Shown here one piece after another: positions 1-64,000 of a stretch of DNA of 64,000 nt. The DNA lies in contig NC_080561.1 of assembly GCF_030253575.1 (NCBI RefSeq), positions 6,647,001-6,711,000 on the forward strand, in the 5' to 3' direction. The DNA is from Rhododendron vialii (taxonomy: Eukaryota > Streptophyta > Magnoliopsida > Ericales > Ericaceae). Under the pieces are notes generated by a model, which saw nothing but the letters and a program-made list of their open reading frames with translations, searched no databases and was not told the DNA's origin. How positions within the stretch are numbered: the first letter of the stretch is position 1; each line of letters opens with the position of its first letter. The translations under genes and the position numbers were made by a program.

Positions 1-1793
1 TAAGTTAGTAGTGATGTCTTCAACGACATCGCATCCTTTTGTGTTGTCAAATTCAAATCTTGTTGTGATTGTGGCCTCTCTCGGGCGTTTAAAAAAAAAA
101 AAAAAATCTGATATAGTCCTCAGCCTTGGAGGTATATAGTTTGTTCTATACTATTTCGTTCTAGATTATCAAGAGTTATGCACCTTTCGGTATTAGTCTA
201 AGTATGGTTGCGCATCATTCGTTAGTTTTGGCGCTATCTTTTATATTGTGCTTATCATTGGTATCAGGATACTCGTTTGCCAAGGCGTATGTACTAGTTT
301 CCTAGACTCGTGGACTAGTGGGGCAGATGAAGTTTCTTTTCCTAGATTCTTGGGTTTATTATGAGTTGGTGCATTGAGTTTGTGGCCGCTTTAAAGATTT
401 TCCATATTCCATATTATACAAATTCATTGGTGCCATTAGATGCGGACTTGCCATTTTTGCCTACTTTAGCATTACAGTTTGTTGTGACTCCTCAACGTTG
501 AAGTTACGAGATTTGAACTTACTTTTGCTTCATATCGGCTTGCTCATTTAGACTTTATCGATTGGTCTAAATTCCGTCATTGCAGCCTCTGGTCTATTTA
601 TTGAAAACTGCTACTCTATTCAAGTTCTTGTGTCTTAACACTCACTTATTGGAGACAAATTTTTTTTTTGGTGACCTATTGGTTGATATTGATTTATAGT
701 TATTGTTCGATTCAAATTCACTTGTTGTAGTTGGTCTCTGTGATGTTCAGATTTGTAGCCTTCGTGGTAGTCCCTCGACTCTGAAAGTATAAAACTCATT
801 CTATATTGCTCAATTTCACTCTGTTAGAAGTTTTGCTTATCCTTGGTATTGGACACATTGTCGATCTTGCATCAGTTCGTTTACTTAGTGAGCTGTCCTG
901 TTGCTATGTGTTTGTCCTCAGTATTGAAATCTATCATTTGCAAGAGATTGTTCACCAACTCATTTGGCTTGTAGAGTAATGAGAAGGTTACGATCGGTTA
1001 TTTCTATGTTCCTCGGTACGTTGAGTTGGTTGTTTAGCGAATTTAAAGATTTCATGTGTTCCTTGGATTCCGGATGCCTCGTCTCCATTCTTTGAGTCCT
1101 TGATCAGTGTTGTCTGAGTCTTGAAGCTCATTGTTTCGTTTGAGATAACCGAAGGATGATGTTGACCGTTGTTGATACCCCTTTGTCATTCGAAGTGGGA
1201 GGACGTATTTCGTAAATTATTGCCGCGTTGAGGTTAGTTTCGTTGAGGCAGAAAAAGGAGGAGCTTTTATAGTTTGAAGAATACGTTATGTATCGGATAC
1301 GGTGCGTGTCTTTCGGATACCCAGGCGACAACCGACGAAATCCAGTTGGAAGAGGCGATTGATCACCGCCCATTCCAGATGGAAGTCTCGGGAAGTCAAT
1401 TGGACTATCGGGTATTCTTGATGCATTTTAATACATAGGTATTGAAGAAGTATGAAACGAATCCGTTGCATGTGTTAGAGAGGTCCGAAGTTGAGTTAAA
1501 AGCCGACGTGTCCTAAGGTGAGAATCCGACACGTATCCTAGATTTGTGTAGCCAAGTTTTGAGAGGCAATACGATACGATTAATATGAGTTTACATGGGG
1601 AAAGGGGGACGAAGTTCGAAGGAGATATCCACCTTCGTTTTAGTTGATTGATGTGAGTATGACATAGCACTTTCATGATTATTGAACCGTTGTATATGTA
1701 AGTTGTTGTGATTTTGCGTATCAATATGATACTTGGTAGCGTTGGACCTGGTTTGGCAAATTTCGGGACGAAATTTCTTTAAGGAGGGTAGAA
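1..1793 (+). mobile_element. Ty3/gypsy retrotransposon internal region, 3' part (fossil)
   Basis: This is the decayed 3' part of the internal region of an LTR retrotransposon. From about 1380 to 1690 the + strand still resembles the end of a gypsy integrase and the region after it. A purine-rich tract (AAGGAGGG, 1781-1788) lies just before the LTR, as expected for a polypurine tract. The first 1.1 kb is too eroded for me to assign to a domain. The element is broken many times over and looks old. Its 5' part lies outside the window. Confidence 0.7.
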
Positions 1794-2345
1794 TGTAGAG
1801 ACCCGTAAATTTCCTTATTTTAATTTTAATATTTTATAAAGGGATAAGTGATGGTTTAGTGTGGAATTTGTGGTTGCGGGTTAATGTGCAAGAGTATGAA
1901 AAATGTGGGTGTTAGTGTAATATAGTGCATGTGTGTATATGTGTGTGTGCCAGGAGAGAAAATTCATTTCTCTCCTCCCTCTCCATCTCTCGGTTCTCTC
2001 TCTCCTCTCCCGGCTCTCTTCATCTCTCTCACTCTCTCACCCAAAAACTCGCCTCTAAACTCAAAACCCAAAACTATCAACCTCAACTCCATTTTCTACT
2101 TGTGTAATCGGGCTCGTAACGCATTGGATAGAGCTCGGTTCGGTGTATTTAGCTCGGTTGGGATTCCGGAAGCTAGGGCTTGCAGAATCTCTTTGGTTTC
2201 GGCTTGGATACTCGAGGTAGGGAATTCTACCTCTCTTTATATGTTTTATGGGTGATTTGGTGCATGAATCGTGCTTGTAATGTCGTGTTTAAGTTTGGAT
2301 TGAAAATTCGTAGTTGCTGTTAGAATTGTCTGTTTTTCCTAGATT

Positions 2346-2743
2346 CCTACCGGTAGGCCTGTCCTTTCTACCGGTAGAACGTTGTTACTTTACAAGAAAA
2401 TCGATTCCCTACCGGTAGGAGCCTTTTCCCTACCGGTAGAACAATTGAGAAATTTCTTCGTAACCAGCTCAAACGTACAGCAGCAGCTCAAAAGCTGCTC
2501 AACGTATCGAACTTCTACCGGTAGGAATTCCATACCTACCGGTAGGTCAAGCACAAATTCGAATGTTGACCTTTCTGTTTCCAAGTTCTACCGGTAGGAC
2601 TTGCTTGCCTACCGGTAGGTTGCGTGAATTGGAGTTTCTACCGGTAGGACTTGTTCACCTACCGGTAGGTCTAGGTTCTACCGAAATGTTGGCCTTTCTG
2701 TCTTCAAGTTCTACCGGTAGGACTTGCCTACCTACCGGTAGGA
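2346..2743. repeat. Cluster of 12 CTACCGGTAG palindromes inside the LTR
   Basis: The self-complementary motif CTACCGGTAG occurs twelve times in about 400 bp, mostly in pairs such as TTCTACCGGTAGGAC followed by CCTACCGGTAGG, with a thirteenth degenerate copy near 2685. Spacing is irregular, mostly 20-60 bp, and the sequence between copies is not conserved, so this is a motif array and not a simple tandem repeat. The region also encodes open frames on both strands, an effect of the palindromes. Function is unknown; clustered protein-binding sites are one possibility. Confidence 0.85.
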
Positions 2744-3228
2744 GACTAGGAGTTTGAGCTGCTTTCAGCTGCTTCCTTGAGCTGCTGCAGTATCTTTCAG
2801 CTGCTTTCCTATATCCTTCAACTCGCGTGTCGAAGCTTTTCATTGACTCTATTGGGTTCGTTTACGCATCATTTCTAGTGTTTGGAGAATAATACATATT
2901 TCATACCTAAAAACATGCCCGATGGACTTGAATGAACTTATTGAGTTAATTATCACGGAAACTAGGATCAACGGATTGACTTTAATGGATTACGAATATA
3001 ATGTGATATGCTACCGCCTAATTTGAACTGAAAACCGCAGTGAGTAGTTGATGCGTGGGTCATGGGTTTAACTTGAAGTAAAAGGTTAGTAGATTGCTTA
3101 AAGGGGAATTAATGACGGTTTACGAACATGTGAAGAACACAATGATATAAAAGATAGCTATTCGATGTAACGTGAAGCACGTATTGTGAATGTTGATATC
3201 TTTGAAACCTGAAGCTGAGAATAAAACA

Positions 3229-3371
3229 TGAGAATCAGATGTACGGGGTCTTAAGAACCCGGAATGAGAATCGGATGTACGGGGTCCCGAGAACCCGGAA
3301 TGAGAATTGGATGTACGGGGTCATGATCACCCGGAATGTAAATTGGGTATACGGGGTCCTAATGCCCGGAA
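3229..3371 (+). repeat. Four 36-bp tandem units inside the LTR
   Basis: Four consecutive units of 36, 36, 36 and 35 bp share the core ATGTACGGGGTC...CCCGGAA. They begin at 3229, 3265, 3301 and 3337. Divergence between units is modest and greatest in the fourth. Confidence 0.85.
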
Positions 3372-4088
3372 TGTCTTTTGATTGATATCATAAGGTGACG
3401 ATGTGAAAGATTTCTTGCGTGCCCATCAAGGATCCATAGGGAACTTATGAGATACTAAGCGGTTGTAACGTAACCATATGAGGTGGATGCGTGAAGATCG
3501 AAAGATGAGTAAAAAAATGAATTCGAAGGACAAAGATAGGTTAACTGTCAAGAGTGAAGTGTTCGTTTACGTTCTAAATTTCTAATATAGTACTTGTGTC
3601 TCATCCATGCTCCCTTTGTTATTCGAAAGTCTATGTTTCATCGACATCTTTCATCTCATTTGCATATAGAGTTTGCGTAGACTTTTCTACTGGGCTAGTG
3701 TAGCTCAAGCCTTATATTATTTTCAGGTGCTAACCCGGAACCAGAGCTTGCATTGCTTGGCGTGCTTGGAGTGTGGACATTATTTTTGAAAGTTAACCGA
3801 AGGAGTTGCCTATTCATCTTTGTAAATTTATTTTGAAAGATGTATTTGTAACTAAAATTGTAATTCTTTTGACTCGAAATATTGTAACCACTAATTCTTT
3901 TTCGAACTTCGCTACTTATGATGATCTGGGGCCGTCGAGCCAATGTTGTAATATGTTGGAACATTATGGACTTGGAAGCTTAATTGAGGGAATGGGAACA
4001 CAGTGATCTTTTGGGTACAGTACGGATATTTGTGAGTATTTTAGTATGAAAATCATTTATAATTATGTTAAAATTCGAGGGCGTGACA

Positions 4089-4453
4089 CGGACCAATCCG
4101 GATTTTGTTCAAGTTAGGACGTCCAGATTTTACTTCAGTCCGCACCTCCCCTTTTCCGATCGAATATCGATGATCCGAGCCGCTCAATGTGCTTAAAAAG
4201 TGATTTTAAAGGTATCAACGAGAAATAAACAAAAAAAATGACCGGGAAGGGCTTGATTTGAGCAATTTTTTATTTAACTGTTCACTAAAAAACTGTTCAG
4301 ATGAAACTCTTCCCGGTCATTTTTTTTGCTGATTTCTCATGGGTATCTTTAAAATCACGTTCTGATCATATTGAGTAGCTCGGATCATCGAAATTCGATC
4401 GGGACGCTATTTAACGGAGTTTTTAACGAAATCCGTTAGTCATTCGGACTGAA
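4089..4453. mobile_element. Foldback (long-hairpin) element, family A
   Basis: The two halves are near inverted copies, centred at about 4280. GACCGGGAAGGGCTT on the left answers CTCTTCCCGGTCATT on the right, and CTTCAGTCCGCACCTCC near the left end answers CGGACTGAAGGAGG near the right end. A close relative lies at 51186-51530. The element abuts the end of the LTR, and I saw no clear target duplication. No coding capacity is visible. Confidence 0.7.
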
Positions 4454-4797
4454 GGAGGCGTTTTGATTAACGGAAGATAACATTATGAGTAAAATTGACT
4501 TTTTTGAAAGGTTAGGAGTCTAATTGAAATTTAGAGTAAAGGTCGGGAGTATTTTGAAATTTTCCCAGCTAATTAACCTACTATATAATTTTAGAAGAAA
4601 AAAACGCTTTCCAAGTACCATTGATTTCAAAACTACCATTGCCACAATTCTTCTGGTAGCTACTGTGTACGATAAGTCGATACTTCAAAAGGAATGACAT
4701 GTCCCTGAGAAAAATGTTACGTCTAAATTTTCTGCATCGATCAAAATCTCTTTCCCGGTCCATTTTTCCTGTTGAAATCCTTTTGGTGTACGTGCAG
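4454..4797. other. Stretch without recognised gene
   Basis: AT-rich sequence between the foldback element and the first visible monooxygenase exon, most simply read as intron. I looked here for the missing GxGxxG-coding exon and did not see one. Confidence 0.5.
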
Positions 4798-5836
4798 TGG
4801 AGACCATGAAGTGCGCTGTGTACGAAGGAAGTTCTTATTGGAAGCCCTTCAAAACGAGCTTCCCAGTGGCACCATAAGGTTCTCATCAAAAGTGGTTTCT
4901 ATTGAGGAGGATTCAGGAGGCTGCTTTAAGATGGTCCATCTTGCAAATGGGTCTGTAGTAAAGGCAAAGGTACTGGTCGGGTGTGATGGGGTAAATTCAG
5001 TTGTGTCAAAGTGGCTTGGGTTCAAGAAACCGGCTTTCGTGGGTCGATCTGCCATTCGGGGGTTTGCAGATTTCAAACGCAGTCATGGGTTTGAGCCCAA
5101 ATTCCTGCTGTTCGTTGGAAAGGGCGTGCGATGTGGTTTCGTCCCTTGTAATGAAGGCACTGTGTATTGGTTTTTCACCTTCGCTAGCTCCACAAAAGGT
5201 TAGAAACTACTTATTACTGTGTTACAAACTTTCTTAGATCGAATTTCGGAATAATGTTGGGTGCCTTGATTGAATGATACAGACAAAGAGATAGAGAAAA
5301 ACTCAGCAAAGATGAAAGAATTTGTACTAAGCAACCTTGGCAAAGTACCGGACAAAGTTAAGGCTATTGTGGAGATTACCGAACTAGACAGTATTACTTA
5401 TTCTCCATTAAGGTCCGGACGTCCCTGGGAGCTTTTATGGGCAAATATCAGCAAAGGCAATGTTTGTGTCACTGGCGACGCGTTCCACCCGATGACACCA
5501 GACATCAGGCAGGGCGGGTGCTCTGCGTTAGAAGACGGTGTCGTTTTAGCTAGGTGTTTAGCAGAGGCCTTGATGAAAAATTCAAGCACTGCCGAAGCGA
5601 AAGAGGGAGATGGGAAGGAGGAGTACGAGAGGATTGAGATGGGGATGAAGAAGTTTGCCAAAGAGAGGAAGTGGAGAGGGATTGTGCTCGTTTGCACTGC
5701 TTACATGGTGGGTTTTGTGCAGCAGAGTAATGCGGTGGTGGTGAGTTTCTTGAGGGATAAAGTGTTGGGTTCTTTCATGGCTGGATTGCTGTTGAAGAGG
5801 GCTGATTTTGATTGCGGCAAGCTGAGTATTTCTTGA
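4798..5836 (+). CDS. FAD-dependent monooxygenase (MO1/MO2-like), last two exons only
   Basis: These exons encode the middle and C-terminal part of a plant single-component FAD monooxygenase of the salicylate-hydroxylase-like MO1/MO2 group. Exons are 4798-5198 (acceptor CAG at 4795-4797, donor GTTAGA) and 5283-5836 (acceptor CAG at 5280-5282, stop TGA). The join is in frame and gives about 317 residues. Visible motifs are GDHEVRCVRRKFLLEAL, VLVGCDGVNSVVS (the DG-type motif) and GDAFHPMTP (second FAD contact). The usual DLGQGG after GDAxHP reads DIRQGG here, so one conserved glycine is arginine. The N-terminal GxGxxG exons normally found upstream are absent from the window. Either they lie beyond a retrotransposon-filled intron, left of position 1, or the gene is 5'-truncated and dead. 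Both visible exons are open. Confidence 0.85.
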
Positions 5837-6946
5837 TGTTTTGTACCAATCCACACTTGTTTTGTTTGGGTACGTTTTTGACAACTTTTTGGGCTTTGAG
5901 ATGGACAATAAAAATCATGCTACTCTCATTCGAACTGCTTGCTAATTTGTTACTATAAATTTCGATAAAAGGTTCTTTTCGTGGACTGAGAGTTATATAT
6001 CCTAACATTTTTTATAAGTTATTGTAGTAACGAAAGTATAGAAAAATACACTCACCGCATGCAGCTACTACAAGAAGATCACATGGTAGCGTTAAGAGCA
6101 ACCAAGTAAAAAAACATTTTTGCCAAGATAAACTCACCCGGATTAGTTATTGATCGATATCTAATCAACGTAATTCTGTACAAATTAAGTTGTTAGGCTT
6201 GACGATCTCTACCCAATGAACGAATCCGGATCCAAAAGAAAATCAGAAATCATTGAACTGCACCCTTGCAATCCACTGTCAAATTTGAGGCAAGCTGCCT
6301 CCGAAAAGATCGAACATGAAAAGATCTAGAAAAAACAATTCAAACAATCAATGTATTTTATTTTTATTCTTAATTTTTTTATTTCTCAAAATTTTCTACG
6401 GAGTAGTACTTAAGAAAAGTTGAAAAAGTATAAAAAAAAATAATAATAACGCAAAACTGAAAAAAAAACAAAAACAATAATTAAGGCCTTAAATAGCATC
6501 TTCCATTTAGGATCATACTAAAAATTATTTGAGACTCTGCAATAACTAAATCAAAATCACAATTAATCGTCCACGGTAACTAAATAGAATTACCGTGTTC
6601 GTTTCGGGGTCTCAAAATTCCTGGGCACGGTCTCCAATAAATTTTTTTTATTTCTCTTCACTCAATACTTTCAAAAACCTCCCTCAAAACCAAAACCGAA
6701 CATAGTAGCTTACTGGGATTTCCATTGGCTTGAACCATTCATCAAGGACAAGGGACACTTGAGCAGTTGATATTGAACTTTTCTAATTCTGAATAAAATT
6801 AATCAAATCATGCATAGGAAAGTAAGATTTCACATGTCAAATTAATTTCTCTTCCAAATTACTAGAAAAAAAAAAAGCCATTAAAAAACTTTGAATTCTA
6901 ATTGTTCCAAAATTCTATACCTAAAAACTGTTAAAACACAAGCTAA
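5837..6946. other. Convergent intergenic region (3' ends of monooxygenase and GDSL genes)
   Basis: Two genes converge on this stretch. It is AT-rich and holds their 3' UTRs, with no open frame of substance on either strand. I see no recognisable element. Confidence 0.6.
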
Positions 6947-9048
6947 TTAAAGACGGCACTGAAGCTTGGGCAACAGGTCACGCAAGAGCCATGCAGTCAT
7001 GAGCTTGTACGCCTTTTGTGTCAAATGAATTCCATCCCAGCTGATGAGTCTATCGGGATTCCGACAGACGGGAACGTCCGGAGCTCCGCACATTCTGCCG
7101 AGACTGAAATTATAATCTCCCCCAGCTCCACAACAAGATCTTTGCGTAGTTGACGCATCAAATCCTTCATCAAGACAAGCGAAACAAAATTTAGTCGTCA
7201 AAATTTAATCCTCACTATGAAAAAAGCCGATAATATTCCTCATGGTGTATAAAAACTTACCTAGATAATCGGCACTTCGGAAAAGCCAGTCGAAGGCGTT
7301 ATAGTAATCGCCATACGTAATGACCGCGTTCGGGAACTCTTTGTTCAACTCGCTAATCGCTCGCTGCAACTGGTCGTTGTGGAATTTCGAAAGCTCGTTT
7401 AGGTCTCTTAGGCAAAAGCTTTCGTCGTAAGCAGCCGAGTTGTTGGTCTTGAATCCAGTTAGGTAGATGGGGAGACAACCGATCGGGAAATTTCCGGGTA
7501 CCACCACTCTAACTGCCCCGTGGTTGATGACTCTCTGCAGGCCAAACGACAGGAATTCGCGCGAATCAGAGTTTATTTCAAGCGACTAAGTAAGAAGTAC
7601 CGAAAACAAAGCTCGATCGATCAATGGAAACTTACCCTCACATCATTTGCTATGGCTTGTACAACGCTAGGAACAAGGCTCTTCACTTCCTCAATGCTTT
7701 TTCCTTGAAACAAAGCGTAGTTGTAATCGTTACCGCCTATCTCTCCAACCATGAACAGAGCGTCTTTAAGTTTTTCCGCGCAATCTGTTAAAACACAAGC
7801 AAATAAAGTTTGAATCATCGCTCAAAATAATTCAAAATTCGCATATCTCAACGTCAAACAACTGTTTCCAAACATATATACATAGTTTATCGTTTTTTGA
7901 AAAAAAAAAAAAAACGGGAGACGAACCTCTGCCACCGTCGCAAGTGGAATTGAAATGGGCGGACATCCAATCGAGTTGCACGCCGAGAGAGCTGGTGGTT
8001 ACCGGGGATAGAATGTTCTGGTTGGCGAGAGTCTCTACCGGTAATGCAGTGGAGCCGGCGACCGCGAAGTCCACCCCGTGTTTGAAGTCTGCACCGGTGT
8101 TTTTGTAGGCGTTGAGAAGCGGAAGCCCTGCTGATATTGCTGTGAAAGTACATACATACATTAACGCTTGAGTAAACCAAGTCAATTGAAAGTATATAGT
8201 CATTCGTTTTGGCTAAGCCACCTGAATTATTTTCTTTTGTCTTTATTCAATTTTTTTGCATTCGTTAGTTTTGTGTCAATTTTTTTTGAATTGTTGGTTC
8301 GTCTCGACGAAAGGAATCGAAAAAACAAAAAATTATGGTCCAAACTTAAAATTTTTTAATCAAGACAAAAATCAGAAAAAAAACCCCCATATTTTTCGGC
8401 TTTATTCAAGAAAAGTCGAGTTTAGATCACAATTTTTTATTTTTTCGATTCTTCTCATCGAGACGAATCAGTAATTCACAAAAAATTGACTCAAAACTAG
8501 CGAATGCGGAAAAAATTTGGATAAAGACAAAATAGTTCAAATTCAAAATACTCTTGTGCTAACACCTGATTTCCGTGCAAATTATTTTCCCCCATTCAAC
8601 TTTATTCAAATAAGTCATACACCTTATTTTAGATGTAAAATAAATTACAAACGAGATATTATTATGATCTCTTGATCCGTTATAAATTAAATTTATTGAA
8701 GCCAAATTAATAAGGATACTAAAATGTAAACATAAATACAGGAAACAGAAAACAAACATATTGATAATTCGTACCGACAAAGTCAATCATAAGTAGACCG
8801 TTGGAGCAACGACCTGTGGCATTGTGGAAGAAAGTTTCGCCGTACGGAAGCCTACTAAAGGGAGACGCTGCTCCCATGGGGCTCTCACGTATCAAATTTC
8901 CAGTGTCGGAAATCGAATCGCCCAGCTGGTATATCCGGTGGAAGTTGCATATCCTAAGCAAATTGCCATTGCACGGACGAGGGATTTGGAGAAAGGTTGC
9001 GCTTAGAATTATAAGGAGAGAGAAGAAAATCGCTCGAGTCGCAGCCAT
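6947..9048 (-). CDS. GDSL esterase/lipase, secreted, five exons, complete
   Basis: Plant GDSL (SGNH) hydrolase that would cleave an ester or acyl substrate after secretion; the substrate cannot be told from sequence. Exons on the minus strand are 9048-8775, 8139-7927, 7784-7636, 7534-7261 and 7164-6947. All introns are GT-AG and phases agree, giving 375 residues, normal for the family. Residues 1-28 look like a signal peptide (hydrophobic FFSLLIILSATFL). Block I is YQLGDSISDTGN with nucleophile Ser45. Block III is GEIGGNDYNY. Block V is SWDGIHLT with Asp347 and His350, completing the triad. The pattern LIRESPMGAASPFSRLPYGE and the AGLPLLNAYKNTGADF segment place it near the At5g45910 / acetylajmalan-esterase type. 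Intron 1 carries a foldback element. The start is the first ATG of the signal peptide, about 95 bp below a TATA box. Confidence 0.93.
8233..8532. mobile_element. Foldback element, family B, in GDSL intron 1
   Basis: The left end reads TTTTGTCTTTATTCAA then GCATTCGTTAGTTTTG. The right end is its reverse complement in effect: CAAAACTAGCGAATGC then TTGGATAAAGACAAAA. The central arms with TCGTCTCGACGAAAGGAATC also pair. Related copies lie at about 10646-10979 and, truncated, at about 19912-20030. It is non-coding, with no clear target duplication found. Confidence 0.75.
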
Positions 9049-9140
9049 TATAGTTGATGGATCGAGAGGAGAGAGAGAGAGAGTAAATCAATGGAATTTT
9101 GTGCTGAAGGAATACACTGAAATTGCCTTGGGTACTGATG

Positions 9141-9150
9141 ATATATATAG
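9141..9150 (-). promoter_or_regulatory. TATA box of the GDSL gene
   Basis: On the minus strand the sequence is CTCTCTATATATATCATC, about 95 bp upstream of the GDSL ATG (9048), a typical place for a plant TATA box with a short 5' UTR. A short (GA)n run at 9068-9083 lies between them. Confidence 0.55.
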
Positions 9151-9382
9151 AGAGGACCGTGCTATAAGTCCTAATACGAATCAAAGTAGGATTTCCGTAT
9201 TTTTCTTTATGTATTTATTATGTATGCATCCTATAACTATAAGGACTAATAGATCCTGTCACTCTGTTCGTTTTGAGTTTGGAATGAGGTTTTTAACGTT
9301 TGATGTATCCGCATTCCTATGTGAAGCCAAATCCTTGTCTTTTCTTGGCTTTGGGATTTTCCTTTTTCATTGCAAGTATATA

Positions 9383-9618
9383 CTCCCTTCGTCCCAATTT
9401 ATTTGTCTCAGTTCCATTCTTACTGGATAAAAAAAATAGTTATATCTTTAAATTGGTAATGAATTTTATATCCAATATGAATCTTGTTTGATAGATCTCG
9501 ATTTGTTCTATAATACAATATTTTTAAAATTACCTAAAACATTATAAATTACAAGATATAACTAATTGAAAAGTGGCACGAACTCCCAAAAGTGACAATT
9601 AAATTGGGACGGAGGGAG
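9383..9618. mobile_element. Stowaway-type MITE (Tc1/mariner), 236 bp
   Basis: It starts CTCCCTTCGTCCC and ends GGGACGGAGGGAG, with TA on each side (9381-9382, 9619-9620), the known hallmark of Stowaway MITEs. The interior has the usual ATCTTGTTTGATAGATCTC stretch. It lies upstream of the GDSL promoter. Confidence 0.9.
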
Positions 9619-9669
9619 TAATCTTTTTTTCTTTTTAGTCTCCCAGCATCACTCTTCTTCTTTTTTCTA

Positions 9670-9771
9670 ACCGCATGTCCGGGTCAGTTTCTGGACACCT
9701 CGACTAATTCCTTGAAGTTAACCGCATGTCTGGGTCAGTTTCTGAACACCTCGACTAATTCCTTGAAGTTA
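9670..9771 (+). repeat. Two 51-bp tandem units carrying a dispersed plant repeat motif
   Basis: Units 9670-9720 and 9721-9771 differ at only a few bases. Each contains GGGTCAGTTTCTG...CACCTCGACTAATTCC, a motif that recurs diverged near 11862, 21156, 46993 and 54692 in this window. Confidence 0.8.
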
Positions 9772-9966
9772 GCGATCGAGCAAAATCCTCCAATAGTTAG
9801 CCCTAAAGTTTGAAATATTTAGCCTTTATGGAATTCGAACATTCGACTTTATGAAGGACAAATACTTGTTTTCTTTTTCATACCCATTTGGCTAAACTTA
9901 TTGGATTCCGGCATAATCTTAAAGCCACGGCACAGGCCCAACATCTTTGCCCCAAATAGATTGTTA

Positions 9967-10130
9967 CTCCCTCCGTCCCTATTTAATTGTCCACTTCGAT
10001 TTTGCATGCATTTTCAACTACTTATATTTCTCGTTGATATTGCTAAAAATATACAATATGGATCTTGTTTGATATATCTTTTTTATTTATTTATAAGACA
10101 TTGATTTCAAAAACCTTTATATTGAATATA
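9967..10130 (+). mobile_element. Stowaway-type MITE, one end only
   Basis: It begins CTCCCTCCGTCCC after TA (9965-9966) and has the internal ATGGATCTTGTTTGATATATC stretch of the family. No matching right end is visible, so it is truncated or rearranged; the right limit is approximate. Confidence 0.6.
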
Positions 10131-10366
10131 TTTTGCATCTTGATTGTTAAAATGGGCTAACTAAATTGCAACATTTTATTCTTTCTTCAATAAATAGTTA
10201 AAGGGCTCTTCAAGCATCTTGATTGTTTGGAAAAATTCGATCTTATGCTACTTGTTTTTAACTCAATGATTTGATATTTAGGTCCAATTTCTTACAATTC
10301 TACTAATTTTTAAAACCTTTTACTGTTGTTAATAGTACAATGTCCCCAATTGGGGGATGATGTGCT

Positions 10367-10397
10367 GCGCAGTGGTGTGCTGCGCACACCACTGCGC
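10367..10397. repeat. Perfect 14-bp stem hairpin
   Basis: GCGCAGTGGTGTGC, then TGC as loop, then GCACACCACTGCGC: a perfect inverted repeat that is GC-rich in an AT-rich surrounding. It sits at the edge of a stretch (10430-10500) with GAGCCGTC-type repeats common in plant foldback elements. Confidence 0.8.
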
Positions 10398-10645
10398 ACC
10401 TTCGAGCCGTCAGATTGTACATCCGACAGCTCGGATCATCTCGGCAATGAATGGCTCTCGATTGTTGGTTGCCAAAATGAGATCTGAGCCGTCGGAGGTC
10501 ACTAACAAATTTCAAATAGACACATTTCCAACCCATCTCAAAACCATAGAAATTCTTTAAGATTTCCGAATGTTTTCCGCAACTAGAATACATTATTGTC
10601 ACCTGAAGAGAATTTTTCCCTCAGTTCCTCTTAGTTTTTTAGGCT

Positions 10646-10979
10646 TTTTTTTTGTTGTCTTTATCCATATTCGCGTTTGTTAGTTTTAAGTCAAACTTTT
10701 ATGAATTATTAATTTGTCTCAACAAGAAAAATTGAAAAAATAAAATTTATTTACTTTTTTCCAAATATTTTTAGAAATATCAAAAATAAAGCTCAAAAAG
10801 CCTAGCTTCTTTCGAGACGAATTAATAATCTATAAAAATTTAGCGTAAATTTAGCAAACGTCCAAAAGCTTTTGGGTTTTTTGAGTTTTTTCAATTTGTC
10901 TCGACAAGACGAATCAATTATCTATAAAAATTTGAGACGAAACTAACGATTGCAAAAAAATTTGAATAAAAACAAAAAT
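10646..10979. mobile_element. Foldback element, family B, upstream of RPN3
   Basis: The left arm (TTGTCTTTATCCATATTCGC, GTTTGTTAGTTTTAAGTC, TTTGTCTCAACAAG) is answered by the right arm (CTCGACAAGACGAATC, GAGACGAAACTAACGATTGC, TTGAATAAAAACAAAA). The middle has extra internal inverted copies, suggesting a nested or rearranged member. It ends about 75 bp before the (CT)n tract of the RPN3 5' region. Confidence 0.7.
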
Positions 10980-11050
10980 AAAAAAGTCCAAAATCTGAAA
11001 GTTAAAAAAGAAAATAAAAAATTGCGAATCTGTGGTTCGTTCCTGAACCG

Positions 11051-11052
<2 letters not shown>

Positions 11053-11100
<48 letters not shown>

Positions 11101-11106
11101 TATATA
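11053..11106 (+). promoter_or_regulatory. (CT)n tract and TATA-like element of RPN3
   Basis: (CT)n at 11053-11096 is followed at once by CATATATATACG (TATA-like, 11097-11106). Such CT tracts near start sites are common in plant housekeeping promoters. A 5' UTR intron is likely, from GAG|GTACGTC near 11239 to TATATAG near 11394, just before the ATG at 11406. This is inference from sequence only. Confidence 0.5.
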
Positions 11107-11405
11107 CGCAACTGTTCGACAAGCAATGCAAATTTTTCTTGACTTGCAGTGAAAGAAAATCCAGCGAACCCCCTACCCTCTCCGTAGCCGATCGATTCAG
11201 ATCCACCCGTGTCCGATTGCTTCTCTCTCCCAACTTGAGGTACGTCAATATGAGATTTTGCATTGCCGCATTCATTCTTCGTCAAGTGGATAATATAATT
11301 TGTTGTTATGTACTATGTCTCCGTAGCTGTAAGCCTAACCTCTGAATTTTTACGCAAGTTTTGTTAGTGATTAAGTTTTAGGGTTTGTATATAGTTTGTG
11401 CAAAG

Positions 11406-14400
11406 ATGACTCAAGATGTCGAGATGAAAGAGCAAGCAGCAGCAGCTCCTTCCAATTCGGTTGCTTCAACTGCCCCTTCTACTTTGCAGCGTAAGGAATC
11501 AATCAAACTATTTATGTACAACCCCCGTCCCCAAAAAAGAATATTGTCTGGTCTGAAAAACGAGAACTTTTAAGAAGATGCATTTTTGTTCGGAAAGTTT
11601 CGAACTTTTTCTTCCGCAAGATTGTAGATATCAACGAGTTCTTGTAATTTTTCAAAAAAAAGAAAAGAAAAGGCTGAATCTTTTGAACAAAATGATTCAA
11701 CTTTGCAACGTTTGGAACCAATCAAAGTTATCAAACTATGTACTACCTCCGTCCCAAAGGATTATCCGGTCTGCAAAACGATAGCTTAAGAAAAATCATA
11801 TTTTAATATAAAATTTGGAGAAAAAAAATTCAAAAGAATTTTTTTAATAGTCCGGTGTTGGGGTCAACTCGCGCGCACCTTGACTTATCCCGTTCCCTAA
11901 AGTAAATGACCAGGAAAATCTCCAATGGCCCTAAAGTTTGGTACGTTTGGCCAAATTCAACCTAGTGACCTTTTTGGGCAAGCCCTTTAGTTGTTGTCTT
12001 ATGCCACCCGCCCAAACCCGTTAACTTTAATTTATTTTTTCCCCGCAAGATCCTGGACAGGTTCTTTTAAATTTGGAAAATGTTTGGATTTTTTGAACAA
12101 AAATGTGTTCTTTTAAGTTTTCATTTTGCAGACCAGACATTATTTTCGAGATGGAGTATTTTACAGCTACTATTTAAAAAGGTGAAGTTGTACTGTTCAG
12201 AATATGTAGAGAAAAGGTGAAGTTGTACTGTTTAGAATATGTAGAGAGGCCAGTTGTTATTGTATGCATTAGAATTTAAGAAACTTTAAATATTGGGCAT
12301 TGGGGTTTTTCCAGAGTTGAAGGAGATTGCATCGTTGATTGAGACTGGTACATATGCTCGGGAGGTTCGTCGGATTCTGCGGGCTGTTCGCCTAACTATT
12401 TCATTGAGGAAGAAGCTGAAGGCCTCTTTGGTCCATGCATTCTTGAATTTTGCTCTTTTGCCGGGATCTGAGGTGCACAGTAGGTTGTCCTCTTTTCTTC
12501 CGCAGGTAGTCTCTTTCTCGAATGATGTGAATTTGTTTGCTTTTTAAGTGTTCTGTTTTATATAGTATTGTCACGATAGCTCTTGCTTGATATGGAACAT
12601 TGTTCGACTCATTGGAGTGTGTTAGGTGGCGCAGAATGAGTTATGAATCATTGTTGAGCTTGCTTAGTTTACATGAGTTCGTTTTGTTCCGCACGTTTAT
12701 GTAGTATAGTACTGGGATAACTTCTCCTAAATGTCTAGGAAATAACTGAACCCTTTTACGTTGGGTGAGTTATGTGAGTATTAACCAATGCATGAGGTAC
12801 TATCTTATGAGAGTCTTAAAAGTCAAAACTCAAAAGCATGTGCAGTGATGAGCGCTCAATGGCATATGGATTATGGATGCATAAAAATCAGTGAATTATG
12901 CATCTTTAGGATTTTTTACAAAATAAACTTTGATATTTTTCTTGCTTCTTGAGTCCTTGACATGATTATCCAACATTTCATTTTCATTTCCATTTGATGG
13001 ATTCTGTTTTCTGGAGATTTATTCATGAAAGATTGTCATCACTTATTTGGGACCAAACGGAAGATTGTGGATTGGAGGCTTGAGCTCAAGGGTTCGCACC
13101 TTCTTTTGGGTGTTGGACCTCATACCAATCTTAGAGAAAGACCTTTGACCAGAAGACAAATTATTGGACTTCGTATCGTCCCTAATTTCTGATCATCCGA
13201 CTTCAACGGAGCTCATTGACCAATCATAGCTGCCACTTGACGTTGATATGGCCCCTACATATCACTAACCTCGGACCAATTGTCTTAAGGCCTGACCTCT
13301 CCATATTGTCAGCCACGAGTCCGTCGCTAAGTTGGACCTCAGCCTCCATATAGCATTGACCCCATAGCCTGCCCCTTATTTGGTCGGCCTCAGATGACCA
13401 CTAACAGTTTGCTGTGATGGACCTCAGAACACTCCTCACCTGTGTAAAGGGACTCGTTGCATTGTCCAAGGAATGAATCGATTCTTGTCTACACAAACAT
13501 TACAAACCTATAGCCATTGGTCACTTGCTACTCTTACCCTCCCTCTCTAGCTCTTCCTTGGCTTTCTCCTCTACAAACTCCCGCGGTCGTTGTTCTTCAG
13601 GGTCATCATTCCTCTGTAGCCCACAAGACACAGTCGTGCAGAGGAAGTGGCTAGCCATGTTAGCACTCTGTTCACTGATATATCTGCTATGTCAGTGTAT
13701 TTACGGACTGTTTAATTGTTTATTGTTGATCTAATTTTACTTGTTTAAATATATCTGTAGGAGGATGACCATGACATGGACGTCGATACAGCAACATCTA
13801 CAATCCAAGCTTCTGTGAAACACTCCTCGCCTGAGCTTGAGATTTACTGCTACCTACTTGTGCTAATATATTTAATTGATCAGAAACGGTACAATGAGGT
13901 ATTGAATAGTGCATGTTTACATAGAGTACTTGTAGGTTTCTACATGCAATTGTCAGTGTTTATAAAATCTTACATTAGTTTGTACTGCTGCTATACATCA
14001 GGCTAAAGCATGTTCCTCAGCAAGTATTACCCGTCTGAAGAACCTGAATAGGCGAACCATTGATGTTCTAGCTGCCAGGCTCTACTTCTATTACTCTCTC
14101 AGCTATGAGCTCACTGGTGATCTTTCTGATATTCGAGGGTTAGTACAACTAATGTTATTTCCGTAGCTTTATTGAGACCACCTGTCTGTGTCATGTATGT
14201 CCGATCATTCAAGGCTAGTGCACAGTCACAGACAGGGAGAGGAGCAAGATTAGAGCTAAATAGATGGTTATATTACTTATTGATATTCATTTTCTATGCT
14301 ACTGGTTGTTTCTGTTCATTATCCTTTTCTAATTTAGTTCCTCGAATTTACAGTACTCTTCTTTCTTTGCACCGAATTGCTACATTGCGCCATGACGAGT

Positions 14401-17400
14401 TGGGTCAGGTTGGATCATCATCTAGTTGATGTTGCAATTTGGGTGTCTTAACATTTATATTTCAACGAAAGAGTATTTTATCCTTAATTTTGATGGCATT
14501 ATGCAGGAAACACTTCTTAACCTGCTACTTCGGAATTACCTCCATTACAACTTGTACGATCAAGCAGAGAAGCTGAGGTCTAAGGCACCTCGTTTTGAAG
14601 CTCGCTCAAACCAGCAGGCAACTCCTTTTTGCATTCACTCGTTTGTTTTAGCATACCAATCTGTGTGGGATTTGGTTCAATTGTAGAAGGATATGTTTGT
14701 ATTCCTACAACAGTTTGCGTTCTGCTATATGATTCTATATATAGGGTTCAAACTTTCAGAAGACACTAAGTACATAGTTTATATTAGGTTGTTAGTACTC
14801 GTTCTCGGATGGGATGGACAGCAGGAATTAAGGACCAAAGTGGAGAATTTGTAAGGCATGCAAGACTGACATGAACAAATCCCTGTTTGTTTGAGAGGAG
14901 AACATTCTGGAAATGTGAATGGTATACTTTGACTCCAAATTAGACTTTCAGGTTTCATTCTTTTATCTTGGCTTGGATCAAGGGGTGGCCCATGGGTTGA
15001 GTTTTAATGCAGAAGGTTTTGTAATGACTGTGCCTACTAAGGACACTTTTCTTTTTTTTTTCCTTTTCGTGTGGACACCGATCCTGGGGAGGTAATTCAT
15101 GACTAATCATCTCGCTCCTAGAAAATTAGTATTGTACATAAGTGTGAGGGAGAGTCAATAATTCAAGATCATGTTGCTAGAGAGATCTGGAGAGTGGAGG
15201 TGATGGGATACTGGAGGGGCGGCAAGGTTGGTACTTGGTAGCAATGGAGGAAGCCATGGGCTGTCATACTATTATGCATTAAGTGGATGAATGGCCAAGA
15301 GTGAAGTAGAAGATCCTTCCAAGGCTAGGAGGAATATGTGTCCTGTCTTACATGGCAAATTTTGGGTCATTTTTCCTAGCTGGGTGGCCAGGAAGGTGTC
15401 TCCAAGCCTTGATGCTTAATTTGATTATTTGAATTCCTTGTATCTTGTGGGGTGCTGTTTAGACTTTATCCAGTTCTCTGAGGATCTCGGTGGAGCTTGG
15501 CCTTCCCTGAGCATGATTTGCAAGATAGAACACTGTTAGTGCTTAGCTGGCCGGAGTCGAGCGGTGCTGCGGTAGGCACTCCGATGCCTAAGTCAATCTC
15601 AGATGAAGGAGAGGAAAGTACAAAGCTCTTAGAGTGAGTAGTTACGCTGTACCTCCTTAGGGTTAAGAAATGTACTTTATGTAGAGTGACTTAGCTTAGG
15701 CTCTAACTAAGCTCGTCCTAGGCACATGCCCTAACTGTTTTTTGGATTGACGTCATGCATGATGCACCGAGTGCCACGTGACCGAGCTGTCTCCGGTTTA
15801 CGTTTGGACTCTCCTTGATTCTGGCCGGGCCTTATCTGATACGGTCTGGCCCGGCCTAGCTCCACGAATCCACACGCTTGGGCTTATGCATGACAGGCTA
15901 CGCCATCGCGCCGATCCAGTGTGTTCGGTTCAGCCCAAGTGCTCAGCCTGTTGGGCTGAGGTTGGGCCCATTACATGTCTGGATTTGTGTGGGCCTTACT
16001 GGGCTTTTGGCCATTCTTTCCGACTTGTGCGTTTGTCCATACAGGTGCAGTGGCCCCCTTGTTACGGTGTGCATATTTGCATGCACAAAGTTATATATTT
16101 ATCTTTTCTTCATTGGAAAAAGGAATGTCGAATCTGTTATTTGGCTTTCCTCTTTTATCTACTCCCAAACTTGATGAAGCATTGTTCTTCTCTTTTCCAC
16201 ATTTCCAATGCAATTTAATTCGTCTATCTACTGTACCTTTTACCTATTTGTTAATGAACTCCATACTCAATTTATGGAACATCTTGTATAAGAAAAAGTT
16301 TGTTTGAATAACTTTGCTTAACTTCCCTCTGTAAGAAATTGAGGGACACTTGAAACTGACTCTGATTCTGTTGATTGGTATTCTTTTTCACGTGGTTCCC
16401 ATCATTATTTATTGCTGTATATTCCAGTGTCTCCCTATCTCTGCATATCTAAGTACTTTTAGGTCTTGAATATCCTTTCTAACACTGATTATTTTCTCTT
16501 GCAGTTCTGCAGGTATCTTTTTTATCTAGGAAAGATTAGGACAATACAGTTGGAATATACAGATGCAAAAGAGTCACTTCTGCAAGCTTCTCGGAAAGCC
16601 CCTGCTTCGGCTCTTGGATTTCGAGTGCAATGCAATAAATGGGCCGTGATAGTACGTCTTCTGCTTGGAGAAATTCCTGAGAGGACGGTTTTTATGCAGA
16701 AGGGCATGGAGAAGGCTTTGAGGCCCTACTTTGAGCTTACAAATGTAAGTCTCTGATTTTCCAATGACTCTTTTTTCCTTTTTTCTGAGATCAAGGTCTC
16801 CTAGAACCAGACTTGTAAACTCTCTTTCCTGCTGAGAGAGTGTAATCATACCTACACTGGCAACAATTCTTTTTAGCAAATTGTTGGTTGATCCCATTAG
16901 ATCCGAATAGTGGCTTCTGAGGATCAAGTCTTATCTCTCTAATGAGAGCAGGAGAGTTATTTATTGACGTTAATCTTACAAAAAAATTCTCTGTGTAAAG
17001 GGGGGCCCTCTTAGAAGCATGGGCACTTCTAAGTACTTGTGTCAACGTCTAACACGGGTACTTGATGAATACTTCCTGACACAAATGGGACACACATCCA
17101 AGCTTGTATTTTTTTAGAAGTGTTTTTAGACCTGGACACACCTCAAACACTTGGTGATACCTGTGGCCATCACGCACACATGAAACATGTATGACTGTTA
17201 TGACTTCTGTTCATTTGCATATTTGTATTGTGGAAAAATGCAGTACTAGTAATTGTTTTTATGTTCGCGTTATTTTGATATGTATTGTCATTGGCGTTGC
17301 ACCATTGTGCGCTTGTCTGTGCTTCTTAGAGGCTTATTTCACATCTTGACTTCAGAGGTTTTGCCAATGTTAACGAGAGGTGTGGTCTTTTCAGGCTGTT

Positions 17401-17907
17401 CGAATTGGAGATCTGGATCTGTTCAAAAACGTTGCTGAGAAGTTCTCCGCTACTTTTACTTCAGACGGGACCCACAATTTAATTGTTAGGCTCCATCATA
17501 ATGTAATAAGAACAGGGTTACGCAACATCAATATCTCTTATTCTCGTATCTCACTTGCTGATGTAGCCAAGAAGCTGAGATTAGATTCCCCCAATCCTGT
17601 TGCTGATGCTGAGAGTATTGTATCCAAGGCAATAAGGGACAGTGCAATTGACGCCACCTTGGATCATGCAAATGGGTGGATGGTATCCAAGGAGACTGGG
17701 GATATTTACTCTACAAATGAGCCTCAAACTGCATTCAACTCGAGGATTGCTTTCTGCCTCAATATGCATAACGAAGCTGTTCGCGCTCTTCGGTTTCCTC
17801 CAAATTCCGACAAAGAGAAAGAAAGTGCTGAGAAGAGGAGAGAGAGGCAACAACAGGAGCAAGAGCTCGCAAAGCACATAGCTGAGGAGGAGGATGATGA
17901 TTTCTGA
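11406..17907 (+). CDS. RPN3: 26S proteasome non-ATPase regulatory subunit 3 (RPN3), complete
   Basis: Lid subunit of the 19S regulatory particle, which recognises and feeds ubiquitinated proteins to the proteasome in nucleus and cytosol. Coding exons are 11406-11490, 12315-12505, 13761-13898, 14002-14138, 14354-14408, 14507-14617, 16505-16744 and 17395-17907. Phases agree and give 489 residues, the family's usual length (Arabidopsis RPN3a is 488 from memory). It starts [10 protein letters not shown] as in Arabidopsis. A conserved TPR-like part ([20 protein letters not shown]) is followed by the PCI domain in exons 7-8 ([20 protein letters not shown]) and the acidic end EEEDDDF. Intron 6 (14618-16504) has a GC donor (CAG|GCAACT). 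Introns 1, 2, 6 and 7 hold repeat debris, including a Stowaway MITE; intron 2 (13040-13600) has LTR-like sequence I cannot classify. Confidence 0.96.
11743..12156. mobile_element. Stowaway-type MITE with internal insertion, RPN3 intron 1
   Basis: It starts CTACCTCCGTCCC after TA (11741-11742) and ends near CGAGATGGAG before TA (12157-12158). Both ends continue with GGTCTGCAAAAC / TTTTGCAGACC inverted sequence. At 414 bp it is longer than the others, because about 200 bp near 11850-12060, including the GCGCGCACCTTGACTTATCC motif, appears inserted. A partial relative begins near 11520. Confidence 0.65.
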
Positions 17908-17934
17908 TCGACCAATGATTTCTGATCGACCAAT
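17899..17934 (+). repeat. 18-bp tandem duplication across the RPN3 stop codon
   Basis: GATTTCTGATCGACCAAT occurs twice back to back (17899-17916, 17917-17934). The first copy contains the last codons GAT TTC and the TGA stop (17905-17907); the second lies in the 3' UTR and repeats the same in-frame context. Confidence 0.9.
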
Positions 17935-20550
17935 GATTTCTTCGGCTTTTGCGCTTCTGCGTCCTTAGCTTTTGGTGTTGGGGATTTCTGTTCTCGTTCT
18001 TTAAAGATTATTGTCTGGGTTTCATCCCGACCTTGCGCTTCGTTTTTCTCTCCTGAAAATTTCCACGTTTCGACAGCATTATGTTGAGGATACAATTCAG
18101 GGAAGTACTCATTTCTGTCATCAAGTCCATTGGACAGATGCAGATAGATTCCTCTGATGCAGTGGTGAACGAACTGCTAAAGCTGATAGATGTCTTTCCA
18201 TGATTTGGTTAGCGAAAACTCTTCGGTCCCAGAATTTGTACTAAAAAATGCTTCCCGAATAAATGGTTAGGATTCACTTATGCGTGTGGGGTTGCAAATC
18301 CAAGTGAATCATTACCTTTAATTTTGAATATGGTATTTAGATACTAATAGGTATCGAAAATTTGGAATATGGTATTTAGGTTATATGCATCGAAATTTGT
18401 GAATCCAAATATGCATGGACGGGGGCAAAATACAACCCGTCTATGGGTACATCGGATTGCACTGATGGTACAAGATAAGCACCCTGGGCCCACTTTTGGG
18501 TCTTGAACAATGATCCAAATCGTTTATTTTTCATGTTGCCACTGACAAAACATTTAAAATTAGAAATTAGAATGGTTCGAATCACTTAGGCGAGATCCAG
18601 ACGTGTGTTCCGTACGCCGATCTGTGCACCATCGGTGCATAAGCGGCCGATACCCATGGAATAATTGGGCAAAATAAGTGAAATGGGGAGAAGAATTGTA
18701 AACAACGCCTTCTTTGCTTGGTCTTTGTAACTTGTGATAGTTTATTCTTCCGGATTTTTTTGGTACAAATGTTTTTATATTTAAAAATGTCCCCAAACTT
18801 GCTAATAAGAAAAATAAAAAGAACATGAAAAGGGAAACCCTAATCCACAGAAAAGAAATTGGCACATCCCATTTGTTAGAATTGGTGCAAAAAGATGTAC
18901 CTTTTCTTTCTCCTCAAACTAGTGGTCTCCTATTGCTTAAAGAAAGCCTCTTCTAAATTCTTTGCTTGAACGACAGTAATTTGGGATTTCATATTCGGAA
19001 AAAAGAATTTATTATTTCTTTACTTTGGAAATTTATTAATTTTGATTTGTTTAGGAACGTTTCTAAGTTGCATTATTTCAAATTAAATTGCACCCTGGAT
19101 AACGTTCCCACATATTCTGGTAATTGGTTGACTAAATGGGGATGCTGCCGAGCACCCCCGCAAAGAAAGTACAGAGCGGCCGTTCATCTCGACATTCAAC
19201 GGCTAAGATCTTTATCGAGCAATAAACATTTCAAATTTGTATGCGTTTCGATACAATCCTAACTGTCTGTGCCTAGATGAACGGCCGGATCAATCGCTGG
19301 GCAGGGAAATGCTTGGCAGTGTTTAAGGAAATCAAAAGTGCCAGTAGTAATTTAAACCGAATATTCCTTAATTTCAGATAGTTTCTATATGCGCCCCAAT
19401 TTGTTCTCACTACACATTTATTTCTGTATACAAAGTACAAACCCACCCAAATTTCTGATACTTTGTACTGTTTTTTTCTGATAAATTTCTGATATTTTAA
19501 AATGATCTTTTTGGATTATATTTTTCATTCTCTTAATTTCTTAAAACCCATTTCCAATATGATCACATGCCTCGTTAGCTCATACTGTCTAATCAATAAT
19601 CATACATCCACTAATTTTATGGCAATATTTTTTTGGGTGCTAAATATATGGTAACATATGGTATTTGTTATTGCATTTTATAAGTCTTGCATTATTATAT
19701 CCCAACTCCAAGTTATCCAACTCAACTCAATTTATGGGCATCAACTTTCTCTTCGTAATAATTGACTCTATAGTTAAGTGCACCTACGCAACTTTAGAAC
19801 CGTTGAACTAATATTCAAGTTCATTGTATAGTAAAATTGCACAAGGCATTAGTTAATTTATTACCAGATAAAGTTATACTCGTTAGGCCTATTTTGGCCT
19901 AATAAGCCAAATGATTTTTTTTGGTCTTTATTCAAATTTTTTCCGCATTTGTTAGTTTTTCGTTGATTTTTTTTTGTGAATTATTACTTAGTCATGACGA
20001 GAGGAATCAAAAAAGTAAATAATCATGATCGAAATCTTCGTTTAAAGGTTTTGGATTTTGGATTCTAATCATTATCCTATTTCTCTCTAATCATCACTTT
20101 CATTTTTCTCTCTATCTCTCTCCAATCAATATCCTTATTTTCATTCATTATTCTATTTCTCTCCATATTGAGACAAAAAAAAAATTGACTTATTAGTTTA
20201 TTTTTGTAAGAGTAATTTTTAGAAACAAAAAAAATTGACTTATTAGCTTAATTTTGTGGGAGTAATTTTTAGAGACCCTATATTGTAGGAGTAATTTTTA
20301 AATGGACAAACAAACATACAAATAATGTACTAGGGAGGACGAGGAAAAAAGGAGTCATCGTCTGTAGGGTGTGTAGAGTCAAAATTGGTGTGCATTTAGA
20401 AGCTCCCACAATAGAGGGACTCTGAAATTACCCTTTTACCCTGCACCTCTTGCAGCTGCGTGTCTTTCATATATTTCTTTCGTTATTCATATTTCACGAC
20501 CAGTAGAACGGCGAGGAGCCATCCGTTTCCCAAGAAAACCCAGAACAAGA
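17908..20550. other. Intergenic region RPN3-UBC23 with repeat debris
   Basis: The RPN3 3' UTR is followed by AT-rich sequence. 18420-18660 and 19130-19320 look like fragments of dispersed repeats (inverted GGCCGTTCATC / GATGAACGGCC near 19178 and 19276). A truncated family-B foldback arm lies at 19912-20030. No supported gene. Confidence 0.5.
19912..20030. mobile_element. Truncated foldback element, family B
   Basis: Only one arm is present: GGTCTTTATTCAAATTTT, CCGCATTTGTTAGTTTTTCG, GTCATGACGAGAGGAATC, clearly related to the arm at 8233. No second arm follows, so it is a fragment. Confidence 0.6.
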
Positions 20551-20553
20551 AAG

Positions 20554-20580
20554 CCTCTCTCTCTCTCTCTCTCTCTCTCC
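20554..20580 (+). promoter_or_regulatory. (CT)n tract in the probable UBC23 5' UTR exon
   Basis: CT repeat followed by AAATCCTCCGATTTCAAAG|GTACTATCC, a plausible donor for a long 5' UTR intron that would end at GTTGCAG near 22574, just before the UBC23 start. Inferred from sequence and from the common gene structure of plant E2 genes. Confidence 0.45.
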
Positions 20581-21534
20581 AAATCCTCCGATTTCAAAGG
20601 TACTATCCGTTTTCCCTCTCCTTTCAATCGACCATTGCAATCACCTGTTTCAAACATATGAGCAATTTATATGCAGGTTGCGTATCCGAATGTGCACACC
20701 GGATAATCTATGAATTGGTTTCGGTTTGTTTCGTTGTCTTGTTATTGTGGTTTGATCTCGTACATTATTCAAACAATTATTCGAACAAATCTAGCTTGAA
20801 GTTTAGCTCGTCTTTCCATGTAACGGTTCAAATTGATGATCCGTTGATCTTGTTATTTTGTAAACCTGATTTATGGTTTCTTGGTTGTATTGTTCTCTAG
20901 CAATACTTGGTTTTAATTTTGTTTTTATATTCTTTTGTATTTTCATTTATGAGAGAAACGATAGCTTACCGTCTGTTTGGGAGCTGAGAAAATAGGAATA
21001 ATAGGAAGATAATGGCTTTTATGTACAACCCTATTTTGGTTATTATCATAACTGGAGAATTCACCTCAACCAAAGATTCTTTTTTGTTTTTGTATCAGCC
21101 TTTCAGGTTCAAAAATCCAACTTTGGCTTTTCAATTTTTTTTTTCGACCATGAGGGATGTCCAGACCAGCTTACGCGCACCAGCTAATCCCCTCCCCCAG
21201 TCCGATCAAATGCAGGCCATCTATATGCCAGGACTAGGGAATTCATAAGAAATTACATTTTTGCGGCCTGACCCCAAGAATCAAACTTGGTCAATTGTAT
21301 AGAGAGCAAACCCACCAACCAACCAACTGGACTAACCCTCAGGGCTGCCTAACTTTTCATTTGCTTGATGTGTTTGTATTAAATGGAAGAAAGAGAGCAT
21401 TGTTATATTCCACGTGTTTTCTTGGTTCAACTATATATAATTGTTGAGCCCCACTTTTGTGGCATTGTATTTTACCCGTAAATGGTAGGAGTTTCGGCCT
21501 TGTCATGTCTATAACTTTCATCCATTGAAACCCC

Positions 21535-22287
21535 CATAGTTGTCAGAATCGTACGATTCACGATTCGTATCGTACGATTCGATACGATTCGGTGGGTAAT
21601 CGATACGAATAGGCTGCCGAATCATAAATAGCTGAGAATCGTAAGTGAATCGGTGATTTACGATTCGTATCGTACGATTCGATACGATTCGGGGGGTAAT
21701 CGATACGAATAGGTTGCCGAATCGGAAATAGCTGAGAATCGTAAGTGAATCAGTGAACCATTCGATTCACTTAAAATTTTCGAAATTCATTTTTTACTCT
21801 TGTTTTGCTTCTTTTGTTGTTTAAAAAGGGTTCAAATATTTTTTTATGGTCTAATATTGTTATATGTCATTTTTTGTCTATGTTATATGGATAGATAATA
21901 AGAAAAAAAGATTTATTACGAGAGTGAATCGAAAATGAGGAAGATAAATGGAATATAACAACCCTATAGACCTTTTAAGGGTTTGTTTTGTACTTATAAC
22001 TCTTTCGTACAAAAAGAACCATAAGTAGGCTTTACGAATCATCTTCTCTTGGTAGTTGCAATAGAAGCAACTTACCTAATATTCCGTGTTATTATCAAAT
22101 CATCATTTAGAAGAAAGTATTTATTGATTTAGGCCTAAATCTTTCATTTGTAGTATATATTGTTGATACTCTAATCAATAACCATAGGTTTCTATGCATT
22201 ATAGAAGTCATGACCGAATCAGAGCGATTCACGATTCGAAAAATGACCATTTCGATTCTCGATTCGATTCACGATTTGACAACTATG
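21535..22287. mobile_element. hAT-type MITE with CATAGTTGTC ends, 753 bp
   Basis: The ends are CATAGTTGTC and GACAACTATG, flanked by an 8-bp target duplication with one mismatch (GAAACCCC 21527-21534, GGAACCCC 22288-22295), as expected for hAT. The left part contains a direct duplication of about 110 bp (units near 21544 and 21656) rich in ACGATTCGTATCGTACGATT. It lies in the probable 5' UTR intron of UBC23. A second copy in opposite orientation is at 33153-33767. Confidence 0.88.
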
Positions 22288-22310
22288 GGAACCCCAGAAG
22301 ACTATATCAT

Positions 22311-22330
22311 TTTTTTTTTGCTCGGCACCT
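22311..22330. mobile_element. 20-bp poly(T) insert with target duplication (micro-retroposon)
   Basis: A run of T followed by GCTCGGCACCT is flanked by GAAGACTATATCAT (22297-22310) and GAAGACTCTATCAT (22331-22344), a 14-bp duplication with one mismatch. This is the structure of an extremely truncated minus-strand poly(A) retroposon. See 38535-38554 for a twin. Confidence 0.6.
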
Positions 22331-22611
22331 GAAGACTCTATCATTGATGATGGATGAGTAGTTGTTTACGAATTCAGCGGTTTTCATATTGACTTTGTTT
22401 GTGTGAAGGTCTGATTTCAATATAATGACAACGTTATATTTCTTGTGCATCACTGCGCTGTTATTTGCTTGTTAACATAGTTGCAATGGTGAAACTTCTT
22501 TAAGAGTCAAACATACTAGATTTGTTGTGTAGAGGATGGGCAATCAGCTTTCTGATTTAATTGAACGTTGCAGTTGTGAATGATTTATTGCCCGTGTCTT
22601 TTGAGTGTTAG

Positions 22612-25600
22612 ATGGAAAGCGAGCTGCATTCGGATGCCTCAGAAGTTAACCAACCCACCACAACTGGGGACGTTGATACTACTTTGAAGGGCTCTGACAC
22701 AAACGTTAATTTTGAAAGCAACCCGGGTGACGTTGTGAGGAATCTGCAGAATGTCACTTATATGTATCGGCAAGATGTTGTAAGGAGCAACAGTAGTGGA
22801 AAGATTGGGATTGTGACCGAAATTGCTGGTGACTCAGACTCAGACAGCAGTATAACTGACGATGAGGATGAGGATGATAATGATGAAGAGGCTAGAGGAA
22901 ATGAGGAAGGAGGTAGTGAGGGCAATGAAAATTCTAGTGGGAGAAGTGATAGCAGAGATCCTCTTCCCTCTGACCAGGTTCGAGTACTTTGGATGGATGA
23001 GTCTGAGACAACCCAAAAAATCAGTGATGTAACAGTTGTTGATAGGGGGTTCTTACATGGGGATTTTGTTGCTGCTGTTTCGGACCCAACTGGTCAAGTG
23101 GGTGTTGTGGTTGATGTCAATATTTCGGTGGACTTGTTAACTACTGATGGATCTGTTATAAAAGATGTCTCCTCGAGAGACTTGAAACGTGTGAGGGATT
23201 TTACTGTTGGCGATTATGTAGTACTTGGTCCCTGGCTTGGTAGAATTGATGATGTTGTAGATAACGTGACAGTGTCATTTGATGATGGTTCTGTGTGCAA
23301 AGCTATGAAAGTGGATCCACTGCGTCTCAAACCAGTCGGTAGGATGCTCATGGAAGATGGCCATTTCCCTTACTACCCCGGGCAACGGGTAAAGGCTAGC
23401 TCTTCATCTGTTTTCAAGAATTCTAGGTGGCTATCTGGTTTGTGGAAACCTAACCGGTTAGAAGGTACTGTAACTAAAGTTACTGTAGGGTCAGTATTCA
23501 TATACTGGATAGCATCTGCTGGATATGGACCTGATTCTTCTACTACTCCAGCTGAAGAGCAGAATCCAAAGAACTTAAAGTTATTGTCTTGCTTTGCTTA
23601 TGCAAATTGGCAATTGGGTGACTGGTGTCTTTTTCCATCACCTCCGCTATCTTCTTCCGTTTTCCTGGACAAGGGTTTATCAAAGCTAGGACTTCATGAG
23701 TGCGGCAAAGGTGAATCAGATTCTACTAAAACAGGACCTGATTGTGATTCAGAAGTGGTTTCTCAAGACGAAGCAAATGGATTTTGTGAATCCATGGACG
23801 TTGAAATGGAAAATGTGTTGGATGGATCCAGCAGAAATGTAGATGGTAATGCCTCACAAGAGTCCAGTACGTGCAGTAGTTCATTGTCAGTTTCGAAGGA
23901 GCCTGTCCAAGAAACTTGGCCTCTTCATCGCAAAAAGATCCGGAAAGTAGTGATTAGGAGAGACAAAAAGTCTCGAAAGAAAGAGGAAAGTTTTGAGAGG
24001 GCTCTTTTGATCATCAATACAAAGACAAGAGTTGATGTAGCATGGCAGGATGGGACAACAAGGTGCTTATTAGATTCTACAACTTTGATTCCTGTCGATA
24101 GTCCTGGCGATCATGAATTTGTAGCGGAACAGTATATAGTGGAGAAGGCCACTGATGACAATAATGACAGTAGTGAAGTCAGACGTGTTGGGGTTGTGAA
24201 AAGTGTTAATGCAAAAGAGAGGACAGCTTGCGTGAGGTGGTTTAAGCCAGTTGTCAGGGCAGAAGATCCTCGAGAGTTCGAAAAGGAGGAAGTGGTGAGT
24301 GTTTATGAGCTTGAGGGTCACCCTGACTATGATTATTGTTATGGGGATGTAGTTGTTCGGTTGTTACCTGTTTCCGTAACTTCGGACACAGCTGCTTCTG
24401 GAGGTTCTGTTGAGGAAGCAAAACTGATGGCGGGTCCAAATAATGTTGAACGAGATTCGAAAAAGCACTTGGGACATGAGGAAACAGAGGGTGCATCCAC
24501 CAATGAAGCTTGCATGGACTTCTCAGATCTTTCTTGGGTTGGAAACATAACTGGTCTTAGAAATGGTGATATTGAAGTCACATGGGCTGATGGGATGGTT
24601 TCAACGGTATGTTCACGACCAAAGCCTTGTGAAATGTTCACTGCTCTCTTTCATTTTATGTCATCACTGTTTTTGTAATTAATGAGTGGTTGTGACTGCC
24701 AGATTTCCTATATGCCTTTCTTTTCTTCCAAAGTCTCAGATGTTGAAGCAGTATAGAAAAGGACGTTGTCATAGGCAGTTTTTCTGCTCTTTTGGTTATT
24801 ACTAATTTTCAGCCCTTCTTGCAAGGGTGAGGTTACAGTTCTTGATTAACTGGAAATTTGCTTGATACTAGGTTGGCCCTCAAGCAATTTATGTTGTTGG
24901 GCGTGATGACGATGAATCAATTGCTGGTGGAAGTGAAGTCAGTGATGATGCTGCTAGCTGGGAAACATTTGATGATGATCAGATGGATGCCCTTGAGAAT
25001 GCAAATGAGGTTGGTTTACGCTTGGGACTGTATTCTGAATTCCTTCATTTAATGTGATTACCTGTAACTAGTAAAGCCTTAGCCTCACAACTTGTTTATG
25101 GACTATTATTTGGTAGTTTTGGTTTGAAAATCTCCTAAAAGCAAATGGGTGGGTACCCTTAAACTCATGACTGAAAGGGAAATGAAAAAGAAAAGGGAAA
25201 TTATTTATGCGTTTTCAGTTGTAGCCACCATAAATTTTAATCATGATAGGTCACTCGGTAGATTTATTGAATCCCTGTTGATGTGTTTCTTTCTTCTCAT
25301 CAAGTGAATTTTCATTTTCTTTGTTCAGGAAATTGAGCTGCAAAATGCTACTGACATCAGTCCTGGGTCAGAGGAGAGCGAAAATTCTGGAAGGAACGGA
25401 GCGCTTTCAATTCCCTTTGCTGCACTAGGATATGTGACCCGACTGGCTAGTGGGATATTTTCGCGGGGAAGAAAACACTTTGATCCATTAAGTTTGGACC
25501 ACACAAGAGAAAATGAAGTTAAAGCTCATGGAATGGAAAACTTTCCCATCAGAGGTGATTCTGGCCGTGAGTCTAGCTCCCACATTTCCACTGAAATCCA

Positions 25601-27452
25601 TGGTCCAGAAACTACTCAAACTAGTCGTGGAGATGAACATGATGACGAGGCCAAAGATTTGTTGGACGTAGCTGAAGCTCTTTGCAGCTTGAAACCTGAA
25701 GCACATCACGTGCCATCACAGTCCGGGGAGACTATTTCCAGTTTCAAAGGCTTTGATATTGCAAAAGATCCTTTGGACCATAATTTTTTGGGTGCAAATG
25801 GACAGGTAATCATTTTTTTGTTTTTTTGCTTCTCTTGATTAATAGCATCATTTAGCAAACTGTTGATGACTTGCGTGTTTGAAAATTGAAAAAAAAATCT
25901 TCCCATTCATGCAATTAAGTTTATGCCCGAGCTTGCATGAGAAGCTTTTTGTACAGTACATTCTGGCAAAGACATGCAGGTTATATATTTGATGGATGAA
26001 AGAGCCATAAATTTTGAAATTTGCTGTTGCCTAACAATTTTTAACAGCATGTAATTACTTCAGAAAATTTATTACTGGTCAGTATTAAGTTGATTCCCAT
26101 AAAAGAGGGGCTAAGTTGATTCCCATAAAAGGGGGGCAGAATTGGTTCCGGTGTCTAGGTTGCTAACAGGGGCCTCTAATTGGGTGGATTGTTTTCCGTC
26201 CTCAACCTGAGCTTACTCGAAAAAGTTGGGATTTTCGGTCCTTGTGACTTGTGCACTAGTTGCTTTATGGATGATTGACTGATTGCATTAACCTCATGTA
26301 CAGAATAATGCCGGAAGGAAATGGCTGAAGAAGGTCCAACAAGATTGGAATATCCTTCAGAATAACTTACCGGGTATGTATTTTTTAATTTCCTTCGTTT
26401 TGGATTTCTGAAATTTAGTTTATCTTGTCCAACACTGGTAGCTTCTGGTTTAATTGGTTAAAATAATAACAGATGGAATTTACGTACGGGTATACGAAGA
26501 TCGAATGGATCTCTTGAGGGCTGTGATAGTTGGACCATATGGGACACCTTATCAGGATGGCCTTTTCTTCTTTGATTTTCACCTTCCACCAGAGTACCCT
26601 GATGTCCCGCCGGTACAGAAAAACTGATATATATTTTGTTCTGTAGATATTGGTCTCATTTCAAGAGCTACTTTCTAATTCTATTTATGCATATTCCATA
26701 AAAATAATGGTGTACTGTTTCTTTTCCGATGGTTTCTGTGGTGTTGCAGTCAGCATACTATCATTCTGGTGGGTGGCGTGTAAACCCTAACTTGTATGAG
26801 GAAGGCAAGGTTTGCCTTAGTCTTTTAAACACCTGGACTGGCAGAGGAAATGAAGTTTGGGATCCTTCATCCTCAAGCATCCTTCAAGTCCTGGTTTCAC
26901 TCCAGGGGTTAGTTTTAAATTCTAAGCCATACTTTAATGAAGCTGGGTATGATAAGCAAATCGGGACAGCCGAGGGAGAGAAAAATTCGTTGTCCTACAA
27001 TGAAAATACATTCTTACTGAACTGCAAGACAATTATGTATCTTTTGCGAAAGACGCCAAAGGTGATAAAACCGTGCTCTGCCTGTAGCTCTTTTTCTGTC
27101 AAAATTGCATTGAGTGGATACTTATGGTGGTTAATTGATTGTGATTCTAGAGTCCGCCATAATCGTTGTTAATTTCTGACGATGATTTCAATGTATCCAG
27201 GACTTTGAAGATCTCGTGAGAGAACATTTCAGGAGGCGAGGTTATTACATCCTCAAGGCCTGTGATGCATATATGAAAGGTTACTTAATTGGTTCACTGA
27301 CAAAGGATGCCTCTTTAAGCGAGAGAAGCATCGCAAATGCAAATTCGGTTGGCTTCAAGCTAATGATGGCTAAGATTGTGCCAAAGCTTTTATTGTCACT
27401 GAATGAAATTGGAGCTGATTGTGACGCGTTTAAGCATCTACAGCAGTCATAA
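22612..27452 (+). CDS. UBC23: Probable ubiquitin-conjugating enzyme E2 23 (UBC23/PFU2-type giant E2), complete
   Basis: Plant giant E2 related to UBC23, UBC24 (PHO2) and animal UBE2O, which transfer ubiquitin with little or no separate E3. Coding exons are 22612-24606, 24872-25009, 25329-25805, 26304-26373, 26473-26612, 26750-27061 and 27201-27452; all introns are GT-AG with agreeing phases, giving 1127 residues. The N-terminal two thirds holds an acidic run near residues 75-110 and several SH3-like chromatin-type repeats (GQRVKASSSSVF, VDVAWQDGTTR, IEVTWADGMVS). The C-terminal UBC domain starts near VQQDWNILQNNLP and has the catalytic cysteine at about residue 962 in EEGKVCLSLLNTWTG. PHO2 proper regulates phosphate transport; this sequence looks closer to UBC23, from its MES- start and block layout. 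In Arabidopsis UBC23 neighbours AMS, as here. Confidence 0.95.
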
Positions 27453-30400
27453 CAGAAATCGTACAAGGGGTCAGCCTTGATCAAGAGAAAGAGATCATCG
27501 TCTCTCTTAATCTGAAAATTATAAACACTGTCCAATGTAATTGATTTAGAGGGTCTAGGATTGATTTATAGTGTGGACTTGGATAAGAACATTCTTTTAT
27601 CAAGTTTGAAAGCTTGGCAGCCTGAACTTTCTGGAGCAAAGTTGAAGGGTCTAACCAAATTTGCCCACCATGTGATTCAGCAGATCTGGAATGAGCAAAA
27701 GCTCGTAAAACTGGCTGCTTTTGCTGTGTGAACAAAATTGTTGTCATCTTTTCCTCTCCCTATGGGGGTTGAGGGGGCAGTTAGGTTTTCTCATCGACTG
27801 TCCAATTTACTCTCTCAATCAGGAATGAAAGATAAATTTTATTTGTACCACATTGGTTATGTTTTGCATTATGAATCACAAGAATTTGTTGTAAAGTTTA
27901 CTTGTATTTCTGTTGCAATTTACTTGAGACACTCTTGGAATGAAGCAAAATATTTCGATAACAGCATATGCTAGGCTAACAACTAGCTCTGAGCTTTTCT
28001 CGGGCTTTAGGTAGAAGGTCGGGAAAAGTCCCTTCTTGATAAGGTCTATGCTTTCAATGCTAGGCTAGCAAATAGCTCAGCGGGCTTCAAGGTGCCCAAA
28101 AAATCGAGGCCTTCGCTTTCTTTAAATGATTGGCAGTTTCATTATTTGTGAACTTAGTTTGGCTTTCCATTTCTTGTTTTTCCTTCACAAATGAACTGGT
28201 TGAGCCTCTTACGGCCACATACAACCAGTTCATTTCTTATATTGTGGTCCTCATCTGTCATTCAATCTCATATTAGTTTCCTTCACAGTTCAGAAGTTTA
28301 ATTGTAAAATGTCTTTTTGCCACACAAAAAAAAGTCAGGTGGGAAAAATGGCCTCCAAGTCTCCCAACTTCTTCAGGAGCATGGCACAAGCGTTATATAT
28401 GTTGCCTAAGGACAATTTGTGAACAAGAAAAAAAGAACAAAATTGGTGCAAATTACAGCGGTGCGCGCCTATGGGTCTCGGGTCTGCTTCAAAGGGCCCC
28501 GCTAAGGGTCTAGAGTTCCTTTGATCGCACGCCCAAAGGAGAATTGTTATGCTTGGTTGTCCCTTCCTTCACCCTCTTATCAAGCCGAAGGAAAAAATAT
28601 GGCAAAAGAAAGTGGAATAGTCAAGATCCAAAACGAAATGAAAAAGAACTTTGGTGCTGTGAATTGAACTCAAATCTTTGGATTAGTTAATGGAAAGGGA
28701 AATAAAGAGAGAAATTTACTTATAAGAACTTTAGTTTTCATGAGCACTAAAACAACTCAAAATGATTATCTTGCGAAATAGCCATGCATGTTCTTCTATT
28801 TCTCCCTCTTGGAAGCTATAATTTCTCACTTAATTTGCTTGCTCTCTTAATGCTTCAAGTCCGCGTCAATTAGCCCAAGAGTTATATAGCAAGATGTACT
28901 CAAATATAGAGACGAGTTTGGTACCCATTGGAAATGCTTCCGTCGGTGTTAGACCAGAGCAGGTACTTCTATCCTATGACAAAATAAATAAATAAAACCG
29001 GGAAAAAAAAATAAAAATGCCGTCAAGTCCACATGAAATCTGCCTCTCTCTTTACTGTTTAGAAGGCACAAGGTTTAGAACCCACGTTAACAGGCAAGGC
29101 CATCTTAGGCTGGAGTCTCATTCTTTCGGTGGATGAACGCCAAATGCAACAAGTTCCAGTAATCCAGAAACCTACACTAGAGAATGCAACAAGTTGCGAA
29201 ACTGAGTGGTTGCACACCAAATACATCCTATCTACGAATGACACGAAATTTTGATTGAGATTAGGAATACAACAATACAGAATTTCTATGGTAGCTCTTC
29301 TACATACCGAAATTGAATTCCTCATGTTCAGTCAATAAAACCCGAACCTTTTCAGCTCAAGAATATGACATAAAAGGACAAGGGGGATGCGAAATGAACA
29401 ATAACTGGCTTTAAAACAAAAGATTAAATCCAATACAAAAAGGATACAGAGGGCAAAAATTGTACCAAACCACAATCTCATGCAGCTATTGAGGACAGAA
29501 AACAACACACAGCCTCATCGCCATTTCTAGGGGAAATGGAAAAACCTGGAAATGACGAGGGCTTTGAAATTCAATGTGGTTTTTGACAATGTAGCGGCCG
29601 GAATCAGCACAACTTATCAAGGGAAGTTGACCAAGATACAACCATTATATAAATATTAGTCCTGCATACACAAGTCTTATTTCAAGAATTCCTATGTGCA
29701 CCATTCATGGGGAACCAAAGCTTGACTGATGTACTCCTTGATTTGATCCATCTCCATAGCACCATCCTTCCACACAGATGATCAATTACCGAAACCCTGC
29801 CATAAATAAGATCAACTATTTGAGGGGCTGATTGATGCGAAGGTACAAACAGATGGATATAACATCAATACCTCGGGCTAAACTAGAAAGTGTCTGGGCT
29901 AAACTAGAAAGTGTCTTCTAACTTTGTATCTTTGAAATACAAGGCAAGTCCTAAAAAATTGGGTCAGGGGTAAAAAAAAAAAAAGTTGGGTAGGACAAAC
30001 ATACAGCAAACCACAAGTCTAAGAAGCGAATAAGTAAGCCTTCAGCACACTCATATCAAGCTCTTACTAAGGACACACTTTCTTCCGCTTCTTTCTTTAC
30101 TCGGTTAATTTCTATAATTTAGACAAGAACCCTAAACACGTTATGGATTTTCTCCTATTTTCTACTTTTCCCTCCAATAAATAGTTCTTGTGATTTCAGT
30201 AAATGAAGCAGCTCTTGACAGAGACATGGCACCACATGTATCACAACTTTCACATATTTACACCAGGGATACGCCAATTAATATTCTTAAAGGATTCTAT
30301 CTTCTATGGATGGATATATTTAAGATCCGGATATTACTAAAATTCAAAAAGTAACAATAATTCAACATAGAAAAGACATGTTTCCCTGCATGGGTAAATA

Positions 30401-30930
30401 TCCTTCAAAGCACATTAAATTGACTTGCTAATATAACAACACAACAAGGAAGATCAAGTCACAAGATTACTAACCTCATCAACAAACTATTGCACCCTAG
30501 GATTTTGTTCACCTCTTTCAACCTAGTTACCACTCACTTGTGAACTAAGGACAGGAATGAAGCATGGACATGCAGCCCGTGCTGAGTGCTTCATGGAATA
30601 GGAGGTATTTTGGAAGTAACAGAAATTGTCCCTAATGAATCCTGAGGCGAGTCTAGACAACGGTTTCAAATAGCGGTATCGGTTGGTGTAACGTTCGCAA
30701 ATAGCATATATCAGGAATAGGGTCAATGTGAAATGGAATCGAAAACCACAAGTGTGAATTTCTTCAAGCATTAGCAAATGTGAAAAAACCCATTGATACA
30801 CATGTTTTAACCTTATCTAGAACAAATGGAATGTTTTTAAAGGGTTTTAACTGTTATTTGACTCTTACAAGTAGTTTTGTAAGTAAGATTGAATTCAAAG
30901 TCGCGTTTTAAGGCAATAAATATAGAATTT
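27453..30930. other. UBC23 3' UTR and gene-poor intergenic sequence
   Basis: The first 500 bp is probably the UBC23 3' UTR. The rest has only short open frames without recognisable domains. On the minus strand near 29700-29790 there is a short exon-like stretch that I could not assign to a gene. Confidence 0.5.
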
Positions 30931-31362
30931 CCATGGTGAGAGAATCTTACTATCTAACAAACTAGAAATGGTACTAGAAGAGTTGATTCATAAAATAAAG
31001 AAAGTGAATGCTAATATCAATTGGAACATTGATGCGAGTACCATAGGGAAAGAGAATCTTACTACTCCCTCGGCCCCCATTGGATCCTACCCTAACCGGA
31101 TAGAAAATTAGTTAGTATATTTTTCAATTGGTAACATTTTTTATATGCAATATAGATCTTGTTTGATAGATCTCAATTAGTTCTTTTAAACAATGTTTTC
31201 AAAATCACCTAAAAGGTTATAGATTACAAGACATAGTCAATTGAAAAGTGGCATGAACTCCCAAAAATGACAAATAAATTAGAACAAAGGGAGTATCTAA
31301 CAAACTAGAAATGGAACTAGAAGAGATGATTCATAAAATAAATAAAGCGAATGCTAATCAAT
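30931..31362. repeat. Tandem duplication of about 110 bp, second unit split by a MITE
   Basis: Unit 1 (30931-31040) contains GAGAATCTTACTATCTAACAA. Unit 2 (31041-31064 plus 31294-31362) has the same sequence interrupted exactly at the TA by the Stowaway MITE. Unit 1 is thus the intact empty site. Confidence 0.85.
31065..31293. mobile_element. Stowaway-type MITE, 229 bp
   Basis: It starts CTCCCTCGGCCCCC, ends AACAAAGGGAG, and is flanked by TA (31063-31064, 31294-31295). The interior ATAGATCTTGTTTGATAGAT is shared with the copies at 9383 and 59149. Confidence 0.88.
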
Positions 31363-33020
31363 CACTCATACTATGATACAAGAGTACCACCATTACCATG
31401 CTAATACCTCACAAAGATACAAGAGATGTACTATAGAAGAACATGTTGGGTCAAAGAAACGAGAGAAAAGTCGTTTCTAGAATTTGTCAATGTAGAGGTA
31501 ACTCTAACATTGAATGTACGGTCCGATACTAACCGTTACACGATACGTCATGGGACTTATCAGCCGTTAGTCTTGTGATTTTCCGTATCACCATTATTCT
31601 ACACCGTAACCGAAACAGACCCCAAAATAATGTTATGCATTGGCGGTGATGTTACGTGATGGCCATTTTTTAAAACCATATTCTAGACACATTATACACA
31701 TGTCAAGCTATCTCCTAATGTGTCTAACAAACAATATAAAAAAAACAGATATGTAACGTGAATCCTCATTATGGCATAGTTGTCACTCTTGGTTAAAAGG
31801 ATTTGTGAGTCCTCTTTCGATTTTATAGGTGAGCTCAATCTTGGAGTTTATCTACTTTGATATTGTAGAGCTTTGCCTCTTTGTTATAAAGGTTCAGCCC
31901 CTTCTCGCACATTTTATATTACTTATCAGTTATCAAAAACTAAGATATGCCACGTGGCGTGGCCAGCACATAGCCCCGCTGCCCAAGGCATTCTGTGTCC
32001 GATACATATAGACCACTACTACACATCGTAAAAATGACGTGTTTGTGCTTCCACATATGACTTAAGTTCCTTGAGGAATAGTTTCCTTCCAATGACACCA
32101 TAAATATCGTTTTATTTCTTCTTCTCTATTTGACTTATGTTTTCCATCTCCTTCTTTACTTTGTTGGTCCCTAAGTAAAGAGCCTTTGTGTTCACCACCT
32201 AAATGTACTTTCAAAAATGTCCCTCTTTCATGGTTTGTAAGGACCAATTTCATGTTTCGTGAAGAGCATCCACTTGGAGTCATATAAGCGTATCTATCAA
32301 CTTACATGTGAACCATGGAAAGATGGAAGTCGTTTAAATGGTAAGTAACAAGAAGTACAACATATGCTCTGTAGATTTCTGTCTTAATGTCACTTGATGA
32401 GCATTTTATCATGTGGCTTACAAGTTAACGGTCAATCATTGGAAATACTTTGTTCAGTATCCATTGATCAGAAGGTATAACTGATACGCAATGAGAAGTA
32501 TGAAATATTCAAGTTGCTATAAATAGCTGTTTTTAAATCATTTAAGGAGCATTTTACTGTGTGCTTACAAGTTAACCCATAAGAGTTATTCGGAACCAGT
32601 ATGTATGCATATAATAGGCATCTTATCATGTGGTTGGAAAGATGATGTTGAGCGATATCAACTGATCATAAGATATAAATGCTCCATAACGTGAAGCACT
32701 ACTTATCCAATAGCAATTAATAGCCGCTTTTATGACTTAATGAGTATTTTCTAATGCCCCTTTCACGTTAATCGTTGGGAAATCCATGCCACTACTGAAC
32801 TTCAGCTGATCAAAAGCAACACTTCAACGCAAATTCGAGTTGTTCAATTTGATCATTATGCTTTCACATCGATACTGGTTAATAATGCAAGACATTCTCA
32901 ACAGATTTGAGTACCTACTCTCTTAAAACGATGAGAATGATCAAACATTCATGCTTTTTTTCAATTAAGTAAATCTAAAATATAAACTGAAACAGAATCA
33001 TCAGAATAACATCCACTTAC
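31363..33020. other. Gene-poor AT-rich stretch
   Basis: Only short open frames without recognisable similarity. The phrases GAGCATTTTATCATGTGGCTTACAAGTTAAC and variants recur loosely between 32395 and 32780, hinting at an old, diverged short-period duplication. Confidence 0.4.
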
Positions 33021-33152
33021 TCTCAAACCACATTGAGCAAGTTCACAACTTTCCTTTTCACATCTCCTATATAGGTATTTCCAATCCCACATGTGAAAAA
33101 ACAAACAAATAGCAATAAAGAGTAAATTAATATACCAAATCATACATAGGTC

Positions 33153-33767
33153 CATAGTTGTCAAATCCTGAATCGAATCGAATCATGAATCGCTCTGATT
33201 CGGTCCTGATTTATTGATCAGGGTAACAAAAATATATACTACAAATGAAAGTTTTAGGCCTAAATCAATAAAAACCTTCTTCAAAATGATGATTCGTTGG
33301 TAAGCTGCTTATATTGCAACTACCTAGAGATGAGGATTCGTAAATCCTGCTTATGGTTCTTTTAGTAAAAAAGAGTTAAAAGTACAAACAAACCCTTAGA
33401 AGGTCTATAGGGTAGTTGTATTCCCTTTATCTTCCTCATTTTCGATTCACTCTCCTAATAGGCCTCCATTTCTCATTACCTATAATGTTACATAAGGAGG
33501 AACATAGACAAAAGATGGTATATAACAATACTAAAAGACTTTAAAATAATAGTTTGAACCCTTTTCCAACAACCAAAAAGCAAAACAAGAGTAAAAAATA
33601 AATTTCGGAAATTTTAAGTGAATCGAACGATTCACTGATTCAGATCACTGATTCACTTATGATTCACATCCAATTCCGATTCAAGTAGCCTATTTGTATT
33701 GATTACCCACTGAATCATATCGAATCTTACAATACAAATCATGAATTGTATGATTCTGACAACTATG
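33153..33767. mobile_element. hAT-type MITE with CATAGTTGTC ends, 615 bp, second copy
   Basis: The ends CATAGTTGTC and GACAACTATG are flanked by CATAGGTC (33145-33152) and CATAGGCC (33768-33775), an 8-bp duplication with one mismatch. It is inverted relative to the copy at 21535, lacks that copy's internal duplication, and is inserted in the FAM210 fragment. Confidence 0.88.
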
Positions 33768-33829
33768 CATAGGCCACAATAATCTACTGCCTCGCCAAGA
33801 ACCTCGCGACCGTTGGTGTAAGCGCTTTA

Positions 33830-33967
33830 TGCTGTGTTCACTTTAGTTTTCAAAAAGAATTTTTCAAAAAATTCCCCCTACTTCCAACATTTCTCTCTCT
33901 ATCTCTCTTCACTTATTACCCCTACTATTTTTCAAAAAAAATTTCAAAAACCAAACGAAACGCAGCA
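33830..33967. mobile_element. PIF/Harbinger (Tourist-like) MITE, 138 bp
   Basis: The ends TGCTGTGTTC and GAAACGCAGCA are imperfect inverted repeats, flanked by TTA (33827-33829, 33968-33970), the 3-bp target duplication typical of PIF/Harbinger. The intact gene reads GCGCTATAGTAATCGG at this place, so the insertion point is exact. Confidence 0.8.
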
Positions 33968-34349
33968 TTAGTAATCGGAAGTTCGGAACTTGAATCGGAA
34001 ACAGAGCCTTGTTACACAACACTGCAAGAGCAACCATATGATCGCCCTTGCACGCTATCAAAGCAAACATGAATCCAGAGTTCCCTCCTCTTTGTCACAG
34101 CTAAGCTCAGTTAGGGTTCGGGACAACGAAGTTTTTCCCTCTTGAGACCCTTCCTCTAGCGTGTCCAAAATATGCACTGTGAAGGAGGAGGAGCCCCGCC
34201 GGTGGTGGCAGCGGCCTGAAAAGTCCTAGACTACTACTACTCCTTCTGCCCCCCTAATCCGAAACCCCCCAAAGTCACCGTCGCTCTCTTCACTGGCTGC
34301 CACTGCTCCTCCTTCCGCCCCAACCGAATCCAAATGCCCCCAACAGTAC

Positions 34350-34781
34350 TTGACCACTACTACTTCTACAGCCGCCCTAACCAAATCTGAACCCACCTCG
34401 CCGTCTCCCCCTTCACTGGATCCTACTCCAGTTGCCACCACCAGCGGGGTTCTCCTTCTTCACCCTCAAACTCTTGGTCAATTCACAGCGCATATTTTGT
34501 ACATGGTGAAGGAAGTGTCTCCAGAGGGGAAACATAGGACGTTACCTCGCTCGCTTAGCTGTGACACGGAAGAGGAAGCTCTGGATATAATGTTTGCTTT
34601 GATATCGTACAAGGGAGATGATGTGGTTGACTTAATCTCAAACCACAACCACATAGAGCAAGTTCACAACTTTCCTCCGATCAAATATATATATATTCAC
34701 AACTTTCCTATCCACATCTCCTATATATGCATTTCCAAAATCAGACATGTGAAAAAACAGACAAATAGCAACAGAGAGTAA
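34350..34781 (+). CDS. Uncertain open frame, 143 codons
   Basis: The start is Thr/Ser/Pro-rich, and a short stretch (SCDTEEEALDIMFALISYKG) looks protein-like. The end runs into the duplicated FAM210 flank and becomes low-complexity. No family recognised. It may be a gene fragment or chance; the region 34056-34628 separates the partial and full FAM210 copies. Confidence 0.2.
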   Translation: MTTTTSTAALTKSEPTSPSPPSLDPTPVATTSGVLLLHPQTLGQFTAHILYMVKEVSPEGKHRTLPRSLSCDTEEEALDIMFALISYKGDDVVDLISNHNHIEQVHNFPPIKYIYIHNFPIHISYICISKIRHVKKQTNSNRE

Positions 34782-34795
34782 ATTAAGATACCGAA

Positions 34796-35239
34796 TCATA
34801 CATTGTTCTTAATGATCTGCCGCCTCGCCAAGAACCTCGCGATCGGTGGCGTAAGCGCTATAGTAATCGGAACTCGAATCGGAAACAGAGCCTTGTTACA
34901 CAACACTGCCAGAGCGAGCGCTCCGCCGCTCGACGCCGCCAGCTCGGCCGTCCGATTCCTCTTCTTCACCGCCACCGCCGCCGTTTCCTCAACCACGAAC
35001 CCATCGTTCGTTTCGAGATTCGACTGAGGAAGATTCTGTATCGTACTTTGTTCTTCTTTCTGAGCGGTTTTCTCTTCCACGCCTTTCATGCCGACCTTCG
35101 CGAGCATGGACTCGACGTCGACGTTGTTGTTGATGGCGACGTAGAGTCCGGTTATCGACGCCGCTGATACCGAAAAGTGAACGCCGAGGGCTACCTTGCC
35201 GTACTTCTTGAGGAGCTCCCTGAATCGACCGCCGGCCAT
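34796..35239 (-). CDS. FAM210 / DUF1279 family membrane protein, intact
   Basis: Single-exon gene for 147 residues starting MAGGRFRELLKKYGKVALGV, which with the following HFSVSAASITGLYVAI is the characteristic DUF1279 start (animal FAM210A/B are mitochondrial membrane proteins). A variable acidic/Gln linker follows, then AELAASSGGALALAVLCNKA and the conserved proline-rich membrane segment FPIRVPITIALTPPIARFLA. In plants the function is not established; a role in a mitochondrial or chloroplast membrane is inferred from the family. Two partial copies of this gene lie at 33021-34035 and 45478-45690. Confidence 0.88.
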   Translation of the reverse strand: MAGGRFRELLKKYGKVALGVHFSVSAASITGLYVAINNNVDVESMLAKVGMKGVEEKTAQKEEQSTIQNLPQSNLETNDGFVVEETAAVAVKKRNRTAELAASSGGALALAVLCNKALFPIRVPITIALTPPIARFLARRQIIKNNV

Positions 35240-35439
35240 TGGTGGTGGTTTGAGGTTTTGCTTTTCTGGTTTATTACGGTTTTGGGTTTACAGGTTTTCT
35301 ACTAGGGTTTTGGAGTTTCGGACAGAGAGATTCGAAAGCGGTGGGAATTTGAGTTGTTTTGAAGAAGACGTAAACGACGTCGTTCGGCCGTTTGGGTTTT
35401 CTTGAGGCAAAAGCCTTCTATGTGATGGGGTTTATGCTC

Positions 35440-36944
35440 TGTTTCAAACCTATGGGAAAAAAATTTTAAAAAGTGAAAAAAAAAAGAGAAAAATTTCCGC
35501 GCATTGTTTGATTTAAAGAGAGAGAAGAGAAAATAGAAAGATATAAAATTGTGCATATTATAGTTTTCCTCACATTTTTCTCTGATTTTCATTTCTCACT
35601 TTACTCAAGTTCCGAACACGCATTTTAGCGCCGGTTCTAGTGCTTCAAAGGGTGGGCCCACGTGTCCGATAATGGGGTAATTAATCAATGCTCGTGCCCC
35701 AACATATTTTTTTACCATAAATTCATATGGGGTCCATATATTAAAGTTTCAAGCCCCACATGATTTGAGAAAAAAATAGATATATTTCAAATATACACAC
35801 TATATATGGAAGCTTAAGTTAATGTTTCTAAAATTTAGATTTTGAAACCATTTTGGAAATGTCATTAAAATTGTCTATATGGCTTCAATTGGAAGAAAGC
35901 AAGGAAAGAGAAATAATTAATTGAGGCAAATATGGCTATTGAGCCAACTTTTAGGACCCATTTTGGTAAGATTTTTATTTTTTGAGTACTTATTTTTTGT
36001 TTTTACGAGAAAAGTCATTCTCTCACAATAAATCACATTTTTAATTCAAAAAATAAGTACTACTAATTTTTAGTTAGTAGCACTCTAAACCGCTATTCAC
36101 TTGTGGTTTGAGGTGATAATATCTGAAATGTGTACATGACTGTGATGACAAACGTGTTCTAATATTAACAAAAAACCAAAAAAAAAATTTAGTAGGTTTG
36201 ATGTGTTCAATACATCGGATTTGCATTGCATTGTCGAAGACCTAGAAGTGAGTTATATTTATACTGGTCAAATCACTCAAAGTGAAGAAAGATAAGGGAG
36301 GATTTCCCAAAGTTGGACAACTCGGTATTCGGTTCATAGAGGGACTAATCCAAAAAGTCAAGAGCACAAGGGCACATGGTAGACCGAACTTAACTCAGGC
36401 CTTGTTTCCATAATTTTTTTTCTCTCTACACAACTTATTGCCTTTAGTTTAAGTAATTTTCACTATACTAAAACAACCAACACATTTCTTCCTCTTGAGG
36501 CCCAAAGCAATACGACAAGTTGCCTACAGATAGTTTAGTGAAAATAACTTGACTAGAGATAGTTGCTTAGCAGAATCGCCAGCTCGGTAACTTCTCAACT
36601 TCTCCAAATTTGGACGTAAAAACTTCACTCTCTTATCTTGGTATATCTGGCCCTTGGGCCAGCCATGGGCTGATATCTTGAAGCTGTACTAATATTTCGA
36701 GAGATTTTCCAAAAAATGTTATGCCTCCCACAAGGCCAGCCCGGCCCAAGATAAATTAGCTAGTGTCTGTTTGGATATTGTTTGAATTTTCCCAAAAAAT
36801 TGGCAGAACAAAATAAAAGATCCCACTTCCCATATGCCTTATTACTAGCAGTACAAAAGTCTACCCTCAAATGCATTGATTCGCAGTTCTGTTTATTTTC
36901 TGAAACACTTCCAAGCAACCAAGACAAGTAAGAAGTACTAATGC
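35440..36944. other. Intergenic stretch without recognised gene
   Basis: It begins with the FAM210 upstream region and continues AT-rich. The inverted TTTCAAA...TTTGAAA and GAACACGC-type words near 35440-35630 may mark a small MITE, but no clean ends or target duplication are visible. Confidence 0.4.
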
Positions 36945-37068
36945 CTAAACCAAACCAAAGCAGTTATCAAACTGGAGAATACCAATGGTATTGTAAACTT
37001 TGTCTATGAAGAAAGTCCAAGAAGTTAAAGAAATGACACTTTCATTAGAAATCTCATGCGATTTCTGG

Positions 37069-40000
37069 TCAGTGACGAAGGTCGTGGAGGTGGTGAGAGC
37101 AGGTTTGGTGGTTGTGGAGGCCGTTCGAGCAGTTGCTGCCATGGACATGATGATGATGATGATAGTCCATGCCATCTCCATTCTCAGATGTTTTGGCCAT
37201 TTGATCAGGCCACCCTCCAAATCGAGTTATCTCGAGCAAGGAGTCTCTAACATCATCTGCTTGAACCATTTCACTATCCATCTTCTGAAACCACAAACGA
37301 GCAGAGAGACAACTTCGATTATTATATCAACTTAACAACTTAATAACTCTAGTGTAGCCTTTTTAAAGATTTAGAAATCACTATAATCCCCTCTATAATC
37401 TCAATCTGAGTACTAAGTCTTTGAGTCAATTTGCGATGTTCTTGTGTCAGCCACTTCTATCACTATTAAGGATCCAACCACATCAATCACTTTTGACTAA
37501 AATTCCGGCCCAACATCATTTTCTTTGGAAGATAGGCAATTTAGTGCCAAGACTCGCTCATTGTATGTGCTTGGACAAGGAGATGGTATGTCTTGAGGAT
37601 CTTACCTCGACTTGGAAAACGTTTGAAACAAGAGATCTGTAGCTAGTCACATTCAAGCTTGTTACTTCCAAGCCAAGAGAATTCAAAGCCTCCATCAAGA
37701 TCACAAAGCCCCCACTCTTGTGCTCACAGAATACCCTCACAAAGAACTCATTCCCATCTAGCTGTGCCACTTCTACTTGAGGCTGCCAATTTCATCACAA
37801 CACAATGCTCACAAATGAAAAAAGTACGAATAAAACAATTTGGTATCATTTTGTTTCTATTTTTTTTCCCTCCTTCAGAAAACAAGTACTTTTTTGAAAC
37901 AACCCACTTTTCATTCCGAAATGTTCATAATCATTTTTCATGCAAAATGTAACCAATGAGTGGTTTCAAACATCTCATTGTATTTTCATTCCAGAAAGGA
38001 AGAAAACAAACGCAATACTGAACTGACTAAACTCTACTATGAAGTAACCTCCATTTGCCGTGGTTTGTGATCATAAATACTCGCATCATGATTTTGTTTT
38101 TTGGGGTTGGCAACACCATTGTTGGCTGCTCCCACGTTATTTCCATCAGGAGTCTCTTCATGTTCACATTTCAATCCAACATTCAGTTTCTCAGATTGCC
38201 CATTGTTTTTTATTCCTTCGTCATCTGATTGCTCTTCAAGTTCATGTTGGAGATCGTTTACTTGTTTCTGCAATTCCTTCACAAATTCAATTGCATCGCT
38301 GAGGATTGAAGCTTTATCCAACTGCAAATGAACAAATCCGTTAGAAATCACTATCTAGCACGAGTAACATGGTTTACTGTATTCTGTGTGCAACAAGTCA
38401 TTTGTTTGTGAAAAGTGTCATACACTATTTGACTTATTAAGTTCAAACAATTAGTACACCGTAGTACATTGTCTAAATGGCATGTAAGATAGTGTGATAT
38501 CCACAAGATTTAAAGATGCTGCACAAATTGTTGTATTTTTTTTTTTTGCTCAGCCACAAATTGTTGTGTTTGTAGAATAATTGAGTTCAACTCGTGTTTG
38601 ACTCATTCGAATGGCTTGTTTAAAATTCCCAGCATAGTTATTCGAGTTTGGCTCGTGATTGTTTCAATCAAACTTGTTTGATCGATCAACTTGACTAATA
38701 TGCAAAAGAGGCTTGACCCCAAGTTCGTTTCAAATTAAGCTTGGACAATCCATTGCTCGGTACATTTAGCCCTCCTAATTGAGATATTGCATAGAGATTA
38801 CCTTTTTTTCAGCAAGTCGAAGGACACAAAATGGAAAAAAACAAAAAGAATATAGAACATACAGTATTGACAACACTATGTTCATCTCCAATAATCTTGT
38901 GTGGGCTCCTTATAACAATACGCGCTGTGTTGTTGACACTACATGCTGTGGTTCATTATGCATCCGCAGACTTATTGCAAATTGTGATATGCAATTATTC
39001 AAGATGGAGAGTACCTTGGTAATTTTGGGAACCAAAGAACGAAGAGCGAATAGCCGGTCATTGAGCTTCTTCCTTCTATTCCTCTCAGCAACAAGGTTTT
39101 TTGACTGAGGCCCTTTCCCTGTCCTCCTTCGCCACTTGGCATCATCTTCGTCCTCATTTCCATCACTATCATCGGATATCGACTCTGATCTACCCGTCTC
39201 GTGTTTAACCGAATCCTTATCCGTCTCCTTGTTAAGTACCAAAGAAGAAGATTCCATAGTCATGGGTTGTCCAGTTGAATCCATAGCCTGAAGTCCATTA
39301 CTGTTGAATCCATCAAAGAAGGCCGCCTTGCTACTAGCTCTAGTTTCTGATGTGTGATCGAATGGTTGGAAGGAATTCATCGGAGAATGGAGCTGCATTC
39401 TGTCAGCAGTGACGCCGTATGGCAGGTTTGAATTTTCCGGCGATGATAAAAACAGATTATTGTTGAGGTCCATTTGGTTGTTTTCGTTCATTGAGAAGTT
39501 CGGATCCATGCTGCTTGAATGGATCATTGATTGTTGTTCTAATAACATGGTGCATTGAGATGCAATGCAATCTACAATTTCTTGATCTTCGGGTACCTAT
39601 TGTAAGAGAGGTCCGAAGTGTGAGTCAAATGTTCTCTGACCAAGTGGTGTGTGCCGGAGAGGTATGAATAATCAATGACTAAGATTGGGAGGAATGAAGT
39701 GATCTCTTGGAGGTGAAGGAGAAGGCAAGGGGGTACAGAATGACCATGGTAGTCCTCTGTGTGTGCGGGGGTTGACTCGGATACCCAAGGAGAAAGACAA
39801 TAGAGATGTTGGAGAGAGAATATTCTTCTCTCTGAAAGATATACTATACAATTATATCACTTATAATCTATCTAGCACGGACACGCGACACAACACAGAC
39901 ACGACACTTCAGATTTGAGTAAATGGCCTCTCTCACCACCCATGTCGTAAAACGTGTTACATAAATATCATTTTTTGGAGTGTCCAAACCAAAAACGTTG

Positions 40001-40702
40001 AGAAAAAGTAGGACACTTCAGATTTTTTTAGAGTCAGGCACATGTCTGGAGAGTGTCGGTGTCTGAAAAGTGTCCAACACTGGTATGTGGACTCCGACGA
40101 AGTGTCAACTGTTTCTATCGCATTATTTTCTTATGATAATAAAACCATGCAGTGAGTGAAAACTAATAGTTACTTTGAAGCATTACTTAATCACAATCGA
40201 AAGAAAGAAAAGGAGAAAGCAAGAGGAAAAAGAGTTTACTTGTTTGGAAACAAACAGCTCAACCAGTCCAACGGGAACCGGAATTAGCACCCTAGTCCCC
40301 ACTGTTTCCTGCAAAAGTATAAGATGGCAATGTATCAGATTGAATAAAAAGGTTTGTATGATTTATATATTGGAAGGAGGGGTTTAGGGTATTCACTTCC
40401 AAAGGTTTCGAGTCTGCGTTGTTCGAGAAGTTCAACCAACTGGCTTGGTTTGACATTAAGGCTTGAGCATAAATCCTGTAAAATCTAGTAGTACAGTTAG
40501 ATAAGTTCATGGGTATCAGTAAAAGAATTTCTTACAAATTGATGGGTGTTTTTTTTTTTTGTGATAATTATGTGAAACAGTCTCAAAACTCAAATCTGCC
40601 ACAACAATCTGAATGAATTTTTTGCATTCTCATCTTATTAGCAAGTCATTTGCCCAAATTAATGTGTATGCTTGTGTGTTATGTTGCGCGCGCGCGCGCG
40701 CT

Positions 40703-40779
<77 letters not shown>

Positions 40780-41465
40780 CCAGAATCTAGGGGAATGGAG
40801 GAGGGCAATTCAGCAAGAAGTTCACAAGGTTTGGCGATTGGATGCTGAAACATGACATCTCTGCAATGAGGAACCGAGGAAACAGGAAAAAGATCCTCCC
40901 CAACATTTTGGATATTCTCAGATCCAGCACAGCAACAATCTACCCAGTCAAGAAACCTAAAACACATCCAAATAATAAGTTAAATATCCGAGGAGATCGG
41001 TTGTGGCTCTTGTGAAACTTTCATAACCACAAGGGCGACAAAGATGTTTTGACCAACTCAATTGGCCGTACTGCAATAAATCATTGCTGAATTTATCAAA
41101 ATCATGAAGGGAAAATCAGGCGTCACAGTTGTGAAGTTTTTAAACTCATCAAGGGCAAAAAAGTGCTTTAGACCAGTTAAAACAGCTACATCAGCTAAGT
41201 CCATTAATCACATAACTACGAACATGTACTGGAAATCGGCTATGAGATTTTCAAACTCCTGTCTATATCGGGTAATATCTCAGCAAACCAATAAACCGAG
41301 ATGGATCTGCCAATGTCTAAGATGTTGGTACATAGAGAAACTTATGTACTTTAGTTTCTGTGCAAACCTTTGATCGTCAGCCAATTGCCAAAGAACACAA
41401 TAATCCCAGCTTTTGAAATTCACAATGGCCCTTAGCCTCTCCAACAGTTTTTGCACAAGGTTCAT
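37069..41465 (-). CDS. AMS: ABORTED MICROSPORES-like bHLH transcription factor, copy 1
   Basis: bHLH regulator of the AMS (bHLH21) type, known in Arabidopsis and rice (TDR) to act in tapetum for pollen-wall formation. Exons are 41465-41368, 40956-40780, 40475-40397, 40308-40240, 39596-39015, 38321-38049, 37782-37606 and 37284-37069; all GT-AG, in phase, 556 residues (Arabidopsis 571 from memory). The N-terminal MYC_N domain has [19 protein letters not shown] and the CCCAGSEN block. The basic region and helix 1 are near residues 306-335 ([20 protein letters not shown]). Helix 2 starts [17 protein letters not shown], with Ser where AMS has Gly. An ACT-like domain is at 427-485 (QVEVAQLDGNEFFVRVFCEH). 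The tail is His-rich, as in AMS. The ATG lies 5 bp after a probable 5' UTR intron acceptor (TCGCAG). Confidence 0.94.
38535..38554. mobile_element. 20-bp poly(T) insert with target duplication (micro-retroposon)
   Basis: A run of T then GCTCAGC is flanked by a perfect 13-bp duplication CACAAATTGTTGT (38522-38534, 38555-38567). It lies in intron 5 of AMS copy 1. The T-run plus GCTCRGC is shared with the insert at 22311. Confidence 0.65.
40714..40777. repeat. (GA)n abutting the intron 2 donor of AMS copy 1
   Basis: On the coding strand exon 2 ends GATTCTGG and the intron begins GTTCTCTCTCT, so the microsatellite starts inside the donor site. It is followed by (GT)n and (GC)n runs (40686-40713). 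AMS copy 2 has the same arrangement with a shorter run. Confidence 0.9.
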
Positions 41466-42190
41466 TGTTCCTGCGACAAACATTCCACATCAGAGAGAGA
41501 GAAAGGAAGAGAAAAGGGGCATCCATATGAGTCATATGACTATCTGATTGACAAATTGAAAAGTGCCACCGAAGCAGCATAAGCAGGCTTCTATTGCTAA
41601 CGTAAGAATAGAGCAGGATAGCATTTTGCGCCCACATGTTTGAATTATAGGGTAAAGAGCTCGTGTTATGGAATCTTAGGTGTCATAGTGTGGAATTCAA
41701 AACCATTGGAATTTTCACATCCAATAAAACAAAGAGGATCCTCGGTTGTGAATCAGAAGATGTTAAAGGATAAAGTATTTTCTCAAGATATGCTTATGTA
41801 ATCAAAGCAGTACCTGCCCAGAAAAGTTTTCTCCTTTCACTTGCTACAATACCTGTGATTTTGCCTCTTTTGGCTGAACAAAGTAAGTAAAACAAAAGAA
41901 GAAAGGAAATAGAAACTAAAGTGAAGTAGGCGAAACAAAAGCAGAGGTTCAAATGATGTTCAGCTGATAGCAATGGTTAACTGCACCATATCATCCCCAC
42001 AGAAAATGCCCACCTCATCCAACAGAACCCATTTCAGAAAATGCATAGAAAAGGGTCACTGATTTGGATCCTTGTTTTGGAGTTGATGAGGGAGTAAAAT
42101 GGGACATAACTAATGAACTCTGTTTCTTCTAATTATGTGGAGAGTTTGGCTGTAATATTGGTAATTTGGTAGGTGAACTGCAGAGCATGC

Positions 42191-42268
<78 letters not shown>

Positions 42269-42410
42269 GAGAGAGAGAATTTGAGTAGTTAAATAGTAAG
42301 TATTTAGAGAGAAAATGAGTATTATAATGTAATGGGAGGAGGAGCATATGGCATGACCTATAATGCCGTGGAGAACACTAACAAACTACTGAAGTTTTGC
42401 ATTCGTTATC
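41466..42410 (-). promoter_or_regulatory. 5' region of AMS copy 1 with (GA)n at 42193-42279
   Basis: This stretch aligns with the 5' region of AMS copy 2. It probably holds a 5' UTR exon and intron, because an acceptor lies 5 bp before the ATG. The long (GA)n tract is shared by both copies and framed by GCAGAGCATGCAT. Confidence 0.6.
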
Positions 42411-42619
42411 GATTCCATATTTGCTTCACGTCTCAACTACTCTGCAAATATCAAATCAGAATTTGGAAACTTTGGCTCATTGGCAAATAATTCTTGTAAG
42501 AGAACTACGAAAAAAGAATCAAATTGTTGAACTATAAAGACCACCCAGATAAAGATAACAATAAATTCCTTGAACTGACTGAGAAAAAAACAGATGAACT
42601 ATACCCTTTCATGTTCTTG

Positions 42620-43990
42620 GTAAATAAGATTTATTAAACCAAAACTAGCACAGGTGCAAAGGGACATACCCCATAAACGAGAAAAAAACAAGCAAACATA
42701 CTAGCCTAAAACTGACCAAACAACCCAAACCCAGGAACAACCAAAGCACCAAAAGCCTAGAAAGCAACTGAAAAACAGGCAATCTAACTCACTCATGAAG
42801 AGAACACCTTAGAATATATGTGCCTTTCAAACCACGCAAGCCTACTTCAGACTCCTTAATATGCATCTGGGCATCAATGCAGCATCTTACGTCTTTCTCA
42901 ATCCCAGAATAACGGCACCAGGATCTAAGGCTTGATTTCTGAAAATTCCGGTATTTCTCTCACCCCACAAATGGTAGGCGATAGCATACAAAGCCAGTTT
43001 GTGAACATCCTGAAGCATGTCTTAACCCCCATACTGGCCACAAAGCCCCACCACTTCTTGCTCTAGAATAACAGTAGTCCTCTGAGCTCTGATATTTCTC
43101 AGGAAGAAAGTCCACATCTTGTTAGAATAACGACAGCAAAAAAATACGTGATCATGGCCTTCTGGAGCACCATTGCAGAGCACACAAGTGCTGATTGCAG
43201 CCACACCCCAATTCAGGAGCCTGTCTCTAGATGCCAGGCCATCCAATGCATAATAGCCCACCTTGGCGCCTAATGTTTGAACCAAACAGCCTTGAACCAG
43301 GGGACAATTGGTTCAGATCTCCTCAAGGCGTCCCAAGCTGACTTAATTGAGACGGAACCAGTCGGAGAAAGGGTCTAATTTACAGAATCCTGAAGATTTT
43401 TACAAGGAAGAAGCTGGTTTGGAGTGTTTGCCATGATCTCCGCAATGGTAGCGTTCCTGCTTCTAGGCCATCTTCAACCTCCTCTATGAATGATGGAGGC
43501 TACTTTAGCTCTCAAGGATCTCCCCAAACTAAACACAATTCTTTCCCCATAAACTTGGTAAAGGGGCCCCAGGGGTGCTAATTATCAAGCCAAGGCTGAA
43601 CTAGCTCCCTTAAACTAAAAAATTTTCTCGCTGTCCCGGAAGCATTAGCTGGGCACTTCATGAAACCAAAGGTTTTGATCCCTTAGTATATAAGTGTAGA
43701 TCCACTTCACCCATAAGGTCTCAGCCTTCTTACCGATGGCCCTTATTGAACTAAACACTTTCTCTGACTGGACAAGTTGGAGGTCTTTTATTTGGTGACC
43801 ATGGGTAGGAAGAGACTTCAGCACATTATCCTGGGTTACTGATATCTTGTCACTATGTCTTGACTAGTTGACTCAGATTATGGCCCCAAGTTCATCTTTG
43901 AGAGAGCATCTCCGGATCTCCTTGCGCACAAATCAGTCGCGTTGCCGGCCCATACAACTATACAAGTCCCTCTAATCATGCTTCTCGGCG
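42620..43990 (-). mobile_element. LINE (L1-type) 3' part, decayed
   Basis: On the minus strand 43285-43022 encodes a zf-RVT-like zinc-binding segment typical of the end of plant L1 reverse-transcriptase proteins (LLNWGVAAISTCVLCNGAPE, then GHDHVFFCCRYSNKMW, with C-x2-C...H-x4-C spacing). The frame stops at 43022, and upstream frames toward 43990 are broken, so the copy is 5'-truncated and inactive. Limits are approximate. Confidence 0.65.
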
Positions 43991-44062
43991 GTTATTACTG
44001 TCTAGTTTAGCATGCAAAAGCAAAAGGGTTGACAACGAGCCGAACAAAATGAGCATTAGTTT

Positions 44063-44176
44063 TTTTTTTTTTTTGGGTAAATGATGCATTTTAAAACCAA
44101 CCAACCAAAAACCACGGGAATAACCCACTACACAGGAAAAAAACTGTACAAAGAAAAACCTATAAAATGAATGAAT
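44063..44176 (-). mobile_element. Short poly(A) retroposon with 17-bp target duplication
   Basis: A poly(T) run at the left and about 100 bp of unique sequence are flanked by AAAATGAGCATTAGTTT on both sides (44046-44062, 44177-44193). This is a 5'-truncated LINE or SINE inserted in minus orientation; near-perfect duplications suggest a fairly recent event. Confidence 0.8.
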
Positions 44177-44193
44177 AAAATGAGCATTAGTTT

Positions 44194-45477
44194 GTTCAAG
44201 CTTGATTTGAAATGTTAACTAGATTCAAACCAGTTTTGAACCGATCACGAGCCAATCTCTGGGAGCTTGTTCAAACTTGGTTCGAAAACTCAACGAGTTC
44301 TAATAAAGATTCAAACTAGTTTTATCCAACAATCAATTTGAAAGAACTTTTATCAAGATGTCGAACTCAGGTAGCACGATCCATTAATTCGATTATCGAA
44401 AGCACCATGTGGGACTGTTGTCTACAGTTCAACCGAGCCGAGCTCGAATAAGCTTTAGGATATTTGAGCTCGGCTCATTTAATATTCGAGCTCAAATTCT
44501 TAAATACTATTCAATCCGAGCGGAGCTTGAGCTTAAATCAAGCCCAAATATTCGAGCTCGATTAGTATTTAAGAATTTGAGTTGGGTTCCAGAACTAAAC
44601 AAGCCTCTATAAACGAGGTGAACCGATACATACAAGCCGAGTGTAGCGGGCCGAGCAAAATGGCTCAAGTCATACCGAACCTGATCCACTGGCACGATTC
44701 GATCCGAGTCGTTTGACAATAGACGCTCAGCATTCCGAACTATCTTGTAGCCGAGGACTCTCTCAACTACGGTCTATCAATTCAGCTTCCTATCCTTGTT
44801 CGGATATGAAACATGTTCCGCGAAGAGGCCCGTTTATGGTCTCACATCACGCTTGGTAAAAGATGAGCGTGGCCGCAGTGCCAGCTCATCCATATGACGA
44901 TATTGACCTTGAACTTAAAGACGTTCGTGACGTCATCCGAGCGGTTATCAGGATAAGGATAGAAGCATGTGAAGGTGCCAGCTCATCCTACAAAACGGTT
45001 ACAAAACCCTAAATGTGACGCAGGGTGACATCAGCCAACATATGTAGAGTGTTGGTGCAATCTTGGAGACCAAGCTAGGGTCTTACTATAAATATCTTAT
45101 TATGCCTTCTTAGAAAAGGTACGCAAAAAAAAAACCTTAGCTCCTAATTCCTAATTCCTCTCTGCAAGTGAACTGACTCTTGCACGGGAGGGCCATCCTG
45201 GAAAACTTCCGGTGTGGTCTTTAGTTGTGCTTCATTTTGTAGGGCAAAGGGAAAGGCTAGGAGCGGACCCCAAATCCAAGGACAGAAAGAGTACACCAGT
45301 CGGAATGGAGCCCCACACCGAGCCACGACGCTCGAACTTCGCATGTTTACTAAACGAGCTAAAAATTCTGTTTGAGAGCTCATTCACTAAACAAACCGAG
45401 CTAAACAAACCGAGCTAAGAATAAAATATGGGTTGTTGTTATTATAGTACCATAGTAATAACATTGTACATACATTG
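44194..45477. other. Intergenic repeat-rich stretch
   Basis: 44200-44720 is made of GAGCTCGAATA / CGAGCTCGGCTC-type words common in plant dispersed repeats. 44770-45130 has ACTATAAATATC (TATA-like) and may be part of an LTR, but I found no clear ends. No supported gene. Confidence 0.4.
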
Positions 45478-45690
45478 GTCTTAGATAATCTGCCGCCTCG
45501 CCAAGAAGCTCGCGCGCGACTGGAGGCGTAGACAAACGTGCTAGCGATCAGAAATCGAATCGGGAACAGAGCGTTAATGGTAGTACATAATAGGGGAAGA
45601 TCAAGTGCTCCGCCGCTCGAAGCAACCATCTCCGCTGTACGATTTGCCGCCTTCGTTGTTTCTTCGAAGACGAGCGCATTGATAAATTCA
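45478..45690 (-). pseudogene. FAM210 fragment, second copy (broken)
   Basis: The minus strand retains NRTAEMVASSGGALDLPLLC and NALFPIRF, matching the intact gene's NRTAELAASSGGALALAVLC and KALFPIRV. The frame is then lost relative to the gene, so the conserved proline-rich segment is not read. The first half, including the MAGGRF start, is missing. It marks the FAM210 side of the duplicated block that carries AMS copy 2. Confidence 0.85.
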
Positions 45691-45783
45691 GGATATACTG
45701 GCGTTGGTCGTTCTACTTTCGGGCGGTATTTTTGTTCTAAGCCTTGTCGCCTACAAATTTCAGTGCATACAAATTTGAGCCAT

Positions 45784-45871
45784 CGATTGCTCCGCAAACA
45801 TTTGAGATGTTGATCGTCAAGATAAATCGATTGCTCCGCAAACATTTGAGATGTCGATCGTCAAGATAAAT
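45784..45871. repeat. 44-bp tandem duplication
   Basis: Two units (45784-45827, 45828-45871), differing at one base, contain TTGCTCCGCAAACATTTGAG. On the minus strand they read ISNVCGAIDGS, faintly like the DDE-region IGAIDGTH of PIF/Harbinger transposases, but the stretch is too short to assign. Confidence 0.85.
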
Positions 45872-47979
45872 GACCAGATAAGTACTTGTGTTCTGTATAA
45901 TTTCAGCCGCACGGTAAGAGCATCTCCATGCCAATACTCTCTAAAACTTCATTTGATAGGATGATTTTATTCATACAATCTCCGATCACAAATGTCTTGC
46001 CTCTCCATTTCAAATATTCTTAAAAATTATGTAATTTAATCGGATACTACAAAGGTGATCAAAATCGCTCATTATTTTTCAAAATTATTTTACGAATTTC
46101 TACAAAAAAAATTAGCTCAATCGGATACTAATAATCTCTTTCATTAATTAATCTACCAATTCTTAAAAAGACTTTACTAGTTTCAGATTGAGCTAAATTT
46201 TTTTTCCCCAAAAACTCTTAAAAAGGCATTAGGCATTTTAAATGTGGGACCGATGTGAACCCTACAAAATCATATGTGCATTGCACACATCTTTATTGTT
46301 GCGATTTAGAGGATCCATAGTTTTGTTGGAGGATCTCTGACCCATTTTTTTTTAAAACCAAGATATGGGTGGAAATTTAGGTCAAAAGCTTTGCACAATG
46401 CTAAACCCTTAGTCTTACTCAAGTATAGTTTTTATGTATTCCCTTCAAAATTTGGGTTAAATTGACACATTTATAAATAAGAAAGTGAAACGAGGTGGTG
46501 AGAAAAAATGATTTTAATTTCTCCTCATTTGGGTAAGAAAAAGGGTAAAACTCAAAAAGATAGGTAAAATGTTGTGACATCAAACATGGTTTTTTAGTGC
46601 TTTCACAAAATATTTTGAGTGGAGATGCTCTAACTTGTGTGGCTAGGGTGGGCAAAAAGTCTTCAAACCCACGAAATCGACCCGCGCCACAATGGAGGAT
46701 GAGCAAGTTGGGTTTGGCAAATAAACAAGCCAATCCTGATTCATTTACTAAACCGAGCCAAGCCTCAAGTTCCTAGGGCTTCAAACGAGCTGATCAAAAA
46801 TAGGGTTGGCTTGAGCTTGAACTGAGCCACAGAAAATAGGCTCGCGCTCGGCTCTTGATCAAAACGTCAGTAGACAATACTCACACTCATTTGCAGTCCT
46901 GATTCACGAGAAAGAATAAAACAGAAAAGTAACTCTTGGGGCCACCTCACCCCACGCGTAAGCGTGTGAAACAACTGTGGGAGGGGGGGCCGTAGAAATT
47001 AGTCTGAGGTGCGCACAAACTGGCCCGGACACCCTGCATTACCAAGAAAAAAAAGAGCAGAAAAGTACAATGCGAGATTAACGGTTCACAAAATGTATGA
47101 TGCAATGATGGATTAATTACTACCATGTACACAGATCAGCAGGACAAGGGTTACGGAGCAGATGAACCCAAGCATGGCCATATTTTTCTCCCTTCTGTAG
47201 ACTGCAGTAGCTCTGGCGTTTGAGATACGATTTCTCTGCTTCGCTTCGTTGCGAATTGTATATAGTTTGAGGAATTCGTAGGATCTTCTCGTTTTAGGTA
47301 AACATCGTTAACCATGTGGGATCTATGTGTGCATCCCACAAATTTGTATCCAGGTTGTGCTCCTCTGTCTGTGACGGTAGCATTGTTGCTTGTCTTTTAA
47401 CTAGGCAAGAAGGTTAATTTCTTTCCGATTTTAGATGAATTTATAGGTACTTACAGCTAGCATTTACCCTCGACGAACCATTTACCCTCGATGAATTTAT
47501 AGGTACTTACAGCTAGCATTTATAGGTACTTACAATTTATGTCAGAGAGTTAGTAGGTTTGTAGTGTGGAAGACTTGAACCATTTACCCTCGACGAACTT
47601 ACAGCTAGCATCACCAAGGAAGGTAGCAAATTTTATTAGAATTGATCAATGAGAAATAAAAGAGATCAACTTTTTTCTTTATTTCTCATATTTTCCCACA
47701 ATTTCTCACCTTTTTAAGCTATTCAGAAAAATACAAAAAAAAAAAAAAAAAAAATTCTCACTCTTTCTCACTATCCATGAATGAACTCTTGGAATCCATT
47801 ATAGGGCAAGAAAAAAGGACTGTCATATACTAATAGTATCAAATTGGAGAACTCCAGTCTTTTTTGTTAAGAGACATGTCCATGAAGCTCATGCAAGAGC
47901 TCACAAGGAAACAGTTAAGAAGTTAATTGAAAGCTGGAAATGACACTTTTATTTGAATCACCCATGCCATTTAGTACTA
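45872..47979. other. Spacer before AMS copy 2 3' end
   Basis: No supported gene. A minus-strand copy of the CACCTCGACTAATTCC-type dispersed repeat lies near 46960-47040. Short duplications of CATTTACCCTCGACGAAC and TTATAGGTACTTACAGCTAGC occur between 47440 and 47610. Confidence 0.45.
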
Positions 47980-50900
47980 TCAGCGATGAAGTTGGTGGAG
48001 GTTGTGAGAACTTGTTTGGTGGTTGTGGAGGCCGTTTGGATGGTCGCCGCCGCCGCGATGGTCATGGTGATGGCAGTCCATGCCATCCTGATCATTCTTG
48101 GATGTTTTAGCCACTTGATCCGGCCACCCTCCGAATCGCGTTATCTCAAGTAAGGAGTCCCTGACATAGTCTGCTTGAACCATTTCACTGTCCATCTTCT
48201 GATTAAACAAAAAATAAGAAGATCGATCAAGGGAAAGATTTAATCACACCCCACGCCAGTTTCCTTAAAATCAAACTAGTTTCGTTTGTTTTTTTGGGGT
48301 CAGCGATCCCCTCCTTACCTCAATCCACCATACTCCCTTTTGCGGGCCCATCCCAACCTCATATAATAGTCCAAACTGTTGATCTCGAACTTGTTTTACA
48401 GAAGAACATTCGTGTGAAGAACATTAGTCGGAAGACTCAGCTTGATTGAATATCGATAGATATGGGATTAATTGTATGAAATGGCCGACCAAATACAGTT
48501 TTTCAATTACATTGTTCATTTCGTACGAATTATTTGCATATCTAATGATATCCAATCAAGTTGACTTTTATACAATGTTCTTCCGTGCAAAACGTTCGAG
48601 ATCAACAGTTTGGACTATTCATGTGGGTTCGGGATGGGCCTGGAATAGAGAGTATGGAGGAGAACATGGTCTGCCCCAACAATAATTTCTTCGGAAAGTA
48701 CATGCTCTAGTGCCATGACGCTTCATTGTATTCTGGATGCGCCCTACAGGACGCTCTGCATGGAGCTACTTTGCAGGGTTATCGATTTCCATTGTATGTG
48801 CTCGAATATGAGATGGCGTGTTTTGCGGATTCTTACCTTAACTTGGAAAACGTTTGAAACAAGAGATCTGCAGCTAGTTACATTCACGTTTGTTACTTCC
48901 AAGCCAAGAGAATTCAAAGCCTCCATCAACCTCACAAAGCCCCCACTCTTGTGCTCACAAAATACCTTGACAAAGAACTCATTCTCATCTATTTGTGCCA
49001 CTTCCACTTGAGGCTGCGATTTCACCACAACATATATATGCTCATAACTAAAGACAGATAACATAAAACCAAAACTGTTTTGGCACCATTTAAACTATTT
49101 GTAGGGCCGGTTTGTGATAGCGGTGAATACAGTTTGTAGATTGTACGTAGCTTTGGATTCTGCTGTAGATTCTTGATTTTCGATTTTAGTAGAAGCAGAT
49201 AAACATGTTTACTATTAACTGTAAAATCGTTATTAAACAACCCCAAGGTATTGACTGAGTGGTCTTGACTAAATTGATCATGTGCTGTGCAGTACCTCCA
49301 TTTGACGTGACTTATGATCATAAGCATCCGAATCGTGTTTTCGGTTTGTGGGTTCTGCAACAGAACCATAGCTTGCTGCTCCCATGTTATTACCACCGAC
49401 AAGAGTGTTTTCATGTTCACGTTTCAATCCGGCATTCAGTATCTCAGACCGGCCATTGTTTTTGGTACCTTCATCGTCCCCTGACTGCTCTTCAAGTTCA
49501 AGTTGGAGATCACTTACTTGTTTCAGCAACTCCTTCACAAATTCAATTGCGTCGCCAAGGATCGAAGCTCTATCCAACTAAGAACAAGAAACTCCATTAG
49601 GAATCAATACATAGTCCTAGTACCATGGCCTACCCCATTATGTGCACAAGTCATTTGTGTGTGTGAAAATTTTGGACATGGAACTTGTGAGTACCTTGGT
49701 AATTATAGGGACCAAAGAGCGAAGTGTATATAGCCGGTCATTGAGTTTCTTTCTTCTCTTCCTCTCAGCCTGCAGGTTTTTCGACTGAGGCCCTTTACCC
49801 GTCCTCCTCCGGTACTTGGCATCATCTTCATCTTCATTTGCATCACTGCAATCGGATATCGACTCTGATCGACCCATATCATGTCTACCTGAACAGGAGC
49901 GGCTCCAGGATTTTAGGCCAATAGAGACAAAAATGTACTAAAAAATTTGTATACAAAATATTATGTAAAATAAAGATATGTATTCTGATTGAAGCTTATT
50001 GGGCCTAATGTATTTTGTTTTATTAAGCTATATATGATCTACTTACTCCTAAATTTAACAGAAATTTTTGTTATTTCGGCTTTGTATGAATTATCCAGGG
50101 CAAACAATATAAAAAAAGAATCAAATTACATGGATAAAATTGTAAAATTTGAGTACATTTTCTTAACCCAGGAGGTTTGCTTGAACCCCCTGAAACACTA
50201 CTACAGCCGCCCCTGTACCTGAATCCTTATCAGTCTCCTTGTTAACACAAGATGAAGATCCCACAGTCATAGGCTTTGCAATCGAATCCATCTCCAGAAA
50301 TCCGTTACAGTTTGATCCATCAAAGAAGGATGGTTGTGCGAAATTCATCGGAGAATTGAGCTGGATTCTATCTGCAGTGATGTCGTATGGCAGGTTCGAA
50401 TTTTCCGGCGAAGGTAGGAATGGATTATTGGTCAGGTCTATTTGATTGTTTTCGCTCATTGAGAAGTTTGGATCCATATTGCTTGAATTGATCATTGATT
50501 GTTGTTCTAATAAGATGGTGCACTGAGATGAAATGTAGTCTATAATTTCTTGATCTTCGGGTACCTATAACAAAATAAGAACAAAAAATCATTAGGAGTT
50601 ATTCAAATTTCAAGAAATTGAGTTTGGGTTCCTGTTTTCGATTGATGATTTCATCAGTGCTACCTGTCCATGGTTTGAGCTGGGGTTTTCTTAGGATCCT
50701 CTACTACCTAGTTACGGATAGGACTATTATGCCGACTCCTAGTGTTGGTTTGCTTTGGCAGTGTGTTTGAGCCTGCTTTTCGCAGTACCTCATGTCTTAG
50801 ATCTAATAGTTTTGGTTCATTCCTGTTTCTTGTGATGAAATCTTTCGCCTTTGAGTGTTTGAACTGAAATGAAATGCTCAACTGTTGATCGAAAAATCCT

Positions 50901-51144
50901 ACACAGATTTTTTTGCAATCGTTATGTAATTTCAAATTGAAACATCTACCATTGAGACAAGAATGTTCCTGTCATCGTCCTGTATATTACTTGTGTGTGG
51001 ATTGTTTAGAAGTAGCTTCCATATGAGCATGGATTGTTTTCCATCACCGCTATTGCAAGTCCCACCGTGCGTTAATTGTAGTGATTTGAACTGTATATCT
51101 TCTACTACTCACAGACTAGTATATCCACGCCAAAAATCAATTTG

Positions 51145-51184
<40 letters not shown>

Positions 51185-51533
51185 AATTATCAAGTGAGGG
51201 ATCCCTCACTTTGTTAAAATGCGAGACTTTCATTTCCCGATCAAATTTTGAAAATCCGAACCGTTCAATGTGTGCAGAACGTGATTTTAAGGGTCCCCGC
51301 GAGAAATCAGCGAAAAAAATGACCGGAAAGGGCTTCATCAGAGCAGTTTTTTTTGAACCGTTGAATGAAAACTGCTCGGATGAAGCCCTTCCCGGTCATT
51401 TTTTTTGCTGATTTCTCGCGGGGACCCTTAAAATCACGTTCTGATCACTTTGAGCGGCTCGGATCATCGAAATTCAATCGGGAAGGGGAGTCCCGCATTT
51501 TAAAAAAATGCGGGATCTCTCACCGGAACCCGA

Positions 51534-51599
<66 letters not shown>

Positions 51600-53066
51600 A
51601 AATTAATTAAATTACGGTTTATAAAATCAACTGTCATGGAACACCTTTAAAACTATTGACAGTCCCCTAACTGTCAAGTTTATAAACCAAAATCCAATTT
51701 TTGATATACTCCGTCCGATCACACTAATTTTTTGCATAATTATACTACTCTGCGGGTCCCACAAACTGAATGAGGCCCACAATGACTGATGGAAACCGTG
51801 AGGTTTCCACCCCTGCGTACAGAATTGAACCTCATTGAATTAATCCAAAGCAATGAAAGACAAATCAGGAGGGAAAGTGGGTCACTTGTTTGGCAACAAA
51901 TAGCTCAACTAGTCCAATTGGAACTGGAATCAGCACCCTAGTCCCCACTGTTTCCTGCGAAGTGCAAAGGAATAAGATATCAATGCATTAGCTTAAGACA
52001 GAAAGGGCTGTGGAAATTTGATCTTTGGAATGATGGATTTAGGAAGGGAGTCTCACTTCCAGAGGATTTGAGTCTGAGTTATTAGCAGAGAAGTTCAACC
52101 ATCTGGCTTGGTTTGACATCAAGGCCTGTGCATAAATCCTGCAAGATTTATCGGTATGCTAGATAAAACCCGCGGGTAATTATTTGCTTCCGATACAAAT
52201 TTTATTTTCGATTACCTTCATTTCAAATTCAAATCGCCGCTATTATTGCATCTCTAAGTACGTAAACATAGATGATTTGTACATAGAAAGGTTATCCATA
52301 CAACAAGGTACATAGTGTTGATTCAAAGTTAGTGTGGTGCGGGCAGTGAGTCACACCGAGAATAAATTTAGTCGCGATTCAAAGTTAGTGCGGTGTGTGC
52401 AGTGAGTCACACCGAGAATAATATGGAAATTTTTGCAAGAAAGTTACTTGAAGAAACTAATTGTGCTTGTGTGTACATATGTGTGTATTTTTTTAGGAGA
52501 GAGAGAGAGAGAGAACCCAGAATCAAGGGGAATGGAGGGAGGGAATTCAGCAAGAAGATCACAAGGTTTGGTCCTTGGATGCTGAAACATGGCATCTCTG
52601 CAATGAGTAACTGAGGAAACAGTAAAAAGGTCCTCTCCACCATTTTGCATGTTCTCAGAACCAGCACAACAACAATCCATCCACTCAAGAAACCTATTAA
52701 ACAAACAAAAAAACCAATGAGATATAGGGCTCGGTTATCGCGGTTTCAAAATACGTAACGATGAATATGGCATTATAAATGCATCAGGAGAACGAAAAAA
52801 CCGGTGCCCTTGCCATGGATATGTAATATGTTGTACATATGAATTTTAACTTGTACGGGGAAACAACTCATACGTATGCGATTTTCAAACTTTCTGGAAT
52901 AGTTGCTAATGTAATGAGAGCTAAGTAGCCTATACATATGGATTGTATTATTTAGCTTCTGACTAAACCTTTGATCTTCAGCCAACTGCCAAATAATACA
53001 ATAGTCCCAGCTTTTGAAATTCACAATGGGCCTTAGCCTCTCCAACAGTTTTCGTACAAGGTTCAT
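47980..53066 (-). CDS. AMS: ABORTED MICROSPORES-like bHLH transcription factor, copy 2, with transposon-derived intron
   Basis: Paralogue of copy 1. Exons are 53066-52969, 52693-52517, 52138-52057, 51954-51886, 50564-50219 (5a), 49888-49695 (5b), 49577-49296, 49013-48837 and 48198-47980, all in phase, 547 residues. Exon 5 of copy 1 is split here by a 322-bp hAT MITE. Splicing CAG|GTACAG (50219/50218) to TTCAG|GT (49889/49888) restores [12 protein letters not shown], matching copy 1's D-S-V-K-H-E-T-G-R-S-E-S without a gap. If the element is not spliced out, translation ends 17-18 codons into it (about 275 residues) and the bHLH is lost. The basic region is [20 protein letters not shown] followed by PIITK, where copy 1 and Arabidopsis AMS have a basic residue before ITK. 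Helix 2 is [17 protein letters not shown]; the ACT-like part and His-rich tail are present. Confidence 0.85.
49894..50215. mobile_element. hAT-type MITE in AMS copy 2 exon 5, acting as a probable intron
   Basis: The inverted ends are CAGGAGCGGCT and AGCCGCCCCTG, with a perfect 8-bp target duplication TACCTGAA (49886-49893, 50216-50223). These ends fit the common plant non-autonomous hAT group (CAGGGGCGG...). The interior is AT-rich and non-coding, favourable for plant intron recognition. On the coding strand the duplication is TTCAGGTA and so offers CAG|GT at both borders. AMS copy 1 shows the empty site (TTCGGTTA) at the same codon. Confidence 0.93.
51148..51176. repeat. (TA)n microsatellite
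   Basis: A run of TA followed by CACACACA immediately left of a foldback element in AMS copy 2 intron 4. Confidence 0.9.
51186..51530. mobile_element. Foldback (long-hairpin) element, family A, AMS copy 2 intron 4
   Basis: A near-perfect inverted repeat with arms of about 150 bp around a short centre at about 51355. AACGTGATTTTAAGGGTCC, CGCGAGAAATCAGC and ATGACCGGAAAGGGCTTCAT on the left are answered by their reverse complements on the right. It lies between two (TA)n tracts and is much better preserved than the relative at 4089-4453. No coding capacity. Confidence 0.88.
51537..51596. repeat. (TA)n microsatellite
   Basis: Thirty TA units directly right of the foldback element, suggesting that the element inserted into or captured a TA tract. 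Confidence 0.9.
52497..52515. repeat. (GA)n abutting the intron 2 donor of AMS copy 2
   Basis: Exon 2 ends at 52517 on the minus strand, and the intron starts GTTCTCTCTCT. This is the orthologous position to 40714-40777 but the tract is only about a third as long. Confidence 0.85.
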
Positions 53067-53089
53067 TTTTCCTGCAACAAACAATCCAC

Positions 53090-53093
<4 letters not shown>

Positions 53094-53137
<44 letters not shown>

Positions 53138-53161
53138 GAGGAGGAGGAGGAGGAGGAGGAG
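53094..53161. repeat. (GA)n followed by (GGA)n upstream of AMS copy 2
   Basis: GA units to 53134, then nine GGA units to 53161, lying about 30 bp upstream of the AMS copy 2 start, within the probable 5' UTR intron. Copy 1 has only a short GAGAGAGA there (41492-41500). Confidence 0.9.
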
Positions 53162-53671
53162 ATCGAAGAAGAAGAAACTCCACAATTGGGAAATCAGAAA
53201 CCATTGGAATTTTCACGTACATGTTGGGAATTGGGCCAAACCAACAAAAATGCAACGAGCAAAGATAATCTAGATATAGAAAACAAGCACAAGACACAGA
53301 CATTTATGTGATTCCCCAACAAATTGTTAAATACATCCACGCCTCACACCATTTTTTCATTATTTATCGAATGAAGAAATAATACACATTACATCGGTAT
53401 CGCGAATGGCAAGTATAAATTCATATCCTGTGATTTGCATCACAAATTACTCAAACGGCTCAGCGAAGTGCGACCCAAGTTGAACTAGGTTTTCACAAGC
53501 CCAACAAAAAAGTTACTACAAAACAGAGGATCCCCTGTTCCCATTAACATGGGAGAGCTTGTCAGCAAATCAAAAGATACATTAAAACATGAAGTTTCCG
53601 CAAAATCTGCTTACGTTATGCATGCAATCAAACAAATACCTGACAAGAAAAGGTTTCTTCTCTCAATCTGA

Positions 53672-53976
53672 TGTTGGGTCGAGACCGATCCCAATCCACA
53701 CCTCTACGCACACAAGCGCGCACACACACAAGAGATTGAGAGAAAAATCACTCTATATATAACTCATATATTCCCGGAACCACGACCGCTTCCTCTCCAG
53801 GGAGCCACGACCGGCCCCCCTCTCACTCTCCTCACCCTTTCCCTCACATGGCTGCACCACTCCCCTCCTCTCTCTCTCTCTGCTCACACATACATATATG
53901 GCAGGAAAGAAAAAAGGAAACAAGGAAGCATGGGGAGGGATCCCCTGTGTCACTTACACGTGGGAGAAACCCAACA
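53672..53976 (+). mobile_element. Solo LTR (or TRIM LTR), 305 bp (fossil)
   Basis: It starts TGTTGGGTC and ends ACCCAACA, with a perfect 5-bp target duplication TCTGA (53667-53671, 53977-53981). A TATA-like CTATATATAACTC lies near 53753-53765. Copy A of the duplicated block lacks it, so it is younger than the duplication. The whole LTR looks complete; no internal region is present. Family uncertain. Confidence 0.82.
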
Positions 53977-54310
53977 TCTGATTTTGCCTCTTTTGGTTGA
54001 ACAAAGTAAGTAAAACAAAAGAAGGATGGAAATAGAAACAAAAGTGAAGTGGGCAAAACAAAAGCAGAGATCCATACAAGATTCGGTTGACAGCAATGGT
54101 TAACCGCACGATATCATCTCCAGAGACAAAACCCATCTCATCCCACACAACCCCATCTCAGAAAATGCAGAGCAAAGGGTCAGTGATTACTTTGTGAGGA
54201 AGAAACACAAGATGTAATTAATCATAAACTAATGAACTTTGTTTCGTTTTATTTGGAGAGTTTGGCTGTTATGCATGTTGGTAATTTGGTAGGTGAAGTG
54301 CAGAGCATGC

Positions 54311-54312
<2 letters not shown>

Positions 54313-54377
<65 letters not shown>
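54313..54377. repeat. (GA)n in the 5' region of AMS copy 2
   Basis: This is the counterpart of 42193-42279, framed by the same GCAGAGCATGCAT on the left. Confidence 0.9.
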
Positions 54378-54379
<2 letters not shown>

Positions 54380-54959
54380 TTTTTTTTAAAGGAGTTGTTA
54401 AAGAAGTAGAGGAAAATGAGTATTATTATATTGGTAATGAGGGATGAAGCATATTGCATGAGCTATGATGCCGTAGAGAACTCTAACTACCTACAAAGTT
54501 TTTCATTCGTTTTTACAGAGGCTAAACATTCCGAACCTTGGGGTCACTGGAGGGGATAATTATTCCGTACTCTGGGCGTATACCCCCTCTCTCACATTAC
54601 ATGTGGAGCTTACATGTGGGCTCCCCATGTTATGTGAGAGGAGGGAGTATACTCCCGAAGTATTGAATAATTTTTTCATTCGAAGGTTTGCCCAATCGTT
54701 AACTTCAAGGCCCCGGAAATTAGTCGAGGTGCGGGCAACTTGGTCCGGGTAGGGCTGCAAATGAGCTGAGCTTTACCATGCTCAAGCTCAGCTCGCCTTA
54801 ATTTACTTAGGCTCGAGCTCAGATCAGCAATCACAGGCTATTTTGTCAGATAAACCAAGTTACTCCAAACACCATGAACATTAGGTTCAACGTCTCCTAA
54901 ACTGATACTAAAATTTAGGGTATAATGAATGATTAACCCTTTCCCCAGCTCCTCAATAC

Positions 54960-55379
54960 ATGAAGCACCACAGGAAAATGCCTCTTCAAATTATTAGCAG
55001 CAGAGAATGGCTTACCCAAATAAAAAAAAATGCTGCCTTAAAGGAACCTCTGTTGCTACAACCCCGCCAGGCACCAGGGACGCCGAAGAAAATCATCTTC
55101 TACCTCAATCGGCTAAATCATTCAAAGTGTCAGGACAAGAAGGCACCAACCTATGAAGTACCGACACTAGTAACTGCTTCCCCAATAATAGACACAGAAA
55201 ATAAGAAAGTGGGAGAAAAACGTGGACTCTCCAACTCCACAGATGACGGAGAGCTAATATATGCCCGTTCCCTGCCCTGCAACTTGGCCAAAACAGTAAA
55301 CTGCGCAGAAAGACTGGATTTGCCCTCAATAAAAAAGGTAACAAACAAAAGAGCCAGGGGAAAAACCGGAAAGAAATGA
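54960..55379 (+). CDS. Uncertain open frame, 139 codons
   Basis: A lysine-rich open frame with no recognised domain; it may be an ORF1-like fragment of a LINE or a chance frame antisense to the NDUFAF6-like gene's downstream region. The ending KKVTNKRARGKTGKK is strongly basic. No splice or expression evidence. Confidence 0.2.
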   Translation: MKHHRKMPLQIISSREWLTQIKKNAALKEPLLLQPRQAPGTPKKIIFYLNRLNHSKCQDKKAPTYEVPTLVTASPIIDTENKKVGEKRGLSNSTDDGELIYARSLPCNLAKTVNCAERLDLPSIKKVTNKRARGKTGKK

Positions 55380-55849
55380 CTCAAGATGGTAAGCGATGCC
55401 CGGGCAATGTAAAGAGCAGCATTTCCTTTTGCACAGAGCTTCTAGATTTGAACTGTACTCAAAACTTCTTAATAACCACATGCATACTTAGAGAAACTTA
55501 CCAAATGATGGATAGCCTCTTTAATCTCTTAACCTAACATATGCAGTAACAACACCACATATCGAGATCATTCGACCAAAGCACAAGACCCTCTGTTTGA
55601 AGGAAATTCCACTGACCCAGAATGCATCTAGGACCTGCATAAAAAACCTGGCACTACAATGCCTAAAAGTGAAGTGTAGTACGACGGATGAAAAAAGAAA
55701 CAAAACAGTTGTGTATAAATTGCCATTGGGACATTAGGGAAAATACCCTAATTTTGAACGAGCAAAAATTCGATCGAAACTCAACCCAGCTTCCCACAAG
55801 ATGGAAAACTTGCCATTCAATTGGTAAAGGCAACAAAATAACTCATCTT

Positions 55850-56761
55850 TCAGTACTTTCCCCTCAATGAATGCCATTTCAGTTTCAACTGGTACCACAA
55901 AGGAGGAATACCCAGAATCCCTGTTGCCAATCTTGGATCAAACACATCAAACTGCACACGATTCAGGGAATCCAATAGAACCTGGGCAGGCACAGCAGGT
56001 AAAAGCACTGCCCGAGCTTCCTTAGGCACTGTTGCAGCTAATTCCCTGGCCTTCTGGAGATGTGCATTAGCGGTAGTTGACATCTCAAAAACGGCATCAC
56101 ACATTCCCTCATGAGAGTCCATGCGAATCTCCAGTGGACCCCCCTGGTTAACCAAAAGTCCATGGTTGGCTGCTACTTTAGAGGGAATATAAGAACACAG
56201 ACGATTGCGACTAGCGTGGTATGGCAACGACTTAAGCAGCAAAAGAAGGCCACTAGCCTTTCCAATATGCGAAGCTGCATGATCTGCGTCGGTGGATTTG
56301 ATACCCCCTGCTTGAAGTGTCATGTACAAGATCGTTGATACGGTGTCCTCCGCATATTTTTCCAAATCTTCAATGGTTTCTGGGATTTCGTTAACCTCTC
56401 TTTGTGCATCGTTGATCCGCGCTTCAACTGACCGCTTCAGCCAGCTTTTGCTGGTTTTGTGCTCTGATATTACTGATGAAAGGGCCTGAGCTGTTGGATG
56501 CTCAATTAATTTGTGGGCAAATATCTTGTCTATGGCTTCTCGCCACCAAAGTAGGCGCATAAGGCCGATTTTGGGATCAGAAGCAACGTCCATAGCTCTT
56601 GCTGTTTCGACGTTGAAAGCGCGGAGAGCAAATGCAGCCTTGCGCATGCTTGGGGGAAGTTCGAGGAGGCAGAGGTAATGATGGTAGTCATAATTTCGCA
56701 CTTGTTGTACACAGTAGGAGAATGCTGACTTTATGCCACCAGAAGCAGAAGCGCCATTCAT
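55850..56761 (-). CDS. NDUFAF6-like mitochondrial complex I assembly factor (phytoene/squalene synthase fold)
   Basis: A single coding exon of 303 residues. It belongs to the squalene/phytoene synthase-fold group without prenyl synthase function, whose animal member NDUFAF6 is needed to assemble mitochondrial NADH dehydrogenase (complex I). Typical words are YDYHHYLCLLELP, FALRAFNVETARAMD, MRLLWWREAIDKIF, ILYMTLQAGG and VFDPRLATGI. The prenyl-synthase DxxxD motifs are not evident, as expected for this group. The probable 5' UTR exon lies at about 58336-58450, joined across an intron (donor CACGG|GTAATT at 58335, acceptor TTGCAG near 56787). The start is the ATG of MNGASASGGIKSAF; a mitochondrial presequence is not obvious, so import may rely on the first basic residues. 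Confidence 0.92.
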   Translation of the reverse strand: MNGASASGGIKSAFSYCVQQVRNYDYHHYLCLLELPPSMRKAAFALRAFNVETARAMDVASDPKIGLMRLLWWREAIDKIFAHKLIEHPTAQALSSVISEHKTSKSWLKRSVEARINDAQREVNEIPETIEDLEKYAEDTVSTILYMTLQAGGIKSTDADHAASHIGKASGLLLLLKSLPYHASRNRLCSYIPSKVAANHGLLVNQGGPLEIRMDSHEGMCDAVFEMSTTANAHLQKARELAATVPKEARAVLLPAVPAQVLLDSLNRVQFDVFDPRLATGILGIPPLWYQLKLKWHSLRGKY

Positions 56762-57764
56762 TAAATAATGATTATGGTACCTCCTGCAAGTGAATAAGAT
56801 ACTTAAAAAGCCAACAAAATCAAATATTTGAAGGGAAAAAATGGAGAAAGAAAGTTTGAAATATACAAATGCGACACATGGTATATGGACTGGATTAAAT
56901 CATTGGAGTCTTACGCAAGATATCAACATCTCTATTAGTCAATGTCATATGCAAAAGGCTCTCATGTACACTAGAATCTGCAAGAGGCAACATTACTGGC
57001 AATTTCATGGATAGGTTGCTTCGCATGACTCAGAACCTACACCGCTATTATATTCAGCTGAACAATTTGCAATACTAAAGCATAGCATGTGTGAAAGGTA
57101 ATAGCCTTGCTCAATGTACACCAAAAGGAAGAAAGCGAAGACCAATTTTCAAGCATGAACATCAAAGGAATTAGGCTACAATGAAGATTCAGAAACCCCA
57201 ACGTTAACAACCAAAGAGAGTAGTGCTTAAGTTCCAAGGATAAACAAACTCAAAAAAGCTACAAACAAATACGAACTCCCAACCAACCAACCAAGCAAAG
57301 GAACAAAAATCAGAGTTCTCCAAGAAACAAATTCAAAAACAAATAAAAGAAAAACAAAACAAAAGAAGTGCGAGTTAAGGAGAAAGAATAACTGTGTGAC
57401 ATGGTATGGATACCAAATAAAACGGTTGGAGAAATGAGAATTGCATAAATATGTTTCCTTTACAAGATCATGCACTCTACTTCGTTTCAACATCAGGGCT
57501 CAAGTAGTAACGGCTCAAGTAGCAGCGTGCATGGCCATTGCATTAAAAAAATAGTTAAGCTTTCAATACAAAGGTTGAATTGTCGACTGAATTGAAATCC
57601 ATATCTAATAGTCTGTACTTGATGTTTGGACTTTTGACTCAAAATATCCATAAAATCGCATAGGTTTGTGATGGCCTAAACTTTTGGACCTGGATTAAAT
57701 TAATCAAAGGAAAATCCAATGACTAAATTCCTCAATATGGATTTTTCTTAGACCATACAACTTA

Positions 57765-58225
57765 AACTGGGAAAGGTACATATCCAGCAAAAAATTCTCT
57801 CATCAAACTCTGAGAATCCCAACTTGCGGAGTTTTAAGCTTTCCCACACTTGGTTAATTCCACTATTGGGATTTTTCGAAAGGTCCTGGGGGAAGGGAAC
57901 TGAATTTGATCCAGCAAAGTAAGGGAAAACTAGGGGAATTCCCACAAAAGGCCAGCAACTAACTTTGTCAAAATGGAAACCAGAAACCATAGACAGCTAT
58001 GCCATATTCCATCAATAATCCTCTCATCTAAACTCTGAGAACCCTAACTGGCAGATTTTCAAACTTTCCCACATTTGGGGAGTTCCTCTATTTGGATTAT
58101 TCGAAACGTACTCACGGGAAGGGAACTAATGCAGCCTGGTAGTGGAATACTTGGTGAATTCCCACAACAGGTCCAGCAACTAGGTTTGCGAAAAAACAAA
58201 CAAACAAACCAGAAACTATAAGTAC
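57765..58225. repeat. Diverged direct duplication, about 230-bp units
   Basis: Unit 1 starts near 57782 (CTCTCATCAAACTCTGAGAA) and unit 2 near 58020 (CTCTCATCTAAACTCTGAGA). Both continue with TTTCCCACA, GGGAAGGGAACT, GAATTCCCACA and CCAGCAACTA in the same order. Confidence 0.8.
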
Positions 58226-58308
58226 TGAACCTCTGAAGCTAATGCGTTCGGGAATCATAAACTGGAATAGTCAGTCAGTGTACGCAGCGTACATTCATAA
58301 GAAATAGC

Positions 58309-58330
58309 GAGAGAGAGAGAGAGAGAGAGA
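58309..58330. repeat. (GA)n next to the NDUFAF6-like 5' UTR donor
   Basis: The tract directly follows the GTAATTTCTCTCTC donor on the minus strand, again placing a CT run at the start of an intron. Confidence 0.8.
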
Positions 58331-58601
58331 AATTACCCGTGCAGACAAGGCGGAGGAAGATCGGTGAATGGCGGAGGAAGATCGGCAACGGGTGCGTTGA
58401 TTTGGGGTGGTGAGATCGGCAACGGGTGCGATGATTTGATTTGGGCCGGTAGTGTGCTGGCGTGCGTGCGGGTTTTCAAATCAATTGCATTGCGATACGT
58501 GTCAAAATAGTGGTCTCAATCAATAAAATATTTCGACGTGGCGCAATGCAATTGATTTGGAAAAAACAAATGTTTACACCGGCGGTATAAATAATTTATT
58601 C

Positions 58602-58912
58602 TCTATGTTTTTCACATATTTTGCACATACATTTTTGTGAGGTCCATGTCGGGATCTCACAAAATAATCCGAACAGTTTATCTTTTTTTAAATACTTTTT
58701 AGAGGGTTCCTGTAAAAAATCAGCTCTAACGGATATCGGGCAAGACAAAAAGATTTTTGAGAAAGCCCTTACCGATATCCGTTAGAGCTGATTTTTTACA
58801 AAAACCCTCCAAAAATATTTAAATAAAGAAGAGCGATTCGGATCATTTTGTGAGACTCCGATATAGTCCCCACAAAAATATATATGCAAGATATGTGCAA
58901 AAACATATGTGT
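58602..58912. mobile_element. Foldback (long-hairpin) element, family C
   Basis: Arms of about 150 bp: ATTTTGCACATACATTTTTG, GATCTCACAAAATAATCCGA and GCTCTAACGGATATCGG on the left, answered by CCGATATCCGTTAGAGC, TCGGATCATTTTGTGAGAC and TTGCAAGATATGTGCAAAA on the right. It lies between the divergent NDUFAF6-like and SYF2 genes. Confidence 0.85.
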
Positions 58913-59148
58913 GTGAATCATTACTGTTACTCTAATTTGAATAAAAATCGCCCAAGACACCACTGAAGTCGTTACTCAAACTCATACTACTAAATCTACT
59001 CAACATTTTTATCAAATTTGGTTTGAATCAAATTCTTACTCAAATTTTGAAGGCTATTTTATCCTTCTCAAATTTACAACTATGCCATTAATGAAACATT
59101 TGCTCAAATTTATGCTTATATTTGCATTTGTCCATGGATTAGTTCGTA

Positions 59149-59393
59149 CTCCCTCCGTCTCATTTTATTGTGCCTGTTTTCTTTTTGGACGTCTCATAAA
59201 ATTGTCTATATCTCATGATTTATAATATTTTATATATTTTATATATTCAATATAGATCTTGTTTGATATGTTTTAATTAATTTTTTTAAAAAAAATTGTA
59301 AAAATTATAAAAAATATTATAAATTGTAAGATATATATAATTTTTGTGAGGTGCCAAAAAAGAAACATGCAAAATAAAGTGAAACGGCGAGAG
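59149..59393. mobile_element. Stowaway-type MITE, 245 bp
   Basis: It starts CTCCCTCCGTCTC, ends GAAACGGCGAGAG and is flanked by TA (59147-59148, 59394-59395). It has the usual ATAGATCTTGTTTGATATG interior. Confidence 0.88.
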
Positions 59394-59926
59394 TATCAAA
59401 TGAAGCTTTTGCTCAAATTTAAATAAGAGATGGAGATGCTCTTAGGAGTATTTTTAAGTAATTATTTTTTGATAAAATAAGTACTAAGTAATTGAAAAAA
59501 TAGGTACTTATTTAAAAAATTCGTACTTACTATAATTATTGGAACACGCTAAAATTATGAAAACATAAGAATCCTAAACTTAAGTGTGTGTACCTGGTGC
59601 AAGTTCGGACTCCCGAGCAGAGACTCGAGTTAAGTTTGTCATTGCTCAAGTTTGGCTCGTTTGGTAAATGAGATATAAGAAACCGATTTCAATCTTTTTT
59701 CAAAATTATAAACCAAACCGAACAAAAAAACAGAAAAAGAGGAGAGAAATAACAGTTTGAAAGGTTGTCCGAGAAGTACTGCGCTGCGTCGTACCCTCTT
59801 CGAAACGGAAAAAAAGTCCTGCGGGTATACACGCAAGTCGGCAAACTCTCACCCCCTCCCCCGCGAACAACCACTGCACTGCAGTGTCCACCGTCCACCG
59901 CTCACCACTGCACCGCACCACCAAGG

Positions 59927-59929
<3 letters not shown>

Positions 59930-59983
<54 letters not shown>
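59930..59983 (+). promoter_or_regulatory. (CT)n tract at the SYF2 5' end
   Basis: CT repeat followed by TGTGAAATTAGGGCTTCGG, the look of a plant 5' UTR start. It most likely belongs to the first non-coding exon of SYF2. Confidence 0.5.
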
Positions 59984-59986
<3 letters not shown>

Positions 59987-60194
59987 AAATTAGGGCTTCG
60001 GATTGGATCCTATATTGAAACATGGCAGCTTCAAATTAGGGCTTTTCATCATGAATTAGGAGCTGTGTTGAATATTTTTCTATCTTTGATTGCTAAATTA
60101 CGGCTTCTTATACCTTCTTTCTTGAATAAACTAGGGCTTTGATGTATCTGGATTGCAAGGGGAAGTTGGGGCCTTTGGTGTGTTGTGGTTGATT

Positions 60195-60540
60195 CGTAAG
60201 CTGCCTTACGTGTTTTTTTGTTTACTTAGTTTGTGGATACTAGGGCTTTTTTCTGGTTAGGGTATTCTATTATCATAATTGTCTTTTCAAGTCACGGAAA
60301 ATACTTCGTAGGAGAGTTACTCGGACCCTTTTTTCTTTCCGGGATTGCCAACGATCCTTGAATGTTTCATAAGCGGCCTTACGTGTTTTTTTGTTTACTT
60401 AGTTTGGGATACGAGGGTTTTTTCTGGTTAGGGTATTCGATTATCATAATTGTCTATTCGAGTCACAGAAAATACTTCGTTGGAAAGTGACTCGGACCTT
60501 CTTTTTTTTTTTTCAGGATTGCCAACGATCCTTGAATGCA
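60195..60540. repeat. Direct duplication of about 170 bp in the SYF2 5' region
   Basis: Units 60195-60367 and about 60372-60540 share TTTTTTGTTTACTTAG, TTCTGGTTAGGGTATTC, AAAATACTTCGT and GGATTGCCAACGATCCTTG with few differences. Confidence 0.85.
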
Positions 60541-61506
60541 AAATATTTGAAAGTTTTTTTTTTTTTTTTTTCCCTCGGCGAAAGTTATTAGTATTGTTAG
60601 AATAGTTAGATTAGCACCTTAGTGGAGTGAATCTTCCAACGGAAGAGGGGCGCTAGTGTTGTAAAAGTCGATAGGTGCTAGTCAGGCGGAAGAGGGGCGC
60701 TAGTCGGCGCCTAAGCCGATTTTTATATAGGTGCCAACTAGTCAACCACATAGCCCGATTTTTAGAACAGAGCTCCTTAGTCCTAGCACCTAAGTGCACC
60801 CACTGATGCCATTGGCTCTTGGCCAAAACATTCGAAAGATGAAAGCTCGTCAGGTTCAATTGTACAAGTATATATGTGACACTTTATAAACTTTTTGTGC
60901 TTATGTTTGCAAACCTTAATCAAAATATGCAGTATTAACTTGTATGCCTGGTTTAGAAACTTGATTATTGATTTACTTGTCATTTGTGGTCTTAGTTTTT
61001 AATAAAAATATGCAGCATAAACTTTCATGCCTAGTTTAGAAACTTGAGACTTCTGCTAGATTATTGGCCTTGTCATTTGAGATGATAATATCTTGGTTGT
61101 GTAATGAACCTCTCCATTGCATTGGTCTAAGGGAGATTAATCTTATGACTGGGGGAAAAATGCAAAATGGAGAATGATATTGATTTGGACTGTCGAAAGG
61201 TCGCTTTTAGACGGTTGGATTGAATCCGGAGGCAGGTTTGACAAGCCTGGTATAAAGGTGAACTGGACTTTCTTATTCCCCTTCTTTGTCTTATGGTAAT
61301 TGTTGTCCCTACACCATTTAATTGTTACTCTTAGAAAGTTCTGATTTTGGAATCAGTTCAGTCGGATGACAATTGACAACTGCTCTCTCTCCCTCTCTCA
61401 CTCTGAGTGTGTGTGTGTGCGTGCGCGCGTGTCTGTGTCTCTGTGCGGGTGCAATGTATGCGCATACGATTTTGACTTCATATTGATTATTTTATTTTTC
61501 TATCAG

Positions 61507-61508
<2 letters not shown>

Positions 61509-61573
<65 letters not shown>
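61509..61573. repeat. (CT)n microsatellite in the SYF2 5' intron
   Basis: A long CT tract about 900 bp before the SYF2 start, most simply inside its 5' UTR intron. Confidence 0.9.
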
Positions 61574-61576
<3 letters not shown>

Positions 61577-62460
61577 ATTTGAGAAAGAGTAGTTTTGGTT
61601 TGTGGTGATTTCTGGCTTTCAATATACTGAAGCAGAACCTTGCTTACTGTTCGGAGTTGAGTTCCAGTAGATAGAGTCTTGCCATTCTGTGTTTTATGGA
61701 TCTTGTGCATCTTTTTCTTATAGGAATATCTTTTTACTCTTAGTCTTTGTTATGACGCAAACCAAAGCTATGAACATATCTAAGAACATGAGTACGTAGC
61801 CAAACCAAAGTTTATTGTTATATTTCAGCCTAGGAAAATATGGTTTTGATCAAATGATTAGATTGTTCATACATTAAACAAACTATCTACCTCATTACCT
61901 TGCAAAATTATACTTGAGGCTGCTCAAAACTGTTGCACTTAATTTTTTCAGTTGAAGAAAAGAATGTGCATTGCTAGACCACATCAAAAGGGTTTCTGGA
62001 ATCATGATTTGGGTTGGGATCCCATAATTTCCCTGCATGATAATGTAGCATTATAAATTCATGAGTTGTATTGGGAGCATTCAATCTTCATTTGTTGGAT
62101 TACAATTTTCATTAGTTACTTTAGGAGGGATTGTATTTTTACTTTAGCTAGAGAACTTAAATGCTATGAAACAAATAACTAGGTATTGATGTTCCTTATG
62201 GCTTTTTTTAGTAACTTGTTGAACGATTTTGTTACCATGTCCATAATTTTGAAGGGCGCTACTTTTCAACTTCAACTTATTCTGTGTGAATATATATTTA
62301 CTTGTACGTTCTCATGAATATCTCCTCTTATATTCTAAAATACTAATCAACTAGTGGGAGGCTGGGAGCAAACCTGGCTGGGGAAGGTGTAATTAAATCC
62401 AAACAAATGTTCACATATTGGTTACTTTCTTCAGGCAATCCAAGCAGTATAGAGCATATA

Positions 62461-63553
62461 ATGACTGAAGAACGAAGAGCGCATCCAAATTGCAGAAATG
62501 CATCAAACCTTTATCATGAATGTAATGATTATTGCTTTAAAGTAATTGCTGAAGCAATGGCGCGGAATGATGCAAAAGAACAAGGCAAGTTATTTTTTGT
62601 GGTCTCTTTGTTTGACAGATTCCTAAAAACATTCTTACATTCATAGATTTAACGATGGATAACTCTTATCTGATAGTTTTTTTCCTTCGTTGTTTTCTTA
62701 TTGTCATTTATTTGTTCACAATGATATTGTATCTCATTCAGTACGGAGATGAATGACTCAGTCCATACTCTTTGCAACTATGTTCCCCTTCTTATCACAA
62801 CCCAGACAGCCTGAGATCTTTAGTTTCTAGGTGTTAAATTGAGAGTAAAGACAAAAAGTTAACTGTATTTTGAAATAAAGTCATTCTAGGATTCTTAACT
62901 CAATCAATGCTTATACGTCTTGGCTGTTTATCTCTTAACTTTCCTAATTATATTGTCTACACTTTTTCAGAAGTAAGTCGAGCTACATTTTCTGATCAGG
63001 CTGAAGATCTGCATGATGAAATAGATGATCTTCAAGAGCATCAGAATGGGGACAGTGACAATGTTGTTGAAAAGAATCCTGAAGTTGATTTCTCTAACCT
63101 CTCCGGGAGACAGAAAAAATTGTTTGAGTTGAAGCTAAAATTGGTAATGATCAGTCATAGTTGATACATAATTGTCTCTCTGTTTCCCGATTTTGACGGC
63201 AAATTCTATTTTTTATGAACATCATGTTGACTTCTATTTCAGTTGTCAGGTTATTTTTATGCTTTGTTACTTACCATGTTTTTATCCCATTGTGGGGTCT
63301 ACACCTATGCAGAATGAGGCAAAAAAAGCCAATCAAATGGCCATGGTGGCGGAGAAGAAAAGGATGGAAGGTCCAACAGAGTCTAGGGGTGTCTCTAAAG
63401 AGAAGTGGATTGAGGAGAGGAAGAAAAAAATTGGCAAGCTTTTGGATGCTAATGGTTTGGATATGACTAAAGCATATATGTTAGACACAGAAGAGATGGC
63501 AGAGGCTAAGTACAAGAAATGGGAAAAAGAGCCTGCTCCATATGGCTGGGATG
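62461..63553 (+). CDS. SYF2: Pre-mRNA-splicing factor SYF2, N-terminal part (runs off the window)
   Basis: Spliceosome (NineTeen-complex associated) protein SYF2. Coding exons in view are 62461-62584, 62971-63143 and 63313-63553, in phase for 179 residues and ending at a donor (GAT G|GTATGG), so the C-terminal half is beyond 64000. The SYF2 core is unmistakable: LFELKLKLNEAKKANQMAM, KEKWIEERKKKIGKLLDANG and KWEKEPAPYGWD. The ATG follows an acceptor (TTCAG at 62430-62434), so a 5' UTR intron extends upstream through the CT tracts. The first coding intron uses a GC donor, CAAG|GCAAGT (62585), the classical strong context of GC-AG introns. The N-terminus has a Cys/His-containing HPNCRNASNLYHECNDYC, as in plant SYF2. 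Confidence 0.93.
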
Positions 63554-64000
63554 GTATGGTTTTTCTTCTTGTTTGTGTATCTGAATACGTTTCACTTTGC
63601 GAGTCATACATAATTCCTTTCCTTGGATGTTTATTTGCATCTGAACAGAATAGTCTTCCACCCTGAACTTCACAAGCTTTGATTTACTAATCTACTTGTG
63701 CTAGGTGCTATCGTTAACTTTGTCTCTTGGAAGATTATTGTTATGTTGGAAATATCTTTCCAAGAACATGTGTGATTTCAGATATTTCCCGCAATCTGCA
63801 TTTGCTCTTGTAATGCTGGAAAAAGCTTTGTTGAGATTCAATAACAATTTTTCTTCTCTCCACCATAAAGAGAAGTTTTATTAACGTTTCCCACCTTCTT
63901 CGATTTCTTACTTGCTTGTGTGTGATCATATCATGTTTTCCTCCTTTTTGTTGCATACTTCGGAATAATGCTCTGGGAAGGAAATATAAATACGGTGTGA
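63554..64000 (+). other. SYF2 intron, continuing past the window
   Basis: Intron after the third visible coding exon; no further exon recognised before the window ends. Confidence 0.6.

Follow-up and report, generated by a model that had tools for sequence, protein, structure and literature searches.

AMS-like genes

The window analysed, a 64,000-nucleotide stretch of the Rhododendron vialii genome, carries two tandem AMS-like bHLH genes on the minus strand, with copy 1 about 11 kb from copy 2. Copy 1 (37069..41465) comprises eight coding exons (41465-41368, 40956-40780, 40475-40397, 40308-40240, 39596-39015, 38321-38049, 37782-37606 and 37284-37069) and seven introns, and encodes a protein of 556 aa. 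Copy 2 (47980..53066) has nine exons (53066-52969, 52693-52517, 52138-52057, 51954-51886, 50564-50219, 49888-49695, 49577-49296, 49013-48837 and 48198-47980) and encodes 547 aa, a count which treats a MITE lying within the gene as an intron. With the MITE excised, the copy 2 coding sequence is 1644 nt long, has eight GT-AG introns and ends in a single terminal stop; all nine exons are open, as the first-pass annotation had claimed for the exons other than the interrupted one. The gene models were based upon homology between the copies and splice-site motifs. The start, the stop and the seven common intron positions agree between the copies, and all introns in the models are GT-AG.

Both proteins contain the Pfam domains bHLH-MYC_N, HLH and ACT-like, in that order; in copy 2 MYC_N spans residues 9-155 and HLH residues 297-339. 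The Pfam scores of copies 1 and 2 are close for MYC_N (79.1 and 79.6) and ACT-like (45.0 and 48.6); for HLH, copy 2 scores less (39.1 bits) than copy 1 (47.0 bits). At 231 alignment columns both copies are identical to an Arabidopsis AMS protein sequence. No third or processed AMS copy was found; among 36 matches, all those with at least 67% identity were the two window genes. Bacterial and archaeal contigs yielded no relatives of AMS, which is unsurprising for a plant gene, and an Rfam scan of 47900-53200 gave nothing reaching the gathering score. Within the open-licence PMC literature, no report of an AMS duplication in Rhododendron was found.

Some introns differ considerably in length. Intron 5 of copy 1 (38322-39014) is 693 nt long, against 117 nt at the same position in copy 2. 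Intron 4 measures 1321 nt in copy 2 and 643 nt in copy 1; in copy 2 it holds a long palindromic repeat (51148-51576; 82% self-complementary, with TA-run flanks), and a similar sequence occurs at 4146-4404. A second palindromic element (48324-48661; 70% self-complementary) is found in the final intron of copy 2, which is 638 nt long where that of copy 1 is 321 nt.

The hAT-type element and its insertion site

The MITE occupies positions 49894..50215 (given on the plus strand). It is 322 bp long, non-coding, with a GC content of 31%, and is multi-copy in its own genome. Its terminal inverted repeats (TIRs), CAGGAGCGGCT and CAGGGGCGGCT, match at 10 of 11 positions and agree with CAGGGG, which we take to be the start motif of hAT TIRs. 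The element is flanked on the plus strand by two identical (8/8) copies of TACCTGAA, at 49886..49893 and 50216..50223. The ends and the perfect 8-bp target-site duplication described previously were thus confirmed base for base. The 8-bp duplication and the short TIRs, in an element that is short, non-coding and multi-copy, correspond to the hAT superfamily. Of the stop-to-stop frames of at least 110 aa, the exon frame of copy 2 at 50163-50564 was the only one entering the element.

A window scan for exact 8-bp duplications associated with ungapped TIRs matching at 10/11 or more (spacing 60-1000 bp, low-complexity 8-mers excluded) returned this MITE as the only pair. No second copy was found in the window, where TIR-like sites occur at chance level (17 versus 13.8 expected), and a search of viral contigs with the TIR end gave no match, as expected for a plant element.

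The insertion site lies within what is a single exon of copy 1, in agreement with the first-pass annotation. Exon 5 of copy 1 (39015..39596, minus strand) is unbroken and open at this point; the two BLAST pieces from either side of the MITE adjoin at 39211-39213, which places the empty site near 39206-39213.

The predicted MITE-derived intron

Read on the coding strand, the duplication is TTCAGGTA, and AGGT lies inside it. The upstream copy (50216..50223) reads TTCAG/GTA, the slash marking the junction, and is the predicted 5' splice site; the downstream copy (49886..49893) likewise reads TTCAG/GTA and is the predicted 3' splice site. The resulting intron (49889..50218, minus strand) is a phase 1 GT-AG intron of 330 nt, that is, the 322-bp MITE plus one 8-bp duplication, with coding-strand junctions CAG/GTACAG and CTGTTCAG/GTA. 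It divides codon 258 after the first base and falls in the linker between MYC_N and HLH. A donor CAG/GTACAG, an acceptor TTCAG/GT and a 330-bp intron made up of the element and one duplication had all been claimed beforehand, and each was found again on the coding strand at 50218-49889. More generally, the anatomy of a precisely spliceable hAT MITE holds, including the duplication, the TIRs, the empty-site paralogue and the GT-AG geometry.

In most of its signals the predicted intron does not depart from the other introns of the two genes, 14 in number. Its donor matches at 6 of 9 positions (3 to 8 in the others), pyrimidines make up a fraction of 0.65 ahead of the acceptor (0.41-0.76 in the others) and the AT content is 0.68 (0.59-0.69 in the others). 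A branch-like CTAAA is located 25 nt upstream of the 3' end, and the GT-AG ends stand in the consensus context of a U2 intron. The T content before the acceptor (0.29) is the joint lowest among the 15 introns, and the predicted donor has C and A at positions +4 and +5, where the donor consensus is A and G.

AGGT occurs at four coding-strand sites in the pre-insertion exons of copy 2, corresponding to 20 of 1588 8-mers (1.3%), and in none of the 1615 8-mers of the copy 1 exons. Since the case was selected for looking spliceable, the figure of 1.3% is a guide to chance and not a clean test. The seamless rejoining at codon 258 noted in the first-pass annotation was verified, though restoration of the exact frame and residue is automatic because AGGT lies within the duplication. 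Any AGGT-bearing coding-strand duplication would yield the same result, and the seamless frame was rejected as a separate line of evidence.

Constraint and decay

Copies 1 and 2 were compared over 542 codons by the NG86 method, giving a dS of 0.426, a dN of 0.110 and a ratio of 0.258; this ratio, like the values for the codons 5' (0.278) and 3' (0.242) of the insertion site and the other constraint measures, averages over the whole time since the gene duplication, much or most of which may predate the insertion. The exon lengths differ between the copies by 0, 0, 3, 0, -42, 9, 0 and 3 nt, every one of which is divisible by three. The homologous introns share 45-72% identity, with 3-10 gap openings each. 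Based upon the Arabidopsis AMS sequence as outgroup, 25 amino-acid changes were assigned to the copy 1 lineage and 25 to that of copy 2; at 60 further differing columns neither copy matches Arabidopsis AMS. No disabling change was detected in copy 2.

Between the two AMS-like genes lies a decayed duplicate of a FAM210A/B-domain gene (45387..45860, minus strand). By tblastn it could be aligned only in part, over residues 68-141 (46%, gapped) and, weakly and in another frame, residues 150-159 (E 0.11). It gave no Pfam match at E 0.001, while its counterpart at 34796-35242 matches PF06916. Because this decayed sequence sits between the AMS copies, the tandem duplication is suggested to have spanned more than AMS. 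The FAM210-like duplicate shows decay within the same duplicated segment that holds copy 2, for which it serves as an internal control. A further short piece is present at 33779-33808.

Copy 2 appears to have remained functional. Excision of the MITE is suggested because the rest of copy 2 is intact, and continued purifying selection on the gene may be inferred because its protein would be unchanged.

Age of the insertion

The MITE family has dozens of copies in the genome. In a search of 532.6 Mb (13 contigs), 40 of 190 candidates were scored, the MITE itself included, and among these the best other copy was 80% identical over query positions 41-330. Searches with half elements gave at best 86% over 123 bp (40 of 98 candidates scored) and 86% over 67 bp (40 of 77 scored). 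No close source copy was found among the scored candidates. Since no scored copy exceeds 80% over most of the MITE, the insertion need not be young.

Trees of the family gave similar results. The terminal branch of the copy 2 MITE was 0.136 in a tree of 40 tips and 0.140 in a tree of 59 tips (median 0.149), where its sister was L029 (support 0.81) and L074 was left out as too short. These branches are upper bounds on the age only: had the MITE a closer source that has since disappeared or that lies outside the scored candidates, the insertion could be young. A lower figure follows from the ends of the element, where the TIRs and the duplication together show one change over 38 positions. Close pairs in the 40-tip tree were limited to L044/L055 (approximately 73 kb apart) and L046/L059 (approximately 33 kb); they look like local duplications because the members of each pair lie near each other on one contig. 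The terminal branches of these two pairs are short (0.007-0.043). The sampled family copies gave no indication that the element had transposed recently.

These figures bear on the strongest alternative, namely that a recent insertion simply broke copy 2, that the exons are intact for want of time to decay and that the AGGT is coincidental. The perfect duplication and the TIRs, which match the family form at 21 of 22 positions, would suit a young age. Under a neutral model the probability of an intact coding sequence was 0.10 at 0.01 substitutions per site, 0.012 at 0.02 and 0/1500 at 0.05, so that intactness is not unlikely below approximately 0.01-0.018. Against such an event stand the lack of a close source among the scored candidates, the terminal branch of 0.136-0.140, and the AGGT itself, which only some 1.3% of insertions into coding sequence should capture. 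A rough model with a flat age prior, an assumed indel rate of 0.05-0.15 and a maximum age of 0.05-0.2 gave a Bayes factor of 17-78 in favour of a gene functional since the insertion over one dead since then. Recent breakage is considered unlikely, though it is the alternative to be taken most seriously.

Splice-site choice and retention

A second alternative is that splicing is inefficient or uses other sites, with copy 2 producing mainly a 275-residue MYC_N protein lacking the bHLH domain, or a mixture of products. Computed translation of a message retaining the MITE ends after 275 aa, upstream of the bHLH domain, and the product could conceivably compete with copy 1. An alternative 3' site, GGTAG, is located 4 nt downstream of the predicted one, and donor-like sites are present within the MITE at 50129 and 50046. 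The TIRs pair with each other in the predicted RNA (fold z -3.5), and in this model the stem could mask the donor. On the other hand, the exons downstream of the insertion are as constrained as those upstream when averaged since the gene duplication (0.242 vs 0.278), which a truncated product would not sustain for long, and the 4-nt shift leads to a stop after 317 aa. Mainly truncated or mixed output is distinctly improbable, and less to be expected even than recent breakage. Regulated retention may nevertheless add a layer to precise splicing, in that a MYC_N-only protein could possibly tune the paralogue.

The element family

The first-pass annotation had likened the MITE to introners. The mechanism fits this comparison, in that a multi-copy hAT-type MITE has a duplication which supplies both predicted splice sites; a family seeding introns does not emerge from the sample. 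Fifty-nine further family copies were sampled, 15 of which had readable ends and a duplication matching at 7/8 or more, seven of them perfectly. AGGT was absent, on either strand, from all seven perfect duplications. It was present in two of the 15 readable duplications (L035 and L057), each time in one of two imperfect copies, compared with a frequency of approximately 3% among the 8-mers of the window, either strand. Because the sampled copies have no clear AGGT bias, this looks like a single lucky insertion and not the work of an introner family.

Placement in host exons was assessed by a coarse test of approximately 300 bp of flank per side, which revealed no other case among the 59 sampled copies. 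At L067 and L034 both flanks were open to much the same degree as those of the copy 2 control; the flanks of L057 contained no clear exon by the same test. Eight flank frames (from L067, L034, L041 and L076) were searched against Pfam and gave one sub-threshold match, to zf-RVT in L067 (E 0.0084). This domain is found in reverse transcriptases. With 0/7 perfect duplications bearing AGGT and none of the 59 samples placed in an exon by this weak test, a true introner family seeding introns genome-wide is unsupported and very improbable.

Proposed origin of the intron

In the sequence of events which we favour, an AMS-like bHLH gene was first duplicated in tandem. Exon 5 of copy 2 was then entered at TTCAGGTA by a non-autonomous hAT element, as the sequence shows, with duplication of the 8 bp now visible on either side. 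The AG/GT in each duplication copy would have become a splice site, the upstream one 5' and the downstream one 3', and the AT-rich MITE would provide the intron body together with CTAAA as a putative branch site. The spliceosome would excise the MITE with one duplication and thereby restore the pre-insertion coding sequence. Copy 2 was probably kept under purifying selection after the insertion, as its intactness and the bounds on the age suggest.

Splicing of the MITE from the copy 2 message is likely on this evidence, and in our judgement the element has probably been spliced out precisely, with copy 2 functional ever since the insertion. The fuller proposal is that the MITE became a working intron of an AMS-like (tapetal) regulator and that purifying selection has maintained it, with both splice sites kept, over a span of at most about 0.14 substitutions per site; for this proposal the chances appear evenly divided. 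The transposon-born intron put forward in the first-pass annotation is borne out in several parts, by the intact coding sequence, the dN/dS of 0.26 averaged since the gene duplication, the equal numbers of changes (25 vs 25), the lack of a close source among the scored copies and the decayed neighbour in the same segment.

Relation to known modes of intron gain

The mechanism is already known in print, from transposons inserting into AGGT and from maize Ds. In maize, Ds, a member of the hAT superfamily, is reportedly removed as an intron when it lies in an exon. Ds is part of an active system and occurs in mutant alleles. The case of copy 2 resembles it in having a hAT element within an exon, its removal here being predicted; it differs in that the MITE is a divergent copy without a close relative among the scored genome copies.

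Insertion of a transposon at an AGGT protosplice site is set out as a model of intron gain in the available text of PMC3443670. A table in that text counts 35 events of transposon insertion, from Oryza, Drosophila, Oikopleura and Zea, with no demonstration in vivo, and its references include Giroux (1994) on maize Ds. As given there, the model has the anatomy seen at copy 2, with flanking duplications, an AG/GT donor, an AG/G acceptor and an unchanged coding sequence. What sets copy 2 apart from that account is that the insertion is natural, that the transcription factor it entered is duplicated and its paralogue has the empty site, and that splicing is predicted only. The same text also describes introns gained when a genomic segment bearing AGGT is duplicated in tandem, of which the potato RdRp gene is an example (PMC4974935). 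There too, two copies of a short motif supply both splice sites; however, the new intron is duplicated exon, and at copy 2 it is a transposon.

Introners offer another comparison. Gozashti et al. (2022; PMC9860276), in a survey of 3,325 genomes, report introners from 5% of species; within animals and land plants just two groups have them, and both groups are animals. They also show cases in which both splice sites derive from the insertion site, and for Florenciella they report splice sites taken over from that site. The MITE shares with introners, as they are described in that text, the target-site duplication and TIRs of a DNA transposon as well as predicted splice sites that were already present where it inserted. 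Introner families there make many introns, behaviour which the sampled MITE copies do not show. No paper combining "SOS splicing" with a transposon was found in open-licence PMC.

It is rare, and in land plants especially so, that both the source and the mechanism of a recently gained intron can be read directly. At the copy 2 locus the MITE, both copies of its duplication and the empty-site paralogue are all preserved. If the proposed origin is true, this would be a natural DNA transposon turned intron in a gene which remained functional.
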